Assembly (NCBI GenBank): GCA_022825665.1
Contig: JAJDWI010000035.1
Coordinates: forward strand, 1-57,304
Length of the DNA: 57,304 nucleotides
Direction: 5' to 3'
Origin: Candidatus Poribacteria bacterium
GTDB taxonomy: Bacteria; Poribacteria; WGA-4E; WGA-3G
Part shown: positions 1 through 57,304 of the stretch, one piece after another
Layout of the letters: every line of letters begins with the position of its first letter
Numbering within the stretch: position 1 is the stretch's first letter
Translations under genes and position numbers: made by a program
Notes under the pieces: model-generated
What the model saw: only the letters and a program-made list of their open reading frames with translations
The model's database searches: none
What the model was told of the DNA's origin: nothing

Positions 1-49
1 GTTTCGGAAGACGATTGAAAGTGTGTTGTTTTTCAGTTGTGTCAGCCAT
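1..49 (-). CDS. 5' end of an unidentified gene (runs off the window)
   Basis: An ATG at 49 on the minus strand opens a frame that stays open to the window edge (MADTTEKQHTFNRLPK). A purine-rich AGAGG lies a few bases upstream. It follows the dehydrogenase at 170-1222 in the same direction, about 120 nt downstream, so it may be the last visible member of that sugar operon. Sixteen residues are too few to name a family. Confidence 0.5.
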   Translation of the reverse strand, partial: MADTTEKQHTFNRLPK

Positions 50-169
50 AAGAGAACCTCTAAGAAAAAAATAGCACCTACATTATTGTTTATATATCTA
101 TATATTACCACATTTATAGGTTTTACTCAATATGACTTCTATTGTATATAAAATCCTAAACTGCACATC

Positions 170-1222
170 TTACATAGAGGCAGCGTGAGGATGCATCATT
201 ATTTTCATACCCTTTCGGGATTCCATAGCCTCAAAGGCTTGGTCAATTTCAACAAGTGGGAAATGATGGGTAATTAGCGGTTGAACACGAACTAAACCTT
301 TTTCAAGAAGTTTCACAGCCAATTCGTGATGACGGGGAACGCACCCGTGGGAACCTGTAACGAAACATTCTTTATAATGGATAGTATTGGAGAGAACGCT
401 CATCGGACGCATGGTCTTTGGCAATCCACCGAACAGGTTGACATAACCTCGGTGTGCGACCATTTCGACCCCTTGTTCATGTGCTTCAACAGAGCCGCAA
501 GTTGTAACCACTATATCCGGTCCCTCACCGTCGGTTTCTTCAAGACAACGTTCCACAACATCCTCTTCTTCAGAGGCGATATAAACATCTGCTTCGTAAA
601 ACTTGGCAATCTCCATACGCAGTTTGCTACGTTGAATGCCAATAACTTTAGTCGCACCCATGACACGGGCAAGGTCAATCATCATGCAACCAATCGGTCC
701 TAATCCGATAATCACAACACTCTTACCGAGAGACATATTTACCAATTCAAGTCCGTTGATGGCACAGGCAAGGGGTTCAGCAAGGGCAGCTTCATCAAAA
801 CTAAGACTTTCTCCAAACGGTGTAACAGGTCCTTCTTCCAAAACCAAGCGAGGTAGTTTCATGTATTGTGCAAATGCACCCGGAATTTGGTAACCAATAG
901 CGTAATTGATATGACAGTTGTTACCATAACCGTTCCGACACCAATGACATTGTCCACACGGCACATCAGCACCGATTGAGACACGGTCCCCTTCCTTAAC
1001 TCGCTTCACATTTTTTCCAACCTTGACTATCACACCCGAATTCTCATGACCGATAATCGTCGGTGGTTCAACACGGGGATTACCATGATGAAATATTCGC
1101 ACATCGGAACCACATATACTGACCGACTCAACTCGCATCAATGCCGAGTCGTCGTCAATTTCAGGTTCAGGAACATCTTGCACATTGAAATTTTCAAGGC
1201 TTTCAAGTATAGCCGCTATCAT
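170..1222 (-). CDS. Zinc-dependent medium-chain alcohol/sugar dehydrogenase
   Basis: This 350-residue protein is a medium-chain dehydrogenase/reductase of the threonine/sorbitol dehydrogenase branch, expected to oxidise a secondary alcohol of a polyol or sugar with NAD(P). Visible signatures are the catalytic-zinc Cys in CGSD (about residue 37), the GHE motif (about 58), the four-Cys structural zinc lobe PCGQCHWCRNGYGNNC (about 89-104) and the Rossmann loop GLGPIG (about 173). Length is normal for the family. The ATG at 1222 follows an AAAGGGA ribosome site. It lies 40 nt downstream of a second dehydrogenase and an epimerase, so it is probably co-transcribed with them. The substrate cannot be read from sequence. 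Confidence 0.88.
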   Translation of the reverse strand: MIAAILESLENFNVQDVPEPEIDDDSALMRVESVSICGSDVRIFHHGNPRVEPPTIIGHENSGVIVKVGKNVKRVKEGDRVSIGADVPCGQCHWCRNGYGNNCHINYAIGYQIPGAFAQYMKLPRLVLEEGPVTPFGESLSFDEAALAEPLACAINGLELVNMSLGKSVVIIGLGPIGCMMIDLARVMGATKVIGIQRSKLRMEIAKFYEADVYIASEEEDVVERCLEETDGEGPDIVVTTCGSVEAHEQGVEMVAHRGYVNLFGGLPKTMRPMSVLSNTIHYKECFVTGSHGCVPRHHELAVKLLEKGLVRVQPLITHHFPLVEIDQAFEAMESRKGMKIMMHPHAASM

Positions 1223-1262
1223 ATTTCCCTTTATTATTTATGGGGCAAACCCAATTAATTAT

Positions 1263-2327
1263 CTACGATGGATGTATAAGCACTTTCGCATAAAATTCGT
1301 TTTTGTCCTTCATCATGTTTAGAACATCTGTACCATCTATCAACGGAACCTTGTGTGTAATCAGTGGAAATAGGTCTAATGTGCCAGAAGCCATAGCTTG
1401 TAGCACTGTCCGCCAATCGTCGTCGTTACCAGATACACTGTAGTCAGAATTCCACGTTCCCAACAGACTCACTTCACGCCGCATCAATTGCGAAATAAGC
1501 GATGCCGGAAGCGTTACATCCGCAGCAGGATTTCCAAGTAAAACCACACTACCATCTCGTCGAACACTTCCTAACGCATAGAGGTAAGTATCTGGAACAC
1601 CCGCTGCTTCAATACAAACATGTGCGCCATTTCCACCAGTCCGTCTATTCGTTACCTCAATAGGTTCTTCTATTGCACTGTTATAGACGTTTTCAAATCC
1701 TAAACGTTGTGCTAATTTTAGTTTTTCAGGAACAATGTCAAACAGCAACACTTGTGCTGCACCAATTATCCTTGTCCACATTGCCACCATTAACCCTATA
1801 GGACCAGCACCGAAGATAGCAACCGTTTTACCGACAAGAGATTCTTTTACCCGTCGTATTGCATGGAGTGCGACAGCAGCGGGTTCTGTCTGTGCCGCTT
1901 CTTCTAAAGTCACACCATCTGGTACACGTATGATATTTTCTTTTGGGGCAACAACATATTCTGCAAATGCACCATCACTTCGTGAACCGAGATAGTCATA
2001 GTCGTTGCATTGGACGTATTTTCCATTCTCACACGCCGCACATTTTCCACACCATATCAACGGAAAAACTACAACATTATCTCCTGGTGTAAATTCATCA
2101 ACATCTGCTCCACACTGGTCTATAGTTCCAGCAAATTCGTGTCCGCAGACTGTTGGAAAACTGTAAGTGCCTTTTGAAAATATCCTTGGGATGTCAGAAC
2201 CACAAACACCACAGAAACCGATTCGAACTCGGACTTGTCCTTCAGAGATGTTGGGGATTGGTATATGTGCTAACCTTAAATCTCCGACACCATGCAGCAC
2301 AAGTGCCTCCATCAAACCGTTATCCAT
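1263..2327 (-). CDS. Second zinc-dependent sugar-alcohol dehydrogenase
   Basis: A 354-residue medium-chain dehydrogenase, related to but clearly distinct from its neighbour. It shows CGVCGSD (catalytic zinc Cys), CGHEFAG, the four-Cys lobe CGKCAACENGKYVQC and the nucleotide loop GAGPIG. It resembles the galactitol-1-phosphate / L-iditol dehydrogenase group. The ATG at 2327 shares its A with the TGA stop of the epimerase gene upstream; a GTG one codon earlier is also possible, but AGAGGGG is better spaced for the ATG. The tight coupling to the epimerase suggests oxidation of a sugar or sugar phosphate feeding into pentose-phosphate chemistry. That pathway role is inferred. Confidence 0.87.
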   Translation of the reverse strand: MDNGLMEALVLHGVGDLRLAHIPIPNISEGQVRVRIGFCGVCGSDIPRIFSKGTYSFPTVCGHEFAGTIDQCGADVDEFTPGDNVVVFPLIWCGKCAACENGKYVQCNDYDYLGSRSDGAFAEYVVAPKENIIRVPDGVTLEEAAQTEPAAVALHAIRRVKESLVGKTVAIFGAGPIGLMVAMWTRIIGAAQVLLFDIVPEKLKLAQRLGFENVYNSAIEEPIEVTNRRTGGNGAHVCIEAAGVPDTYLYALGSVRRDGSVVLLGNPAADVTLPASLISQLMRREVSLLGTWNSDYSVSGNDDDWRTVLQAMASGTLDLFPLITHKVPLIDGTDVLNMMKDKNEFYAKVLIHPS

Positions 2328-3052
2328 CACACCCCTCTTTCTTCAAGTCCAAGCGAAATGGCTTGATGAATATGTTTGATATTTTCAACACGGGAACCCG
2401 TTTTGTTAAAAACGCTACTGGTTCCACCGACTAAAATATCTGCACCAGATGCCACCATCTTCGGTATGTTTTCGAAACTAACATTACCATCAACTTCAAT
2501 CGGAAGATTCACATCATGGTCATTCAAAAAGGTTCGACAATCTGATATTTTTCGTAGGGTCGCAGGCACTAATTTCTGTCCAGCAAACCCCGGATTCACT
2601 GTCATAATTAACACGAAATCAAGTCTATCAAGAACATACTCTATCGCGGAAAGTGGGGTCGCTGGATTCAAAGCAACACCCGCTTTTATACCATGTCCTT
2701 GAATTACCGCCAGTGTTCTATCCAGATGCGGAGCAGATTCAACGTGAACTGCAATTTGCTGAACGCCAATGTTAGCAACTGCTGTCACGAAAAAATCGTT
2801 ATTCTCCACCATCAGGTGAATGTCAAAAGCGCATTCTGTTTTTTCACGTAGTTGTTCAATGAGTGCTAACCCAATTGGCATGTTTGGTACGAAGTGTGCA
2901 TCCATCAAGTCAAAATGAAGTAGATTAATCCCTGATTTTTCCAGCTCCCGAATTTCCGTTTCCAAATTACAGAGATCTGCGCACATAACTGATGGTGCTA
3001 TACTAATCTGTTTTTCCGTGGGGTTAAGGCATTGACTCTTAGGAGTCGGCAA
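2327..3052 (-). CDS. rpe: Ribulose-phosphate 3-epimerase family protein
   Basis: A 241-residue TIM-barrel epimerase, expected to interconvert ribulose-5-phosphate and xylulose-5-phosphate or a related ketose phosphate (allulose-6-phosphate 3-epimerases share the fold). Signatures are SVMCADL near residue 21, the metal/catalytic HFDLMDAHFVPN, HLMVEN, MTVNPGFAGQK and the phosphate-binding EVDGNVS and GADILVGGTSSVF segments. It begins with TTG at 3052: there is no ATG before residue 23, and GGAG lies 7 nt upstream of the TTG. An overlapping ATG upstream is out of frame and soon meets a stop. It is the first gene of a minus-strand operon with two sugar dehydrogenases, so it may act on a dedicated catabolic intermediate rather than central metabolism. 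Confidence 0.85.
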   Translation of the reverse strand: MPTPKSQCLNPTEKQISIAPSVMCADLCNLETEIRELEKSGINLLHFDLMDAHFVPNMPIGLALIEQLREKTECAFDIHLMVENNDFFVTAVANIGVQQIAVHVESAPHLDRTLAVIQGHGIKAGVALNPATPLSAIEYVLDRLDFVLIMTVNPGFAGQKLVPATLRKISDCRTFLNDHDVNLPIEVDGNVSFENIPKMVASGADILVGGTSSVFNKTGSRVENIKHIHQAISLGLEERGV

Positions 3053-3300
3053 GGTATTTCTCCATATAAATGCGGACTTTTCAATCTATAATTATAACAT
3101 AAAATGTCCGAATTGTCAAATTTTGGACTATGGGATTGGAACAACCCACCTGTCGTTATGTCATTGTGTATCACACGGGTAATAATTGGAGTAAAGGCAC
3201 AATGCAATTGCAAATAGAATTAATGTAAGGTATACTAATGTAGAAACATTGCATAACAAATTCTACAATTGCTTGACTTCAAATAGTGAATGACAAATTT

Positions 3301-3640
3301 ATGCATAAACTTCCTCATCCTGAAAGGGCAATCGTACATATAGATAAACTCTCAAATTATTGTTTAAATCCTAATCATCCATACGGGAAACATAAAGCGC
3401 GGGTTTTTAAATCAGCTCTGAATTTAGACATACATGATGCTGAATCTTTGAGAAATGTTCTGTTAGAATTAGTTCATAAAAAGAAGGCAATTCCAACAAA
3501 ACGCAATGCCTATGAACAAAAATACATTATTGACTTTCAACATGAAACACTCTGGACAAACTGCAGAAATCAGAACTGTTTGGATTGTCCGAGATAACGA
3601 AGGATTTCCAAGATTCGTGACCTGTTATATCCTTGACTAA
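3301..3640 (+). pseudogene. DUF6883-family gene, frameshifted
   Basis: The frame from the ATG at 3301 reads a typical DUF6883 start (KLPHPERAIVHIDKLSNYCL) and the family core through YIIDF near 3535. It then runs into non-family sequence and stops at 3597. The family C terminus continues in the next frame: SGQTAEIRTVWIVRDNEGF and then RFVTCYILD, ending at 3640. A one-base shift between about 3541 and 3553 therefore breaks an otherwise complete gene of about 112 residues. The DUF4926 gene starts 10 nt later, the usual partner arrangement. Function is unknown; the pair resembles small toxin-antitoxin-like modules. A sequencing error cannot be excluded. Confidence 0.72.
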
Positions 3641-3650
3641 GGGAGTACCT

Positions 3651-3866
3651 ATGAAATTACTTGACACTGTTGCACTCATAGAAGATTTACCTGTACTAAG
3701 ATTATACCGTGGACAGGTTGGAACTATCGTAGAAGAATATGAACTGAACGTGTTTGAAGTTGAGTTCTGCAATCTCAAGGGTCAGACGTATGCTCTAGAG
3801 ACTTTGGAAGCTACCCAACTCCTGTTGTTACGACATGAACTTCCATTGGAACAGAAAACTGCTTAA
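3651..3866 (+). CDS. DUF4926 domain protein
   Basis: A 71-residue protein with the DUF4926 pattern: KLLDTVAL, LYRGQVGTIVE, FEVEF, then GQTYALETLEATQLLLL. The ATG at 3651 is preceded by AAGGGA six bases upstream; an in-frame TTG at 3633 would overlap the preceding gene and is less likely. DUF4926 proteins are commonly encoded right after DUF6883 genes, as here. The small beta-rich domain has no proven function. The gene appears intact although its partner is frameshifted. Confidence 0.8.
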   Translation: MKLLDTVALIEDLPVLRLYRGQVGTIVEEYELNVFEVEFCNLKGQTYALETLEATQLLLLRHELPLEQKTA

Positions 3867-3879
3867 TCTTATTGGAATA

Positions 3880-4241
3880 TTAAAGTGGGATGAAAACAAT
3901 CTGATCCATATATTCGTTTTCTTGGGATGCACCAGCAATAAGAATCAACTGTTCAATGATTAATCCTATTGGACATCAAGATTGATTGTAAAATACCTAG
4001 CACATGGTGTCCTGTTGCCAAGTGGTCGGCAAGATGTTTTGGCATACTTTTGCGATTATTTGTTATCAAGTTATAACTGTTCTCCTCACACCACATTAGG
4101 ATTTCTGGATCTGAAGTGCTTCGTGCAGGAGCCCCTTCATCACTAATCACCAATCATCAATACAGTTAGTGAAGGTTCATGATAAAGCAGTTGCGTGCGG
4201 TAAATTTTAGAAATATTCTCATCTATCAAAAACCTACGCAT
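3880..4241 (-). pseudogene. DUF5615 (PIN-like) toxin-type gene, broken by two frameshifts
   Basis: Three minus-strand frames together make one DUF5615 protein of about 120 residues. It starts at ATG 4241 (AAGGA upstream) with MRRFLIDENISKIYRTQLL up to VLMIGD. After a shift it continues EGAPARSTSDPEILMWC, ITNNRKSMPKHLADHL and HVLGIL. After a second shift near 3965-3985 it ends CPIGLIIEQLILIAGA and IVFIPL, stop at 3880. The first break looks like a 7-nt insertion that repeats GTGAT (around 4139-4151). The acidic DE and the TNNRKSMP motif of the PIN-like core are still readable. It follows the DUF433 gene by 12 nt, the standard antitoxin-toxin order. The toxin is probably inactive. Confidence 0.75.
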
Positions 4242-4253
4242 CTCTATCCTTGT

Positions 4254-4640
4254 TCATTTTTGTTGGAGATTGTGTTGTACGTGCTGATCCATTTTATGGG
4301 GTGTTCGGATGTGAATTATCAGAAACAGTTCACTTTCTGCTATAATTTCACGCAAACGAATAACACCGGGAGGAGGGTTTTTCTCAAATTCCTCACGCGC
4401 CGTTTTGCAGTATTCCAGATAATCTTCTAAATATGCACCAACTTTTTCTTGATTTTGGAGATAGTATAGGATTGTAGCGTAGACCTGTTCCAGTGTCAGT
4501 GTGTAGTAGCTTTCAGCGATCATCTCTGGTGTTTGATTGTTGTGAATATATTCGTAAAGAACAGTTTCAATACCTACCCGTGTTCCTTTTATCCGTATGT
4601 CATCTTGTGCTAAAAAGTTGAAGTAATTTTCAATTTGCAT
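4254..4640 (-). CDS. DUF433 family antitoxin-like protein
   Basis: A 128-residue DUF433 protein with the family signature YFNFL, IRIKGTRVGIETVLYEYIHN, the P-E-M-I-A-E segment and TLTLEQVYATILYYLQN. DUF433 proteins are small helix-turn-helix-like proteins paired with DUF5615 PIN-like partners. The ATG at 4640 is chosen because GGAG lies about 9 nt upstream and the family motif begins directly after it; the open frame reaches to 4745, but that extension has no family similarity. The last 25 or so residues, rich in His and Gln, look atypical. Its partner just downstream is a frameshifted pseudogene, so this is an antitoxin whose toxin seems lost. Confidence 0.82.
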   Translation of the reverse strand: MQIENYFNFLAQDDIRIKGTRVGIETVLYEYIHNNQTPEMIAESYYTLTLEQVYATILYYLQNQEKVGAYLEDYLEYCKTAREEFEKNPPPGVIRLREIIAESELFLIIHIRTPHKMDQHVQHNLQQK

Positions 4641-4813
4641 AAAATGTCTCCAATACTGGAAATAAAAAATATATTGTGTTTGATGCCTTTTGATTCCCCA
4701 TGAATTTAGTTGTTTGCTACTACATTTGTCTTGCAATTGTACCATATTTATATTTCTCAGTCAAAATGAATATCTTGAGTAGATAATACAAAATCGTTTC
4801 ACAATTGTAATCT

Positions 4814-6778
4814 CTAAAACAAGAACCGATACATCGGTCTATTCATTGTAATCCCAATAAGACTCCACACCCCTCCAACAACAAATTCTCCCAATATCAA
4901 CCCAAGAAAAAACGGAATCAGTTTGCGATGCAAATTCATTCCTCCCTGTTTCAATATAACCCACTTGATAACAGAACTCACAAAGATTGAGAACCAAAAC
5001 ACATTCATTGACCAACTACTTGAAATCGCAAACCCAGCAGGATGAAAGGGCCACCAGAACAACTTTATCCGCATGATCATCAAGAAACCTGTTATCACAA
5101 ATCCGATACACATCGCAACAATAGCAGGTATATCAGGCACTTTCGGTGAGGTGAGCCATCCTTGCAATCGGTTGAACGGTCTACCCGCAAACCAATCGCG
5201 CGCACCTTCAATGTATGAGATATGATAAAATGCCCAAAACGATCCGAATGTGCCAACAACAATTGCAACACACATTGCAATCAGTAATCTTCGATTTGAC
5301 ATACGAGTTCGTTCAGCGAGTTTAAAACCTTCAAGAATATGTGGCATCGGATGTCCACGATAGGCACGGTTGAAAGAAAATAGATACGCAAGCATCGTCA
5401 GATTTTGTGGTCCGAGTAGGCGCGTGCCGAAAATACGAGGCATCATCTCATCTGGACCAATAAAATGCAAATCGTGCACAGGGGATCCAAGTTCGGCGCG
5501 CATGCGTGTCACAGCAGTAGAAATAGCATAGTATATACCGAAGAAAACCAGAATTGCCCAAACAGACATTCCCGCAACATTGCAGAAAATTCCGATAAAC
5601 ATCAAACTCGCTATGAGACAGACTATCATCCACCGATATGACATAGGTTCATCAGAATCCCTGCCTTCATTCGGGTTTATTATTTTACGTCCAACTTGTG
5701 CCAGATGCTTCCGCGTAGCAATCACAGCAATAACGAATAAACCGATATACGCACCAAATGATTGCTCATCGGTAAACGGAAAATTCGGCATCCCTCTGAT
5801 TCCCAACGCATCTCCAAACACCCGTTCAACCTTCCAAAATAGATAAAAGAACCAACAAGAAAACGACAAATCCAACGGAATAAAGAATGCCATTCCAACT
5901 GCAAACGGAAACACAGCAACAGGTGTCCATCCAACTGCACTCCACGGTTTCTGTGTAAAGAACGGACGTAAATCATACAGACGACCACCAAGACTCGGAA
6001 CATTCGGAAATAGATAATGCAACCCATTGAGAACATCAATAGCACCCGCGATTCCAAACCCAAGCCACATCATCTTATTTGTCAATAGGTTAGTTTTACC
6101 TACATTTGTCAATTCAAGTGGTAGTTGAATAATCGGATAACTCAGTTTTTCATGCTCTGTCCACTGCTTTCGAACGAGCGTATTGATGAAAACCATCACA
6201 AACACAAGCGCGCACAAAAAACCGCCCCAAGTTAGGGTGGTAGTTAGCCATCCTTCAATGATTTCCCAACGATATAGACTTGCTTCACCACGGTAATATT
6301 CCGTTAGAAATGCCTTATCTTTCACCGCCATCCAATCTGGAACATAGCGATGGAACAAATCCACCCAATCGTTTTCCGGTGTAGCATACCAGAATGCATA
6401 CGGAATCATAGGGATTAGGACACGTAGCACATCATGGCCCGCTAAAGAGGAAGCAATCGCGAGCATGACATAAATCGTCAATAATTCACCTTGTTGGAAC
6501 GCGACTCGCGGAACTACCCGTGTCAACACCAAATTCGCACCTGTAAATATAAAGACGCAGAAAATGACATTGAAATAGAGTGAAATCGTGGTCGGATATC
6601 CTTGTCCCGCAGAATCTAATATCCAGTAGACGTTGGGGATGGTGAGAGCAGTACCGATTAAAATAGCACGCCAAGTAACCCCAAAGCGGTGTGCTTTCTG
6701 TTCTGTTAGTTCATTATGAGCAGTCTTTTGACTACTCCCTGATTGTTGTGAAACTTGATGTGAGGTAGTAGTTCTCAA
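4814..6778 (-). CDS. DUF6785/DUF6784-family polytopic membrane protein
   Basis: A 654-residue integral membrane protein with roughly a dozen or more hydrophobic helices spread over the whole length after a polar 35-residue N terminus. The order of helices, the conserved QGELLTIYVMLAIASSLAGHD region and the EHEKLSYPIIQLPLEL segment match the DUF6785/DUF6784 family, which I recall as common in Poribacteria and Planctomycetes near sulfatases and sugar genes. It is probably a transporter, but no substrate is known. The start is TTG at 6778; an in-frame TAA lies just upstream and no early ATG exists. The gene directly upstream is a sulfatase, hinting at uptake of desulfated glycans (inference). 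Confidence 0.75.
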   Translation of the reverse strand: MRTTTSHQVSQQSGSSQKTAHNELTEQKAHRFGVTWRAILIGTALTIPNVYWILDSAGQGYPTTISLYFNVIFCVFIFTGANLVLTRVVPRVAFQQGELLTIYVMLAIASSLAGHDVLRVLIPMIPYAFWYATPENDWVDLFHRYVPDWMAVKDKAFLTEYYRGEASLYRWEIIEGWLTTTLTWGGFLCALVFVMVFINTLVRKQWTEHEKLSYPIIQLPLELTNVGKTNLLTNKMMWLGFGIAGAIDVLNGLHYLFPNVPSLGGRLYDLRPFFTQKPWSAVGWTPVAVFPFAVGMAFFIPLDLSFSCWFFYLFWKVERVFGDALGIRGMPNFPFTDEQSFGAYIGLFVIAVIATRKHLAQVGRKIINPNEGRDSDEPMSYRWMIVCLIASLMFIGIFCNVAGMSVWAILVFFGIYYAISTAVTRMRAELGSPVHDLHFIGPDEMMPRIFGTRLLGPQNLTMLAYLFSFNRAYRGHPMPHILEGFKLAERTRMSNRRLLIAMCVAIVVGTFGSFWAFYHISYIEGARDWFAGRPFNRLQGWLTSPKVPDIPAIVAMCIGFVITGFLMIMRIKLFWWPFHPAGFAISSSWSMNVFWFSIFVSSVIKWVILKQGGMNLHRKLIPFFLGLILGEFVVGGVWSLIGITMNRPMYRFLF

Positions 6779-6905
6779 ATTTGATTACAAACTTTCCGCT
6801 TTGTAGTCATGAATTCCAAAACGTTATTGTTGTCTATAATTTACCAAGAATCTGAGCTAAAAATGACTCTCAAATTCACCATACAGACTCGTTGAAAGTA
6901 TAAGC

Positions 6906-8807
6906 TTATTTTCGGATGAGCATCTTACGTGTAGCAGAAAAGGTGCCAGTTTTTATGGAGTAAAAATAAACACCACTACTGACCAACTCCCCTTTTTCAT
7001 TACATCCATCCCAATGAACCGCTTGTGATTGTGATGTATAGTCTCCCGCGGGCATTTTCCCAAGTGATAAGGTCCTTACTAACTTACTAGTTGCACTATA
7101 GATGCGTATCGTAACATTATCCTCATCCGCAAGTCGAAACGGAATCCATGTTTCAGGATTAAAAGGATTAGGATAGTTTTGTAGAAGTTCATTACGTTTG
7201 ATATGTCCAAGTGTAACGAATGCTTTCCCTTTAGGTTCAACATCCATTTGCTGTTGCGTCTCAGATAATCGTTCTAATATTTGCGAGTATAACTCTCTTT
7301 CAAGGTTCTTCATATCTGGGTTACCTGCAAGGTTATTAGTTTCATCCGGATCATTTTTAACATCAAATAACAGATACGGCTCTCTTCTTGTATTCAATGC
7401 AATTTTCCAATCTTGATTTAGCAGCATTGTTTCACGATATATCTCGGAGATTGCAAATTCACGGTGCGTTTCTGCGGTGTTAGTTAACACAGGACATAAC
7501 GATTTACCGAATTGCTGATATTTTATCTCACTACCAGCCAATTCAACAAGTGTTGGACCAATATCAATCCATTCCACGGGACTTTCACTGACACGATTAA
7601 GGACACCGTTTTTTAAAGTTTGAGGGGTACGCACAAGGAACGGAATACGGACTGATCCATTGAGGAAGTTACTTTTATATATCATACCGTAGTCACCGTT
7701 CATTTCTCCATGATCAGAACAGAAGACAATGACAGTATTGTCAAGTTCACCACGTGCTTGTATTGTTTCAAGAATTTCACCAATCTGATCATCAATAAGC
7801 GTGACATTACCAGCATAGTCTGCTCGGAGTCTCTCGACTTCACCAACTACAAAATTAGGGTTTCTCCGGTTTACCCCCATGAGTCTATCTAACTCTCCAC
7901 GGGGACGGTTCCCTATTGGCTGGCGGGGTACTGGCGGTGGCATCGTCTTTGGATCATACATACTTGCATACGGTTCAGGTGCATCCCACGGTTCATGGGG
8001 TCCACCGAAACTCACCCAACAAAACCAAGGTTCTTCACGGTTATAGTTTCTAAGGTATTGTTTAGCCTGTTGTCCGACATAGACATCAGCGTCATGTTCA
8101 AGACCAAGGATCGTCGGACCAACGGCATGGGGTTTGTTATTGAGACGATTCTCAATATCCGCCCTATAGGCAGCCCATAACCCTTTTTCTTGCCATATTG
8201 CTGTCATATGCGATAAGACGCGCCGACTTGCTCTGGGACCTGGAATCTCATCAACATCGTCTAATCCATAAGCATGCAGTAAGTCTTCGCGATTACGCAT
8301 ATCAATACCTTCTTGGTGTTGATAATAGTGTGTTTTTCCGAATAGGCTGGTACGATAGCCAGCGTCGCGTAATGTATGCATCCAGGTTGGGGTATCCGGA
8401 GACATCGTGTGATCCCCGTTTTGCCATACACCCGTGTTATGTGGATATAATCCTGTTGCTAAACTAAATCGAGCGGGAATACAGACAGGGGAAGTAGTGA
8501 CACAGTTGGTAAATCGGACACCCTCACTCGCAATACGATCCAAGTTAGGTGTCCGCACCCACTTACCGCTTGAACTCATCGCATCCCAACGCTGCTGATC
8601 AGTCATTAGCAGAAGAATATTGGGTTTTACACCTTCATTAACAATAGGTGCACTCTGCACACCAGCGTTTGAACCGAACAGTGCCAGTGTCCCCGCACTC
8701 GCGATACTAAGATCTTTGATGAATGTCCTACGGCTAATGCATTTAGTTTCAGATGTCACAGGACTATTTGTATTTTCCTGTCCTCTTTCGCTAATTTTAT
8801 GTGCCAT
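6906..8807 (-). CDS. Tat-exported sulfatase with C-terminal T9SS/FlgD-like sorting domain
   Basis: A 633-residue type I sulfatase. A twin-arginine signal (SRRTFIKDLSIASAG, about residues 25-40) predicts folded export. The sulfatase core runs from PNILLLMTDQQRWDAM (about 63) through the formylglycine motif CIPAR (C-x-P-x-R, about 108), then HDADVYVG, a DHGEMNG metal motif and a DPDETNNLAGNP tail. From about 539 the protein changes to LLQNYPNPFNPETWIPF and WDGCNEKGELVSSGVYFYS, ending ATRKMLIRK. This is the FlgD-Ig / type IX secretion C-terminal domain pattern. ATG 8807 has AGGA upstream. It probably removes sulfate from host or algal polysaccharides at the cell surface. No anaerobic maturase is nearby. 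Confidence 0.92.
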   Translation of the reverse strand: MAHKISERGQENTNSPVTSETKCISRRTFIKDLSIASAGTLALFGSNAGVQSAPIVNEGVKPNILLLMTDQQRWDAMSSSGKWVRTPNLDRIASEGVRFTNCVTTSPVCIPARFSLATGLYPHNTGVWQNGDHTMSPDTPTWMHTLRDAGYRTSLFGKTHYYQHQEGIDMRNREDLLHAYGLDDVDEIPGPRASRRVLSHMTAIWQEKGLWAAYRADIENRLNNKPHAVGPTILGLEHDADVYVGQQAKQYLRNYNREEPWFCWVSFGGPHEPWDAPEPYASMYDPKTMPPPVPRQPIGNRPRGELDRLMGVNRRNPNFVVGEVERLRADYAGNVTLIDDQIGEILETIQARGELDNTVIVFCSDHGEMNGDYGMIYKSNFLNGSVRIPFLVRTPQTLKNGVLNRVSESPVEWIDIGPTLVELAGSEIKYQQFGKSLCPVLTNTAETHREFAISEIYRETMLLNQDWKIALNTRREPYLLFDVKNDPDETNNLAGNPDMKNLERELYSQILERLSETQQQMDVEPKGKAFVTLGHIKRNELLQNYPNPFNPETWIPFRLADEDNVTIRIYSATSKLVRTLSLGKMPAGDYTSQSQAVHWDGCNEKGELVSSGVYFYSIKTGTFSATRKMLIRK

Positions 8808-8948
8808 TTAAACATCCTGTATGTTGAGCCTTTAGACAATCCATCAAATTACCTTGAGAATTTCTATTAATCCATGTATACTAAACTATATAGACTATCA
8901 AAACGTCCACGTTAGGAGTGAATATTTTTCTCGAAAAAGGTGAAAAAA

Positions 8949-9785
8949 ATGGAAACGATTAACGAATTGTCTGAGGCAGTAGTCCTTTCCCCAGAACAAA
9001 AGCAGTTTGTTGACACTAATGGTTATCTCTTAATTAAAAACGCATTACCCGCTGATGTCGTGGCAGAAATTGATGCTGCTGTTGACGAAGTATATGAAAA
9101 ACAAAAGGAAGCAGGTAATCTTGAGGGTGGTGGCAAACTCAATCTCCGTAACTGTCTAACACATCATGAAGCATTTCTTCAACTTCTGGATTGGCATAAG
9201 TCTTTTCCTTATGCATGCGGGGTGTTGAATTGGAACATCCAGATGATTACATCACATCTGATTGTTCTACCGCCAAAAGAGGAACCACCTGACGATGTAA
9301 AAACAAAGATTGGACTTCATCGTGATGGCGGAACGTCATATCGGGAAATGCAAGAACCACATCCACGTATTCTGCTCAAAATTGCCTACGCTATCAGCGA
9401 TCAGTCTGATCCTGCATCCGGTGCTACGGTATTAGTCCCAGGAAGCAACCGATTGAATGGTATGCCAGCACGAGACCCGGAAACAGGGTGGGCACGTGGA
9501 GCTATCTCTATGAACGTCAATGCTGGAGATGCATTCCTTTTTGAACAACGCACATACCACGGTATCGGACATAACTGGTCAGACATACCGCGCAAAACTA
9601 TCTTTATGGGGTATGCATACCGTTGGGTCAAACCGATGGATTACATACAAATGCCAGATGAACTGGTTGATAAATGTACTCCGATTCAGAAGCAGCTCAT
9701 CGGTGTTGTTAGCGAACCTTTGAGTTATTATATCCCGCAAGATAAGGACGTTCCGTTAAAATCGGAACTAAATGGCGGCAAGTAA
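8949..9785 (+). CDS. Phytanoyl-CoA dioxygenase (PhyH) family oxygenase
   Basis: A 278-residue Fe(II)/2-oxoglutarate oxygenase of the PhyH family, a group greatly expanded in Poribacteria. The iron ligands appear as the H-x-D of GLHRDGG (about residue 123) and the distal His of RTYHGIGHNW (about 202), with the 2-oxoglutarate-binding Arg in PRKTIFMGYAYRW (about 214). The ATG at 8949 is preferred to the GTG at 8940 because AAGGTG lies seven bases before the ATG and would be part of the coding region otherwise. It stands alone on the plus strand between divergent and convergent neighbours. The natural substrate is unknown. Confidence 0.9.
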   Translation: METINELSEAVVLSPEQKQFVDTNGYLLIKNALPADVVAEIDAAVDEVYEKQKEAGNLEGGGKLNLRNCLTHHEAFLQLLDWHKSFPYACGVLNWNIQMITSHLIVLPPKEEPPDDVKTKIGLHRDGGTSYREMQEPHPRILLKIAYAISDQSDPASGATVLVPGSNRLNGMPARDPETGWARGAISMNVNAGDAFLFEQRTYHGIGHNWSDIPRKTIFMGYAYRWVKPMDYIQMPDELVDKCTPIQKQLIGVVSEPLSYYIPQDKDVPLKSELNGGK

Positions 9786-9821
9786 AGTTTATTCTTTACG
9801 TGCTATTATCTATAGTAATGC

Positions 9822-10766
9822 CTACTGGTCAACGGTACGGATGATCTGCGGTTTTAGAGAGAGACTGTGTTGTAACAGAGCACGCGCATAAGGTATATTG
9901 TGCAGTCCGTAACCACTGTCTCCTTTCACCATGTCGTAGTTTAACTTCGCGTCTATGTAGGCTTCTGAAGTCTTATCTGCAGCATTGTCAAGTATCGTTT
10001 TGACTTCCTTCATCATGGCATCAATCTCAGCGCGATATAACGGGAGTTTCTTCGTCATATCGTTGTCCGCACTATCATGGCATCCAGCACTACTACAATC
10101 TGACAAATCTGCCTTGAAGGTGTGACCACCATGTCTCGTCTCAACTTCCTTCTCGTCTTTTTTCTCGACTTTTGCCATGTGACAGTGAACACAACGCTTT
10201 TTCATGACACGCACATGCGGTGATGGCATACGTTTTACACCAGCACCTTCGCGCCCCAAGAACATCTCCGTTTGTGATTGGTGGATAACACCAGCACCCG
10301 CACACCCGCAGTCCATTTTATGACAAGTGACACATAATTTTTTCGCAGGCATTACTAATAGATGTTCCTCTTTGCTGGCATGGGAATGACAGGAAGAACA
10401 AGCAACCGCATTAACTGCTGTTTTTTCATTATACGGGTGACCGGGTATACCATGTTCAGCGAATATTTCATAACCCGATGAATGACAACTCAAACAGGAC
10501 GTCCGCACTTCATATTTACCCTCAAGAAGATTAACAAGTGCATGTGAATGTCCAGCCTGTGTCCATTCTTTATATGCGGTTTCGTCGCCGTGACACTTGT
10601 CGCAACCTTCAGCAAAAGGTGTTTTCCCATTCTGCGTTGTGCTGTTTTCAGTCTCTGTTGTGCTGTTCTCAGTCTTTGTAGTATCCGCTTGAAGTGTCGC
10701 AATTTTGAAGACAACAAACACACCCATCAATAAGGATAAAACAAAAAATATTAATGCTTGTTTCAT
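9822..10766 (-). CDS. Exported multiheme c-type cytochrome
   Basis: A 314-residue exported cytochrome. A signal peptide (KQALIFFVLSLLMGVFVVF) is followed by a low-complexity linker of TTETENS repeats. Heme motifs follow in order: CDKCH, CLSCH, CSSCH, CVTCH and CVHCH (all CXXCH), and one CSSAGCH with a three-residue spacer. The spacing and the sequence EWTQAGHSHA resemble the cytochrome c554 / NrfA-like group, and the C-terminal helical stretch YIDAKLNYDMVKGDSGYGLH recalls the tail of c552-type nitrite reductases. It likely carries electrons in the periplasm; no partner oxidoreductase is adjacent. The CXXCK active-site motif of NrfA is absent, so nitrite reduction should not be assumed. Confidence 0.85.
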   Translation of the reverse strand: MKQALIFFVLSLLMGVFVVFKIATLQADTTKTENSTTETENSTTQNGKTPFAEGCDKCHGDETAYKEWTQAGHSHALVNLLEGKYEVRTSCLSCHSSGYEIFAEHGIPGHPYNEKTAVNAVACSSCHSHASKEEHLLVMPAKKLCVTCHKMDCGCAGAGVIHQSQTEMFLGREGAGVKRMPSPHVRVMKKRCVHCHMAKVEKKDEKEVETRHGGHTFKADLSDCSSAGCHDSADNDMTKKLPLYRAEIDAMMKEVKTILDNAADKTSEAYIDAKLNYDMVKGDSGYGLHNIPYARALLQHSLSLKPQIIRTVDQ

Positions 10767-10953
10767 AGGTCTGATAATGTCCTTGAATTATTTTCTACAT
10801 ACTGATATTTTCTTTAATAGTATTATATTGATTTTTGTATAAGATATGTCATTTATAAAAATTTGTCAATGAAAAGTTTATGTGTATAACATAACCTGAG
10901 TTCGGTGTAAGAAAAATGATATGCTCTTTTCCCAAATATTACCTTAGTAATAA

Positions 10954-10982
10954 CGGTAGGTGCGGTTTCCTAACCGCACAGC
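10954..10982. repeat. GTAG-headed REP-like palindrome
   Basis: GTAG at 10956-10959 is followed by a perfect 8-bp stem, GTGCGGTT (10960-10967) and AACCGCAC (10972-10979), around a TCCT loop. The sequence is a member of the family found in many gaps of this window. It sits in the divergent gap between the cytochrome and DUF1080 genes. Confidence 0.8.
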
Positions 10983-11052
10983 ACGCCAAAATTCGTTTTC
11001 CCGAACTCACGTTAACATATAACAACTATAAGATTTCGTAAGGAGGATTCTT

Positions 11053-11715
11053 ATGACACAAGTTGCACTATTTAATGGTAAAAACCTTGATGATTGGCAC
11101 GCCAGAGGCGGTGCCGCAGAACATGCATGGTCTGCTATCGGTGATGTCGCACTCAATCCAGATGACAGTAAGCTGTTAGCAGCAACTGCTGGCGAAGGTA
11201 TATTTTACAACGGTCCCACAGGACGAACAGCGGATCTCTACACAGAATACGAACACGGTGATTGTGAACTGCACGTGGAATTTATGGTGCCACAAGGTTC
11301 AAACTCCGGTGTTTATGTGATGGGACGGTATGAAATTCAGATATTGGATAGTTGGGGGGCAACAGAACTCAACTATGGTTCATGTGGAGGAGTCTATTGT
11401 CGTTGGATTGACAATAAACCGGTTGACGGAGTACCTCCCCGTGTCAATGCAAGCAAGCCTCCAGGTGAATGGCAAACGTACGATATAACCTTCCGCGCCC
11501 CAAAATTTGATGCAAACAACAACAACAAGACTGCAAATGCTCTCTTCGTCAAGGTCGTATGGAATGGACAAATCGTCCACGAAAACGTAGAAGTCGCTGG
11601 AGTAACTCGTGGGGCAATGTTAGAAGAGGAAGGTACTAAGGGACCCTTGCTGTTACAAGGGGATCACGGTCCAGTTGCATATCGCAACGTCGTATTGACA
11701 CCGATTAACAACTAA
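11053..11715 (+). CDS. DUF1080 / 3-keto-disaccharide hydrolase-like protein
   Basis: A 220-residue protein of the DUF1080 family, a laminin-G/concanavalin-like beta sandwich named 3-keto-disaccharide hydrolase in current databases. It begins VALFNGKNLDDWHARGG, has the DCELHVEFMVPQGSNSGVY core, YEIQILDSWG and the terminal KGPLLLQGDHGPVAYRNV, all typical. No signal peptide is seen. AAGGAGG lies 6 nt before the ATG. Sixteen bases downstream comes a Gfo/Idh/MocA oxidoreductase, a frequent partner: the oxidoreductase could form a 3-keto-sugar that this enzyme then cleaves. That joint role is inferred from family knowledge. Confidence 0.88.
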   Translation: MTQVALFNGKNLDDWHARGGAAEHAWSAIGDVALNPDDSKLLAATAGEGIFYNGPTGRTADLYTEYEHGDCELHVEFMVPQGSNSGVYVMGRYEIQILDSWGATELNYGSCGGVYCRWIDNKPVDGVPPRVNASKPPGEWQTYDITFRAPKFDANNNNKTANALFVKVVWNGQIVHENVEVAGVTRGAMLEEEGTKGPLLLQGDHGPVAYRNVVLTPINN

Positions 11716-11731
11716 AAGGAATTAGAAGAAT

Positions 11732-12790
11732 ATGGCTAAAATAAAACTCGGAATAATTGGTGCTGGTGGTATTGTCTGCAGAATGCATCTACCTGATTTG
11801 AAAAGAGGAGACGATTTTGATGTAGAGGTTATCGGTGGTAGACGTGAACACCGACTTAAGCATCAATGCAATGAATTTGAAATTCCACGTTGGACACAAG
11901 ATTACGATGCCATCATTGCTGACGATACACTGGACGCTATTCTCGTTGGCACACCCCATCCCTTACATGTTCCGTGGGGTGTCAAAGCATTGGAAGCAGG
12001 TAAACATGTGTTGATGCAAAAACCGTTATGTGGCGAAATGGATGAAGCAAATCAATTCGTTGATGTTGCCCAAGCAAGCGGCAAAACAGTGATGTGTCTC
12101 CCACACTTCAATGCAGGTATCTATAAAGTCCGACAACTAATCGCTGAAAATGCCATCGGACGTGTATCTGGTGCAAGAATGCGGCATAGCCACGGCGGTC
12201 CAGAGGTCTACTATGCCGAAATCAAAGACATATTCGGTGAAACTGATGACGACTTATGGTTTTTTGACGCAAAACAAGCAAGCGTCGGTGCACTCTTTGA
12301 TATGGGAGTCTATGCTGTCTCAGGACTCGTTGCAATGCTCAGAACTTTCAAACGCGTAACAGGTTTCGTTTCAACCTTTGACAAACCGACAGAATTAGAA
12401 GATGTCGCAACACTCGTGCTTGAGATGGAATCGGGTGGAATTGTAACAGCTGAAACAAGTTGGTGTGACCCAGCACGAACAGGTGAATCCAGTATCCACG
12501 GTACTGCTGGTAAGTTCACAATGCCCGGAAAAGATGGCGCGGCACTAACACAATACACACCCACCTCCTATACACGTGAACATGCACCTGTTGACACCAA
12601 AGCTATTGACTGCGGCGATGTTGCACCGAGTGGCATGCACGCACATTTTGCAGAGCATATCCGCGCAGGCACACAACCGCCACTCTCCAATGTCTACACA
12701 GCACGGCATGTTACCGAGATTTTACTCGCTGGATTAAAATCATCAGAAACAGGTGCCGCTGTTGAACTAACCTCAGTAGCAGATAAGTAA
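11732..12790 (+). CDS. Gfo/Idh/MocA family NAD(P)-dependent oxidoreductase
   Basis: A 352-residue oxidoreductase. The N-terminal Rossmann fold opens with KLGIIGAGGIVCRMHLP, and the cofactor/substrate segment reads GKHVLMQKPLCGEMDEA near residue 95. Here the usual E-K-P is Q-K-P: the catalytic Lys is kept but the preceding Glu is Gln. The C-terminal domain carries GALFDMGVYAVSGL and GGIVTAETSW. It is probably co-transcribed with the DUF1080 gene (16-nt gap) and likely oxidises a sugar, amino sugar or inositol derivative. The substrate is not predictable. Confidence 0.9.
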   Translation: MAKIKLGIIGAGGIVCRMHLPDLKRGDDFDVEVIGGRREHRLKHQCNEFEIPRWTQDYDAIIADDTLDAILVGTPHPLHVPWGVKALEAGKHVLMQKPLCGEMDEANQFVDVAQASGKTVMCLPHFNAGIYKVRQLIAENAIGRVSGARMRHSHGGPEVYYAEIKDIFGETDDDLWFFDAKQASVGALFDMGVYAVSGLVAMLRTFKRVTGFVSTFDKPTELEDVATLVLEMESGGIVTAETSWCDPARTGESSIHGTAGKFTMPGKDGAALTQYTPTSYTREHAPVDTKAIDCGDVAPSGMHAHFAEHIRAGTQPPLSNVYTARHVTEILLAGLKSSETGAAVELTSVADK

Positions 12791-12792
12791 AT

Positions 12793-12857
12793 TATAGTGA
12801 AATTCAAAAATATGTCCACACGCCATGGTAGGTACGGTTAGGAAACCGCACCTACCG
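12793..12857. repeat. REP palindrome with conserved left flank
   Basis: A 13-bp stem, GGTAGGTACGGTT (12827-12839) against AACCGCACCTACC (12844-12856), has one A-C mismatch and a four-base loop. The 30 bp upstream (TATAGTGAAATTCAAAAATATG followed by CACA, read with small variations) recurs at about 30690-30720 and more weakly at 49870-49900. The repeated unit is therefore longer than the hairpin alone. Confidence 0.8.
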
Positions 12858-13111
12858 TAACTTATACCAATTCTAATAATAATTGTTATCCTATTAGCAG
12901 TAACGTTCTTTTGTCAGAATCGCATCGGGTAAAGGTTTCCCCTCGTAGGAGCGGGGTTTCCTCGCCCGTTCTGTCAACTGAAAACTGAAACATATATCAA
13001 ACATATTGGATATATATTGTTATCAAACGCAATAACGCTACAAAACCACACTACCACCAAGTATAATATAACCCAACATCCAACACACAACCTACAAAAT
13101 GGAGGAACACA

Positions 13112-13180
13112 ATGACAAATCAACCAAAACACAATACCGAAAAAACAACTAAACGGTATGCTTTTAGTTGTTTTTTTTAA
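13112..13180 (+). CDS. Possible 22-residue peptide / leader ORF
   Basis: An ATG at 13112 follows GGAGGAACACA, a strong ribosome site, and encodes MTNQPKHNTEKTTKRYAFSC plus two Phe before TAA. The last ten codons lie inside a hairpin ending in eight T residues. TATAAT at 13062-13067 could be a -10 box, with no good -35. It could be a leader peptide, a truncated gene start or a short non-coding transcript. The dense set of signals around so short a frame is the only support. Confidence 0.35.
   Translation: MTNQPKHNTEKTTKRYAFSCFF
13141..13178 (+). terminator. Rho-independent-like terminator overlapping the small ORF
   Basis: AAAAACAACTAAA (13141-13153) pairs with TTTAGTTGTTTTT (13163-13175) around a 9-base loop and is followed by more T residues. 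The stem is 13 bp but contains only two G-C pairs, so termination may be weak. The arm sequence ACAACTAAA occurs twice more just downstream. Confidence 0.5.
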
Positions 13181-13381
13181 TTTCCTTCAATAAAAAAACT
13201 CCACTTAAACCCATACCACTACAGGATCTAGGACACTTAGCCAAAAATATAAAAAAAACAACTAAAAAACAACTAAATGAAGATTAAGTTGTTAAATCCG
13301 TAATTCCAATGATTGAAACAAACTTTTAGCAGATACAGATCAGAAGATACTTGGGAAGGAACGTGATTGTCAATACTCTTA

Positions 13382-13479
13382 TCCTGAAATCCTGCAAATC
13401 CTGGTTCAGACAACAAGCAATTCAGACAAATCCTGAAATCCTGCAAATCCTGGTTCAGACAACAAGCAATTCAGACAAA
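13382..13479. repeat. Perfect 49-bp tandem duplication of a miniature-element end
   Basis: Two identical 49-bp units (13382-13430 and 13431-13479) start with TCCTGAAATCCTGCAAATCC and contain GGTTCAGACAA. The unit matches the right end of the 145-bp element at 30833-30977. It directly abuts, in inverted order, a REP with its linker (13485-13530), the same neighbour relation as at 30784-30860. Confidence 0.85.
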
Positions 13480-13674
13480 CAAGAATCACTAAATTGACAC
13501 CTATGGTGCGGTTAGGAAGCCGAATCTACCTTAACTTAGATACTTACTTAAGACCTAAACTTGTAGCAAAACTTCAAAATAAAGAATTCATAAAATAAAC
13601 TTTTATCCAAGATCCTTTTGTTGAATAAATTTGGATTTTATTTATATTCACTTTCTATTTAGAGGGTATTTGAT

Positions 13675-15558
13675 ATGCCTACAAAAGTTTCTTTACAGGA
13701 CTATCTTGTAGAAAACCTAATCTCTTTACCTGATGGTGCGTTTGCCCGATTAGGAAAAGGGGGTATCACCGACGCTGCGCTCTCTCCCGATGAAAGTCTG
13801 ATTGCCGTGGCATCTCGTATCGGTATATGGTTGTACGATACACATACAGGCAACTTTTCTTCATTGATAGGTGTGTCGGAAACAGGTGTTGTCTCAGCAG
13901 TTGCCTTTTCTGCCGAGAATACCCAACTTGCTGTAGGTGATTGGGATGGAAAAATAACACTGTTGGATATTATTACCCAAGAGAAATTTGCGACTTTCAA
14001 TGGTAATGGTTTCGTGGAGTCGATTGTATTCTCTCCAGATGGCAAATATATGGCAGCAAGTTTTCAGCGTGGAGGCGTGATACTGTGGGACCTTACCACT
14101 GGGAAAAGCCATTTAACATTGTTTGCTGGTATGACTGTGAGTGCAGTAACATTCTCCGCAGATAGCCAGATTCTCACAACTGTAAGTCGGGACATTCCTG
14201 ATTTTGTTGATACTGTTGAACGGATGGATAGGATACAGCACGATGAAGTGATAGTTACACAGTGGGACGTTGCCACTGGAAAACTTTGCCGGAGTTTTCC
14301 ATCAAAACAGGTCAGTTTCATTACTTCTACACCAAACGGGCAACTTTTGGGAGCAGACAGTCGAGATGGAGAAGTCAGTATATGGCGGCTTGATACTGCC
14401 AAAGAAGTAACAAGTTTCTCACTTCCGGAATATGTTCATTTGATTGGATATTCAGTTAACAATCGGCTCCTTTTGCTAAGCGGTGATGTATTCACGATTT
14501 GGAGTGATACCGAACGAAAGGATTTACTTCTAAATCAGTCAAACAGCGGAGAGGGATGGCTTGTTACTTTTACCCCCGAGACAAAACACCTTGTAAGTTT
14601 AGACAGAAGCGGTACCCTAAGACGTTGGGATATTGGAAGCGATCGAAGGATTCGGTTGCTTGAAAAGGATATAAGGGATGGAACAGCTGATGTTTTGTTT
14701 CGAGGGCACACACTCACTTGTTCTTCCGATGAACGTCCCCTTGTAACGACTGTTTTAGCAAGCAGTAGCATGGGGGTCGTAATGCACAATGAGGAAGTCA
14801 ACGTGACTTTCACCCCAGAAATCACCACTACAGTACTACCTGTAAATTCAGCCGCTGTGTCACCTGATCTCACGTTATTAGCAACTGGAGGGATGTTGGA
14901 CAAAACCATAACTCTCTGGAATGTAGAAACAGGGGAGTCGATTCGGGTTATGACAGGACACACGGGTGAAGTAAATGATCTCGCGTTTTCTCCTGATGGA
15001 AAGCATCTGGTAAGCGGCGGGGCGCGCGCATGGGAGCATGATGAAGATGGAAGCAAATACCGTTCTGCTAAAGCATCTGTATACATGGATATAGATGGTA
15101 AGATTGATTATTTTTACTTAGGTGAAAATGGTCACAGGGATACCATTGCCAAAATCTGGGAAGTCGCGACGGGAGAATGTATAATGACACTTGAGAACCA
15201 AGGATGGATGAACCGAATTGCGTTTTCTGGTGACGGGAAACGTCTCGTGACCTCGTCGGCGAATTACATAAACCTGTGGTGCACGAAGTCATGGAAAAAA
15301 CTTGCGACATTTGACACAGTAAAGATTGAATCCTTAGCGTTATCGTCGGATGGAGTTCTTCTTGCTATTGGCGGGACCTGGCCTGAGCAGCGTATTCAAA
15401 TCTGGAATGTAATCACCCAGACTCTTGTCGTTGAATTCTCTGGACATAAAAGTGATGTTGAATGTGTTGCCTTTTCACCCGATAGCACAACGTTAGCAAG
15501 TGGAGGCTTTGATGGAGTCATCTACTTATGGGATATGAAACCATACATCAATTCTTAA
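13675..15558 (+). CDS. Cytoplasmic WD40 beta-propeller protein, cassette copy 1
   Basis: A 627-residue protein built almost entirely of WD40 repeats (about 11 recognisable units such as VESIVFSPDGKYMAAS with VILWDLTTGK, and VECVAFSPDSTTLASGG with VIYLWDMKPY). There is no signal peptide or membrane segment, so it should act in the cytoplasm as a protein-binding scaffold, perhaps as one or two propellers. It opens PTKVSLQDYLVENLISLP, shared with the second copy at 16829. ATG 13675 has AGAGGG upstream. The sigma-like gene follows after 44 nt. The final 100 bp are nearly identical to the paralogue, suggesting recent duplication or gene conversion. A regulatory partnership with the sigma-like protein is inferred. 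Confidence 0.88.
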   Translation: MPTKVSLQDYLVENLISLPDGAFARLGKGGITDAALSPDESLIAVASRIGIWLYDTHTGNFSSLIGVSETGVVSAVAFSAENTQLAVGDWDGKITLLDIITQEKFATFNGNGFVESIVFSPDGKYMAASFQRGGVILWDLTTGKSHLTLFAGMTVSAVTFSADSQILTTVSRDIPDFVDTVERMDRIQHDEVIVTQWDVATGKLCRSFPSKQVSFITSTPNGQLLGADSRDGEVSIWRLDTAKEVTSFSLPEYVHLIGYSVNNRLLLLSGDVFTIWSDTERKDLLLNQSNSGEGWLVTFTPETKHLVSLDRSGTLRRWDIGSDRRIRLLEKDIRDGTADVLFRGHTLTCSSDERPLVTTVLASSSMGVVMHNEEVNVTFTPEITTTVLPVNSAAVSPDLTLLATGGMLDKTITLWNVETGESIRVMTGHTGEVNDLAFSPDGKHLVSGGARAWEHDEDGSKYRSAKASVYMDIDGKIDYFYLGENGHRDTIAKIWEVATGECIMTLENQGWMNRIAFSGDGKRLVTSSANYINLWCTKSWKKLATFDTVKIESLALSSDGVLLAIGGTWPEQRIQIWNVITQTLVVEFSGHKSDVECVAFSPDSTTLASGGFDGVIYLWDMKPYINS

Positions 15559-15602
15559 TGTATTGATTGACTTAATTCAGTTCAAGGATAAGGGGGTTGG
15601 TA

Positions 15603-16685
15603 GTGTCAAACATCTCAGATGAAAGACTGATAGTCGCTGCGGTAAAAAGTGATTGTGAGGCAGTAGAAGAACTAAAGACACGTATTAAACCCAGGGTATG
15701 TGATATTATCATAAAAGGCGCGCGTTCATATAAGGGAGATATGGATGTACTTGTAGATCATACGCTGGAAACGGTTATCAATTCGTTAGATACTTACCGA
15801 TTTAGAACTCCTTTTCATCCTTGGTTACGGATTCGAAGTATTAACACGGTTATTGATTATATGCGTCAACATGCTAATCCTATAGCTACAAATAATAAAC
15901 GTCTAAGTAGGAAATCTCCATCTAAAACAGAACGAGAATTAAGCAGAAGTTCGAGGTCAGAAATACATCTGCCATTGGAGAGAATTGATCTTGAGATCCG
16001 TTCGCTTATAAGTTTACTGAACCGATCTCTTGATATTCGCACAATCAACTCTTGTAGCGGACATCCAGATCAAAAAGCGTGGAAATCACAAAATATACGA
16101 AAAAGATATGCATGGAATCCACTAGGAGGGTGGATTAGTTTCGTTCCCACTGGAGACCCGCGTTGTGCTTTAGACTTCATTATTGGCATCCTCACAAGAT
16201 TAGATAATACTAATCGAGAATCACAAAAAGTCGATATATCTTTAAACAACGCAATTTATCGACGATATCAGCAAGTTATGGCAGATGCTTTGTTCTACTC
16301 CGGTATCCCAATTGTTATTGTAGAAGTCTATCTTCGTTTTTTTGTCTGTGTTCCGAAAAGGAGAGATTGTTTGGAAATATGGAAATATTTCATTACTGCC
16401 ATGAATGAGGCTTTGTTGAATGACAAGGAATTCACTACGAAAGGAAAGATCTGTAACCTTAACGATTCCAATATTAACACACCTGAAGCAGCAGCAAAGT
16501 GTTTACAACAAGTTTTGCATCAATTACCTTTCATCTTTAGTGCAAAATTCGATACAGACAGCACAGGATATCCGGGTATTCTTTTACGTACTAAGGCAGA
16601 TCTTGACTTGTTGAAACGATTTTCATCGTTAGCTAATTATATGCATAAACACCTTGACACCACAATGGGAACCACGCACGCGTGA
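15603..16685 (+). CDS. Sigma region-2-like protein with SCSGH domain, copy 1 (3' truncated)
   Basis: A 360-residue protein. The N terminus (SDERLIVAAVKSDCEAVEEL, then VDHTLETVINSLDTYRF and HPWLRIRSINTVIDYMRQH) matches ECF sigma factor region 2. No helix-turn-helix region 4 follows. From about residue 135 comes a conserved domain: LEIRSLISLLNRSLDIRT, NSCSGHPDQ, GGWISFVPTGDPRCALDFI and YLRFFVCVPKRRDCLEIWKY. GTG 15603 is chosen over TTG 15597 because AAGGGGG is six bases upstream and the GTG aligns with an ATG of the paralogue. The frame ends abnormally (TMGTTHA) owing to a deletion of about 92 nt; the lost C terminus is readable in another frame to 16764. Confidence 0.75.
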   Translation: MSNISDERLIVAAVKSDCEAVEELKTRIKPRVCDIIIKGARSYKGDMDVLVDHTLETVINSLDTYRFRTPFHPWLRIRSINTVIDYMRQHANPIATNNKRLSRKSPSKTERELSRSSRSEIHLPLERIDLEIRSLISLLNRSLDIRTINSCSGHPDQKAWKSQNIRKRYAWNPLGGWISFVPTGDPRCALDFIIGILTRLDNTNRESQKVDISLNNAIYRRYQQVMADALFYSGIPIVIVEVYLRFFVCVPKRRDCLEIWKYFITAMNEALLNDKEFTTKGKICNLNDSNINTPEAAAKCLQQVLHQLPFIFSAKFDTDSTGYPGILLRTKADLDLLKRFSSLANYMHKHLDTTMGTTHA

Positions 16686-16764
16686 AGACCACTTGAAAAT
16701 ATGGAAATTACTTGAGAACACAGTAGCAGAGCAACTTGAACATGAAGGAGTTAACACTGCCTGA
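16657..16764 (+). pseudogene. Out-of-frame remnant of the sigma-like protein C terminus
   Basis: The frame beginning at 16657 reads TPQWEPRTREDHLKIWKLLE, then NTVAEQLEHEGVNTA and TGA at 16762-16764. This matches the last 35 or so residues of the paralogue at 18721-19917 (TPQWEPRTREDHLKIWKLLE, AVTEQLESEG). About 92 nt corresponding to FDIQQN through PHLL of the paralogue are missing just before it, which shifts the frame. Confidence 0.85.
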
Positions 16765-16828
16765 ACAAACTATTCAGCGGATTGGGATGAAACTTTATTC
16801 CCTTTCTAACTTAGAACCGAGGATTGAT

Positions 16829-18676
16829 ATGCATACAAAAGTCTCTTTACAGGACTATCCTAAAGAAAACCTAATCTCTTTACCACCTGAAGCGTTGGCG
16901 CGATTTGGTAGGGGTAGTGTATCTGCTACTGCCGTCTCTCCCGATGGGAATATGATCGCGGTAGCATCTCGTATCGGTGTGTGGCTCTATAATGCACATA
17001 CTGAGGATTTAATCAGGTTAATCGCTATAGAAGATACAGGTCTACTTTCAAAAGTTACATTTTCTCCTGATGGCACCAAAATCGTTACAGGAGATTGGGA
17101 TGGTATAGTATCACTATGGGATATTGCTACTGGAGCAGAACTTGCTACATTTACAAATACAGATTATGTGACTTCAGTCGCATTTTCTCCAAACGGAAAA
17201 CTCTTGTCGACTGCTACTCGGGATGGTAAAGCCACACTGTGGGAAATTGATACAGGATTAAAACGTTGGACGATTTCACACAAAGACCTTGTGTCTTCAG
17301 TTGTTTTTTCTCCAGATGGTTTACTTTTAGCAACCGGTAGTTGGGATAGCACAGCAAATTTCTGGGATGTTGAAACTGGTAAAAATCGAAGATGTTTTAC
17401 CCATCAGAAGGAGGAGGTAAATATCTCATTTGACTCAGGACATGTTGAAACTTTTAATCATCGTGGAATCAATTGTATCGCCTTTTCTCCAAATGGACAA
17501 TGTTTTGCCACTGGTGATCGTGTCGCAGATAACGGTTATACGACATTGTGGGATGTTGAAAGTGGGGTGGCATTGTGGGATTTTACCCATGTGAAATCTG
17601 CAACATCTATTACTTTCTCAACAGACAATAGGTATATGGCAACTCGTTTTTCCGGTGGAGACACTGATGTGCGTTGTATTACTGATGGCACATCTGCAAC
17701 ATATCAAGAAGGGAAATGGGACATAGATAAAAAGAAAGCACCTTCAATTCACCCACGTGGACTATACGGTTGGCTTGTCAGTTTTTCACCGGATGGGAAG
17801 CACTTAGCTGCCTTAAATCAAGGTGCTTCCCTTAAGATATGGGATGTTAAATCTGGGACAAACATTAAGACAATTAATCAGGATCTTATAGATGCTAAAG
17901 ATCTAACATTTTCACCCGATGGACGCTGGGTTGGGGTGAGTCGTACCTCAAAGAAAGCCACATTTTGGAAAGAACAGGAACAACATATTGATTTTCCACA
18001 TGAAGACATTATATCCACAGCTGTTTCACCTGATATACAGTTTGTAGCAACAGGTGGTAGAAAGAAAAAAGTCTACTTATGGGATAGAGTAACACAAAAA
18101 CTGTTAAATACACTCTCCGGTCATACAGGACCAATTATTCACCTTGCATTCTCTTCTGATAGCAAACACTTAGTAAGTACAGGTGGTCGAGAATTTGAAA
18201 TACAACGATTAGAAAATGGAGTGGAAATTATGATAACGCAGGATGATTGTCATATAGATCAAACTGCAAGAGTCTGGAATCTCAAAACAGGTTTTGAGAT
18301 TGTTACACTAAACCATTCGTCATCTGTCAAACATGTTGCCTTCTCACCAAAAAATACTTATCTTGCAACAACCAACGGACAAGAAGTCTATTTGTGGGAT
18401 ACAAAGATGTGGCAGAAAAAAGTGACCTTTGAAACAGTTGAGGTAGAGTCGTTTGTGTTTTCACCGGATGACTCACTGTTAGCTGTAGGCGGATCGTGGC
18501 AAGAACAAAAGATTCAGATATGGAATGTGAAGACTGCCCAGCTTGTTGTAGAATTCTCTGGACATAAAAGTGATGTTGAAGATCTTGCCTTTTCACCGGA
18601 TGGCACACTATTAGCAAGCGGAGGCTTTGATGGAGTCATCTACTTATGGGATATGAGACCATACATCAATTCTTAA
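16829..18676 (+). CDS. Cytoplasmic WD40 beta-propeller protein, cassette copy 2
   Basis: A 615-residue paralogue of the WD40 protein at 13675, with the same opening HTKVSLQDYPKENLISLP, the same order of about 11 WD repeats and the same ending GGFDGVIYLWDMRPYINS. The ATG at 16829 (GAGGAT six bases upstream) is preferred: the open frame extends back to 16736, but that extension lies over the out-of-frame remnant of the previous gene and has no counterpart in copy 1. Repeats of the form FSPDGTKIVTGDWDGIVSLW are clearer here than in copy 1. No export signal is present. The second sigma-like gene follows after 44 nt. Confidence 0.88.
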   Translation: MHTKVSLQDYPKENLISLPPEALARFGRGSVSATAVSPDGNMIAVASRIGVWLYNAHTEDLIRLIAIEDTGLLSKVTFSPDGTKIVTGDWDGIVSLWDIATGAELATFTNTDYVTSVAFSPNGKLLSTATRDGKATLWEIDTGLKRWTISHKDLVSSVVFSPDGLLLATGSWDSTANFWDVETGKNRRCFTHQKEEVNISFDSGHVETFNHRGINCIAFSPNGQCFATGDRVADNGYTTLWDVESGVALWDFTHVKSATSITFSTDNRYMATRFSGGDTDVRCITDGTSATYQEGKWDIDKKKAPSIHPRGLYGWLVSFSPDGKHLAALNQGASLKIWDVKSGTNIKTINQDLIDAKDLTFSPDGRWVGVSRTSKKATFWKEQEQHIDFPHEDIISTAVSPDIQFVATGGRKKKVYLWDRVTQKLLNTLSGHTGPIIHLAFSSDSKHLVSTGGREFEIQRLENGVEIMITQDDCHIDQTARVWNLKTGFEIVTLNHSSSVKHVAFSPKNTYLATTNGQEVYLWDTKMWQKKVTFETVEVESFVFSPDDSLLAVGGSWQEQKIQIWNVKTAQLVVEFSGHKSDVEDLAFSPDGTLLASGGFDGVIYLWDMRPYINS

Positions 18677-18720
18677 TATGTGTGCTAATTTAATTCAGTT
18701 CAAGATAAAAGGAGGATTAA

Positions 18721-19917
18721 ATGATGTCAAACATTTCTGACGAAAGATTGATAGTCGCAGCGGTGAAAGACGGTGATTCAGAGGCATTAGAAGAATTAAA
18801 AAAACGGGCAGTTTCAGGAGAACATGGGATACGCGCTGTCCTCAAAAGAAAGCAGTGGCAGTTTTCTGACGAAGAAATAAATTGTGTTGAAGAAAAAATC
18901 CTTGAACGGATATCCGATAATTTACCTTCATACAATTTCAGTGTTTCCTTTCAATCATGGGTCTTTCGTAATACTATCAACCAAGCAATACAACATCAAT
19001 ATGAAAATGCTAAGGAAACACTTGATAATAAATGTCAAGAGGAGATAGATCAATCAAAAGTTCAACCCATAACAAAAGATTTACCCATAATGCCGATTGA
19101 CTTTGAGATTCGTCCGCTTGTAGGTTTGCTGAATCAATCACCTGCCATAAAAACATTCACTTCCTGTAGTGGACATCCAGATCAGCAGGTGTGGGAAGGA
19201 AAACGTGGGTGGGTTCAGCATGGTGGATGGATTGGGATTAGTCCAACTGGGGATCCAAGTAGGGCATTGGATTTCCTTGTTAGTTTGCTGTCAAGATTAG
19301 ATAACACCCATTCTATAAATACAACCGAAACCATTTCTAACCTATACAAGCAAGCAGACGCTGAAACGTTGTTTTGTTCAAGTGGACCTATTGCAATTGT
19401 AAAGGTATCTTTACGCTTTTTTGTTTCTCATCATGAAGTAGAAAAATGTATACAAATTTGGAAACAATTCATCGCTTGCCTAAAAGAGTTGATACCAGAT
19501 TACGATGAACTTACTACTGAAGTTAACACACCAGTGATGGTAGCACAATGTATACAAAAAGCACTTCATCTGACCCCTTTTGTATATTATGCAAAGCTTG
19601 AGACAAGCAGTGATGGAAAACCCTGTATTGTATTAAAAACAATAGCAGATCTCCCTTTATTAAAATGGTTTCTGGTGCTATCACAACTGCTGCATGAACA
19701 CTTTGATATACAACAGAATACCCCATTTACAACGAAGTGGAGTTTTGAATTGCGACCATTTCTAAACCAAGAATTGATACCCTTACCACACCTGTTAACT
19801 CCCCAGTGGGAACCCCGTACACGTGAAGACCACCTAAAAATTTGGAAACTACTTGAGTTAGCAGTTACTGAACAGCTTGAATCTGAAGGTATTACGGTAA
19901 AAACTGATAATAATTAG
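18721..19917 (+). CDS. Sigma region-2-like protein with SCSGH domain, copy 2 (full length)
   Basis: A 398-residue protein, apparently the intact form. Residues 1-95 look like ECF sigma region 2: SDERLIVAAVKDGDSEALEE, the acidic INCVEEKILERISDNLPSY and FQSWVFRNTINQAIQHQYEN. Region 4 is not visible. Next comes the conserved domain: DFEIRPLVGLLNQSPAIKT, FTSCSGHPDQ, QHGGWIGISPTGDPSRALDF and LLSRLDNT. Two later segments repeat a theme, CIQIWKQFIACLKELIPD and HLKIWKLLELAVTEQLES, suggesting a duplicated fold. AAAGGAGG precedes the ATG by five bases. It could be an unusual sigma or anti-sigma-like regulator tuned by the WD40 partner. Naming it a sigma factor would be premature. Confidence 0.78.
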   Translation: MMSNISDERLIVAAVKDGDSEALEELKKRAVSGEHGIRAVLKRKQWQFSDEEINCVEEKILERISDNLPSYNFSVSFQSWVFRNTINQAIQHQYENAKETLDNKCQEEIDQSKVQPITKDLPIMPIDFEIRPLVGLLNQSPAIKTFTSCSGHPDQQVWEGKRGWVQHGGWIGISPTGDPSRALDFLVSLLSRLDNTHSINTTETISNLYKQADAETLFCSSGPIAIVKVSLRFFVSHHEVEKCIQIWKQFIACLKELIPDYDELTTEVNTPVMVAQCIQKALHLTPFVYYAKLETSSDGKPCIVLKTIADLPLLKWFLVLSQLLHEHFDIQQNTPFTTKWSFELRPFLNQELIPLPHLLTPQWEPRTREDHLKIWKLLELAVTEQLESEGITVKTDNN

Positions 19918-19946
19918 GCGGTATCCTTATGATTATTTCTGGCAAC

Positions 19947-19996
19947 AAAAAAGGCATTTTCATGTATACGTTAATCCGCACTTACATGAAAATGCC
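19947..19996 (-). terminator. Strong Rho-independent terminator of the DUF5069 gene
   Basis: A perfect 14-bp stem, GGCATTTTCATGTA (19953-19966) with TACATGAAAATGCC (19983-19996), has a 16-base loop. On the minus strand it is followed by TTTTTTG, and it lies 16 nt after the stop of the minus-strand gene at 20012. It may also stop transcription arriving from the sigma-like gene on the plus strand. Confidence 0.85.
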
Positions 19997-20011
19997 ATAA
20001 CATTTATAACA

Positions 20012-20467
20012 TTAATCTAAACTTGCATGAAATTCATACCAATCATCAAGGTTGTTAAGGTTGACAGCATCTAATATCGAGCCATCGTCTTCAATGCCAC
20101 TTGCACCAAGAATACTTGTGCGTGTATCGTCATCGTGATTGTACCCTTCAATAGCGGCATTCAATTCAGCGACAGCATCAGCATCAAGACTACCACCTTT
20201 CTGTTCTAAAACCCATGCCTCAAATTGAGGATAGGTAGGTGAGTTATCTCTGATATATGCAAGTGTTGCATCTTTATCAAGTCCAAGTCCATCCAACACC
20301 ATCTGATCATACCCGGCTCCACATGCAGGATAATCTGCGTGAAGGACACCCTTAGCATCCATCAATACCTTAGACCAGAAACGCGGTAGATGCAATACAC
20401 CGAGAGGACCTGAGACCCCAGAACTAATCGTCGGGATCATAGCTGTTTTCTTTTTCCTTCCAAACAT
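20012..20467 (-). CDS. DUF5069 family protein
   Basis: A 151-residue soluble protein with the DUF5069 pattern: LHLPRFWSKVLMDAKGVLHA, the conserved CGAGYDQMVLDGLGLD, and PTYPQFEAWVLEQKGG. The family has no established function. The ATG at 20467 is set by a near-perfect AAGGAGG about seven bases upstream; the open frame continues to 20527 but without family similarity. It lies alone between the sigma-like gene, with which it converges, and the divergent UPF0182 gene, and ends in a clear terminator. Confidence 0.85.
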   Translation of the reverse strand: MFGRKKKTAMIPTISSGVSGPLGVLHLPRFWSKVLMDAKGVLHADYPACGAGYDQMVLDGLGLDKDATLAYIRDNSPTYPQFEAWVLEQKGGSLDADAVAELNAAIEGYNHDDDTRTSILGASGIEDDGSILDAVNLNNLDDWYEFHASLD

Positions 20468-20596
20468 AACAAGCCTCCTTGCTATTATGGATGAGTAAAA
20501 GTTATTATTTGCAAGTACTTCTTGCAATTTAGGGTATTATAGCAAAATATACAAAATTGAAAAACAATAAATTCAAAAGTTCAAAAGTTGATTGAC

Positions 20597-20626
20597 TTGA
20601 CATCAGCACAAAAACAGTGGTATTCT
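20597..20626 (+). promoter_or_regulatory. Predicted sigma-70-type promoter of the UPF0182 gene
   Basis: TTGACA (20597-20602) and TATTCT (20621-20626) are separated by 18 bp and lie about 42 bp before the ATG of the UPF0182 gene. The -35 matches the consensus fully and the -10 in four of six positions. This is a sequence match only. Confidence 0.5.
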
Positions 20627-20667
20627 ATATTAAGAGTTCTACATACAAGTGAACAGAGGTATCCCTT

Positions 20668-23600
20668 ATGTCACCAGATCTTGCAATTGCATGGTTACTA
20701 TTCAGTACGGTACTTATCGGTATAATGATCGTATTTGGAATCTTCCGATATCGACGTGGTTTATGGTATCGCAAACTCTCCTTGAAAGTCCAAGCATATC
20801 TACTCTGGGGAATTGGTGCAGTTGCACTCATAAGCACCCTATATCCATTTTTCTTTCTCTATGCTGAACACCTTTGGTCTTTTGAAGGTGTTGGCTATCC
20901 TGATGTCTTTTGGAAAATCCTAAAGATACGATGGGGGTTATTCTTCGGATTTTTCTTAGTGGCGTTTTTGTTTATGAACCTAAATGCTGTAATAGCAAAA
21001 CGCCTTTGTCCAGAGACTAGGGAGTTCTCGCGCTGGACACGTGATCGAACAATCTCATTCCATCGCACATTCTTTTGCGGTACAATACTCCTTGCAATCC
21101 TCTTTGCTATTCCAATGATGTCTCTACATGATGAATACTTCTTGTATATGGGGCAACCTAAAGAAACTAAAATTACACTTGTAGATTCAGAAAAAATTGA
21201 TAGTGAAATACCAGATTCAAAAAAAAATGAGGGTGATATAACTGAAACAGCAAAACCAGATGCTAACGTAATAGATATAAAGGTAAACCAGAAATCATCA
21301 CAAGAAACACTATTCTTTGGTAAAGATGAGCAGTTTTATATCTTTTCATACCCATTGCATAAAGCAATCAGTTTATGGACACAGATTTTATTCTTAGTAA
21401 CTTGTGGAATGGTAGGTTTGCTCTACAATTTCTATTATCGTCGTGATGCGCGTTCTATGGGGTTTGTAAAAAGAAATATCGTCTTACACGGAAGCATTCT
21501 GTGGCTGTTGTTATTAGCAGTAGAGATATGGCGTAGTCATGTCTATCTGTGGGGGAAGGTCTATACAAAATCTGCTACTCCCACGCTAAATAAATTGTAT
21601 GGATTGTTTTATATGGATGCCCAATTAGCCGACTCTACGTTCATTTATTGTGCAATTGTATTCGGGTTAAGTGTATTAGTAATAATTAACCTGTTTTGGA
21701 GAAGACGCCCCTTATGGTATGCAGCAATAGTTATATGGTGTATAGCCTACATTTTACTTATCCAAGTGTATCCGCGCTTTATCCACTTTGTAAACGTCCA
21801 ATCAGATGATCTACTGCCGGAAAGTAAATATCTACAAACTCATATTAAATCTACACGTAAGGCTTTTGACTTACAAGAGATTATCCGTAGGAACTATAGC
21901 GCGGGAGAAGTTACATTGGAAGAAATTAATAATGACAGCAATAAGGAAGTACTTGAAAATGTTCAACTATGGGATCGGCGCGTACTCTACGATATTCTTC
22001 GCGCAGAACATCTTGTAAGACATCACAATTATCATCCGTACACTGATATTGATCGATACAAGATAACTGTAACACCTAAGGACAACAATAATGATAGTAG
22101 CGAAGAAATTGAGATCGAAAAACAATATAGACAAGTCTTAGTTGCAGCACGTGAAATTCAACCAGATCCAGAGGTGCAAGGTGAAAGAGGAAATTGGAGA
22201 AACAGAAAACTGGCATTTACACACGGATATGGAGTGTATGTCGCACCCGTCAATGAAATTGATGAAAAAAAATCACCTGTCTTTTGGTCAGAAGTGAAAC
22301 TAAACACAAAAAAATTTAAAAATGAAGCTGTAGCAACCTTCCCAGAATTAAAGGTTACCCAACCCCGAATCTACTATGGTGAACTGACAGATGATTATGT
22401 AATCGTAAACACTACAGTCCCCGAGTATGATTTTGAATCTGAAGTGACATTAACCTCTACAGATGAGCAAGAAGATGCATCTGACATAGAAGAAAACGAC
22501 GAGTATCACTATCAAGGCGAAGGAGGTGTTCAGTTAACTGGATGGTTCCATCGGCTTTGCTTCGCTGTTAGATTTCTTGATCTCCAAATACTCTACAACA
22601 AATATACCGTTCTTTTACCTGATAGTCGTATTATGTTCTGGAGAAAGATCGGAACACGCCAAGGAAAAAAAGTTATAGCTGACAGAATTTCGCGTATCGC
22701 TCCCTTTCTTGAATACGATCCTGATCCATATATTGTTATTGATGATGGACAATTATGGTGGATAGTAGACTATTATGTTACAAGTAGGTGGTACCCAAAT
22801 GCACAATTCTATGAGGATGACACAGCAGAGGTGCCAACTAACTTGCAGGAGGCTGAACGACGTTACAAAGAATTCAATTACATACGAAATCCTGGTGTTG
22901 CCATTGTTAATGCATACACAGGTGAAGTCAATTTTTATGCAGTAAAACAAAATGAAATACTAATGGACAGCTACAATAAATCTTTTCCAAACTTATTTAA
23001 AGGGTTTGACGAAATGCCTCCTGGATTGAGAACACATCTACGGTTTCCAGATTATCTAACACGAATACAAGCAAATGTCTATAAAGAATATCACGTTACA
23101 AATGCAAGGGACTTCTATCAAAAAGGACTTCAGTTAATGATTCCTGAGGAGGTTTATGGAATCGGGAACAAGACAAAGGACGGAGGTCTAAAATGGAAGG
23201 ATGATCAAGAAATGATGCCGTATTATGCTATGATAAGAATGCCTGGTGAAGAGGATCTTGAATTTGTGAACATGATTCCATTTACTCCATATCAGAAAGA
23301 ATTTGATATGAAAGCTTGGTTCGTAGTCCGTTGCGATGCTCCTCATTACGGGGAACGTATCGTATATACACTCAACAATACACCTGATGTCAAAGGTCCA
23401 AAGCATGTAGAAGACCTAATTACCAGTGAACTATCAGAAGATTTTCTGAAACTCCAGTCGGGAAATGTTGTTATGCGTGGAGGATTGTACTTTATTCCTC
23501 TCAAAGAAGGAATTATTTACGTTGAAGCAATTTATCAAAAACCCGATACTGCTGAAGAAACTGAGAAAAAGGAAAATGAACGTCCAAAACGACCAATACT

Positions 23601-23874
23601 AAAAGCTGTAGTTACTGCAGCAAATGATAACGTTGCTACAGACCCTAACTTTAGTGAATCTGTAAGAAAAGCAGTTGAAGTAGGTTTGAAAAATGTGGAA
23701 ACTAGTACTGTGGATATAGTTACAAATGAAGAAGAAACTCCCACCGCTTTAGATCGCCTTGAAGTACTCGCACAAGCCTTAGACGACCTTAGAAAAACAC
23801 TGCAAGCTGAACAGAACGGAAACGGACAAAAGGCTGTGCCAAAAAACACAGGAAATAAGAAAAAGACAAATTAG
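20668..23874 (+). CDS. UPF0182 (COG1615) family large membrane protein
   Basis: A 1068-residue protein with about seven transmembrane helices in the first 380 residues (for example LAIAWLLFSTVLIGIMIVF and ALFYMD-flanking segments), then a large extracytoplasmic domain. Family landmarks are ENVQLWDRRVLYD, the TFTHGYG-like KLAFTHGYGVYVAPVNE, PRIYYGELTDDYVIVNT, YDPDPYIVIDDGQLWWIVD and RNPGVAIVNAYTGEVNFYA. The last 80 residues form a charged, low-complexity tail ending KNTGNKKKTN. The family is widespread but functionally unassigned. It converges with the gene at 23884, leaving only 9 nt between the stops. A promoter-like sequence is at 20597. Confidence 0.87.
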   Translation: MSPDLAIAWLLFSTVLIGIMIVFGIFRYRRGLWYRKLSLKVQAYLLWGIGAVALISTLYPFFFLYAEHLWSFEGVGYPDVFWKILKIRWGLFFGFFLVAFLFMNLNAVIAKRLCPETREFSRWTRDRTISFHRTFFCGTILLAILFAIPMMSLHDEYFLYMGQPKETKITLVDSEKIDSEIPDSKKNEGDITETAKPDANVIDIKVNQKSSQETLFFGKDEQFYIFSYPLHKAISLWTQILFLVTCGMVGLLYNFYYRRDARSMGFVKRNIVLHGSILWLLLLAVEIWRSHVYLWGKVYTKSATPTLNKLYGLFYMDAQLADSTFIYCAIVFGLSVLVIINLFWRRRPLWYAAIVIWCIAYILLIQVYPRFIHFVNVQSDDLLPESKYLQTHIKSTRKAFDLQEIIRRNYSAGEVTLEEINNDSNKEVLENVQLWDRRVLYDILRAEHLVRHHNYHPYTDIDRYKITVTPKDNNNDSSEEIEIEKQYRQVLVAAREIQPDPEVQGERGNWRNRKLAFTHGYGVYVAPVNEIDEKKSPVFWSEVKLNTKKFKNEAVATFPELKVTQPRIYYGELTDDYVIVNTTVPEYDFESEVTLTSTDEQEDASDIEENDEYHYQGEGGVQLTGWFHRLCFAVRFLDLQILYNKYTVLLPDSRIMFWRKIGTRQGKKVIADRISRIAPFLEYDPDPYIVIDDGQLWWIVDYYVTSRWYPNAQFYEDDTAEVPTNLQEAERRYKEFNYIRNPGVAIVNAYTGEVNFYAVKQNEILMDSYNKSFPNLFKGFDEMPPGLRTHLRFPDYLTRIQANVYKEYHVTNARDFYQKGLQLMIPEEVYGIGNKTKDGGLKWKDDQEMMPYYAMIRMPGEEDLEFVNMIPFTPYQKEFDMKAWFVVRCDAPHYGERIVYTLNNTPDVKGPKHVEDLITSELSEDFLKLQSGNVVMRGGLYFIPLKEGIIYVEAIYQKPDTAEETEKKENERPKRPILKAVVTAANDNVATDPNFSESVRKAVEVGLKNVETSTVDIVTNEEETPTALDRLEVLAQALDDLRKTLQAEQNGNGQKAVPKNTGNKKKTN

Positions 23875-23883
23875 AAAATCACA

Positions 23884-26283
23884 TTACCGATTTAATCCAA
23901 AACGTTGCCGCCATTTCTGATTATCTATCCACTTAACAGAGAAGAACAGCAAATTCTCCATCAATTTACTATTGATTGCCACATCCTTCTCTGTATCATT
24001 TTTCAAACTTGTAACAATATACATCCCTTTCTGGAATGGCAGCGTAAGCAGTGCCGAAGCATCTTCCTCTACAGTTGATTTAGCGAGTGAATTCCATTTG
24101 CCAAGCGGATCTACCCACATATCATCAAGTTTAACCAATGGAATTTCTTTGGTCTCAGGTGTGGTATTAAGCATATTCGGTGTATGGAAAACACGACTTC
24201 TTCTCCCTTGTGATGTTGGCAGAAGTTCATCCGTTTCATCATATTCTACACCTGTCAACGGTTCTGGAATCCATCCAGTACCCCGTCTCTGTCGATAGTT
24301 TGCCTTCACATCTTGTCCCGATACGATCACAACGCCACCCTGACTAACGAAATTCTTGATACGGTGTTCTGTATCAATATTAAAACGGTAACCCGCTTTA
24401 TATATTTCACCGTTTCCAATCCATAATATATCCATCTTCGCCAGTCGGTCATTTCGGAGGTTATCAACAGATTCATACAGCATATGGTGTTCATTGACAT
24501 ACTCAAAACGCTCAAGGAAAGGATATTCCACATCAGTCCCGTTGCCTGTTAGTGCCATCACCTTAAGGGGAAGACGGAGCTCTCCATTTGAAGGCAAAAA
24601 CTTCTTCAATGGCAGGCGCAACCGTTTCTTGATTTGTTTGGGGTAAGCAAACTGAGAAAATGCTTCTTTTTGAAGCGGGTTATCACGTATCTGTTCTACA
24701 AGTGCATTTTGTGCAACCAATTTATTCGCAAAATATGGAACCATCCGGCGATGAACAGGATCTCGGTGACGTAATGTATTATCAAAATGCGTATACGCAC
24801 TTTCTACTTCCCAACGACGACTATAACTTGAATCAATCGTCTTAAGATCAATCCGATCTTCACTGACATTGGTAACATAACCATGCACAAGGTTCATACC
24901 ATGAATCGGTCGACCTTGGGTATCCTGAATAGCAATTTCTTCAGATTCGCTTCGGTCAAGAATAGCATCTGTCAATGCAGATATACTGAACATCTCCTGT
25001 TGTTGCTTCTCAGCACTTTCAATAATTGTACATACACTGCGAGGGAAAATAACATCCGCATCGCGAAAAGATCGGAAGTCAAGTCTTATCTTCTTAAAAT
25101 TCCTCGGTGTTCGGTGTTCAGGAACCGTGACACGTTCAAATGGACCCACTCTATGCCTTGATACAGGATTAAGCCGAACTCTTCTCACACTGAGCGGTTC
25201 AATATGGAACTTGAACTCAAAATTCCTCTCCCAGTTCGGTGATCCATCATGTAGCAGAACCTTGCCTACTTGTATGGTATAAGCGGTATTGTTCTCAAAA
25301 ACTAAAAAGTATCTGCCTTGATCGTCTTCAACCATGCGACATCTCAAACCACGTTCATCCCGTCGATTGAAGTTGTTGATATTGTGTTTATATTCATGGT
25401 CATAACCCCAATGGTCTCTAAAACCTTTACCATCCTTATCCTTCACATTCATGAAGACCATGTGTCGTCCGTTGTAATCCTTGAAAAGAGCAAAATATTC
25501 TCCATTACCATGCTCCACACCGTTTACTCTGATTTTGACACGAGTTCCAACAAGACGCTCAATAATCCGCTCATAACTTTCCTCTTTTAAGAAGGCCTTG
25601 GATTCAGATTCTAATTTATCAAGTGTACTCATTGCATCACCTTCTCCACCGAGTTCTTTAGCTGTTGTATCAATCCGTTGTAACTGTTGCTGCAATGGAC
25701 TTGCAGCCCTTCTGATACCACCCCATACCATGCTGATTGCATTTTGCACGGCTTTATTCAGTTCTATAAACATGTTTCTGATTCTTCGCACTAAACGTTG
25801 GGTAATCGGAGGATTAGTGAGATTTTCAAGGTCCCAAGCGCGTTCGCGCTTTTCTCTATCATTCATCATGTCGTGATAACGGATATATGCACCAATCTTT
25901 TTTTCCAAATCATCCTGACCGAAAATATAACTCGGTGCCTGTCCACGTTGACGAGATTCTTCCGAAATAATTTCTGCTCCTCTGGTATCTAAACGCATCG
26001 TTCCCCGATAACGATGTCCATTCTTCATATGAAAAACTACATACCTGCCAAGAAGTGTCTTGAGCAATCTGTCTTTTTTGAACAGATTAATGACATAAAT
26101 AATCCCTTGGAAAACAAACATCAGCACTGCAGCAATAACAGGTAATCTAATCTTCTCCCAAATACCTTTCGCACCTTCCTGAACATCGTCAACGATATTT
26201 TCCTCCTGACCTATCGCTGAGTAAGCAACAAACACCATTCCTATAACGAGAATCAATAGGAAAACTTGTCTTTTCTTTAACAT
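23884..26283 (-). CDS. Membrane-anchored protein of unknown function with a GATase/ThuA-like C-terminal region
   Basis: A 799-residue protein I cannot assign. A signal peptide (KKRQVFLLILVIGMVFVAYS) and a second hydrophobic helix (VIAAVLMFVFQGIIYVINLF, about 45-65) anchor it; together they leave the following 700 residues probably cytoplasmic. Next come a small beta-rich module (GRYVVFHMKNGHRYRGTMRL), a helical stretch, and beta-rich segments. From about 610 it reads MDILWIGNGEIYKAGYRF, RIKNFVSQGGVVIVSGQDV, the pattern of class-I glutamine-amidotransferase-like folds in membrane-complex proteins (DUF4159-like), without a visible catalytic Cys. ATG 26283 is chosen over TTG 26298. It follows the isomerase gene at 26299 in the same direction. 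Confidence 0.6.
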   Translation of the reverse strand: MLKKRQVFLLILVIGMVFVAYSAIGQEENIVDDVQEGAKGIWEKIRLPVIAAVLMFVFQGIIYVINLFKKDRLLKTLLGRYVVFHMKNGHRYRGTMRLDTRGAEIISEESRQRGQAPSYIFGQDDLEKKIGAYIRYHDMMNDREKRERAWDLENLTNPPITQRLVRRIRNMFIELNKAVQNAISMVWGGIRRAASPLQQQLQRIDTTAKELGGEGDAMSTLDKLESESKAFLKEESYERIIERLVGTRVKIRVNGVEHGNGEYFALFKDYNGRHMVFMNVKDKDGKGFRDHWGYDHEYKHNINNFNRRDERGLRCRMVEDDQGRYFLVFENNTAYTIQVGKVLLHDGSPNWERNFEFKFHIEPLSVRRVRLNPVSRHRVGPFERVTVPEHRTPRNFKKIRLDFRSFRDADVIFPRSVCTIIESAEKQQQEMFSISALTDAILDRSESEEIAIQDTQGRPIHGMNLVHGYVTNVSEDRIDLKTIDSSYSRRWEVESAYTHFDNTLRHRDPVHRRMVPYFANKLVAQNALVEQIRDNPLQKEAFSQFAYPKQIKKRLRLPLKKFLPSNGELRLPLKVMALTGNGTDVEYPFLERFEYVNEHHMLYESVDNLRNDRLAKMDILWIGNGEIYKAGYRFNIDTEHRIKNFVSQGGVVIVSGQDVKANYRQRRGTGWIPEPLTGVEYDETDELLPTSQGRRSRVFHTPNMLNTTPETKEIPLVKLDDMWVDPLGKWNSLAKSTVEEDASALLTLPFQKGMYIVTSLKNDTEKDVAINSKLMENLLFFSVKWIDNQKWRQRFGLNR

Positions 26284-26298
26284 GATGCATACCCCCAA

Positions 26299-27159
26299 TT
26301 AATAGATTGCTACCCCATTATCAGATGCAATTTTCCGTACATTCGTGTTCGCAAGTGGAATTTTCTCCAACGGCAGATGTTCGATTAACCCATAGCCATC
26401 GGGATAAAGTTCGTTAAACCGCTTTAATGCCACCCCGATTTCCAATTCTCCCTCACCAGGAACCTCTTCATTCAGGTGTAAAACCAATCCGTTTTCAACG
26501 CGAATGTCCTTAATATGTGCCATAGGAGCAACCGGTCCCATTACATCAAAAATATAATTAAGCCTTGCTTCACTTTCATATACCTGTCTGAGTGTTTGAA
26601 AATGGTTAACAAAATCCATCACAATCCGTAATCTATCAGAACCTACACTCTCAACTATCTCTCTACATGTCTCAGGTGAATCCATAATTGAGACAGCATG
26701 TGTTTCCATAACAAGTGTCAACGCTTCACGTTCTGCATTCTCCGCAATTGGCTTTAACGTCTCAATCAACCTTTCCATCGATTCTGGTAGATAGTTATCC
26801 TTGTGTGAAGTCCATGCGCCATCAGGATTTAAACTACCAGGACGAAATAGATAATGTTGTGCCCCAAGTTCCCGCGCCACTCTCATACCACAATTGACCG
26901 CTTCAATCGCTGCCTCACGGACTGAAGCACTCGGATCAAACAGACATTCAGAATACGTTATACCAAATTGTACCAAATCAAGTTGTGCTTTTTCAAGGAG
27001 AAATCTACATCGCGTGATTTCTTCTGGGGAAACAAGCGGAATATTGGAACTTGCAAAATGGTAACTCACCCCTGTAAACTTCAATTCCTGAACCGCATCT
27101 ATCTCTTCTTGATTCAGCGTTCTGAAATCTCCAGTGATACCAACAACACCCAGTCTCAT
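26299..27159 (-). CDS. Sugar phosphate isomerase/epimerase (AP-endonuclease-2-like TIM barrel)
   Basis: A 286-residue xylose-isomerase-like TIM barrel. Metal ligands of this superfamily can be placed: Glu in LVMETH (about 155), Asp in IVMDFVNH (about 181), His in PMAHIKDI (about 215) and Glu in GLIEHLP (about 265). The N terminus RLGVVGITGDFRTL is typical. The ATG follows GGAG by eight bases and lies five bases after the stop of the cyclase-AAA gene, so the two are translationally close. Such enzymes isomerise or epimerise sugars or inositol derivatives; the substrate is unknown. Confidence 0.85.
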   Translation of the reverse strand: MRLGVVGITGDFRTLNQEEIDAVQELKFTGVSYHFASSNIPLVSPEEITRCRFLLEKAQLDLVQFGITYSECLFDPSASVREAAIEAVNCGMRVARELGAQHYLFRPGSLNPDGAWTSHKDNYLPESMERLIETLKPIAENAEREALTLVMETHAVSIMDSPETCREIVESVGSDRLRIVMDFVNHFQTLRQVYESEARLNYIFDVMGPVAPMAHIKDIRVENGLVLHLNEEVPGEGELEIGVALKRFNELYPDGYGLIEHLPLEKIPLANTNVRKIASDNGVAIY

Positions 27160-27164
27160 AATGT

Positions 27165-30100
27165 TTACTCCACATTTAACTTTTGCAACAACTCACGCGC
27201 CTCTATCAAATCAACAGTTTCAAACCCTTCTGTGAACCACTCATAGATCGGTTTAAGAAGCCTATATGCAGCTTCATGTCTATCCTGTGCAATCAAAAGC
27301 CTACTAAAACTAACAGCAGTTCGCAGCTCCCACAATTTCGCTTCTTGGTGCCGGGCAATAGACAATGCCTTTTCAAAGCATACCTCCGCTTCAGAACATC
27401 TATCTTGTTCAGTAGAATCCAAAGGAGTATCTTTATCCAACTTTAGCAACAGTTCACCTTTGAGTCGATTGAGTTCTGCTTCATTTGTCCGTTCACCGCT
27501 CTCAGCAGCAGCTTCAAATGCTTTTTTTATTGTCTGAAGCCCTTCTTGCACCTTTCCACAATGTCCATAAGCATGCGCAAGCATTCCAAGGTAAACCGGA
27601 CGTAATACTCTTGATCGATTTGCCTCCCATTCAGCAATTCCTTCCTGAATCAAGGCTAAACCCTCCTCGTGTGGTTCCTTTGAATTCTCCTGTAATGCCC
27701 AACCTTTCATTATCTTACCCGTTGGTGCCCACACAGAAAAACCATGTTCCTTGCATATCGCACTGAGTTCTGTCGCATACTTGTCTACTTTCTCAGTCTC
27801 GCGACGTTGTTGATACAGTATGCCACCAAAATGTAAAGACACTACTTGACTGAACGGATGCCGACGTTCCTCTCCCATCTTTTGGGAAGCATCTAATTGT
27901 TCTAACGCTTGTTCTGGGTAACCTAAACACCATACCAATGGTGCAGCATAAGCACGCAAAGTCATACCAGGGTCAGCAAGATAGTGAAAAAAGGTATCTA
28001 CCGGGTGTTGGTGTGGGTCATAACGTGAAATGCCTGCTTCAACATGGGCACGTGCCATCTTCAACTCACCAAGGTAATATAATGTTGCACCTAATGCACG
28101 ATGTGCTTCAACTTCAAACACATCATTCTCTTGTTGCTGTGCCATCACAAGACACTGTTCCCCTAACTCACGTGCTGTCTGTAATTTGGCACGCACCAAA
28201 TAACAAAGCCACAATCCAAACAGAATCGGAAACCGCACAAGCATACGTTCATGGTTCGGCATCGTTTCTAACAACGCTTTTGCGCGTGTATATGTCTTCT
28301 CTACTTCAGGTGCGGCATATCCCATCGTTGCAATTAGAGCTGGACCCAACGTCGTTTGAATTACCAATTCGCGCGCAGCACGACCAGAGCTTTCCGGCAT
28401 CGTTTCTAACAATGCTAATCCTTGTGTCAAGTGCCTAATTCCTTCTACATTTGCTGATCTTTCTACAGCACGTTGTCCCGCCTGTTGCCAATATTCTATA
28501 GCATGCTCAGGTAATTCACCCTCTGTGTAGTGATACGCTACCAATTCCGGTTGCGCACGTACTATATCCCCAAACGACTCACGTAACACAGTCGCAATTC
28601 GACGATGATAGGCTTGACGTGTACTCCTTAACAACGCTTGATATGCTGTCTCACGTATCATCGGATGCTTGAAAGTATAGATCTGTTTGTGTTCATGGGT
28701 CTGTCGAATCCGTAAGATTTCTGCTTCAACAAGCTGCTGTAATTCTTTATTAAGCCACGTGTTATCGTCCGTCTCCTCAGGAAATGCATGAAATGATGCA
28801 AACTGCTCGGGGTGTGCCAAAAACTCACCGGCTTCCGGTTCTTCAGTTAAACTAACAATGACCTTATACAGAAGTTCCGCTGTCCACTCTCTACCCAAGG
28901 TCGCACCAAGTTGTATGAGTTCTTTCCCAGTACCGAGTCTATCAAGACGTGCTGTCAATGATGCCTGCAGAGTCGCTGGTATTTCTGTTGATACATCTAT
29001 ATTATCCAAGTCAGATTCAAGTGCCATACGCGTCAACTCTTCCACAAACAAAGGTACACCTTCAGTTTTCGCGGCAATTTGTTTAGATATATTCGCAGGG
29101 ATTGTCTGTTCACCTGCTACCTCCAAAATCATCTGCGAAACTTGTTTAGCATTCAGACGCCTCAACGTCATCTGAGTTACCCACGCTAACTCTGTAAGTG
29201 TTTTCAGTTTTGCCCGACCTGCGACATACGTACTATCTTGATTGACACCCATTTCAGATCGGGAGGTTAAGATCGCAAGAAGTGCTGCTGATTCCACACG
29301 GGAGATCAACAGATGTAAGAAATCCAATGTAGATGGATCAGCCCAATGCAGATCTTCGGCTATTAACAATAGCGGTTTTTTCTGGGCAGTTTTCAGAAAT
29401 ATCTGAACGAGTACTTGTAACGTTCGTCTTCTTCGTTGTGCTGGTTTCAATTCCACCGATAGATAGTCACCATCTATCTCTAATAACTCTGCTAATAGAG
29501 GTAAAGAATTTACTGACATTTCATGGGATTGTAGAAATTGCTCCAATTTTTGCAATCGTGTGCTACCCGTGTCCATCTCTCCGAACTGTAAGAGTTGTTG
29601 TCGCAATAGGGACAGAATAGGATAAAGTGGACTGTTCTGAGAATCTGGAGAACCTCGGCATTCTAAGATTTGTGCCCCAGAATCCACAGCTTCCTCGGCA
29701 ATAACCGCAACAATGCGCGATTTGCCAATACCCGCTTCACCTTCAATCAATACAACCTGACCCGATGATGTTATCGCACGTTTCCATCGAGACTTTAAGG
29801 TCGCAACTTGACGTGTTCTCCCAATTAATGGTGTCACACTGTTCTGCTGTTGAGGTGTAGCCTGCTCGCGTCTGAATACTGGTAGGGCACCGTCTGGGTG
29901 TTCATCAAGTATCTGGTAAATCGGTACAGGTTGTGAAATACCTTTCAACTCAATTGTACCCATGTCTTGATAGGTAAAATAATCTTCAATTAATCTGAGT
30001 GTAGTTTCGCCAATCACGATACCGTTGGGAGGGGCAACTTGCTGCATACGCGCCGCAATATTCGGTGTTTTGCCTACAATGTCTATCGCATCACCGTAAT

Positions 30101-30629
30101 AACGTTCAAAAGATGACATATTCGCGCTGGACTTGCTGGTCGGCATGCCTACTTCCCAAACAACTACCAAACCAGTATCTATACTTAAACGCACCTGAAC
30201 CGCAATACCGAATGTCTCTATTAAACGGGTATTTAGTTTTTCTAACGCAGCAACAATACCCAATCCTGACTGTACAGCCCTTCGTGTCGCATCTTCATGC
30301 GCAATAGGATATCCAAAGTAGACTAAGATGCCATCGCCAAAATATCGGGCAATGTGACCATCGTATTCTAATACGACATCCGCAACAGAGGCACGATACG
30401 CATCCAACACTTGACGTAAATCCTCTGGATCTAACTGTTCTGTCAAGGCAGTTGAATCTATCACATCACAGAACAAAACGGTCAACTGCCGTCTTTCTGC
30501 CTTGTTGATAGGTGCTGCACTGAGCGAAGTGTCCGATTCATCAAGTGCTTGACCACAATCACCACAATACTTCACTGATGGATTCATAAAACCACAGTCA
30601 GGACACCGCTTTTGTATTAGGCTTTTCAT
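27165..30629 (-). CDS. Class III adenylate/guanylate cyclase-AAA ATPase-TPR regulator
   Basis: A 1154-residue multidomain protein. A zinc ribbon (CPDCG, then CGDCG, residues 9-25) leads to a class III cyclase homology domain (VLFCDVIDSTALTEQLD, ARYFGDGILVYFGYP, GKTPNIAARMQ; about 45-235) with both metal-binding Asp regions present. An AAA_16-type ATPase follows with Walker A GEAGIGKS (about 298) and Walker B LLLIAEDLHWAD. The last 450 residues are helical TPR-like repeats. The architecture is that of signal-sensing cyclases fused to STAND ATPases. It may make cAMP, and a CRP-like protein is encoded at 38091, but no direct link is shown. It leads an operon with the isomerase at 26299. Confidence 0.92.
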   Translation of the reverse strand: MKSLIQKRCPDCGFMNPSVKYCGDCGQALDESDTSLSAAPINKAERRQLTVLFCDVIDSTALTEQLDPEDLRQVLDAYRASVADVVLEYDGHIARYFGDGILVYFGYPIAHEDATRRAVQSGLGIVAALEKLNTRLIETFGIAVQVRLSIDTGLVVVWEVGMPTSKSSANMSSFERYYGDAIDIVGKTPNIAARMQQVAPPNGIVIGETTLRLIEDYFTYQDMGTIELKGISQPVPIYQILDEHPDGALPVFRREQATPQQQNSVTPLIGRTRQVATLKSRWKRAITSSGQVVLIEGEAGIGKSRIVAVIAEEAVDSGAQILECRGSPDSQNSPLYPILSLLRQQLLQFGEMDTGSTRLQKLEQFLQSHEMSVNSLPLLAELLEIDGDYLSVELKPAQRRRRTLQVLVQIFLKTAQKKPLLLIAEDLHWADPSTLDFLHLLISRVESAALLAILTSRSEMGVNQDSTYVAGRAKLKTLTELAWVTQMTLRRLNAKQVSQMILEVAGEQTIPANISKQIAAKTEGVPLFVEELTRMALESDLDNIDVSTEIPATLQASLTARLDRLGTGKELIQLGATLGREWTAELLYKVIVSLTEEPEAGEFLAHPEQFASFHAFPEETDDNTWLNKELQQLVEAEILRIRQTHEHKQIYTFKHPMIRETAYQALLRSTRQAYHRRIATVLRESFGDIVRAQPELVAYHYTEGELPEHAIEYWQQAGQRAVERSANVEGIRHLTQGLALLETMPESSGRAARELVIQTTLGPALIATMGYAAPEVEKTYTRAKALLETMPNHERMLVRFPILFGLWLCYLVRAKLQTARELGEQCLVMAQQQENDVFEVEAHRALGATLYYLGELKMARAHVEAGISRYDPHQHPVDTFFHYLADPGMTLRAYAAPLVWCLGYPEQALEQLDASQKMGEERRHPFSQVVSLHFGGILYQQRRETEKVDKYATELSAICKEHGFSVWAPTGKIMKGWALQENSKEPHEEGLALIQEGIAEWEANRSRVLRPVYLGMLAHAYGHCGKVQEGLQTIKKAFEAAAESGERTNEAELNRLKGELLLKLDKDTPLDSTEQDRCSEAEVCFEKALSIARHQEAKLWELRTAVSFSRLLIAQDRHEAAYRLLKPIYEWFTEGFETVDLIEARELLQKLNVE

Positions 30630-30723
30630 AAATGATTATAGGACTTTAACGAAAATAATACTTAGTTGGGTTTTGTGTTTTCATTATATTATAGTGAAAT
30701 CCAAAAATATGCTCACACTCCGT

Positions 30724-30805
30724 GGTAGGTACGGTTTCATGAAGATTAAAAAATAATTCGGTAATTTGGACCTAAACCCGGTAGGTTCGGTTTCCTAACC
30801 GCACC
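30724..30805. repeat. REP split by half of a nested palindromic element
   Basis: The left half of a REP (GGTAGGTACGGTTTC, 30724-30738) is cut at its tip by ATGAAGATTAAAAAATAATT and the following bases to 30778. This is the arm of the element also seen at 45319-45431. A complete REP (30781-30805) follows. The right arm and the right half of the outer REP are missing. Confidence 0.75.
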
Positions 30806-30832
30806 ATAAACGTCAATTTAGTGATTCTTACC

Positions 30833-30977
30833 TGTCTGAACCAGGGTTTTCAGGATAAGAGATTTATATGCCAATATTCCTTTGCAAAAGATGGCCCTTC
30901 ATCCTGGACAACGGGATATATACTCACAAACTCCTAATCCTGGAAATCCTGAAATCCTGAAAATCCTGGTTCAGACA
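30833..30977. mobile_element. 145-bp MITE with 25-bp terminal inverted repeats
   Basis: The element starts TGTCTGAACCAGGG and ends CCTGGTTCAGACA. The first and last 25 bases are inverted repeats with about one mismatch. The interior has no coding potential. A second copy, running off the window edge, starts at 57183, and single ends occur at 13382-13479, 35350-35372 and 39903-39945. It is non-autonomous; no matching transposase is in the window. Confidence 0.8.
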
Positions 30978-30985
30978 TAATACAT

Positions 30986-31015
30986 GTCGGAGTCGCTTTG
31001 CTCGCTCCGACCTAC
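30986..31015. repeat. Inverted REP (CTAC end) next to the MITE
   Basis: GTCGGAG (30986-30992) pairs with CTCCGAC (31005-31011), followed by CTAC, the complement of GTAG. The linker between this REP and the MITE end is the same as at 57175-57190, in the opposite orientation. Confidence 0.8.
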
Positions 31016-31134
31016 GCGTTTCATTTCGGGTGTTGCAAGCGAGAACTGACGGACATATAAACTATTTGTAACAATCATTAATAGAGGATTCATAGAACTA
31101 AATAACCCTGTCACAATTATATGAAAATTAAAGG

Positions 31135-31857
31135 TTAATAACCACCCTTAATTTGATGCAGATATTCAGCGAGTTCTTCATCACTCGGCTCGCGTTTGTG
31201 CGCCTCCTGTAAATAATTTATCGCCTTATCCCTTATTCCGATTTTCATATAAAACGAACCGAGATTGCGATACGGAGCAGCGTATGTAGACTTCAATTCT
31301 ATTGCTCGAAGGTAATATGTATAGGCATCTAATAGATGGTCTTTTGTAGGTCCAATCAACATATTTAGTGTCGTATCAGTATTTCCATAATATGGAAATA
31401 CTGCCGCACCTTTTTGCTTGGCAGTTTCTTCTAAGGCTTTTGCTATTTCAGATGAACTTGTAATAATACGAAAATAACCGGACTCCACATTTTGGATTGC
31501 TACATCGAGTTCCGTAAGTGCGTCTTTCACAGATCCATCCACACTTGTATCTTTCCATGAGGGCCAATCCGGACCAGCATTTTTCAATCCAAGGTCGTAA
31601 TGGACAGCACCCAGATCGTTGCAAATTTCAGCGTTCTCAGGTCGCAACTCTAATGCTTCTTCATACAATTGTATAGCATGACCGTATTTCTGGGCAGTAT
31701 ATGCATTCTCTGCGTCCATCCGAATTGATCTAAAGTCAATGCTCTCCTCATTGCTTTCTAAAACAGTTGGCGTGTCCTTACCACCCAAGAAATGGATCGT
31801 AAGAATAAGGACAATCGACAGGCAAACAATAATGATTGTAGGTAGCTGCAGTTTCAT
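31135..31857 (-). CDS. Membrane-anchored TPR protein
   Basis: A 240-residue protein with an N-terminal hydrophobic anchor (TIIIVCLSIVLILTIHFLGG) followed by tetratricopeptide units: AQKYGHAIQLYEEALELRPE with NAEICNDLGAVHYDLG, and LDAYTYYLRAIELKSTYAAP with YRNLGSFYMKIGIRDKA. It is probably exposed outside the cytoplasmic membrane as a scaffold. The ATG at 31857 has GGAGA about eight bases upstream. The open frame runs on to 31968, but that stretch overlaps an intergenic REP and is not coding. The gene is upstream-isolated by repeats on both sides. Confidence 0.8.
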   Translation of the reverse strand: MKLQLPTIIIVCLSIVLILTIHFLGGKDTPTVLESNEESIDFRSIRMDAENAYTAQKYGHAIQLYEEALELRPENAEICNDLGAVHYDLGLKNAGPDWPSWKDTSVDGSVKDALTELDVAIQNVESGYFRIITSSSEIAKALEETAKQKGAAVFPYYGNTDTTLNMLIGPTKDHLLDAYTYYLRAIELKSTYAAPYRNLGSFYMKIGIRDKAINYLQEAHKREPSDEELAEYLHQIKGGY

Positions 31858-31921
31858 TTGTAATCTCCATTGGCTACTATGATGTAATAATACCCAATTA
31901 ACGAGATTTATCTTATTTTTT

Positions 31922-32018
31922 AACGGTAGGTGTGGTTTCCTAACCAATGCAGAATGCCATAAGGGCATTCTGCCGAGACCAAAAAAACTGTCAGTAGGGG
32001 CGAGGTTTCCTCGCCCGT
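31922..32018. repeat. Two GTAGG REPs flanking a perfect 10-bp hairpin
   Basis: GTAGG at 31926 opens a partial REP whose right arm is replaced by GCAGAATGCC/GGCATTCTGC (31949-31958 with 31964-31973), a perfect 10-bp hairpin. A second REP follows with GTAG at 31994 and the stem GGGCGAG/CTCGCCC (31998-32004 with 32010-32016). All lie between the TPR and HtrA genes. Confidence 0.75.
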
Positions 32019-32129
32019 GTAAACAAGACGCATCAGGTTAATTTGGTATAAGTAACATATAATGTCCGATAATTTTTCCTATAAACTATTATACCAGATT
32101 TCGTGCTTTCACATATTCCTAAAAAACAC

Positions 32130-33611
32130 TTATCTCCCGCGATTGTTTCTATTAAACGTAACAGGTATAGACATTTCTTCTCCATTTCTCTCAAAGAAAA
32201 GCCGTATTCTCATCGGGGCACGAATCTTTTCATCAACAATTTTGAATATTTCAAGTGTAGAGGTATAGATGTCGTCTATTCGGTAGATGACATCTCCCTT
32301 CTTGAGTGTCCCTGATAAACCACTATCTCTATCAATATCTGAAATGACAACCCCGCGATGCTTATATCTTCGTGCTTTATCCTTCTCCGGCTGTGTGAGT
32401 GTCAATCCCCATCTGCGCGGGGCATATTCCCAATCCAATTCATTCAGGTTCAGTGTAGTTTCTCTCATTTTTCCACGATGGATATATTCGCATTTAATCG
32501 GTTGATTTAACGGGAGTAAACGAACAACTGCCTTAAAGTCGTTTCCATCCTTTATACGATGTTCTGAAATGGTTGAAATAATGTCACCATGTTTGATACC
32601 TGCAGCACCAATAGGACTCCGCTTTTCCAGTTCTGATACCAAAACCCCGCGTGAGAAGGTAGATGTTTGAGATGCCTCTCTCCCAAATAGTTTTTCCGCC
32701 ATCTCCTGAGTCACAGACTGTATTTCCACACCAAGATATGGAGGGACAACACATCCATGTTCTATAATCCTTTCAAGAACCTTTCTTGCTTTATTTGCAG
32801 GAATTGCAAAACCAACGCCTTGCGACCCACCGCTTGTAGAGCGGATAACGGTGTTAATACCGATGAGTTGACCATGAACATTTACCAAGGCACCACCACT
32901 ATTTCCTGGGTTAACAGACGCATCTGTCTGAATCAATGCCTCATAAAAGCGGTTGTCTACCGTCATAGAACGTTGTGTCGCGCTAACAATACCAATGGTT
33001 ACCGTAGGTTGTGCATTACCGATAGATAGACCAAAAGGATTCCCTATTGCTAATGCCCATTCACCAATGAGTAGATTGTCTGAATTACCCCACTCAATTT
33101 TGGGTAAATCCTCTTTTTTATTTACTTTCAATAGAGCAAGATCCGAAAGAAAATCGTATCCAAGTATATCCGCATCAAATTCGCGTCCATCAGCGATAGT
33201 TACCCTGATTTTCTCTGCCTGTTCAATGACATGATGGTTCGTTAGGATGTGACCGTCTTTGCTGATAATTACACCTGAACCTGTCTCACGCAAGGAACGT
33301 TCACGAAGGGATGGAGGAACACCAAAAAAATAGATTTCATCAAACAATGAATACTCTTGCACAGTCTTTATAGCACTGATATTCACAACGGCTGGACTTG
33401 CCCGTTCAACTGCTGTTACAATCGCAGTTCGCCTTGATTGTGTAACTGCTCGTTGCACATTCTGCTCAGCGTGTACATCTGGTAACAGAGAAAAACAGTA
33501 AAGTGAAAGTATCACACCAATAATCGGAAGTGAAATATATCTACAACTACAATAAACATTGAGATTCTTAAGTATAATTCCTATTTTATTTAAAAAAGGT
33601 TTGTCTACCAT
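32130..33611 (-). CDS. HtrA/DegP-type serine protease with two PDZ domains
   Basis: A 493-residue exported quality-control protease. A hydrophobic segment (SLPIIGVILSLYCFSLLPDV, about 27-46) is a signal anchor or signal peptide. The trypsin-like triad is visible as His in LTNHHVIEQ (about 125), Asp in SDLALLKV (about 158) and Ser in VNPGNSGGALV (about 238). A first PDZ follows from about 300 (PPYLGVEIQSVTQEMAEK, AAGIKHGDIISTI) and a shorter second PDZ from about 410 (GVVISDIDRDSGL, KKGDVIYRID). ATG 33611 has AGGA about seven bases upstream. The protein should degrade or refold misfolded envelope proteins. The M28 peptidase lies 36 nt upstream in the same direction. Confidence 0.92.
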   Translation of the reverse strand: MVDKPFLNKIGIILKNLNVYCSCRYISLPIIGVILSLYCFSLLPDVHAEQNVQRAVTQSRRTAIVTAVERASPAVVNISAIKTVQEYSLFDEIYFFGVPPSLRERSLRETGSGVIISKDGHILTNHHVIEQAEKIRVTIADGREFDADILGYDFLSDLALLKVNKKEDLPKIEWGNSDNLLIGEWALAIGNPFGLSIGNAQPTVTIGIVSATQRSMTVDNRFYEALIQTDASVNPGNSGGALVNVHGQLIGINTVIRSTSGGSQGVGFAIPANKARKVLERIIEHGCVVPPYLGVEIQSVTQEMAEKLFGREASQTSTFSRGVLVSELEKRSPIGAAGIKHGDIISTISEHRIKDGNDFKAVVRLLPLNQPIKCEYIHRGKMRETTLNLNELDWEYAPRRWGLTLTQPEKDKARRYKHRGVVISDIDRDSGLSGTLKKGDVIYRIDDIYTSTLEIFKIVDEKIRAPMRIRLFFERNGEEMSIPVTFNRNNRGR

Positions 33612-33647
33612 CTTGCTATCCTAAATTATCATTGTTTAAAAAATCAT

Positions 33648-35024
33648 CTAAACTTTCAATTTCAATGAAATACGATACCCTTCTAAGCCAGGATCAGTAT
33701 CAACAATTTGTTGTACCTCTGCTTTTGACCTGCGTTTTGCGGGAAGACTATCCGCGTTAGCACATCGCAATGCAATCCTTGCACCGACTGAACTGGCACG
33801 CCTAAGATTATCTAACTCTACCTTTTCAAGCGTATCATAAGCAGTATGTCCAAATCCACGTCCAGATGGCGCAGAAGTCGGATCTCCCATGTGACATGAC
33901 GGCACACCTTCAAGGAAAAACGGAAAATGGTCAGAGTAAGAATGCACCTTTTGTCCAACAGGCATATCCGCATGTATCTGTTGCTGTGCCGTTTGAAAGA
34001 ATGGTTCCAAAGAATCCCAATGATGTAGAACTATTCCTTTACGACTCGTACCACCAGCTGCATCCATATTCAACATCAACTGAATGTTATCTAATTCCTC
34101 AGCATGTGCATCAACATAACGAAAAGCACCAGTGAGTCCAATCTCTTCTGTGCCAAAAGCAATAAATCTTACGGTGCGTTTTAAAATATCTGCTGTATAA
34201 GTAGAAAGCACGCGAGCAGCCTCTATCACAGAAACCATCCCTGAAGCAGGATCGTGTGCCCCCTGCGAAATGTCATGTCCATCATAGTGACATCCCAAAA
34301 CAATCATCTCGTCGGGTAAATCCTTACCCGGTAAGTCAGCAACGACATTCCATGAGGTGCGCGGTTCGTTGATGTCTGTCGTTTGCAGTCGCATTCTAAC
34401 TTTATCGTAACGCTCAAGACATCGTGTCAGAAAATCTCCATCCTCTTTACACACAGAGATACCAGGTATCGGGGCAGCTCTATTGTTCTGCAGACTACCA
34501 GTTTCCGGTCCAACACCAGGATGTTCACTGACGAAGATAAACGCACTTGCACCACCCAGAACTGCCCTTTCATACTTCTCCTTACGATGCACCCATCTAC
34601 CAAGGTCTCTTGGTGAGGAACTTTTTGCCATCACGAGTTTACCACGGGCATTATCTCCAAGTTCACTGTATTCTGGAGGGCTGCCATGTCCAACAGACAC
34701 GAGTTCACCAATAATATCATCTGCGGGACAGTAAGGTAACGAAATGCAATGAAGTGTTCGTTCAATCGGTTCTGTTATTGTTAACGTAGCTGCTCCTCGC
34801 GTCCAACCTGCGTAAGGGTACTCCTCTAATCGGACGTTCTTAAGTCCATAACGTGTAAATGTCTCTGAAATAAATTGAGCAGCCTTGTACTCTTCAGGTG
34901 TTCCTGCAAAACGGGAACCGAAGTCATCGCACAATACAGTAAGATTGTCCATGACTTCTCTACTCGTATATATATCACCGACCATCTGCTGGTCTATATT
35001 CAAATAGGGGTTTTTGTTATTCAT
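33648..35024 (-). CDS. M28 family zinc metallopeptidase
   Basis: A 458-residue M28 aminopeptidase-like protein. The zinc ligands can be placed: His and following Asp in GCHYDGHD, the bridging Asp in GAHDPASG, the catalytic Glu pair in FGTEEIGL, Asp in LNMDAAGG and the last His in GFGHTAYDT. A PA-like insert sits between about residues 100 and 210. There is no obvious signal peptide, so it is probably cytoplasmic. The start at ATG 35024 has AAAGGA very close upstream. It is followed by htrA in the same direction with 36 nt between, so the two may be co-transcribed. Confidence 0.9.
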   Translation of the reverse strand: MNNKNPYLNIDQQMVGDIYTSREVMDNLTVLCDDFGSRFAGTPEEYKAAQFISETFTRYGLKNVRLEEYPYAGWTRGAATLTITEPIERTLHCISLPYCPADDIIGELVSVGHGSPPEYSELGDNARGKLVMAKSSSPRDLGRWVHRKEKYERAVLGGASAFIFVSEHPGVGPETGSLQNNRAAPIPGISVCKEDGDFLTRCLERYDKVRMRLQTTDINEPRTSWNVVADLPGKDLPDEMIVLGCHYDGHDISQGAHDPASGMVSVIEAARVLSTYTADILKRTVRFIAFGTEEIGLTGAFRYVDAHAEELDNIQLMLNMDAAGGTSRKGIVLHHWDSLEPFFQTAQQQIHADMPVGQKVHSYSDHFPFFLEGVPSCHMGDPTSAPSGRGFGHTAYDTLEKVELDNLRRASSVGARIALRCANADSLPAKRRSKAEVQQIVDTDPGLEGYRISLKLKV

Positions 35025-35437
35025 AGTCCTTTATTAATTTCTCATAGTTTTTTCAGCAGGACTTATGCACAAATGGTAAACGCGTTTTGTAAGTGCGCTG
35101 GAAGCTCACAATTCTGCTGAAAATTACAATATTTCAGTTATAATTACTATAGTTTGGACAGTTTTACTTTTGCATTTTCACAAGTCTATTAGGGACAGTG
35201 AAAATGAAAGTATTTCAATTATTATAGCAGCCGTGCTAAAAGTGTGTAACCCGAAGGTGTCGTTAATACAAAGGCATTCAGTTATCCAAATCCTATTATT
35301 TTAAATATTAAACCTTCTTTTGTAGGAGCGATCTCCGAATCTCGACCTTTTATCCTGAAAATCCTGTTTCAAACAACTTTACAACATATATCTAAGAAAT
35401 TAACGAAAACTGAATGACTTTGGTCGTTAATATTAGA
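35025..35437. other. 413-bp intergenic region with REP-type repeats
   Basis: It contains a 194-bp element (35059-35252) related to the one at 45288-45518, a REP variant with GTAGGAGCGATCTCCGAAT (35322-35350) and a single MITE end (about 35350-35372). No gene is seen. Confidence 0.7.
35059..35252. repeat. Degenerate copy of the GGACTTACGCA-bounded element
   Basis: It begins GGACTTATGCACAAATGG, then a REP-like palindrome headed by GTAA instead of GTAG (35076), then AATTCTGCTGAAAA, and ends near TGTGTAACCC (35243-35252). The left 60 bp match the outer parts of the element at 45288-45518. The right part has diverged. Confidence 0.65.
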
Positions 35438-37879
35438 TCAGTCTTCGACTTCAATATCCACAGTCAAGAACGAATTCTGTTTCTTGAGCCGTTTAACCGA
35501 TGCCATATCGTCAATAGGATTATCCTCTATCTGCAGGTGTTTCAGATTTTTCAAGGTTTCTATGGTACGAATATCGCGTATCTGATTTTTTGCGATTCCT
35601 AAACGGGTCAACTGTGTTAATGCTTTCAACGGAGTAATATCTGTAACTTGGTTTTTGTCAATCCATAGCACCTCAAGTTGCGGTAGTTGTGAAAGAGGTG
35701 TCGTGTCGCTAATTTGGTTGCTGCTTAGGTTTAAGGACTTCAATTGTGTCATTTTGGTAATCGGTGTAATGTCCTTGATCTTATTTTTACTGAGGTATAA
35801 ACCCGTCAATTGCGTCAGTGTTGCGATTGGTGTAATATCGCGAATGCCACTGTTGGTAACTTCTAAAGTTCCAAGTTTCGGCAATTCAGTTATCAATTTA
35901 ATGATGTGCTGCAAGTTTTCTATTTCGTATCCACCAAGCCCTAACTGTGTAAGGTTTGTTAGCTTCCCAATAGGTTTTACATCTCGGATTTGATTCCCAC
36001 CAAGCCATAACGTATTGAGATTTTTTAGACCTTCCAACCCGGCAACATCCTGTATCTTATTATTTCCAAGATGTAGCCATTCCAGCCAGTTTAATCCAGT
36101 TAGTAGTGGAATATTAACGACTTGATTGTCATTCAGATTGAGCACGTTCAGTTTTGTCAGTTTCGCGAGTGCGGTGATGTCCGTGATTTGATTGTTATTC
36201 AAGTGTAAGCGAGTAAGTTGTGTTAATGCTGCAAGAGGTTCAATGTCCTTAATCTGATTATTATTTAGTTCTAACAGTTCAAGCTCCGCTAACCCCGCAA
36301 TCGGTTCTATATCAACGATTTGATTGTTTGCGAGCGACAGATATGAAAGTTGCGTTAACTTGGTAAGTGGCGTAATATCGATAATCTGATTTTTTCTCAG
36401 TGTTAAGTTCATCAGTCCTGTTAATTCTGTTAGTGGCGTTATGTCCGTGATTTGATTATACCCGATATACACTCCCCAAAGGTTTGTCAGGCTTGCCAGT
36501 GGCGTTATGTCGGTGATCTGATTGCTTGAAAGGAACAATGTTTTCAAGTTTTTCAATTTAGCGAGCGGTTCAAGGTCGCTAAGTTCGTTATCATGAAGCC
36601 TTAAGTCAGTGAGTTGTGTCAGTTTGGCAAGTGGGGTAATATCACGAAGGCGGCTATGATCCAGGGATAACTCTTTCAACTGCGTGAGGTGCCCCAATGG
36701 TGTCAGGTCAAGTAATTGATTGTGCCCTGCTCCTAAATGTGTCAGTTGAGGAAATCCCGCCACAGCTGTCGTAAACACAGAAAGAAGGTTAATACGATTA
36801 TGTGAAAAATTTAAATGGGTGAGTTCTGTCATCGCTTCAAGCGGACGAATATCGTCCACTTCATTATAGTCAAAAGACAACGATGTCAGTTTTGTCATCG
36901 CCTCAAGCGGTTTTATATCCGTGATTTCGTTACCACTTAAATGTAAACCTGTCAGCAACCGCATTTCAGAAAGCGGTGTGATGTCACGGATGTCATTATA
37001 ACTCAGCCATAAGCTCGTAAGCTTTGTCATCTCGGCAAGCGGTGTAATATCACTGATTTCGCCATTACTCAGATGCAAAACGGAAAGTTGCGTTAGATTC
37101 TGTAGCGGTGTAATATCACTAATCCGATTACCAGACAGGTATAAACTTTCAAGTTGCGTTAGATTTTGTAACGGTGTAATGGCGCGGATTCTATAATTAC
37201 TTCTATTAAGGTTATTATGTTCTAAATTTAGACTCACGAGGTGTGTCAGTTCCCCTATAGGCGTTATATCCTCAATCAGGTTGAATGATAGGTCTAATTC
37301 GGTGAGTTGCTTCAGGTTGGTCAGGGGTTTTATGTTTTCAATCTGATTGCGCGACAGATCTAATGACTTCAGTTGTGCCAAGTTCTGTACCGGTGTGATG
37401 TCACGCATGAGAGTAGACAGTATCCGTAATTCTGTCAACTGCGTAAGATTTGACAACGGTGTAAAATCTTCAATCGGGTTATCACTAAGTGAAAGTTCTT
37501 GCAACTGTGTCAAGTTCTGTAGTGGCGTAATGTCGTGTATTTTGTTTTTGTCAAGTGAGAGCTCTTGCAACTGTGTCAACTGTGCAAGTGGCGTAATGTC
37601 TACAATTTGATTGTTTACGAGTGTTAACTTTTTCAAGTTCGGCATTTTTTCAATACCTTTTAGGTCACGGATACTTTCTTGCATAGCAAATAGACTTTCT
37701 ACTTTTTTCAGGTCTTTTTCTCTGATAGGTTTATCCGCATCTAACCTAAGACGCATTCGCACCAATGCAGCCAAGTTCTGATCGGGTATCTCTACTGGGG
37801 CGGAACATCCCACCCATACGATAGCAATACTGAATATGGCGATGAGGACAATCAACCTTTTCACAAGTTTTCTGTTCAT
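35438..37879 (-). CDS. Large leucine-rich-repeat lipoprotein (internalin-like)
   Basis: An 813-residue lipoprotein. The signal RLIVLIAIFSIAIVWVGC ends in a plausible lipobox Cys. After a short helical cap (IPDQNLAALVRMRLRLD) it consists of about 33 tandem 22-residue LRRs of the SDS22/internalin type, consensus LTxLxxLxLxxNxIxDITPL. Such proteins form curved surfaces for binding proteins or glycans, here probably at the cell surface. The start at 37879 gives a standard lipoprotein signal; an ATG at 37891 is nearly as good. The open frame runs up to 38032 without support. Several near-identical repeats at DNA level make this gene prone to expansion or contraction. Confidence 0.85.
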   Translation of the reverse strand: MNRKLVKRLIVLIAIFSIAIVWVGCSAPVEIPDQNLAALVRMRLRLDADKPIREKDLKKVESLFAMQESIRDLKGIEKMPNLKKLTLVNNQIVDITPLAQLTQLQELSLDKNKIHDITPLQNLTQLQELSLSDNPIEDFTPLSNLTQLTELRILSTLMRDITPVQNLAQLKSLDLSRNQIENIKPLTNLKQLTELDLSFNLIEDITPIGELTHLVSLNLEHNNLNRSNYRIRAITPLQNLTQLESLYLSGNRISDITPLQNLTQLSVLHLSNGEISDITPLAEMTKLTSLWLSYNDIRDITPLSEMRLLTGLHLSGNEITDIKPLEAMTKLTSLSFDYNEVDDIRPLEAMTELTHLNFSHNRINLLSVFTTAVAGFPQLTHLGAGHNQLLDLTPLGHLTQLKELSLDHSRLRDITPLAKLTQLTDLRLHDNELSDLEPLAKLKNLKTLFLSSNQITDITPLASLTNLWGVYIGYNQITDITPLTELTGLMNLTLRKNQIIDITPLTKLTQLSYLSLANNQIVDIEPIAGLAELELLELNNNQIKDIEPLAALTQLTRLHLNNNQITDITALAKLTKLNVLNLNDNQVVNIPLLTGLNWLEWLHLGNNKIQDVAGLEGLKNLNTLWLGGNQIRDVKPIGKLTNLTQLGLGGYEIENLQHIIKLITELPKLGTLEVTNSGIRDITPIATLTQLTGLYLSKNKIKDITPITKMTQLKSLNLSSNQISDTTPLSQLPQLEVLWIDKNQVTDITPLKALTQLTRLGIAKNQIRDIRTIETLKNLKHLQIEDNPIDDMASVKRLKKQNSFLTVDIEVED

Positions 37880-38090
37880 AAGTAAATACATTTTATTACG
37901 GAATAAGTCGTTTTGGATTGGCAAAAAGTACAACCTCTTCAAGGTAAAAAGTCCCGATACGAACGAATTGTTTAGCGGATTGCATAATCTAAGTCTGCTG
38001 ATCGGAAGTCCAAACAGGATGAAACTGTCCAAACTATAGAATTAATGCAAACCGTGAAATTGCAGATGTTCCAATCAATACGTTTAACAA

Positions 38091-39044
38091 TTATACTTGT
38101 GATATAGTGGAAGGGGCATTCGTCTTGCCATCATCCTGAAAATTCATGAGTGCCTCCAAATCAAAATCCTCATTAATTTGAGCATCAGAAATTTTTGGTT
38201 GCGATAACGTCTGTCTCCTCGCATCCGCAATTTTCTTTAACTGCCACGCATTCTTAATCTGAATCTTTCCAAACCGTGTATCAATCACATTATGATGCTT
38301 GAAAGTATTTAATAGTGTATCAATTGTTTCCGTAGAACTTCCAATTAATTTTGATATGTGCTTTTTTGACACACGAGGCACAAAAACATTTCCATCTATA
38401 TCTGAAACTGTAGCAAGATTCTGGAGAAGTAGGGCAAGACGGGAGGATACAGTCCTAAATGCAATGTTACTGAATACGTTAATGTGTTTACAGTCTGAAT
38501 TCTTAACGCTATTCAGTATATTATGTGAGTTTAGTTTTCCATCTCGTAATCTGTTTTCATATCCAAAAAGTGAGTCGTAGTGTGTCCTTAACCGAGTTTT
38601 TCGCAGCATCGGTAATGCTAAATGCGGTTTCCGCTTTAAATAAAAAGAAAAATCACGTATCGTTGAAATTCCAAGACACACCTCAGTCAAAGTTTCTGCA
38701 AAAGTAATCGGTTCTGTATTCTCCTTCCCAATTCTACTATCATCAGGAACGACACCAAATATTTCTCCCTGTTCCAGCACCTCTATTGTTTCTTGACTTT
38801 CGTTTTCTTCTGATTTCTTTGTGCTATTATCCTTATTCCCAGTATCATCATCTACGTGATTTCTTGTTATTTTCACACGACCTTTTTTAATTAGATATAC
38901 ACCTTCCTCATAGATTCGTTCCTCATGCTTTAACTCCTTGAATGTAATAATCTGTGATAACGCATGATCATCTGCTTCGGACAGATCACGGAAGATATGT
39001 AACTGTTTGATGTACCAATATTGTTCTGTTGTAAGATTCTTCAT
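38091..39044 (-). CDS. CRP/FNR-family transcription regulator
   Basis: A 317-residue protein. The N-terminal half is a cyclic-nucleotide-binding-like beta roll (HIFRDLSEADDHALSQIITF, EEGVYLIKKGRVKITRN, LEQGEIFGVVPDDS) interrupted by an acidic insert rich in Ser, Glu and Asn (about 75-90). The C-terminal part is a winged helix (TVSSRLALLLQNLAT, VSKKHISKLIGSSTETIDTL, NVIDTRFGKIQI). The R-x-E phosphate-binding signature of true cAMP receptors is not evident, so the ligand may differ. Length is above the usual 220-250 owing to insert and tail. It stands alone and could respond to the cyclase encoded at 27165, which is speculation. Confidence 0.82.
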   Translation of the reverse strand: MKNLTTEQYWYIKQLHIFRDLSEADDHALSQIITFKELKHEERIYEEGVYLIKKGRVKITRNHVDDDTGNKDNSTKKSEENESQETIEVLEQGEIFGVVPDDSRIGKENTEPITFAETLTEVCLGISTIRDFSFYLKRKPHLALPMLRKTRLRTHYDSLFGYENRLRDGKLNSHNILNSVKNSDCKHINVFSNIAFRTVSSRLALLLQNLATVSDIDGNVFVPRVSKKHISKLIGSSTETIDTLLNTFKHHNVIDTRFGKIQIKNAWQLKKIADARRQTLSQPKISDAQINEDFDLEALMNFQDDGKTNAPSTISQV

Positions 39045-39111
39045 TAGGACTTACTAATATCACGAATTGAACATTCATGTCCACGGTTGGAATTTGTGTA
39101 GAACATAATCA

Positions 39112-39825
39112 TTATTGTTCTGATTTCTGTACCTTCTTTATCTTTTCTTGTGATATTTTCACATAATTATCGTCAATGTCACATCCCGTAAAATGTCGAA
39201 GATTTCTCAAAGCGGCTACGCCAGTAGTGCCTGCCCCGAGGAATGGATCTACAACGAGATCACCAGGGTTACTATGTTTAAGAACTAAATCCTCAAACAA
39301 TGTTAACGGCTTTTGCGTAGGGTGTTGTCTTTTACCTTTGTGTCGGGGAATTGGATACTCATAGATACCAGAATCATATTCACTATTAAAAGTAGGTTTT
39401 CCAACCTTCACACCTACAACCGCCATTTCTCTGCTGTTTGAGAGATAAGTTGCTCGCATATTCAACGGCACAGGATTGGTTTTCTGCCATATAATCTGAC
39501 GAAGCATCTTAAATCCTGCGGATTCCATTGCATCCTTTACTTTACCTATTTTCCAAAGGTCATACCACACAATAGCAGTTCCACCACGACGTAAGGATGT
39601 GTAAAACACCTTTGCCATATCGTCAAGATTTATCTCAACATGATCCCAAGTACCAAAGTCCATGCTTACAGCAAACCTCTGTACGCCGTTCACAACCTCT
39701 GAGAATCCTGTCTTTTTACTAATACAGTATGGAGGGTCTGTCAGAATTAGGTCTACTGATCCAGCAGGTAAGGATGACATAAACTCCTGATAATCAGATA
39801 CCTTAATGGTAAATTCATTAAACAT
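39112..39825 (-). CDS. Orphan DNA methyltransferase, N6-adenine type
   Basis: A 237-residue DNA methyltransferase. The catalytic motif TDPPYCISKK comes first (about residue 29) and the SAM-binding motif VDPFLGAGTTGVAAL near the C terminus, the beta-class order. DPPY points to adenine-N6 rather than cytosine-N4 methylation. The third in-frame ATG (39825) is preferred, since AAAAGG sits about eleven bases upstream of it and overlaps the earlier start candidates at 39846. No restriction endonuclease or specificity subunit is nearby, so it is likely a solitary, possibly regulatory, methylase. The target cannot be deduced. Confidence 0.87.
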   Translation of the reverse strand: MFNEFTIKVSDYQEFMSSLPAGSVDLILTDPPYCISKKTGFSEVVNGVQRFAVSMDFGTWDHVEINLDDMAKVFYTSLRRGGTAIVWYDLWKIGKVKDAMESAGFKMLRQIIWQKTNPVPLNMRATYLSNSREMAVVGVKVGKPTFNSEYDSGIYEYPIPRHKGKRQHPTQKPLTLFEDLVLKHSNPGDLVVDPFLGAGTTGVAALRNLRHFTGCDIDDNYVKISQEKIKKVQKSEQ

Positions 39826-39902
39826 AACAGTCATACCTTTTCTCATTCAAACATACAGTACATACTAAAAGGTCATATTACACAAGAACGCTTGAGATAA
39901 AT

Positions 39903-39945
39903 AATCCTGAAAATCCTATAATCCTGAAAATCCTGGTTCAGACAA
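39903..39945. repeat. Isolated MITE right end with internal duplication
   Basis: The motif ATAATCCTGAAAATCCT occurs twice in a row and is followed by GGTTCAGACA, matching the right end of the 145-bp element at 30833-30977. The left end is absent here. Confidence 0.75.
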
Positions 39946-39989
39946 GTACGATACTCCTACAATTAACACGTGAGGAATTTCCTTACGCC

Positions 39990-40691
39990 TTAGCCAATCT
40001 TAGGAGAACGTTCATCTCTGAATAGGAATCCATAGCGAAAAAGCGTAGCAAGTATTTTAACACCCGCCCGAACACTTCCAACAAAAGTACCACTAATCTT
40101 TGATGTACCGATACGTTTCCGATAACTAACAGGCACTTCACGCACATTCATCCCCATTTTCGCGGCTTTGAGTTGCATCTCGATAGTCCAACCGTAATCT
40201 TTATCTTCCATACCTAACGCTTGAAGCTGCTGATAACGGATAGCACGAAAGGGTCCCAAATCAGTATACTGTACCCTAAAAAATATACGCATTAGGTAGG
40301 TAGCAAGTCTATTACCAAACTGCGCCTGTGGTAACAATGCTCCTTTTTCACTCGGTATACGTGTACCGATAACAAACTCCGAAAGACCCTCTCGAATCGG
40401 CTGCACAAGCAGTGGCATCTCCGTGGGATCATCACTGTAATCACCATCTAAAAACACAACAATATCCGGTGCATCAACAGCAGCAATCCCCGCAAGACAT
40501 GCACTACCATAACCTCTTCGCGGTTCAGTGATAACCTTTGCACCATGCGCAAGTGCAATCTCTACCGTTCTGTCAGTGCATCCATTGTCAACAACAACAA
40601 TTTCTTGGACTAACGATTTCGGTATATCGTTGATGACATTTGCAATCGCACCTTCCTCATTCAGAACGGGAATGATAACCGAAACATTCAT
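39990..40691 (-). CDS. Family 2 glycosyltransferase
   Basis: A 233-residue inverting GT2 enzyme of the dolichyl/polyprenyl-phosphate sugar synthase type. It starts VSVIIPVLNEEGAIANVI, has VVVDNGCTDRTVEIALAHGA, the RRGYGSACLAGI nucleotide region, the DxD-like VVFLDGDYSDDP and the FGNRLATYLMRIFF segment. No C-terminal membrane helices are present. It should transfer a sugar from a nucleotide donor to a lipid carrier. It lies 59 nt downstream of the MoxR gene and may be the last gene of the moaC-to-GT2 run. Confidence 0.9.
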   Translation of the reverse strand: MNVSVIIPVLNEEGAIANVINDIPKSLVQEIVVVDNGCTDRTVEIALAHGAKVITEPRRGYGSACLAGIAAVDAPDIVVFLDGDYSDDPTEMPLLVQPIREGLSEFVIGTRIPSEKGALLPQAQFGNRLATYLMRIFFRVQYTDLGPFRAIRYQQLQALGMEDKDYGWTIEMQLKAAKMGMNVREVPVSYRKRIGTSKISGTFVGSVRAGVKILATLFRYGFLFRDERSPKIG

Positions 40692-40750
40692 GGTTTATGC
40701 GTTCCAAGGTAGGAAAATAGGAGATGATACGGACTTCCCTCGCGCAGAAA

Positions 40751-41758
40751 TTATCTGCCAATAGAGGGTTCTTGCACCGTCTCAACCAGTTGTTCTACAA
40801 CTGCATCAGGGTCAATCCCTTCCGCTTCAGCATGGAAATTTGTCAATACGCGATGGCGTAACACAGATGGGGCAACAGATTTCACATCTTCAATCGATGC
40901 ATTATAACGACCTTTGAGTATAGCTCTGGCTTTCGCACCCAATATGAGATATTGTCCCGCACGAGGTCCAGCACCCCATCGCACCCACCTTTGAATAAAT
41001 TCTGGCGCATCTTTTTCATTAGGTCGGGTAGCACGCGCAAGTTTCACTGCGTATTGAACAACATTATCTGCAGCAGGCACCCTACGCACGATTTGATGCA
41101 ACGCGACAATCGCTTCACCTGAAAGCGCAGTCTCTAATTCAGGCTCTTCTGCACCCGTTGTTGATGAAATAATGTTTACCTCTTCATCCTCTGTTGGATA
41201 ATCTATGACAATTTTGAACATGAACCGGTCAAGTTGTGCTTCTGGCAACGGATATGTCCCTTCCTGTTCAATCGGATTCTGCGTAGCAAGCACAAAGAAG
41301 GGTTCTGTCAATTTGTACTGGTTACCACCAGCAGTGACGTGATGTTCCTGCATCGCTTCTAAAAGGGCAGCCTGCGTTTTCGGAGGTGTTCGGTTAATTT
41401 CGTCCGCAAGGAGAATATTCGCAAAAATTGGACCCTGAATAAATCGAATAGTCCTATGTCCTGTAGTACGATCTTCCTCCAGCACATCGGTACCTATAAT
41501 ATCAGCAGGCATCAAATCCGGGGTGAATTGAATTCGACCAAATTTAAGATTCAGAATCTCAGCAAGGGTCTTGATCATTAATGTTTTCGCCAATCCCGGT
41601 ACACCCTCAACAAGACAATGACCACCAGCAAAGAGTACCATCAACATCTGATTGATAACTTCCTCTTGACCGATAATTACTTTTTTGAGTTGTCCCACAA
41701 TCAATTCTTGGCTTTCCATCAACTCTTCAATGGCTTTAACTTCTTCTGTTGCTGGCAT
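40751..41758 (-). CDS. MoxR-family AAA+ ATPase
   Basis: A 335-residue AAA+ chaperone ATPase. Walker A is GVPGLAKTL (about residue 59), Walker B LLADEINR, followed by [19 protein letters not shown] and the sensor-1 region [20 protein letters not shown], all strongly typical of MoxR. MoxR ATPases usually mature a partner containing a von Willebrand A domain; none is adjacent here. Instead the upstream neighbour (41798) is a DUF3857-transglutaminase protein, which also often accompanies MoxR. The ATG has GGAG seven bases upstream. Confidence 0.93.
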
Positions 41759-41797
41759 CTATTCACTCCTTTATTTGTTCAAAATTAATAAACTATA

Positions 41798-44719
41798 TTA
41801 CTCAGGTTTTTTCGTTAAAATAAACCGCTTTGTACTTTGGCTTGAGGCTAAATTGACAACATCTCTGAGAGGCTTAAATTTGGTGGCTTCTACTGTCGGA
41901 ACATGAAAACGAACGGTCTGCTTCATTTCAGCTTTCCTACCGGATTTCTTGTAATCTATACGGATTTCAGCGACATCAGTTTTAAGTTCGTGCTCCGCCG
42001 GGACCATCTTCATAGCAAATGGTGCCTCTACATCAACTGTAATGTTATCTTCAAAAGTTAGTGCTTTCCCAATAACAGCAGGATGGTCGCGTTCCTCATC
42101 CCTCAATAACTTAGCATACGGATGATTGACAACAGGAAGTTCCAATATATATTGATCCGCAATCTCATAGAGATAATCCTTACATGACCATGTAAGTTGG
42201 ATCTTTAATTCAGGTTCCAACTTATTCAGTTTTGATACTTCAAAATGTTCCACTTTCGCACGCTCATCTATTTCAAATACATCACGGAGAAAATGGATAC
42301 GTTCTTCACGATGACTGGTGGATAATAGCAGCGCACGGAATCTTGAGTTAAAATCTCCTGACACCAGCAACTCATGCGTCACCTCTACACTCATATCATT
42401 CTTAACCTTGACATGTGTCGCTGTTTTTTTCACATTTGTATCTGCAGGAAGGGCAGGACTCTTCTGAAATGCATATAAGTGTTTCTTCACTTCTGCTCCA
42501 TCCAATTTCTCAGACTCATCAACAGATGTCTCAACTGATTCTACACCAATTCCAGTGTTTGATGGTGAATCGGTATTGACAATAACCGTCCAACGGTTTT
42601 GGTCACTGGATGGAAAATCACCAAAGGCACACGTATGAACAGTCGGATCAAGCCATATCAGATCCTTATTTTTCCCACCATCAACTGCCAGAATCATGTG
42701 GTTAAAATAGGCAAGCGACGGGACATCCCGCACAATTCTACTCGCCTTACCAGCAGAAATCAGCACAGGATACGAGTCAATACCAGCAACGCGAAGCATC
42801 GTAGAAAGGAGTGTTGATTTACCTTTACAATCACCCCATTCTTTCTTCAGCACTTCCGCAGCGGGATACGGTTTAATTGCCCATATACCACGTTCATCAC
42901 CAGCATACTGTATGTTTGTCGCAACAAATTCATACAACCTTTTGATCTTCTCTTTACGGGTTAATGCACCAAACAATATCTCTTTCGTTTTATCCTCAAT
43001 TTCCTTAGTAACCCTATCCTGTTCTCGAATTAACGTTGCATACCACATCAACAATTCATCCCACGAATTAACTGATGAAAGACTAATGTTGTACGCTAAA
43101 TCAGAAACAGCAGGCATCAAAGGTTCTCTACGTAACCCTGGAACATCATTAACCTCAAATGTATAAGTCCGCGTATAGTTGTTTTCAGTAATTTTCGGCT
43201 CAATTTGCGGTCCATCAACACGGTATAAAAGCTGCTTTTTCTTCGGGATATGTGTTGTGAGTCGGTAATATTGAACTGGTTCCTCAACTTGGAAAAAGAC
43301 CTGTCGCCAAAACTCACCTTTCATTACATCCCTCAAATTTTGCGCGGAATAAGCGTAGTCAATGATACAACCATCCGTGATCTTCGGTAACTCAAAATGC
43401 ATCAGACGGGTATTCACCAGCAATCCTGCCTCAACAGCACTTGACGGAGGGATCCCGCGTACAATCTCATTCTCATCTAAATCAACTTGAGTGCCATCGG
43501 GCAAAAACGTACGTGCATGATGGATTGTAACATCCTCACCACCACGCGCATAAGGTATGTTGATTTCACCCAGATGATATCCATCTTTATTAAATATCTT
43601 CACGACTCGTCGGGTGGAATAGACACGTTTACCATCCTCATCAAGGTCAAATACCTCTGTTTCCCACAATACAACAGCACCATCTTCCGGATGGTCATCC
43701 TTTGAAGGTGCGTTTTCAACACGCATCAAGATATCCTGTTCATCTGCTTCACTAATAAAATTATATGGAAGGGATGATCTGCCCTTCATACCAACCTGTT
43801 CTACTACATCAGGGATATCCTCACTACGCGCATCACCGTTGACATCTGAATCTGGAAGCGGTAGTACCCCATTATCTTCCTGTGGATTTTGTGCAGTCGC
43901 TTCCTCTATCGGTGGTAGTGGTACAAGACGTTCACCTAAATATGTTTTATCTGCAAGCGTTCCCTCTCCATTTGCTTCCAAATCCTTACGTGTAGCGCGC
44001 CCATCACCATTATCGTCAAGATGTGGATGCTCAGATTGAATTGCTCCATCCTGTTCATACCATTCATCAATTCGCGTCTGCATCCAAACAAATGCTTCTA
44101 ATAACGAAATTGCACCATCACTGTTAGTATCTGCGGTCGGATCGGAAAAGACATCTACAAATAGGTCTCCAAAACCCGCTTGAGAAGCATACCCTTCACG
44201 TGAAGAACTGGATGTAATAATAGTCCGTCCGGATGCACTGATACCTGGAACCCATCTCGCACTATATGGAAAACCTAAGACTATCAACTGTTGTTCAGCA
44301 CGAATGTTGTTGATACTATCGGTATATTCTTTTTGACTAATATCGCGTCCTTGCAAATTGAATTTCACACCAGACGATGTCCGAGATGCATGTCCAATCA
44401 TTAACAGGATAAATCTGTCTGTCGGTTCAACAACTTCTGCAAGGACTGCCAATGCTTCTAAAACAGGTTCCCGTTTTGCTTCACCTGTGACCAACCCAGG
44501 TGTGATGCCATCATCTTCGAAAAGGAAAGTAATCTGCTCAGATGGATAACCGTATTGCTGTGTCAGCAATTGATGAAATCGTGAAGTCGCACTCCAAAAC
44601 TTATCATAGTAAGATTTCTCACCACCAACACCACCGAGAATTAGAACGTAATCTGCCGCAAAAGTTGTTGTAGAAACCGATAACAAAACAACTAAAATTG
44701 CTATGATAATTCGACGCAT
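41798..44719 (-). CDS. Exported protein with caspase-like, EF-hand, DUF3857 and transglutaminase regions
   Basis: A 973-residue exported protein (signal peptide IIIAILVVLLSVSTTTFA). Residues about 25-200 resemble a C13/caspase-like fold: YVLILGGVGGEKSYYDKFW, the His of LLMIGHAS (about 109) and VLGFPYSARW (about 150), where the expected catalytic Cys is replaced by Phe. Two Ca-binding loops follow, DTNSDGAISLLEAF and DDNGDGRATRKDLE. DUF3857 spans about 370-540. A transglutaminase core has Cys in WGDCKGKSTLL (about 630), His in YFNHMILAVD (about 674) and Asp in LIWLDPTVH (about 690). The final part is a beta-rich DUF2569-like tail. GGAG precedes the ATG. It could crosslink or cleave peptides in the periplasm. 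Confidence 0.8.
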   Translation of the reverse strand: MRRIIIAILVVLLSVSTTTFAADYVLILGGVGGEKSYYDKFWSATSRFHQLLTQQYGYPSEQITFLFEDDGITPGLVTGEAKREPVLEALAVLAEVVEPTDRFILLMIGHASRTSSGVKFNLQGRDISQKEYTDSINNIRAEQQLIVLGFPYSARWVPGISASGRTIITSSSSREGYASQAGFGDLFVDVFSDPTADTNSDGAISLLEAFVWMQTRIDEWYEQDGAIQSEHPHLDDNGDGRATRKDLEANGEGTLADKTYLGERLVPLPPIEEATAQNPQEDNGVLPLPDSDVNGDARSEDIPDVVEQVGMKGRSSLPYNFISEADEQDILMRVENAPSKDDHPEDGAVVLWETEVFDLDEDGKRVYSTRRVVKIFNKDGYHLGEINIPYARGGEDVTIHHARTFLPDGTQVDLDENEIVRGIPPSSAVEAGLLVNTRLMHFELPKITDGCIIDYAYSAQNLRDVMKGEFWRQVFFQVEEPVQYYRLTTHIPKKKQLLYRVDGPQIEPKITENNYTRTYTFEVNDVPGLRREPLMPAVSDLAYNISLSSVNSWDELLMWYATLIREQDRVTKEIEDKTKEILFGALTRKEKIKRLYEFVATNIQYAGDERGIWAIKPYPAAEVLKKEWGDCKGKSTLLSTMLRVAGIDSYPVLISAGKASRIVRDVPSLAYFNHMILAVDGGKNKDLIWLDPTVHTCAFGDFPSSDQNRWTVIVNTDSPSNTGIGVESVETSVDESEKLDGAEVKKHLYAFQKSPALPADTNVKKTATHVKVKNDMSVEVTHELLVSGDFNSRFRALLLSTSHREERIHFLRDVFEIDERAKVEHFEVSKLNKLEPELKIQLTWSCKDYLYEIADQYILELPVVNHPYAKLLRDEERDHPAVIGKALTFEDNITVDVEAPFAMKMVPAEHELKTDVAEIRIDYKKSGRKAEMKQTVRFHVPTVEATKFKPLRDVVNLASSQSTKRFILTKKPE

Positions 44720-44762
44720 GTTTTTTCTCCATTACAGCACAATGTCTATTTTCTATTTTACA

Positions 44763-45257
44763 CTACAACTCAAAATCACCACTGGTCCCACCCGTTTTCT
44801 TAACCAACTTTACATCCGAAATACACATCTCACGGTCAACCGCTTTACACATATCGTAAACGGTCAAACCTGCAACAGACACAGCAGTGAGTGCCTCCAT
44901 TTCAACACCTGTTTGTCCCAAGGTTTGCACCTCCGCTTCAATCTCAATTTTATCATTTACAATTGACACATCTACACGGATAGAAGTGAGATTAAGAGGG
45001 TGGCACAACGGGATAAGATCACTTGTTCTTTTCGCTGCCATAAAACCTGCAAGTCTTGCTACCTCCAGAACATTCCCCTTCTTCATCTGTTGTTCCGATA
45101 TCAACCTGAGTGTTTCACTCTGAGCAGTCACATATCCTTTGGCAATAGCTGTCCGCAACGTCTGCGGTTTACCGCCAACATCAACCATCTGTGTATTGCC
45201 TTTATCGTCAAAATGTGTAAGTGTGCCTTTTTCGTCTTTTCGTGTTATCTTTACCAT
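44763..45257 (-). CDS. moaC: Cyclic pyranopterin monophosphate synthase MoaC
   Basis: A 164-residue MoaC, which converts the MoaA product to cyclic pyranopterin monophosphate in molybdenum cofactor synthesis. Family motifs are all present: THFDDKGNTQMVDVGGKPQT, KGNVLEVARLAGFMAAKRTS, LIPLCHPLNLTSI, GQTGVEMEALTAVSVAGLT and VYDMCKAVD, then KTGGTSGDF. Length is normal. No other moa or moe gene lies in the window. The gene is 43 nt upstream of the 973-residue exported protein in the same direction, probably by chance of position rather than function. Confidence 0.96.
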   Translation of the reverse strand: MVKITRKDEKGTLTHFDDKGNTQMVDVGGKPQTLRTAIAKGYVTAQSETLRLISEQQMKKGNVLEVARLAGFMAAKRTSDLIPLCHPLNLTSIRVDVSIVNDKIEIEAEVQTLGQTGVEMEALTAVSVAGLTVYDMCKAVDREMCISDVKLVKKTGGTSGDFEL

Positions 45258-45287
45258 ATTGTTTTTGGGATAATTTATGCTGATTCA

Positions 45288-45518
45288 GGACTTACGCAAA
45301 AGTGGTAGGCGCGCTTTGATGAAGATTAATTTATTCTTTCGGTAATATTAATGTCCTCAAACCTGTAGGCGCGCTTTGTAAGCGCGCTGGACTTCAATAA
45401 TAAATTACCGAATCTATTTTTTAATCTTCATGTAAGCGCGCTGGAAACCCAGAATTCTGCTAAAAAACACACCATTTTCGTCATAATTATTGAAAAATCG
45501 TGAAAAGTGCGTAAGCCC
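45288..45518. mobile_element. 231-bp composite element: MITE nested in a REP, with a REP inside it
   Basis: The outer limits GGACTTACGCA (45288-45298) and TGCGTAAGCCC (45508-45518) are inverted. Inside, a REP (GTAGGCGCGCTTTG at 45305 and GTAAGCGCGCTGG ending at 45444) is split at its tip by a 113-bp insert (45319-45431). The insert has inverted arms starting ATGAAGATTAA and a complete copy of the same REP (45365-45390) at its centre. The arms match 30739-30778. Confidence 0.78.
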
Positions 45519-45561
45519 TATTGATTTATACAAATAGAATATTCCCTTCAAACATTTATCA

Positions 45562-45622
45562 GTAGGCGAGGTTTCCTAACCTTGTCCACCACGGGTAGGC
45601 GAGGTTTCCTAACCTCGCTTAT
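45562..45622. repeat. Tandem pair of GTAGG REPs
   Basis: Two palindromes start at 45562 and 45595, both GTAGGCGAGGTTTCCTAACC. The second closes a perfect CGAGGTT/AACCTCG stem; the first reads CTTG on the right arm and is imperfect. They lie just after the kinase gene end on the minus strand. Confidence 0.8.
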
Positions 45623-45657
45623 TAACATCGTTAATATAATTCTAAAATCCACTCATG

Positions 45658-47295
45658 TCATAATGGATTTTCTCTCATAATTCTTTCATAAGTCTTACGG
45701 AATCGATTCAGATAATTTCCTTCACCGTGATACGCAACAACATCTGTAGCAACGGGTTCTATTATTTCACCCCGTTTCAAAACATCAGCACTGAACTTCT
45801 CTACATCAAACGTTTCGTTCTTATGATCACAATACGCTTTTGCACCCGCAACGGCAGCACCAAGTGCTGCACCACCCTTTTCTACAGAAGCAACAGGTCT
45901 GTTCCAAATTCCCGCAACGCGCCGCATAATCTGTGAACTGTCTGTCGCACCTCCGGTTACATATAAGGCATCCTGTGTCTGTTTCGTAAACACCTGAGAA
46001 TAGACATATACAGCTGCAAGACTTGTCTCAATTACACCACTATAATCCTCTGCTAAATTCGGAGAATCGGACTCATTTGTCCGTATCAGTTCAAATGCAC
46101 CAGAGACAGGAAAAGACTCTATCTTCGGTTGCCAAAATGTCATGAATTGTCCCGGTAAAACCTGTTCCAAAGCTGTTTCCGCAGGTTCATATTCCTCTTT
46201 AGAAAATCCGTAGTTATTCCTAACTGCATCCCACACCATAGCTCCATTTGTACGACATCCAAACATAAAAGGTCTACCAATACCATCATACATAGCATTC
46301 GCAAAACCTTCCGGGTCAAGTGTATCTCCATCTGTAGATGCCATATTGACAAAACTGGTACCTAAACTGAGCAGATCACCCGCAACAGGAACTTTCGCCT
46401 GCGGATTGTCCCCTGATCCTGTTACGATTGCACATTCTGAATCAAACCCGTATTTCTCCACAAAATAGGTCGCAATGTTACCTACAACAGAATCCGGTGG
46501 TGCAAGTTCAGGCAATTTAGCCAACAATCCCTCAGATCCACCAGGAAGGTCATCTGCAGTCGCTGTAACCAGTTCAGCATCCCATACCTTATCCCTATAA
46601 TTCATAAGCGACATACCGCACGCATTCCCTGTATCAATCGGGACTAACGGATTACCTGTTAGCACAGCAGGAATAAAACTACTTATGAGCTGTATTTTAT
46701 CTGTAGCAGCATAGCTTCGTGATGACTGTTCTGCCACACGACGAATCACCGCACCCGTGAACCGAAGTGGCGCATCCGAACCGGAACGTTCAATCATCCC
46801 TGCCTTACCACCGACTGCATCACGGACATGCTCTGTCTGTGCAACCGTATTAGCAGTCATCCATATCGGTGCGTTGTAATATGAAAAGGCACCTCCTAAA
46901 AGCGTCTTCAATTCTAAAGTGCTACTTTCTTCCGTTTGCAGGTTGGAGAAGATATGTACAGCGTTTCTGTTCAAATAAACATGTCCGTGCTGTTGTCCAG
47001 ATGTATTGATCGCAACGATATGCTCCAACGCAATACCTGACTCACGTATGTCAGCAAACATCGCATCAAGTGAGGCAAGATACATCAACGGAGGTTGTTC
47101 CGCTTCACCTTCAGACTTCGGAGGTAAGATATAATCTTCACCAATACCGAAGCCATTAGTTCGCTCATCTGCGCGGTAGTCAATAGAGTGTTCAAAACAC
47201 TTCTCTGCTGTCCCAATATCAACAATGATTGCCGATAAACTCTGCGTACTTGAATCCAAACCGAGTGCCAAACGTTGATTATTATGGCTATTCAC
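45658..47295 (-). CDS. FGGY-family carbohydrate kinase (xylulokinase-like)
   Basis: A 545-residue sugar kinase with the N-terminal ATPase motif LGLDSSTQSLSAIIVD, the GQQHGHVYL substrate region, TGSGDNPQAKVP and the adenosine motif YVTGGATDSSQIMRRVA with GAALGAAVAGAKAY. Xylulokinases are the closest match in my reading, and the epimerase operon at the window start would fit pentulose use. The GTG at 47295 is the start, with AAAGGGA about ten bases upstream. It is a monocistronic gene bounded by repeats downstream. Confidence 0.88.
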   Translation of the reverse strand: MNSHNNQRLALGLDSSTQSLSAIIVDIGTAEKCFEHSIDYRADERTNGFGIGEDYILPPKSEGEAEQPPLMYLASLDAMFADIRESGIALEHIVAINTSGQQHGHVYLNRNAVHIFSNLQTEESSTLELKTLLGGAFSYYNAPIWMTANTVAQTEHVRDAVGGKAGMIERSGSDAPLRFTGAVIRRVAEQSSRSYAATDKIQLISSFIPAVLTGNPLVPIDTGNACGMSLMNYRDKVWDAELVTATADDLPGGSEGLLAKLPELAPPDSVVGNIATYFVEKYGFDSECAIVTGSGDNPQAKVPVAGDLLSLGTSFVNMASTDGDTLDPEGFANAMYDGIGRPFMFGCRTNGAMVWDAVRNNYGFSKEEYEPAETALEQVLPGQFMTFWQPKIESFPVSGAFELIRTNESDSPNLAEDYSGVIETSLAAVYVYSQVFTKQTQDALYVTGGATDSSQIMRRVAGIWNRPVASVEKGGAALGAAVAGAKAYCDHKNETFDVEKFSADVLKRGEIIEPVATDVVAYHGEGNYLNRFRKTYERIMRENPL

Positions 47296-47353
47296 TTAAC
47301 AGATTCCCTTTCAATCAATTCCATGTTGTCCTGAGAAAACTTACCTAATCAAA

Positions 47354-47638
47354 TTAGGATCCATTCACACATGTATCTAAATATTCGACAAACGCTTCAA
47401 GACTTTCTACCCTTAGTGCAGCATCATGCAGCTGTTTTAGCAGATTCACATCGTTAATCTTTTCCAACGCAGGTTGTAACAAACGAACTGTGATAGCATC
47501 AAATTTGTAATCGAGGACACTAAAGAGAGATTCAAGCGCATTTTGCCGCGCACCTAAGTCAACACCTTGTTTGAGTCCCTCTTGAAAACGCTCTTCTGTT
47601 GTCTCTAACCAATGTTGATAAACTGAAGATTCTTGCAC
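47354..47638 (-). pseudogene. Duplicated C-terminal fragment of the Rpn-like gene
   Basis: This 94-residue frame starts at GTG 47638 and matches, residue for residue with few changes, the last 94 residues of the gene at 47734-48720 (QESSVYQHWLETTEERFQEG, LLQPALEKINDVNLLKQL, VEYLDTCVNGS). It has a 12-nt in-frame insertion (VDLGARQ against R). The homology extends a few bases past both ends, so it is a DNA-level tandem copy of 3' sequence, separated by about 80 bp from the parent. No ribosome site is convincing. It may be a reservoir for altering the parent C terminus. Confidence 0.75.
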
Positions 47639-47733
47639 GATACCCTCAATAAAAAGTTATTGCATTCATTGACACAATTGAATCAACCAAATTCCTTCAA
47701 TACAATGTGTTCTATGAAACAACCTTAATCAAA

Positions 47734-48720
47734 TTAGGATCCATTCACACATGTATCTAAATATTCAACAAACGCTTCAAGACTTTCTACCCTTAGTGCA
47801 GCATCAAGCAACTGTTTAAGGAGATTCACATCGTTAATCTTTTCCAACGCAGGTTGTAACAAACGAACTGTGATAGCCTCAAACTTAAAATCAAGAACAC
47901 GAAAGAGAGATTCAAGCGCATTTTCACGTACTCCCTGTTTGAGTCCCTCTTGAAAACGCTCTTCTGTTGTCTCTAACCAATGTTGATAAACTGAAGATTC
48001 TTGCACGATACCCTCCTGTAAAAAACCAGCAATTGCTTGGTGAGAATGAATTAAACCACTCAGAATCCACTGTGATACCAAAAGGTCACTCCGAATATCT
48101 GAAGGTAGTGATAGCGATTTAGTCCTTTCATTACACTGAATTGCCCATTGGAGTTTTTCCATATCAGTCGGTGGATTCATCAATGGGGTAAATGGTATGA
48201 GCCCGATGTTTTGTGATTCAAAAATTGACGATCCCTCAAGTTCAATGAGACGAATAACTTTATACTCAACAATGAAGCGATGGTCTGGAATATCTTGTAT
48301 GTAACTTCCCGGATCATTACGTCCAGCATTCGGTCGGAGATAGATAACATGGGACAATATCGGCAAGCCATATTTCTCATAACATCTACCCAGATAGCCT
48401 ACATTACGCCGCACCATACTGGTTGAAGTGCTATCATCTACCTGAAACTCAATATGCACCAGAACGATCTCACCACCGAGACGCACCTTTATGAGACTAT
48501 CCGTCCGCCGCACTTCAACAGTCGTGAACTCACCATCAACAAATTCAAGGAACGTAAAATCTGTTCTATCCAAAACCGTCCGTAAGATATCTTCTGGAAA
48601 TGCTTCTACGGTATCTTTTGTTACAATATCATATCTGTCGTGCGGCAGTGGTTGAGATTCCGACTCAGAACGCTCCCTTATAAGAAGGATATCGTAGGTC
48701 GGTTGATAATTGAATGTCAA
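47734..48720 (-). CDS. Rpn/YhgA-like PD-(D/E)XK nuclease family protein
   Basis: A 328-residue protein resembling the recombination-promoting nuclease (Rpn)/transposase_31 family. The nuclease core shows a possible acidic residue in RRTDSLIKV and the E-x-Q of VLVHIEFQVDDS (about residue 92), with GRCYEKYGLPILSHVIYLRP following. The last 100 residues are helical (TTEERFQEGLKQGVRENALE, LLQPALEKIND) as in related proteins. The start is TTG 48720: no ATG is available, and GGGGAA lies ten bases upstream, within the end of trxB. It sits 6 nt after trxB in the same direction. Its 3' end has been copied downstream. Confidence 0.72.
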   Translation of the reverse strand: MTFNYQPTYDILLIRERSESESQPLPHDRYDIVTKDTVEAFPEDILRTVLDRTDFTFLEFVDGEFTTVEVRRTDSLIKVRLGGEIVLVHIEFQVDDSTSTSMVRRNVGYLGRCYEKYGLPILSHVIYLRPNAGRNDPGSYIQDIPDHRFIVEYKVIRLIELEGSSIFESQNIGLIPFTPLMNPPTDMEKLQWAIQCNERTKSLSLPSDIRSDLLVSQWILSGLIHSHQAIAGFLQEGIVQESSVYQHWLETTEERFQEGLKQGVRENALESLFRVLDFKFEAITVRLLQPALEKINDVNLLKQLLDAALRVESLEAFVEYLDTCVNGS

Positions 48721-48726
48721 TGCTAT

Positions 48727-49683
48727 TTAATTCCCCGGATAAGCGCGGTTTTCCAATTCAGCAATAAACTTCTCTGAGGCAATAGCAGCTGCAGCACCCG
48801 CACCCGCAGCAGTTATCGCTTGACGGAAAACATGATCATGCACATCACCCGCAGCAAAAACACCATCAATATTCGTCCGCTGCAATTCATCTACAATGAT
48901 ATACCCTTGTTCATCCATAGTTATGACATTTGTAAACAACTCTGTGTTCGGAATATGTCCTATAAAAATAAACACACCATCAATTGGAAAGAGTTCAGTT
49001 TCATTCGTCTTAACATTTTTCAGTTGCGCACCGGTTACTTTATCATCGTCTCCACAAATTTCCTCAACAACGGTATCCCAAATAAACTTGATTTTATCGT
49101 TCTTGAATGCACGTTCTTGCATGATCTGACTTGCCCGAAGTTGATCACGACGATGAACAATATAGACTTCGGAAGCATATTTCGTTAAAAAGATACCCTC
49201 CTCAAGTGCTGCATCTCCACCACCGACAACAATTAACCGTTGATCTTGGAAGAAAAACCCATCACACGTGGCACAGTAAGATACACCACGTCCACCATAA
49301 CCCTCTTCTCCAGGGATGTTGAGCGTTCGCGGTGAAGCACCAGTACATATAATCACAGATTTGGCGTGGTACTCTTTATCATAAGTATTCACGACAAACG
49401 GGTGTTTTCCAAAGTCAACTTCAGTAACTGTGTCAAACTTTACCTCTGTACCAAATCGTTCCGCCTGTTCTTGCATACCTTGGATGAAAACAGACGCTTC
49501 ACTACCAAAAAATCCAGGGTAATTCTCAAGGTCAAGTGTTAGGGATAGTTGTCCACCAAGTGCCTCACCAGTAATAAGCACTGGTTCCAGCATCGCGCGA
49601 GATGTATAGACACCCGCAGCAAAACCTGCTGTTCCACCACCAATTATCACGATATTTCGATTTTCAATATTGTTTGTATTCAT
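48727..49683 (-). CDS. trxB: Thioredoxin reductase
   Basis: A 318-residue flavoprotein that reduces thioredoxin with NADPH. The FAD site is IIGGGTAGFAAGVYTSR, the redox centre CATC (about residue 137, SYCATCDGFFF), the NADPH site VVGGGDAALEEGIFLTK with HRRDQLRAS, and the second FAD motif GVFAAGDVHDHVFRQAITAA. Length and order are canonical. ATG 49683 follows AAGGA. It lies 6 nt before the Rpn-like gene, so they are probably co-transcribed. Confidence 0.95.
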   Translation of the reverse strand: MNTNNIENRNIVIIGGGTAGFAAGVYTSRAMLEPVLITGEALGGQLSLTLDLENYPGFFGSEASVFIQGMQEQAERFGTEVKFDTVTEVDFGKHPFVVNTYDKEYHAKSVIICTGASPRTLNIPGEEGYGGRGVSYCATCDGFFFQDQRLIVVGGGDAALEEGIFLTKYASEVYIVHRRDQLRASQIMQERAFKNDKIKFIWDTVVEEICGDDDKVTGAQLKNVKTNETELFPIDGVFIFIGHIPNTELFTNVITMDEQGYIIVDELQRTNIDGVFAAGDVHDHVFRQAITAAGAGAAAAIASEKFIAELENRAYPGN

Positions 49684-50152
49684 TGTCCTTCTATATTTAT
49701 TCTATGGTCTAATAATTACAACTTGTGTTAGTTATGTGATAGTCAGGCTAATTTTAACAACTGTTCATCTTCTGTAGGAGCGATCTCCGAATCGCGACCT
49801 GTTAGTAGTCGCGCAACTCATTACGTCTCTTACATTTTCAGGAGCATTTTTGTTGTTAATATATGAATTATAGTAAAATTCAGATTTATTTATACACTAC
49901 GGTAGGTTCGGTTTCCTAACTGAACCATAAGCGTCAATTTTAGGAGGAGATGCGTTTGTAGTCGCGCAATTCATTGCGCCTCTTACATTTCATAGGGGCG
50001 AGGTCCCTCGCCCATCTTCACGCACTTCTTACATTCTCGTAGGTCGGAGCGAGCAAAAGCGATCTCCGACATAGACACTAAAGCCCCAGAGGCGCGAAAG
50101 GTGTATAATTTATAACTTGTTTGAATGTCCTACATTCTGCACACACAAAATA
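49684..50152. other. 469-bp intergenic region made of REP arrays
   Basis: It contains REP variants at 49774 and 49805, then a four-palindrome array (49902-50071) that repeats with the same linkers at 57011-57178. The last 80 bp before the stop at 50153 contain AAAGCCCCAGAGGCG and no gene. Confidence 0.8.
49902..50071. repeat. REP array A (four palindromes, conserved linkers)
   Basis: The order is: GTAGGTTCGGTTTCC stem (49902-49926); linker GCGTCAATTTTAGGAGGAGA; a GTAGTCGCGCAATTCATTGC stem (from 49958); a GGGGCGAGG stem (from 49993); linker TTCTTACATTCTC; and a GTAGGTCGGAGCGAGC stem (50039-50070). Array B at 57011-57178 has the same linkers and order, but its first palindrome has a different stem (GGGGCGAGG). 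Confidence 0.8.
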
Positions 50153-50989
50153 TTATAGAGAACTCACTGGAGAAACCGTTAACCTCGGAATCCCATCAAC
50201 AATAGGATATATTCCTTCGCAAATATTACAGAGAATATTCTTATCTTTCCATCTAACCCCACCTTTGCATTTAGGACAGACAAGAATCTCTTTCAATGTT
50301 TTGGTCGGACGACTCCTACTTTTTGCTAATAAAGACTTCGCGCGGGATACAATACTCCGAGGAACAGCACTTTTTAACGTTAGCAAAAACTCATCATGAA
50401 TCTGGTTCGAAGCCTTTGATGCCAGAAGGTCTTCAATAGTCTGCGGAGATGTCAAATCCAGTGTAGACTCCTCCAGATCCAATATCTCGTAATCAATCTT
50501 CTCTTCCCATTCATATTGAACAAGGAATAGATTATGATGCATAATATGGAACTTACGCCAATACTTATCCTGTGCAGCCAATGTATGGAAAAGTTGACCG
50601 AATTCCGCTTTCTTCTCATTCTCCTTTAAAACCAGACGACCCTGAATCAGGTTAACAACCCAATTATGGTAATGCCAACCGTATATACGTTCTCCGATTT
50701 CAGACGGTGTTTCAATATAACCACGGGATGCAACACGCATCATTTCTGACAGCAACAAATCAGCATCTTCCACGTGTTCCAAAACATGCAAACAGATAAC
50801 ATAGTCAAACGCACCATCTGCAAAAGGTAGAAACTGTCCATCCGCTTCTACCATCGGTCGATCCGTGACTATCATCCCACCACGTTGTTCATCATCATCT
50901 ATAAATTTATCACACAAAACATCCGAACGGACATTCGGGTTGTGCCCACTGCCTATCTCCAGAACAAAATCGTCCGCACGAATGTTCAT
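50153..50989 (-). CDS. SAM-dependent methyltransferase with Trm112-like zinc domain
   Basis: A 278-residue class I methyltransferase. The SAM motif is FVLEIGSGHNPNVRSDVL and the later FDYVICLHVLEHVEDADLL is typical of type 11 methyltransferases. The last 45 residues form a separate zinc-binding unit of the Trm112 type: ILVCPKCKGGVRWKDKN with LCNICEGIYPIVDGIPRL. The ATG (50989) overlaps the TGA of the upstream methyltransferase gene by four bases, so the two are coupled. It probably modifies a cell-surface sugar or lipid; nucleic acid or protein targets are also possible. Confidence 0.85.
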   Translation of the reverse strand: MNIRADDFVLEIGSGHNPNVRSDVLCDKFIDDDEQRGGMIVTDRPMVEADGQFLPFADGAFDYVICLHVLEHVEDADLLLSEMMRVASRGYIETPSEIGERIYGWHYHNWVVNLIQGRLVLKENEKKAEFGQLFHTLAAQDKYWRKFHIMHHNLFLVQYEWEEKIDYEILDLEESTLDLTSPQTIEDLLASKASNQIHDEFLLTLKSAVPRSIVSRAKSLLAKSRSRPTKTLKEILVCPKCKGGVRWKDKNILCNICEGIYPIVDGIPRLTVSPVSSL

Positions 50990-51816
50990 TTCTGCACAAC
51001 CATTGTTATGTAAGGACTAATATATGGAAACATATTTGCTATTATTCTCCCCTTTATACCAAAACCAACTGACTTTTTAACTATGCTAAACCCGTTCAAT
51101 TTGAAAAATTGAGCAAGATCTATCGGATTGGCGTAATATGCACTGTCAGCATCTCCCCCAATAGCATCTACTTGTAAATCCGGAACACGATAAATAAAAT
51201 GTGGGGTTTTGATCAAGAAACGTTTCTTTATGTAAATTCCACTGTTCCGCTTAAATTGTTGAAATGCTTGTCGTTTTGTCTCTCCCCATACAGGTCTACC
51301 AGACTTACCACACAGCAAACGAATCCAATCAAGAAATGGCGTTAAAGGCGAGCAAAGATTTGGACCGGAAAGCACTATCCTGCCATCTTTACGCACAACG
51401 CGTATCATCTCTGTCAATGCTGTTTCTACGTCCGGAAGATGTTCGATAAGTTCGTTTGAACAAATAACATCAAAAGAATCATTGTCAAAAGGCAATTCTA
51501 AAACGTCACAAACCTCATATCTTAACTTCGGATTTTCCCAGTTACGCGCTTCCTCAAGAAATAGCGGTGAGATGTCTGTCCCTACCACATCAAAACCTGT
51601 CTGATTTAGCACCCGTGCGGAAATACCATTACCACACCCAAGATCAAGAATTTTAGAATCTAACCGGGCAAAACGGGTTACCAATTCTACGTAGTGCCGA
51701 AGATACACCTCATCGTGTGCATCCAAAAGATCCTTATAGGATTCCGATGTTTCGTAAAACTCGCGCATCCGTTGACGGAGTTGCAATGATGTTTCAGAAA
51801 TAGGCGTTCCAATCAT
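50986..51816 (-). CDS. SAM-dependent methyltransferase (type 11)
   Basis: A 276-residue class I methyltransferase: SKILDLGCGNGISARVLNQT is the SAM motif, with FDVICSNELIEHLPDVETAL and RKDGRIVLSGPNL following. No extra domain is visible apart from a 50-residue C-terminal extension with PIDLAQFFKLNGFSIV. ATG 51816 has GGAT about six bases upstream. The four-base overlap with the next methyltransferase gene points to a coordinated pair, perhaps in polysaccharide or lipid modification. Confidence 0.87.
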   Translation of the reverse strand: MIGTPISETSLQLRQRMREFYETSESYKDLLDAHDEVYLRHYVELVTRFARLDSKILDLGCGNGISARVLNQTGFDVVGTDISPLFLEEARNWENPKLRYEVCDVLELPFDNDSFDVICSNELIEHLPDVETALTEMIRVVRKDGRIVLSGPNLCSPLTPFLDWIRLLCGKSGRPVWGETKRQAFQQFKRNSGIYIKKRFLIKTPHFIYRVPDLQVDAIGGDADSAYYANPIDLAQFFKLNGFSIVKKSVGFGIKGRIIANMFPYISPYITMVVQK

Positions 51817-51913
51817 ATATATCCAACTCCAAAGTCAATTACATTATATCTTTTCAGGGACAGAATAACCAGTAAAAAGAAGGGTTTGGGAAATATCTAA
51901 ATGAACGTGTCAA

Positions 51914-52315
51914 TTATGAACGAAGCGTATTCCACGGTGCCTCATCAAATACATCAATCAGTTGGTAACCTTCATCACCTTTGCTCGGACTCAGTGTAAC
52001 AAACAACTTCGCTGGTTCAGAGGAAACATTAAAAGACGCATGCACAACATCAGCAGCAATAAAAACAGAATCACCAGCATTTAATATCTGTTTCTTATCC
52101 TCAAGCCACTGTTCCACGCTACCTTCAATAACGTAAATCACCTCTTCCTGATCCGGATGTTTATGAAAATCATGTCCAAATCCAGGAGACAAACTAACTT
52201 CCATCGCAACAATGTCTTTCGCACCTGTGGATGCTGGGCGACTTAACCAACCAATTGTTCCCCAATCTAAATTGTCTCTTTCCACTTCTGAGGACGCAAT
52301 AAATTTTCCATTCAC
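51914..52315 (-). CDS. Cupin-domain protein
   Basis: A 133-residue single cupin. The two cupin motifs are visible: GHDFHKHPDQEEVIYVIEG (metal ligands His, His, Glu) and AGDSVFIAADVVHASFN (His). The start is GTG 52315, with GGAG about nine bases upstream; the ATG at 52311 is out of frame. Such small cupins may act as isomerases, dioxygenases or ligand sensors. It lies 98 nt upstream of the methyltransferase pair. Function remains undetermined. Confidence 0.85.
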   Translation of the reverse strand: MNGKFIASSEVERDNLDWGTIGWLSRPASTGAKDIVAMEVSLSPGFGHDFHKHPDQEEVIYVIEGSVEQWLEDKKQILNAGDSVFIAADVVHASFNVSSEPAKLFVTLSPSKGDEGYQLIDVFDEAPWNTLRS

Positions 52316-52399
52316 GTATATTATTCTCCTTCTGAAAATATGTAGGTGAACCCAACCGAGTTCACCTACATCAAATACCTGAATAACAACGATTATTCA

Positions 52400-53170
52400 C
52401 TATTTTTTAGATTTTATGGTGCCCCATGTTGTCGCCAACTTATCAAGCGGGTCAACAGCAGTACCGCGTTCAAATCCAAGTTCCATCTCTGCTTGAACTT
52501 CTTCTTCACTCAGAGCACGGTTCCAGATACGAACTTCATCAATCATCCCAAGGAACCTTCTATTGGCACCTTCACCTGTTGATGCAATATAAACAACTGA
52601 GGTATCTGCGAGTCCCGGTAAGGCAGTTTTTCCACCAAATTCACCAATGTTTTCGCCATTTAACCAATACCGGTGTGTGTCGTTATCAACTTGACCAACA
52701 ACATGCACCCATTCATTGAGTGGAATCTCTGTCGCACAGGTACTACCACCACCAGCACTCAAGTGCAAACAGTTACTGGGTGACTCAGTGTAGAAACTGT
52801 AAGAACGCGGACTGTTACCTTTCGCAAGAATTCCCTGCCAACGCTGGTTATTCGGTCCCATGTGTCTTTCGGCATTGATCCATGCCATCACTGTAACAGC
52901 ATTCTCAACAGTCAGAATCGGGTCATGTGGCACTTCAATCCAATCTGTAGTACCATTAAATTTTAAAGCATTCCCAAACTTGCCATCAACCAACTGCGGA
53001 TCACCCATTATATCGCCATCATTGCCATATCTTGAATGGTCAATGGCAGTACTTCCATCTACTTCATCAAAAGAGAGATAGAGAATAAGTGAATCTTCAA
53101 AATCTACTGCTGCATGTGCGAAAGATACAACAAACGCAACAAGAACAAATATTACAAACAATGATCTCAT
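52400..53170 (-). CDS. Exported LamG-domain protein, paralogue 1
   Basis: A 256-residue exported protein: signal peptide SLFVIFVLVAFVVSFAHA, then one LamG/concanavalin-like sandwich (YLSFDEVDGSTAIDHSRYGN, the WIEVPHD strand, VTVMAWINAERHMG, FLGMIDEVRIWNRALSEEE). The C-terminal tail ends LATTWGTIKSKK. It is one of three tandem paralogues with the same layout. LamG sandwiches bind glycans or proteins, so a surface adhesin or sugar-binding role is likely. The ATG has GGAGG about eleven bases upstream. Confidence 0.87.
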   Translation of the reverse strand: MRSLFVIFVLVAFVVSFAHAAVDFEDSLILYLSFDEVDGSTAIDHSRYGNDGDIMGDPQLVDGKFGNALKFNGTTDWIEVPHDPILTVENAVTVMAWINAERHMGPNNQRWQGILAKGNSPRSYSFYTESPSNCLHLSAGGGSTCATEIPLNEWVHVVGQVDNDTHRYWLNGENIGEFGGKTALPGLADTSVVYIASTGEGANRRFLGMIDEVRIWNRALSEEEVQAEMELGFERGTAVDPLDKLATTWGTIKSKK

Positions 53171-53312
53171 TGTTTAGTTTTCCTCCAATTTTATTTTTAC
53201 TTCAAGCTTGCTTGAAGTTATTTTGTAGAAATAATAGTGATAATAAAATCACATCACAATTTATAGTGAATTATGAAATTCAGTGAACATATTCTTAAGA
53301 TTTACAGCGTTT

Positions 53313-53376
53313 GTAGTCGCGCAATTCATTGCGCCTCTTACATTCACCTGTAGGCGAGGTTTCCTAATCTCGCTTG
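53313..53376. repeat. REP pair between LamG genes
   Basis: GTAGTCGCGCAATTCATTGC begins at 53313 and a GTAGGCGAGGTTTCCTAATC palindrome at 53350. The pair lies downstream of the second LamG gene and upstream of the first. Confidence 0.75.
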
Positions 53377-53419
53377 TTAAAAGTGTCATAATAATTAAAT
53401 AATCCACAAAAATATATAA

Positions 53420-54190
53420 CTACTGCCTTCGACTTTTTATCGTTCCCCACGTAGTGGCTACTTTATTGCGTGGGTCAACAGGGAAAAGTTCAAAATGACC
53501 ACTTTCCATCTGGAAGTTAACTTCCTCTTCAGAAAGTGCACGATTCCAAATACGCACTTCGTCGATCATTCCTAAAAACTCACGACTACCTTCATGTGTC
53601 CTACCAATAAAAACATTAGCTGTGTCAGCTTTTCCAGGAGGATTCTGTTTCCCACCAGATTCACCAACATTTTCTCCATTGATATAATATCGGTGTGTAC
53701 CTGCTTCCATCTGTCCAACAACATGCACCCACTCATTTAAACCAACTTTTCCTTGGCAGACACTTCCACCCCCAACACTGAGGTGCAAACATCCGCTATT
53801 ATTTTCAGTATAAAAACTATAGGAACGTGGGTTGTTGCTCTTTGCCAAAATCCCCTGCCACTGAGCACCACCAGGTCCCGTAAGTCGCTCAGTATGAATC
53901 CAAGCCATGACAGTGAAATCCTTATCAACAGTAAGAGTATCATCATGCGGAATTTCAACCCAATCAGTCGTTCCGTTAAATTCTAACGCTTTACCGAACT
54001 TACCGTCAACATGTTGGGGATCACCTACCATTGCACCATTGTTACCATACTTAGAATGATCAATCGTGGTTTTCCCATCAACCGTATCAAAAGACATGTA
54101 AAGAATCATCGATTCTTCTGGTTCTTTTAATGCATGTGCTATAGAAACCACAAACACCATAAGAACTATCATAATATATAAATGTTTCAT
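53420..54190 (-). CDS. Exported LamG-domain protein, paralogue 2
   Basis: A 256-residue paralogue of the neighbouring LamG proteins: signal peptide IMIVLMVFVVSIAHA, one LamG sandwich (YMSFDTVDGKTTIDHSKYGN, TVMAWIHTERLTG, FLGMIDEVRIWNRALSEEEV) and a tail VATTWGTIKSRRQ. AAGGAGAAAAAA precedes the ATG. The LamG cysteines (CLHLSVGGGSVC) could form a disulfide, consistent with export. The repeat-rich gap on its 3' side separates it from paralogue 1. Confidence 0.87.
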   Translation of the reverse strand: MKHLYIMIVLMVFVVSIAHALKEPEESMILYMSFDTVDGKTTIDHSKYGNNGAMVGDPQHVDGKFGKALEFNGTTDWVEIPHDDTLTVDKDFTVMAWIHTERLTGPGGAQWQGILAKSNNPRSYSFYTENNSGCLHLSVGGGSVCQGKVGLNEWVHVVGQMEAGTHRYYINGENVGESGGKQNPPGKADTANVFIGRTHEGSREFLGMIDEVRIWNRALSEEEVNFQMESGHFELFPVDPRNKVATTWGTIKSRRQ

Positions 54191-54322
54191 TTTTTTCTCC
54201 TTATTATATATTACTAAATTTTAGACAATTTCTGTCTGCTTCATTCCAACTTATCTATTTTACTTGAGTTTTGCATGATACTGTAACTCATTGTAAAACA
54301 TATATCGGATGTAATAGAGATA

Positions 54323-54336
54323 AGCCCCAGCGGGGC
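54323..54336. repeat. Short GC-rich hairpin
   Basis: GCCCC-AGC-GGGGC forms a 5-bp stem and is followed by GACACGTGTATTTGTAGGAC. A related sequence, AAGCCCCAGAGGCGCG, occurs at about 50083-50097, suggesting another small repeat type. It also lies close to the end of the third LamG gene. Confidence 0.5.
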
Positions 54337-54378
54337 GACACGTGTATTTGTAGGACACGTCAATAGTGACCGTCCATT

Positions 54379-55164
54379 TCATTGCCGTTGTGCCTTCAGA
54401 TTTCCCCATGTTACAGGCAATTTCTGTTTGGCATCAACAGCAAAAAACTCAAAATGTCCCTTTTCCATCTGTTCGTTAACCTCTTCTTCAGAAAGCGCAC
54501 GATTCCAAATACGAACTTCATCAATCATACCAAGAAAATAACGGATATTTCCTCCGCCTGCGGTACCAATCACGACAGGGGATGTATCAGCAGCACCAGG
54601 AGGGTCAGGTTTGTTACCTACCTCACCAACCTGCACACCATTTATCCAATAACGGTGAGTCCCTTCATCTACCTGCGCAACAACATGTTGCCACTCGTTT
54701 AACTTAATTTCCCCATTACATATACTTCCACCACCATTCGGCGGACCTACACTAAAGTGCATACACTTACTGTTTTTCTCTATCCACCAACTATATGAAC
54801 GAGGATTGTTCCCTTTTGCTAACATGCCATGCCATTGCGAATTATCCGGTCCAGCATATCTCTCAGGATTAACCCATGCCATCACCGTCACATTCTTATC
54901 AACATTAAGCGATTCATGGTGCGGGATTTGAACATAACTGTCCATCCCGTCAAATTCAAGTGCTTTCCCGAACTTACCTTTAACATGTTTCGGTCCATTT
55001 ATCATCTCACCATTATTTCCATACAACGAATGGTCAATCGTCTCTTTACCATCTATCGTATCAAACGACATGTAAAGTATTAGTGATTCCTCCGGCTCTT
55101 CCACTGCGTAGACAAGAGATATACTGAACGCCACAAGAATTGATAGAATAAGTATATATTTCAT
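54379..55164 (-). CDS. Exported LamG-domain protein, paralogue 3
   Basis: A 261-residue paralogue: signal peptide KYILILSILVAFSISLVYA, LamG sandwich (YMSFDTIDGKETIDHSLYGN, VMAWVNPERYAG, FLGMIDEVRIWNRALSEEEV) and a tail PVTWGNLKAQRQ. The ATG at 55164 is preferred because GGAG lies six bases before it; the open frame to 55191 is less likely. It is 30 nt downstream of the FG-GAP/UnbV gene in the same direction, so these surface proteins may be co-transcribed. Confidence 0.87.
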   Translation of the reverse strand: MKYILILSILVAFSISLVYAVEEPEESLILYMSFDTIDGKETIDHSLYGNNGEMINGPKHVKGKFGKALEFDGMDSYVQIPHHESLNVDKNVTVMAWVNPERYAGPDNSQWHGMLAKGNNPRSYSWWIEKNSKCMHFSVGPPNGGGSICNGEIKLNEWQHVVAQVDEGTHRYWINGVQVGEVGNKPDPPGAADTSPVVIGTAGGGNIRYFLGMIDEVRIWNRALSEEEVNEQMEKGHFEFFAVDAKQKLPVTWGNLKAQRQ

Positions 55165-55194
55165 CGTTACTCCATACATTTCGAATTCCACAAA

Positions 55195-56910
55195 CTATTT
55201 TTCTAATTTTGATTCCTCAATTGATACTATCTCTCTTCCCTCTACCACTAAATATCTTTGATTCACTGAAAGATTTGTGCCACTGTCAATTTCCCCAGTT
55301 GCCCAACGCACCTCAAGCAAGTCAATCCGTTCCGCATTTTCAACACCAAAATGCACACGCAAATCATGAAACGAGAGATAACTACCGCCACTCTGTACTT
55401 CACGATACTGAACATGATCACCAGTCACAACCTTTACTTTTGCCCCAATACCTGAACGGTTACTTTTTTCTCCAACCACCTGTATCTGTACCCAATTGTT
55501 CCGATTGCCAACAGTATTTTGAAGCAGGTCAGGACGCTCATTGCAGTTCGTAATCAAGATATCAAGATCGCCATCATTGTCGTAATCACCAATAGCAGCA
55601 CCACGACTCACCTTTTTCAAGGCTAAGCCACCTGTCTCTGGCATTACATTAGCAAATGTTCCATTTCCTAAATTCCTAAACAGCAGATTCCTTTGCGGAT
55701 AAGACACATGCTTTTCAAGCACAGAGATATTATCCATCAAATGTCCATTCGCAACAAATATATCTTGATACCCGTCATTATCATAATCAAAAAACTTGAT
55801 ACCCCAACCGAGATAACCATGTGTAATCTCTGCTATCCCCGACGGTATAGTATTATCAACGAAAAAACTGCTATCGTGATTATGGTAAAGCGTATTGGTC
55901 TCTGTCTGGTAGTTGCTCACTGTAAGGTCAAACTTACCATCATTGTTATAGTCACCAAAGTCGGTTCCCATACCAGCTTCTTCTTTACCCATATCATTGT
56001 AGCAAACGCCAGAAATTAATGCAACCTCTAAAAATTTACCTTTCCCTTCGTTTTGAAATAGAAAATTCGGATCTTGGTCATTCGCAACATATATATCCAA
56101 ATCCCCATCACCATCATAATCTCCAAAAGTTACACCTAATCCATGCATCGGAAGCATGTCCGGCGGACGAAATAACACAGAAACATCAATGAACGTGCCA
56201 TCTCCGTTATTCTTATAGAAAGTATCGTGCACCGCAGGATAGGCATGCGGACCACAATAAACATGAACACCGCGCTCCTCACACCGAATATCCTTTTTCG
56301 GATCGTAGACTGCATAATTCGCTACATACAAGTCTAAATCCCCATCGTTATCAACATCCGCAAACGCACAACTTGTTCCCCACTTCAGATTACCAACCCC
56401 TGCCTGTTTTGTCACATCCGTAAAAGTTCCATCACCGTTGTTTTGATAAAGTTGATCTTCACCAAAGTTGGTAACATAAAGATCAGTATCACCATCGTTG
56501 TCATAATCACCAACGGTAGCACCGACACCGTAGGATTTGCTCCCTACACCGGCAGACTCAGTCACATCTGTGAAACTTCCATCACCGTTGTTTCGGTAAA
56601 GAACATTATGCGGAGTTTTTCCATTAGAAGCCTCTATTTGAATAGCACCGTTGACCAGATAGATGTCAAGATCGCCATCACCATCATAATCGAAAAAACC
56701 ACCACCAGAACCCAGAAATTCATTGAATAACCTTACGCCACTTCTGCCATCGGTATGTACAAATTTTATCCCCGTAGACTCAGTAACATCAAGAAAAATC
56801 TGATCCGCTATAGCAACCGTATTATATTGAAAAAAGAGTATACTCAGAACGAGAAGTGGAAGAAAAAAGAAGAGGAAATTTACATTTCTATTCAGGTCAA
56901 ACTTTCGCAT
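55195..56910 (-). CDS. Exported FG-GAP/VCBS-repeat protein with ASPIC/UnbV domain (CRTAC1-like)
   Basis: A 571-residue exported protein. A signal (FLFFFLPLLVLSILFFQY) is followed by about seven FG-GAP/VCBS units with calcium-type loops such as FFDYDGDGDLDIYLVNG, GDYDNDGDTDLYVTNFG and FADVDNDGDLDLYVANY, predicting a beta propeller. The last 90 residues are the ASPIC/UnbV domain (NWVQIQVVGEKSNRSGIGAK, VQSGGSYLSFHDLRVHFG). Such proteins are surface or matrix components. It lies directly upstream of the three LamG genes, forming a block of exported proteins. ATG 56910 has no strong ribosome site. Confidence 0.9.
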   Translation of the reverse strand: MRKFDLNRNVNFLFFFLPLLVLSILFFQYNTVAIADQIFLDVTESTGIKFVHTDGRSGVRLFNEFLGSGGGFFDYDGDGDLDIYLVNGAIQIEASNGKTPHNVLYRNNGDGSFTDVTESAGVGSKSYGVGATVGDYDNDGDTDLYVTNFGEDQLYQNNGDGTFTDVTKQAGVGNLKWGTSCAFADVDNDGDLDLYVANYAVYDPKKDIRCEERGVHVYCGPHAYPAVHDTFYKNNGDGTFIDVSVLFRPPDMLPMHGLGVTFGDYDGDGDLDIYVANDQDPNFLFQNEGKGKFLEVALISGVCYNDMGKEEAGMGTDFGDYNNDGKFDLTVSNYQTETNTLYHNHDSSFFVDNTIPSGIAEITHGYLGWGIKFFDYDNDGYQDIFVANGHLMDNISVLEKHVSYPQRNLLFRNLGNGTFANVMPETGGLALKKVSRGAAIGDYDNDGDLDILITNCNERPDLLQNTVGNRNNWVQIQVVGEKSNRSGIGAKVKVVTGDHVQYREVQSGGSYLSFHDLRVHFGVENAERIDLLEVRWATGEIDSGTNLSVNQRYLVVEGREIVSIEESKLEK

Positions 56911-57010
56911 GATGCATCATCAAATAACTTATACCATTTCCAAATAATAACTTCTCATTAGCAAAAAACGCGTTTGTAGTCGCGCAATTCATTGCGCCTC
57001 TTACATTCTC

Positions 57011-57178
57011 GTAGGGGCGAGGTCTCCCCGCCCTATATGCGTCGATTTTAGGAAGAGATGCGTTTGTAGTCGCGCAATTCATTGCGCCTCTTACACTAAC
57101 GTAGGGGCGAGGTTTCCTCGCCCGTCTTCACTTCGGACATTCTCGTAGGTCGGATGAGCAACGCGACCTCCAACATGT
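57011..57178. repeat. REP array B (same linkers as array A)
   Basis: The order is: GTAGGGGCGAGGTCTCC stem (57011); linker TATGCGTCGATTTTAGGAAG; GTAGTCGCGCAATTCATTGC stem (57066); GTAGGGGCGAGGTTTCC stem (57101); linker CTTCGGACATTCTC; GTAGGTCGGATGAGC stem (57145). Its order and linkers match array A (49902-50071), but the first stem differs. An additional GTAGTCGCGC copy precedes it at 56976. Confidence 0.8.
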
Positions 57179-57182
57179 ATTA

Positions 57183-57304
57183 TGTCTGAACAAGGATTTT
57201 CAGGAGAAGAGACTTGTCTTCCAATGTTCTTTTGTCAAAGGTAACCCTGCATCCTTTGCAATAGAATATATACTCACCAACTCATAATCCTGCAAATCCT
57301 GAAA
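57183..57304. mobile_element. Second copy of the 145-bp MITE (cut by window end)
   Basis: It starts TGTCTGAACAAGGATTTTCA and continues with the same interior landmarks as 30833-30977 (ATATACTCAC, then CTCATAATCCTGCAAATCC). The REP-to-MITE junction (ATGTATTATGTCTGAAC) is the same as the inverse junction at 30971-30990. Confidence 0.8.

What the first reader, a model, noticed from the sequence alone, without database searches (positions are those of the whole stretch)
13675..19917. Duplicated two-gene cassette: WD40 propeller plus sigma-region-2-like protein
Two WD40 genes (13675 and 16829) are each followed, after 44 nt, by a homologous gene starting with an ECF-sigma region-2-like segment. 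Order, spacing and parts of the intergenic DNA are conserved, so the pair was duplicated as a unit. WD40 proteins normally scaffold protein interactions. A fixed partnership with a sigma-like protein that lacks region 4 suggests an undescribed regulatory or signal module. Seen directly: order, homology, spacing. Inferred: a joint function.
Basis: partly seen in the sequence, partly recalled or inferred. Interest (0 to 1): 0.82.

Follow-up and report, generated by a model that had tools for sequence, protein, structure and literature searches.

The report
Swappable WD40 genes beside sigma-like partner
In a Poribacteria genome a small optional DNA island holds two genes for propeller-shaped WD40 proteins, each followed by a gene for an odd protein made of a worn-down transcription-factor piece joined to a domain of unknown role; related genomes show that the propeller genes are exchanged while the partner stays, which looks like an undescribed regulation or recognition module.

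Summary
The order WD40-S-WD40-S is real. S (the second gene) is a degenerate sigma region 2 (fold of E. coli sigmaE region 2) without region 4. Full-length S occurs in 14 of 85 genomes of the phylum, all in one family; in 11 of the 14 a WD40 gene is the immediate neighbour. Two claims need correction. (1) 'Duplicated as a unit' is not supported: S1 and S2 are not sisters, and in a sister genome WD1's orthologue lies downstream of S1's. WD40 bodies are exchanged between conserved gene ends, in one genome into an ECF sigma-WD40 fusion. (2) S has lost the residues by which sigma region 2 grips RNA polymerase, so it is probably not a working sigma factor. The cluster is an accessory insertion: the flanking genes are about 60-150 bp apart in 12 of 18 genomes of the genus. 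S1 here is truncated by a 116-nt deletion. Most likely (inferred), S is an auxiliary protein held by interchangeable WD40 propellers, related to the soluble ECF-WD40 fusion proteins of this phylum.

The parts
12791..20011 (.). Accessory island: DNA between the two conserved flanking genes (oxidoreductase 11732-12790 + and small gene 20012-20527 -); these genes lie about 60-150 bp apart in 12 of 18 genomes of the genus. Exact insertion ends not resolved.
13675..15558 (+). WD1, soluble WD40 propeller protein (627 aa); orthologue in G014 lies downstream, not upstream, of S1's orthologue
15559..15602 (+). 44-nt spacer WD1-S1 (to GTG 15603), conserved with G014 and partly with other loci
15597..16685 (+). 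S1: sigma-region-2-like N terminus plus TYW3-like domain, C terminus lost by a 116-nt deletion after 16656 (relative to L042); likely degraded copy
16627..16761 (+). Region matching the S C-terminal end (S2 aa 350-394, 67% identity), now out of frame behind the deletion
16829..18676 (+). WD2, soluble WD40 propeller protein (ORF open from TTG 16736); 5' end nearly identical to the WD gene in the same slot of G014, body different
18677..18720 (+). 44-nt spacer WD2-S2
18721..19917 (+). S2, intact second gene (398 aa)
18721..19032 (+). S2 aa 1-104: sigma-region-2 fold without the core-RNAP contact residues
19096..19914 (+). S2 aa 126-398: alpha/beta domain with TYW3-like start
19162..19182 (+). 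SCSGHPD motif (S2 aa 148-154); SCSGHP invariant in the aligned family

Best explanation
An accessory island carrying exchangeable soluble WD40 propeller proteins, each co-encoded with an auxiliary protein S. S joins a sigma-region-2 fold that has lost its RNA-polymerase grip to an alpha/beta domain with a TYW3-like motif. The WD40 proteins resemble, and exchange bodies with, the WD40 halves of soluble ECF sigma-WD40 fusion proteins, whose genes occupy the same upstream slot in other genomes. Proposed mechanism (inferred): the propeller senses a ligand and docks a sigma-2-type domain, in cis in ECF-WD40 fusions and in trans on S; ligand binding then releases S or the ECF sigma. Swapping the propeller body changes the input while the output partner stays. 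Shown: composition, adjacency, WD40 swapping, loss of core-binding residues, island nature. Inferred: docking, ligand sensing and any activity of the TYW3-like domain.
For: S next to WD40 in 11 of 14 genomes, with S relics still attached to WD40 genes in two more. Sigma-2 fold kept but the D403/Q406/E407 equivalents lost. The upstream slot holds either a plain WD40 or an ECF sigma (r2+r4)-WD40 protein. One gene (L048) is a recombinant of an ECF-WD40 5' part and a stand-alone WD40 body. The same S1 has different WD40 partners in front of it in two sister genomes. Purifying selection on S, dN/dS about 0.3.
Against: No interaction was tested; no complex prediction was possible. S is absent from most genomes that have ECF-WD40 genes and sits alone in three genomes. 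S also occurs next to WD40 proteins that already carry a sigma. Stand-alone S-N-terminal-like small proteins exist without WD40 neighbours.
Confidence: 0.42

Rival explanations
1. A recognition/conflict module: variable WD40 receptors, diversified by recombination, control S as an effector whose TYW3-like domain binds or modifies RNA or another nucleic acid; the sigma-2 fold is only an adaptor.
For: Patchy distribution (14 of 85 genomes), accessory island with empty sites, WD40 body exchange, evolution several times faster than the flanking genes (dN/dS about 0.3 against 0.05), related SCSGHP proteins in viral families.
Against: No PADLOC match worth the name; no NTPase, nuclease or other standard effector identified beside S; dN/dS shows purifying, not diversifying, selection.
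Confidence: 0.25
2. S is a decoy or co-regulator of the ECF-WD40 sigma factors: its worn sigma-2 domain competes for the surface that restrains the ECF sigma, without binding RNA polymerase itself.
For: S lies directly behind ECF-WD40 genes in L040, L044, L046 and L047; sigma-2 fold without polymerase contacts.
Against: In the window's own island no ECF-WD40 gene is present, and the own genome keeps its ECF-WD40 array (L079) elsewhere and without S. Does not explain the large C-terminal domain.
Confidence: 0.18
3. One reading: S is a sigma-like transcription factor acting through region 2, steered by the WD40 scaffold.
For: Sigma region 2 by profile and fold; basic residues kept near the region 2.4 end in some members.
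Against: No region 4; the region 2.2 residues for the core polymerase are lost in nearly all members.
Confidence: 0.08
4. Chance neighbours or decaying debris of a WD40 gene array, without joint function.
For: About 60 WD40 frames in this genome; truncated S1; S relics in three genomes.
Against: S under purifying selection; adjacency and spacer kept across different WD40 subfamilies.
Confidence: 0.07

Closest known systems
ECF57-type ECF sigma factors with WD40-like C-terminal extensions (PMC8999054)
   Same: Sigma domain and WD40 propeller brought together, proposed control by protein interaction; ECF-WD40 fusions occupy the same slot upstream of S in other genomes
   Different: In the window the two parts are separate genes, S has no region 4, lacks the polymerase contacts and has an extra alpha/beta domain. 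Membership of the Poribacteria fusions in ECF57 was not tested.
TYW3/Taw3 tRNA methyltransferases (PF02676; PMC7761594)
   Same: Helix, strand and SSCSG-type motif over about 30-40 residues
   Different: Rest of the domain does not match, Pfam cut-off not reached by the window proteins, no significant structural match; fused to a sigma-2 fold
Viral SCSGHP proteins (phrog_7413, phrog_21654; L108:4932-5384)
   Same: Same motif and spacing (IDxEI..L...N..SCSGHP)
   Different: Small stand-alone proteins of unknown function, no sigma part
Diversifying prokaryotic conflict systems with beta-propellers (PMC7159879, PMC8195603)
   Same: Propellers as variable sensors, patchy distribution; ECF sigma factors among linked components in some systems
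   Different: No MoxR-vWA, STAND NTPase, caspase, TIR or EAD component identified with S

Membership tests
ECF sigma factor | Sigma region 2 fold | tested here: met
   NCBIfam sigma model in 10 of 13 members, best 8.3e-12; 4lup TM-score 0.87 on the target
ECF sigma factor | Region 2.2 residues for core RNA polymerase (D403, Q406, E407 equivalents) | tested here: not met
   D, Q and E kept in 2, 2 and 1 of 16 S proteins; D/E, Q and D/E kept in 11, 7 and 11 of 11 ECF sequences
ECF sigma factor | Region 4 | tested here: not met
   No Pfam region 4 match in S; C-terminal part is alpha/beta
ECF57 (ECF with WD40 extension) | ECF sigma and WD40 in one chain | tested here: not met
   Separate genes in the window; met by neighbours of S in other genomes
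ECF57 (ECF with WD40 extension) | Placement of the ECF domain in group ECF57 | not tested
   The ECF group models were not available
TYW3/Taw3 | SSCSG-type motif | tested here: met
   SCSGHP invariant in the aligned S family; local TYW3 match in 13 of 13 members, best 4.9e-6
TYW3/Taw3 | Family score over the curated cut-off | tested here: not met
   Window proteins 17 bits against 27, about 35 residues matched; one relative reaches 27.4 bits
TYW3/Taw3 | SHS2 plus RAGNYA fold (PMC7761594) | tested here: inconclusive
   No significant PDB match and no TYW3 structure among the best 50 for the C-terminal model (pLDDT 79.8)
TYW3/Taw3 | SAM-dependent methylation of wyosine-type tRNA bases | not testable with these tools
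   Needs biochemistry; wyosine is reported not to occur in Bacteria (abstract of PMC4417183)
Known anti-phage defence system | Match of S to a PADLOC family | tested here: not met
   Best single match E 0.03 in one member of 13

The most novel reading that the evidence does not exclude
S is the founding member of an effector/adaptor family (sigma-2 docking domain plus TYW3-like domain) controlled by WD40 receptors that are swapped as cassettes by recombination at conserved gene ends: a bacterial recognition system with exchangeable propeller receptors that also plug into ECF sigma factors.
Probability: 0.2. Interest if true: 0.82.

Novelty: new variant of a known kind. Interest (0 to 1): 0.55.

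Why it matters
If WD40 and S work together, the island shows how a bacterium can change the input of a regulatory or recognition protein by exchanging a propeller body while the output partner stays, with one propeller pool serving stand-alone proteins and ECF sigma fusions. It also suggests that part of the WD40 abundance of Poribacteria, so far discussed as eukaryote-like proteins for contact with the sponge host (PMC3909097), serves intracellular regulation.

Tried and rejected
Simple tandem duplication of a WD40-S unit: not supported by the S tree, the AU test (p 0.03) and the different gene order at the same site in G014. Split sigma (S supplying the sigma half of an ECF-WD40): weakened because S also follows WD40 proteins that carry a whole ECF sigma. 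TYW3 membership: only a motif-sized stretch is shared. Known defence system: no useful match. Fold of the C-terminal domain: two AlphaFold2 models and Foldseek searches of the PDB and of viral models gave no significant relative for it. tblastn of the S C-terminal domain in annotated phages: nothing significant. Origin of window 13310-13670 upstream of WD1: only short dispersed repeats found.

Full report
WHAT IS THERE. The window belongs to a Candidatus Poribacteria genome (named relatives). Between an oxidoreductase-like gene (11732-12790, +) and a small gene (20012-20527, -) lie four ORFs on the + strand: WD1 13675-15558, S1 15597/15603-16685, WD2 16829-18676 (open from 16736) and S2 18721-19917. 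WD1 and WD2 are WD40 propeller proteins. S1 and S2 are 43% identical. WD stop to S start is 44 nt in both pairs if S1 starts at GTG 15603. The WD 3' end, spacer and S 5' end are partly conserved in DNA across genomes.

THE SECOND GENE, N-TERMINAL PART. The single proteins score weakly against sigma region 2 (S1 E 0.013, S2 no hit). The family does better: 10 of 13 members match one NCBIfam sigma model, best 8.3e-12, and the best PDB hits of the family profile are ECF sigma region 2 (E 0.035 and weaker). An AlphaFold2 model of S2 (mean pLDDT 80.4, pTM 0.80) matches E. coli sigmaE region 2 (4lup, TM-score 0.87 normalised on the target, probability 1.00, E 0.024). At the positions equivalent to sigma70 D403, Q406 and E407 (contacts to the core polymerase, from established knowledge of region 2.2), 11 ECF sequences keep D/E, Q and D/E in 11, 7 and 11 cases, whereas 16 S proteins keep D, Q and E in 2, 2 and 1; the aromatic residue F/W of that helix is lost in all S. 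The fold core (F, W) is kept in 13 of 16. No region 4 was found.

THE SECOND GENE, C-TERMINAL PART. Residues 126-398 of S2 form an alpha/beta domain. Its start carries the SCSGHP motif and matches Pfam TYW3 in 13 of 13 members (best 4.9e-6), over about 30-40 residues only. The same motif links it to phage families (phrog_7413 in 12 of 13 members) and to a stand-alone viral protein. The model of this part (pLDDT 79.8) has no significant relative in the PDB. Kinship with TYW3 is therefore a motif-level lead, not a membership.

DISTRIBUTION AND NEIGHBOURS. A profile of the C-terminal domain finds full-length S in 14 of 85 genomes of the phylum, all in one family and two genera, plus relics. Immediate neighbours (contigs matched by length): WD40 directly upstream on the same strand in 10 genomes (G000, G006, G007, G014, G021, G026, G031, G062, G063, G082), directly downstream in one (G011), not adjacent in three (G005, G072, and G023 where a WD40 gene lies two genes on). 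This genome shows about 60 WD40 frames among the 150 best-scored repeats, so by chance adjacency would be a matter of a few percent; but the loci of one genus are syntenic and not independent. S relics keep the link: in G010 the first 27 codons 46 nt behind a WD40 gene, in G067 the last 38 codons behind a WD40 gene.

NOT A FROZEN CASSETTE. The S tree puts S1 with G014 and G005 proteins and S2 elsewhere; a clade of S1, its orthologue and S2 costs 14 log-likelihood units (AU p 0.03). WD1 and WD2 share a clade with WD40 genes of G014 and G011. At the same chromosomal site G014 reads WDx, S1', WD1': S1 is 96% identical in DNA, but a different WD40 gene stands in front of it and WD1's orthologue follows it. 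In the slot behind S1 the WD40 genes of the two genomes are nearly identical for about 18 codons and then part. The WD40 genes preceding S are not one clade (AU p 2e-48). In G067 (L048) one gene joins an ECF part 89% identical in DNA to L040's ECF-WD40 gene to a WD40 body 87-89% identical to stand-alone WD40 genes of L039, L040 and L043; the crossover lies in nt 653-686, at the start of the propeller. Exchange of whole propeller bodies, including into an ECF fusion, is thus directly visible. S1 has dS 0.044 to G014, where WD1 has 0.20 and two flanking genes have 0.20 and 0.41, which suggests recent exchange of S1 as well.

ECF-WD40 CONNECTION. Upstream of S in L040, L044, L046 and L047 the WD40 protein carries an ECF sigma at its N terminus (sequences; regions 2 and 4 over the Pfam cut-offs for L040), and no membrane segment was seen in the own-genome homologue L079_5264. 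The own genome holds a corresponding array without S (L079: WD, ECF-WD, WD, ECF). ECF sigma factors with WD40-like extensions are described as group ECF57 (PMC8999054); whether these proteins belong there was not tested. WD40 abundance in Poribacteria is known (PMC3909097). No paper held in the library mentions Poribacteria, WD40 and sigma factor together.

ISLAND. All 18 genomes of the genus keep both flanking genes. The interval is about 60-150 bp in 12 of them (in the five read: 63-142 bp, with a palindromic, terminator-like stem). It is 7.2 kb here, 6.8 kb in G014, 2.5 kb in G010 (WD40 plus S relic) and 1.5-1.8 kb in G016, G008 and G011, which hold a gene of another kind there. The cluster is therefore an accessory insertion at a repeatedly used site. 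S1 is truncated by a 116-nt deletion that removes part of the conserved C terminus; S2 is the intact copy.

MECHANISM. Best guess (0.42): WD40 propellers sense a ligand and hold sigma-2-type domains, in cis in ECF-WD40 fusions and in trans on S; S is an auxiliary output protein, not a sigma factor. Rivals: recognition/conflict module (0.25), decoy of ECF-WD40 sigma factors (0.18), true sigma-like factor (0.08), debris (0.07). Selection is purifying on S (dN/dS about 0.3) and on WD40 (0.15-0.34), against 0.05 for two flanking genes; this speaks against debris. Docking, ligand sensing and enzymatic activity are not shown.

VERDICT.

Noticed in passing
L115:2541-6566 (-) (G000:C128); relatives L146, L148, L150, L151: One open frame of 1341 aa joins an ECF sigma (regions 2 and 4), an FtsZ GTPase and a DNA polymerase III alpha (PHP, palm/NTPase and finger domains); Pfam confirms the same architecture in L150 and L151, ECF-FtsZ in L148 and ECF plus FtsZ GTPase domain in L146. 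Frames of 1365-1450 aa with the same ECF recur in about ten relatives. The genome has a separate FtsZ on C162. The ECF part is the one also fused to WD40. Very unusual and worth its own study.
   Followed up: partly
Own genome, e.g. L068:6965-16357, L069:3254-13941, L073:9761-15662, L074, L076, L086: About 25 frames of 700-1050 aa with an ECF sigma at the N terminus, most with one predicted membrane segment near residue 218-228 and a C-terminal propeller (WD40, or Sortilin/Vps10/BNR in those tested): apparently membrane-tethered sigma factors with a sensor ectodomain.
   Followed up: partly
L050:2733-3122, L052:7263-7637, L053:7806-8078: Small proteins (90-129 aa) made only of the S-type sigma-2 domain, without WD40 neighbours.
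   Followed up: partly
G016:C153, G008:C50, G011:C164, between the two genes that flank the island: The same intergenic site holds a different gene (ORF of about 357-371 aa, minus strand) in three genomes, so it is a repeatedly used insertion site.
   Followed up: partly
L109:246-1124 and 1060-1833 (-) (G053:C823): Two neighbouring proteins with weak TYW3-type starts (SCEGHD, CCDGHG) in a more distant member of the class.
   Followed up: no
window 13370-13540, 12831-12864, 30780-30977, 39911-39945, 49898-49940: Short dispersed intergenic repeats (about 30-60 nt, both orientations) found many times in this genome, also inside the island upstream of WD1.
   Followed up: no
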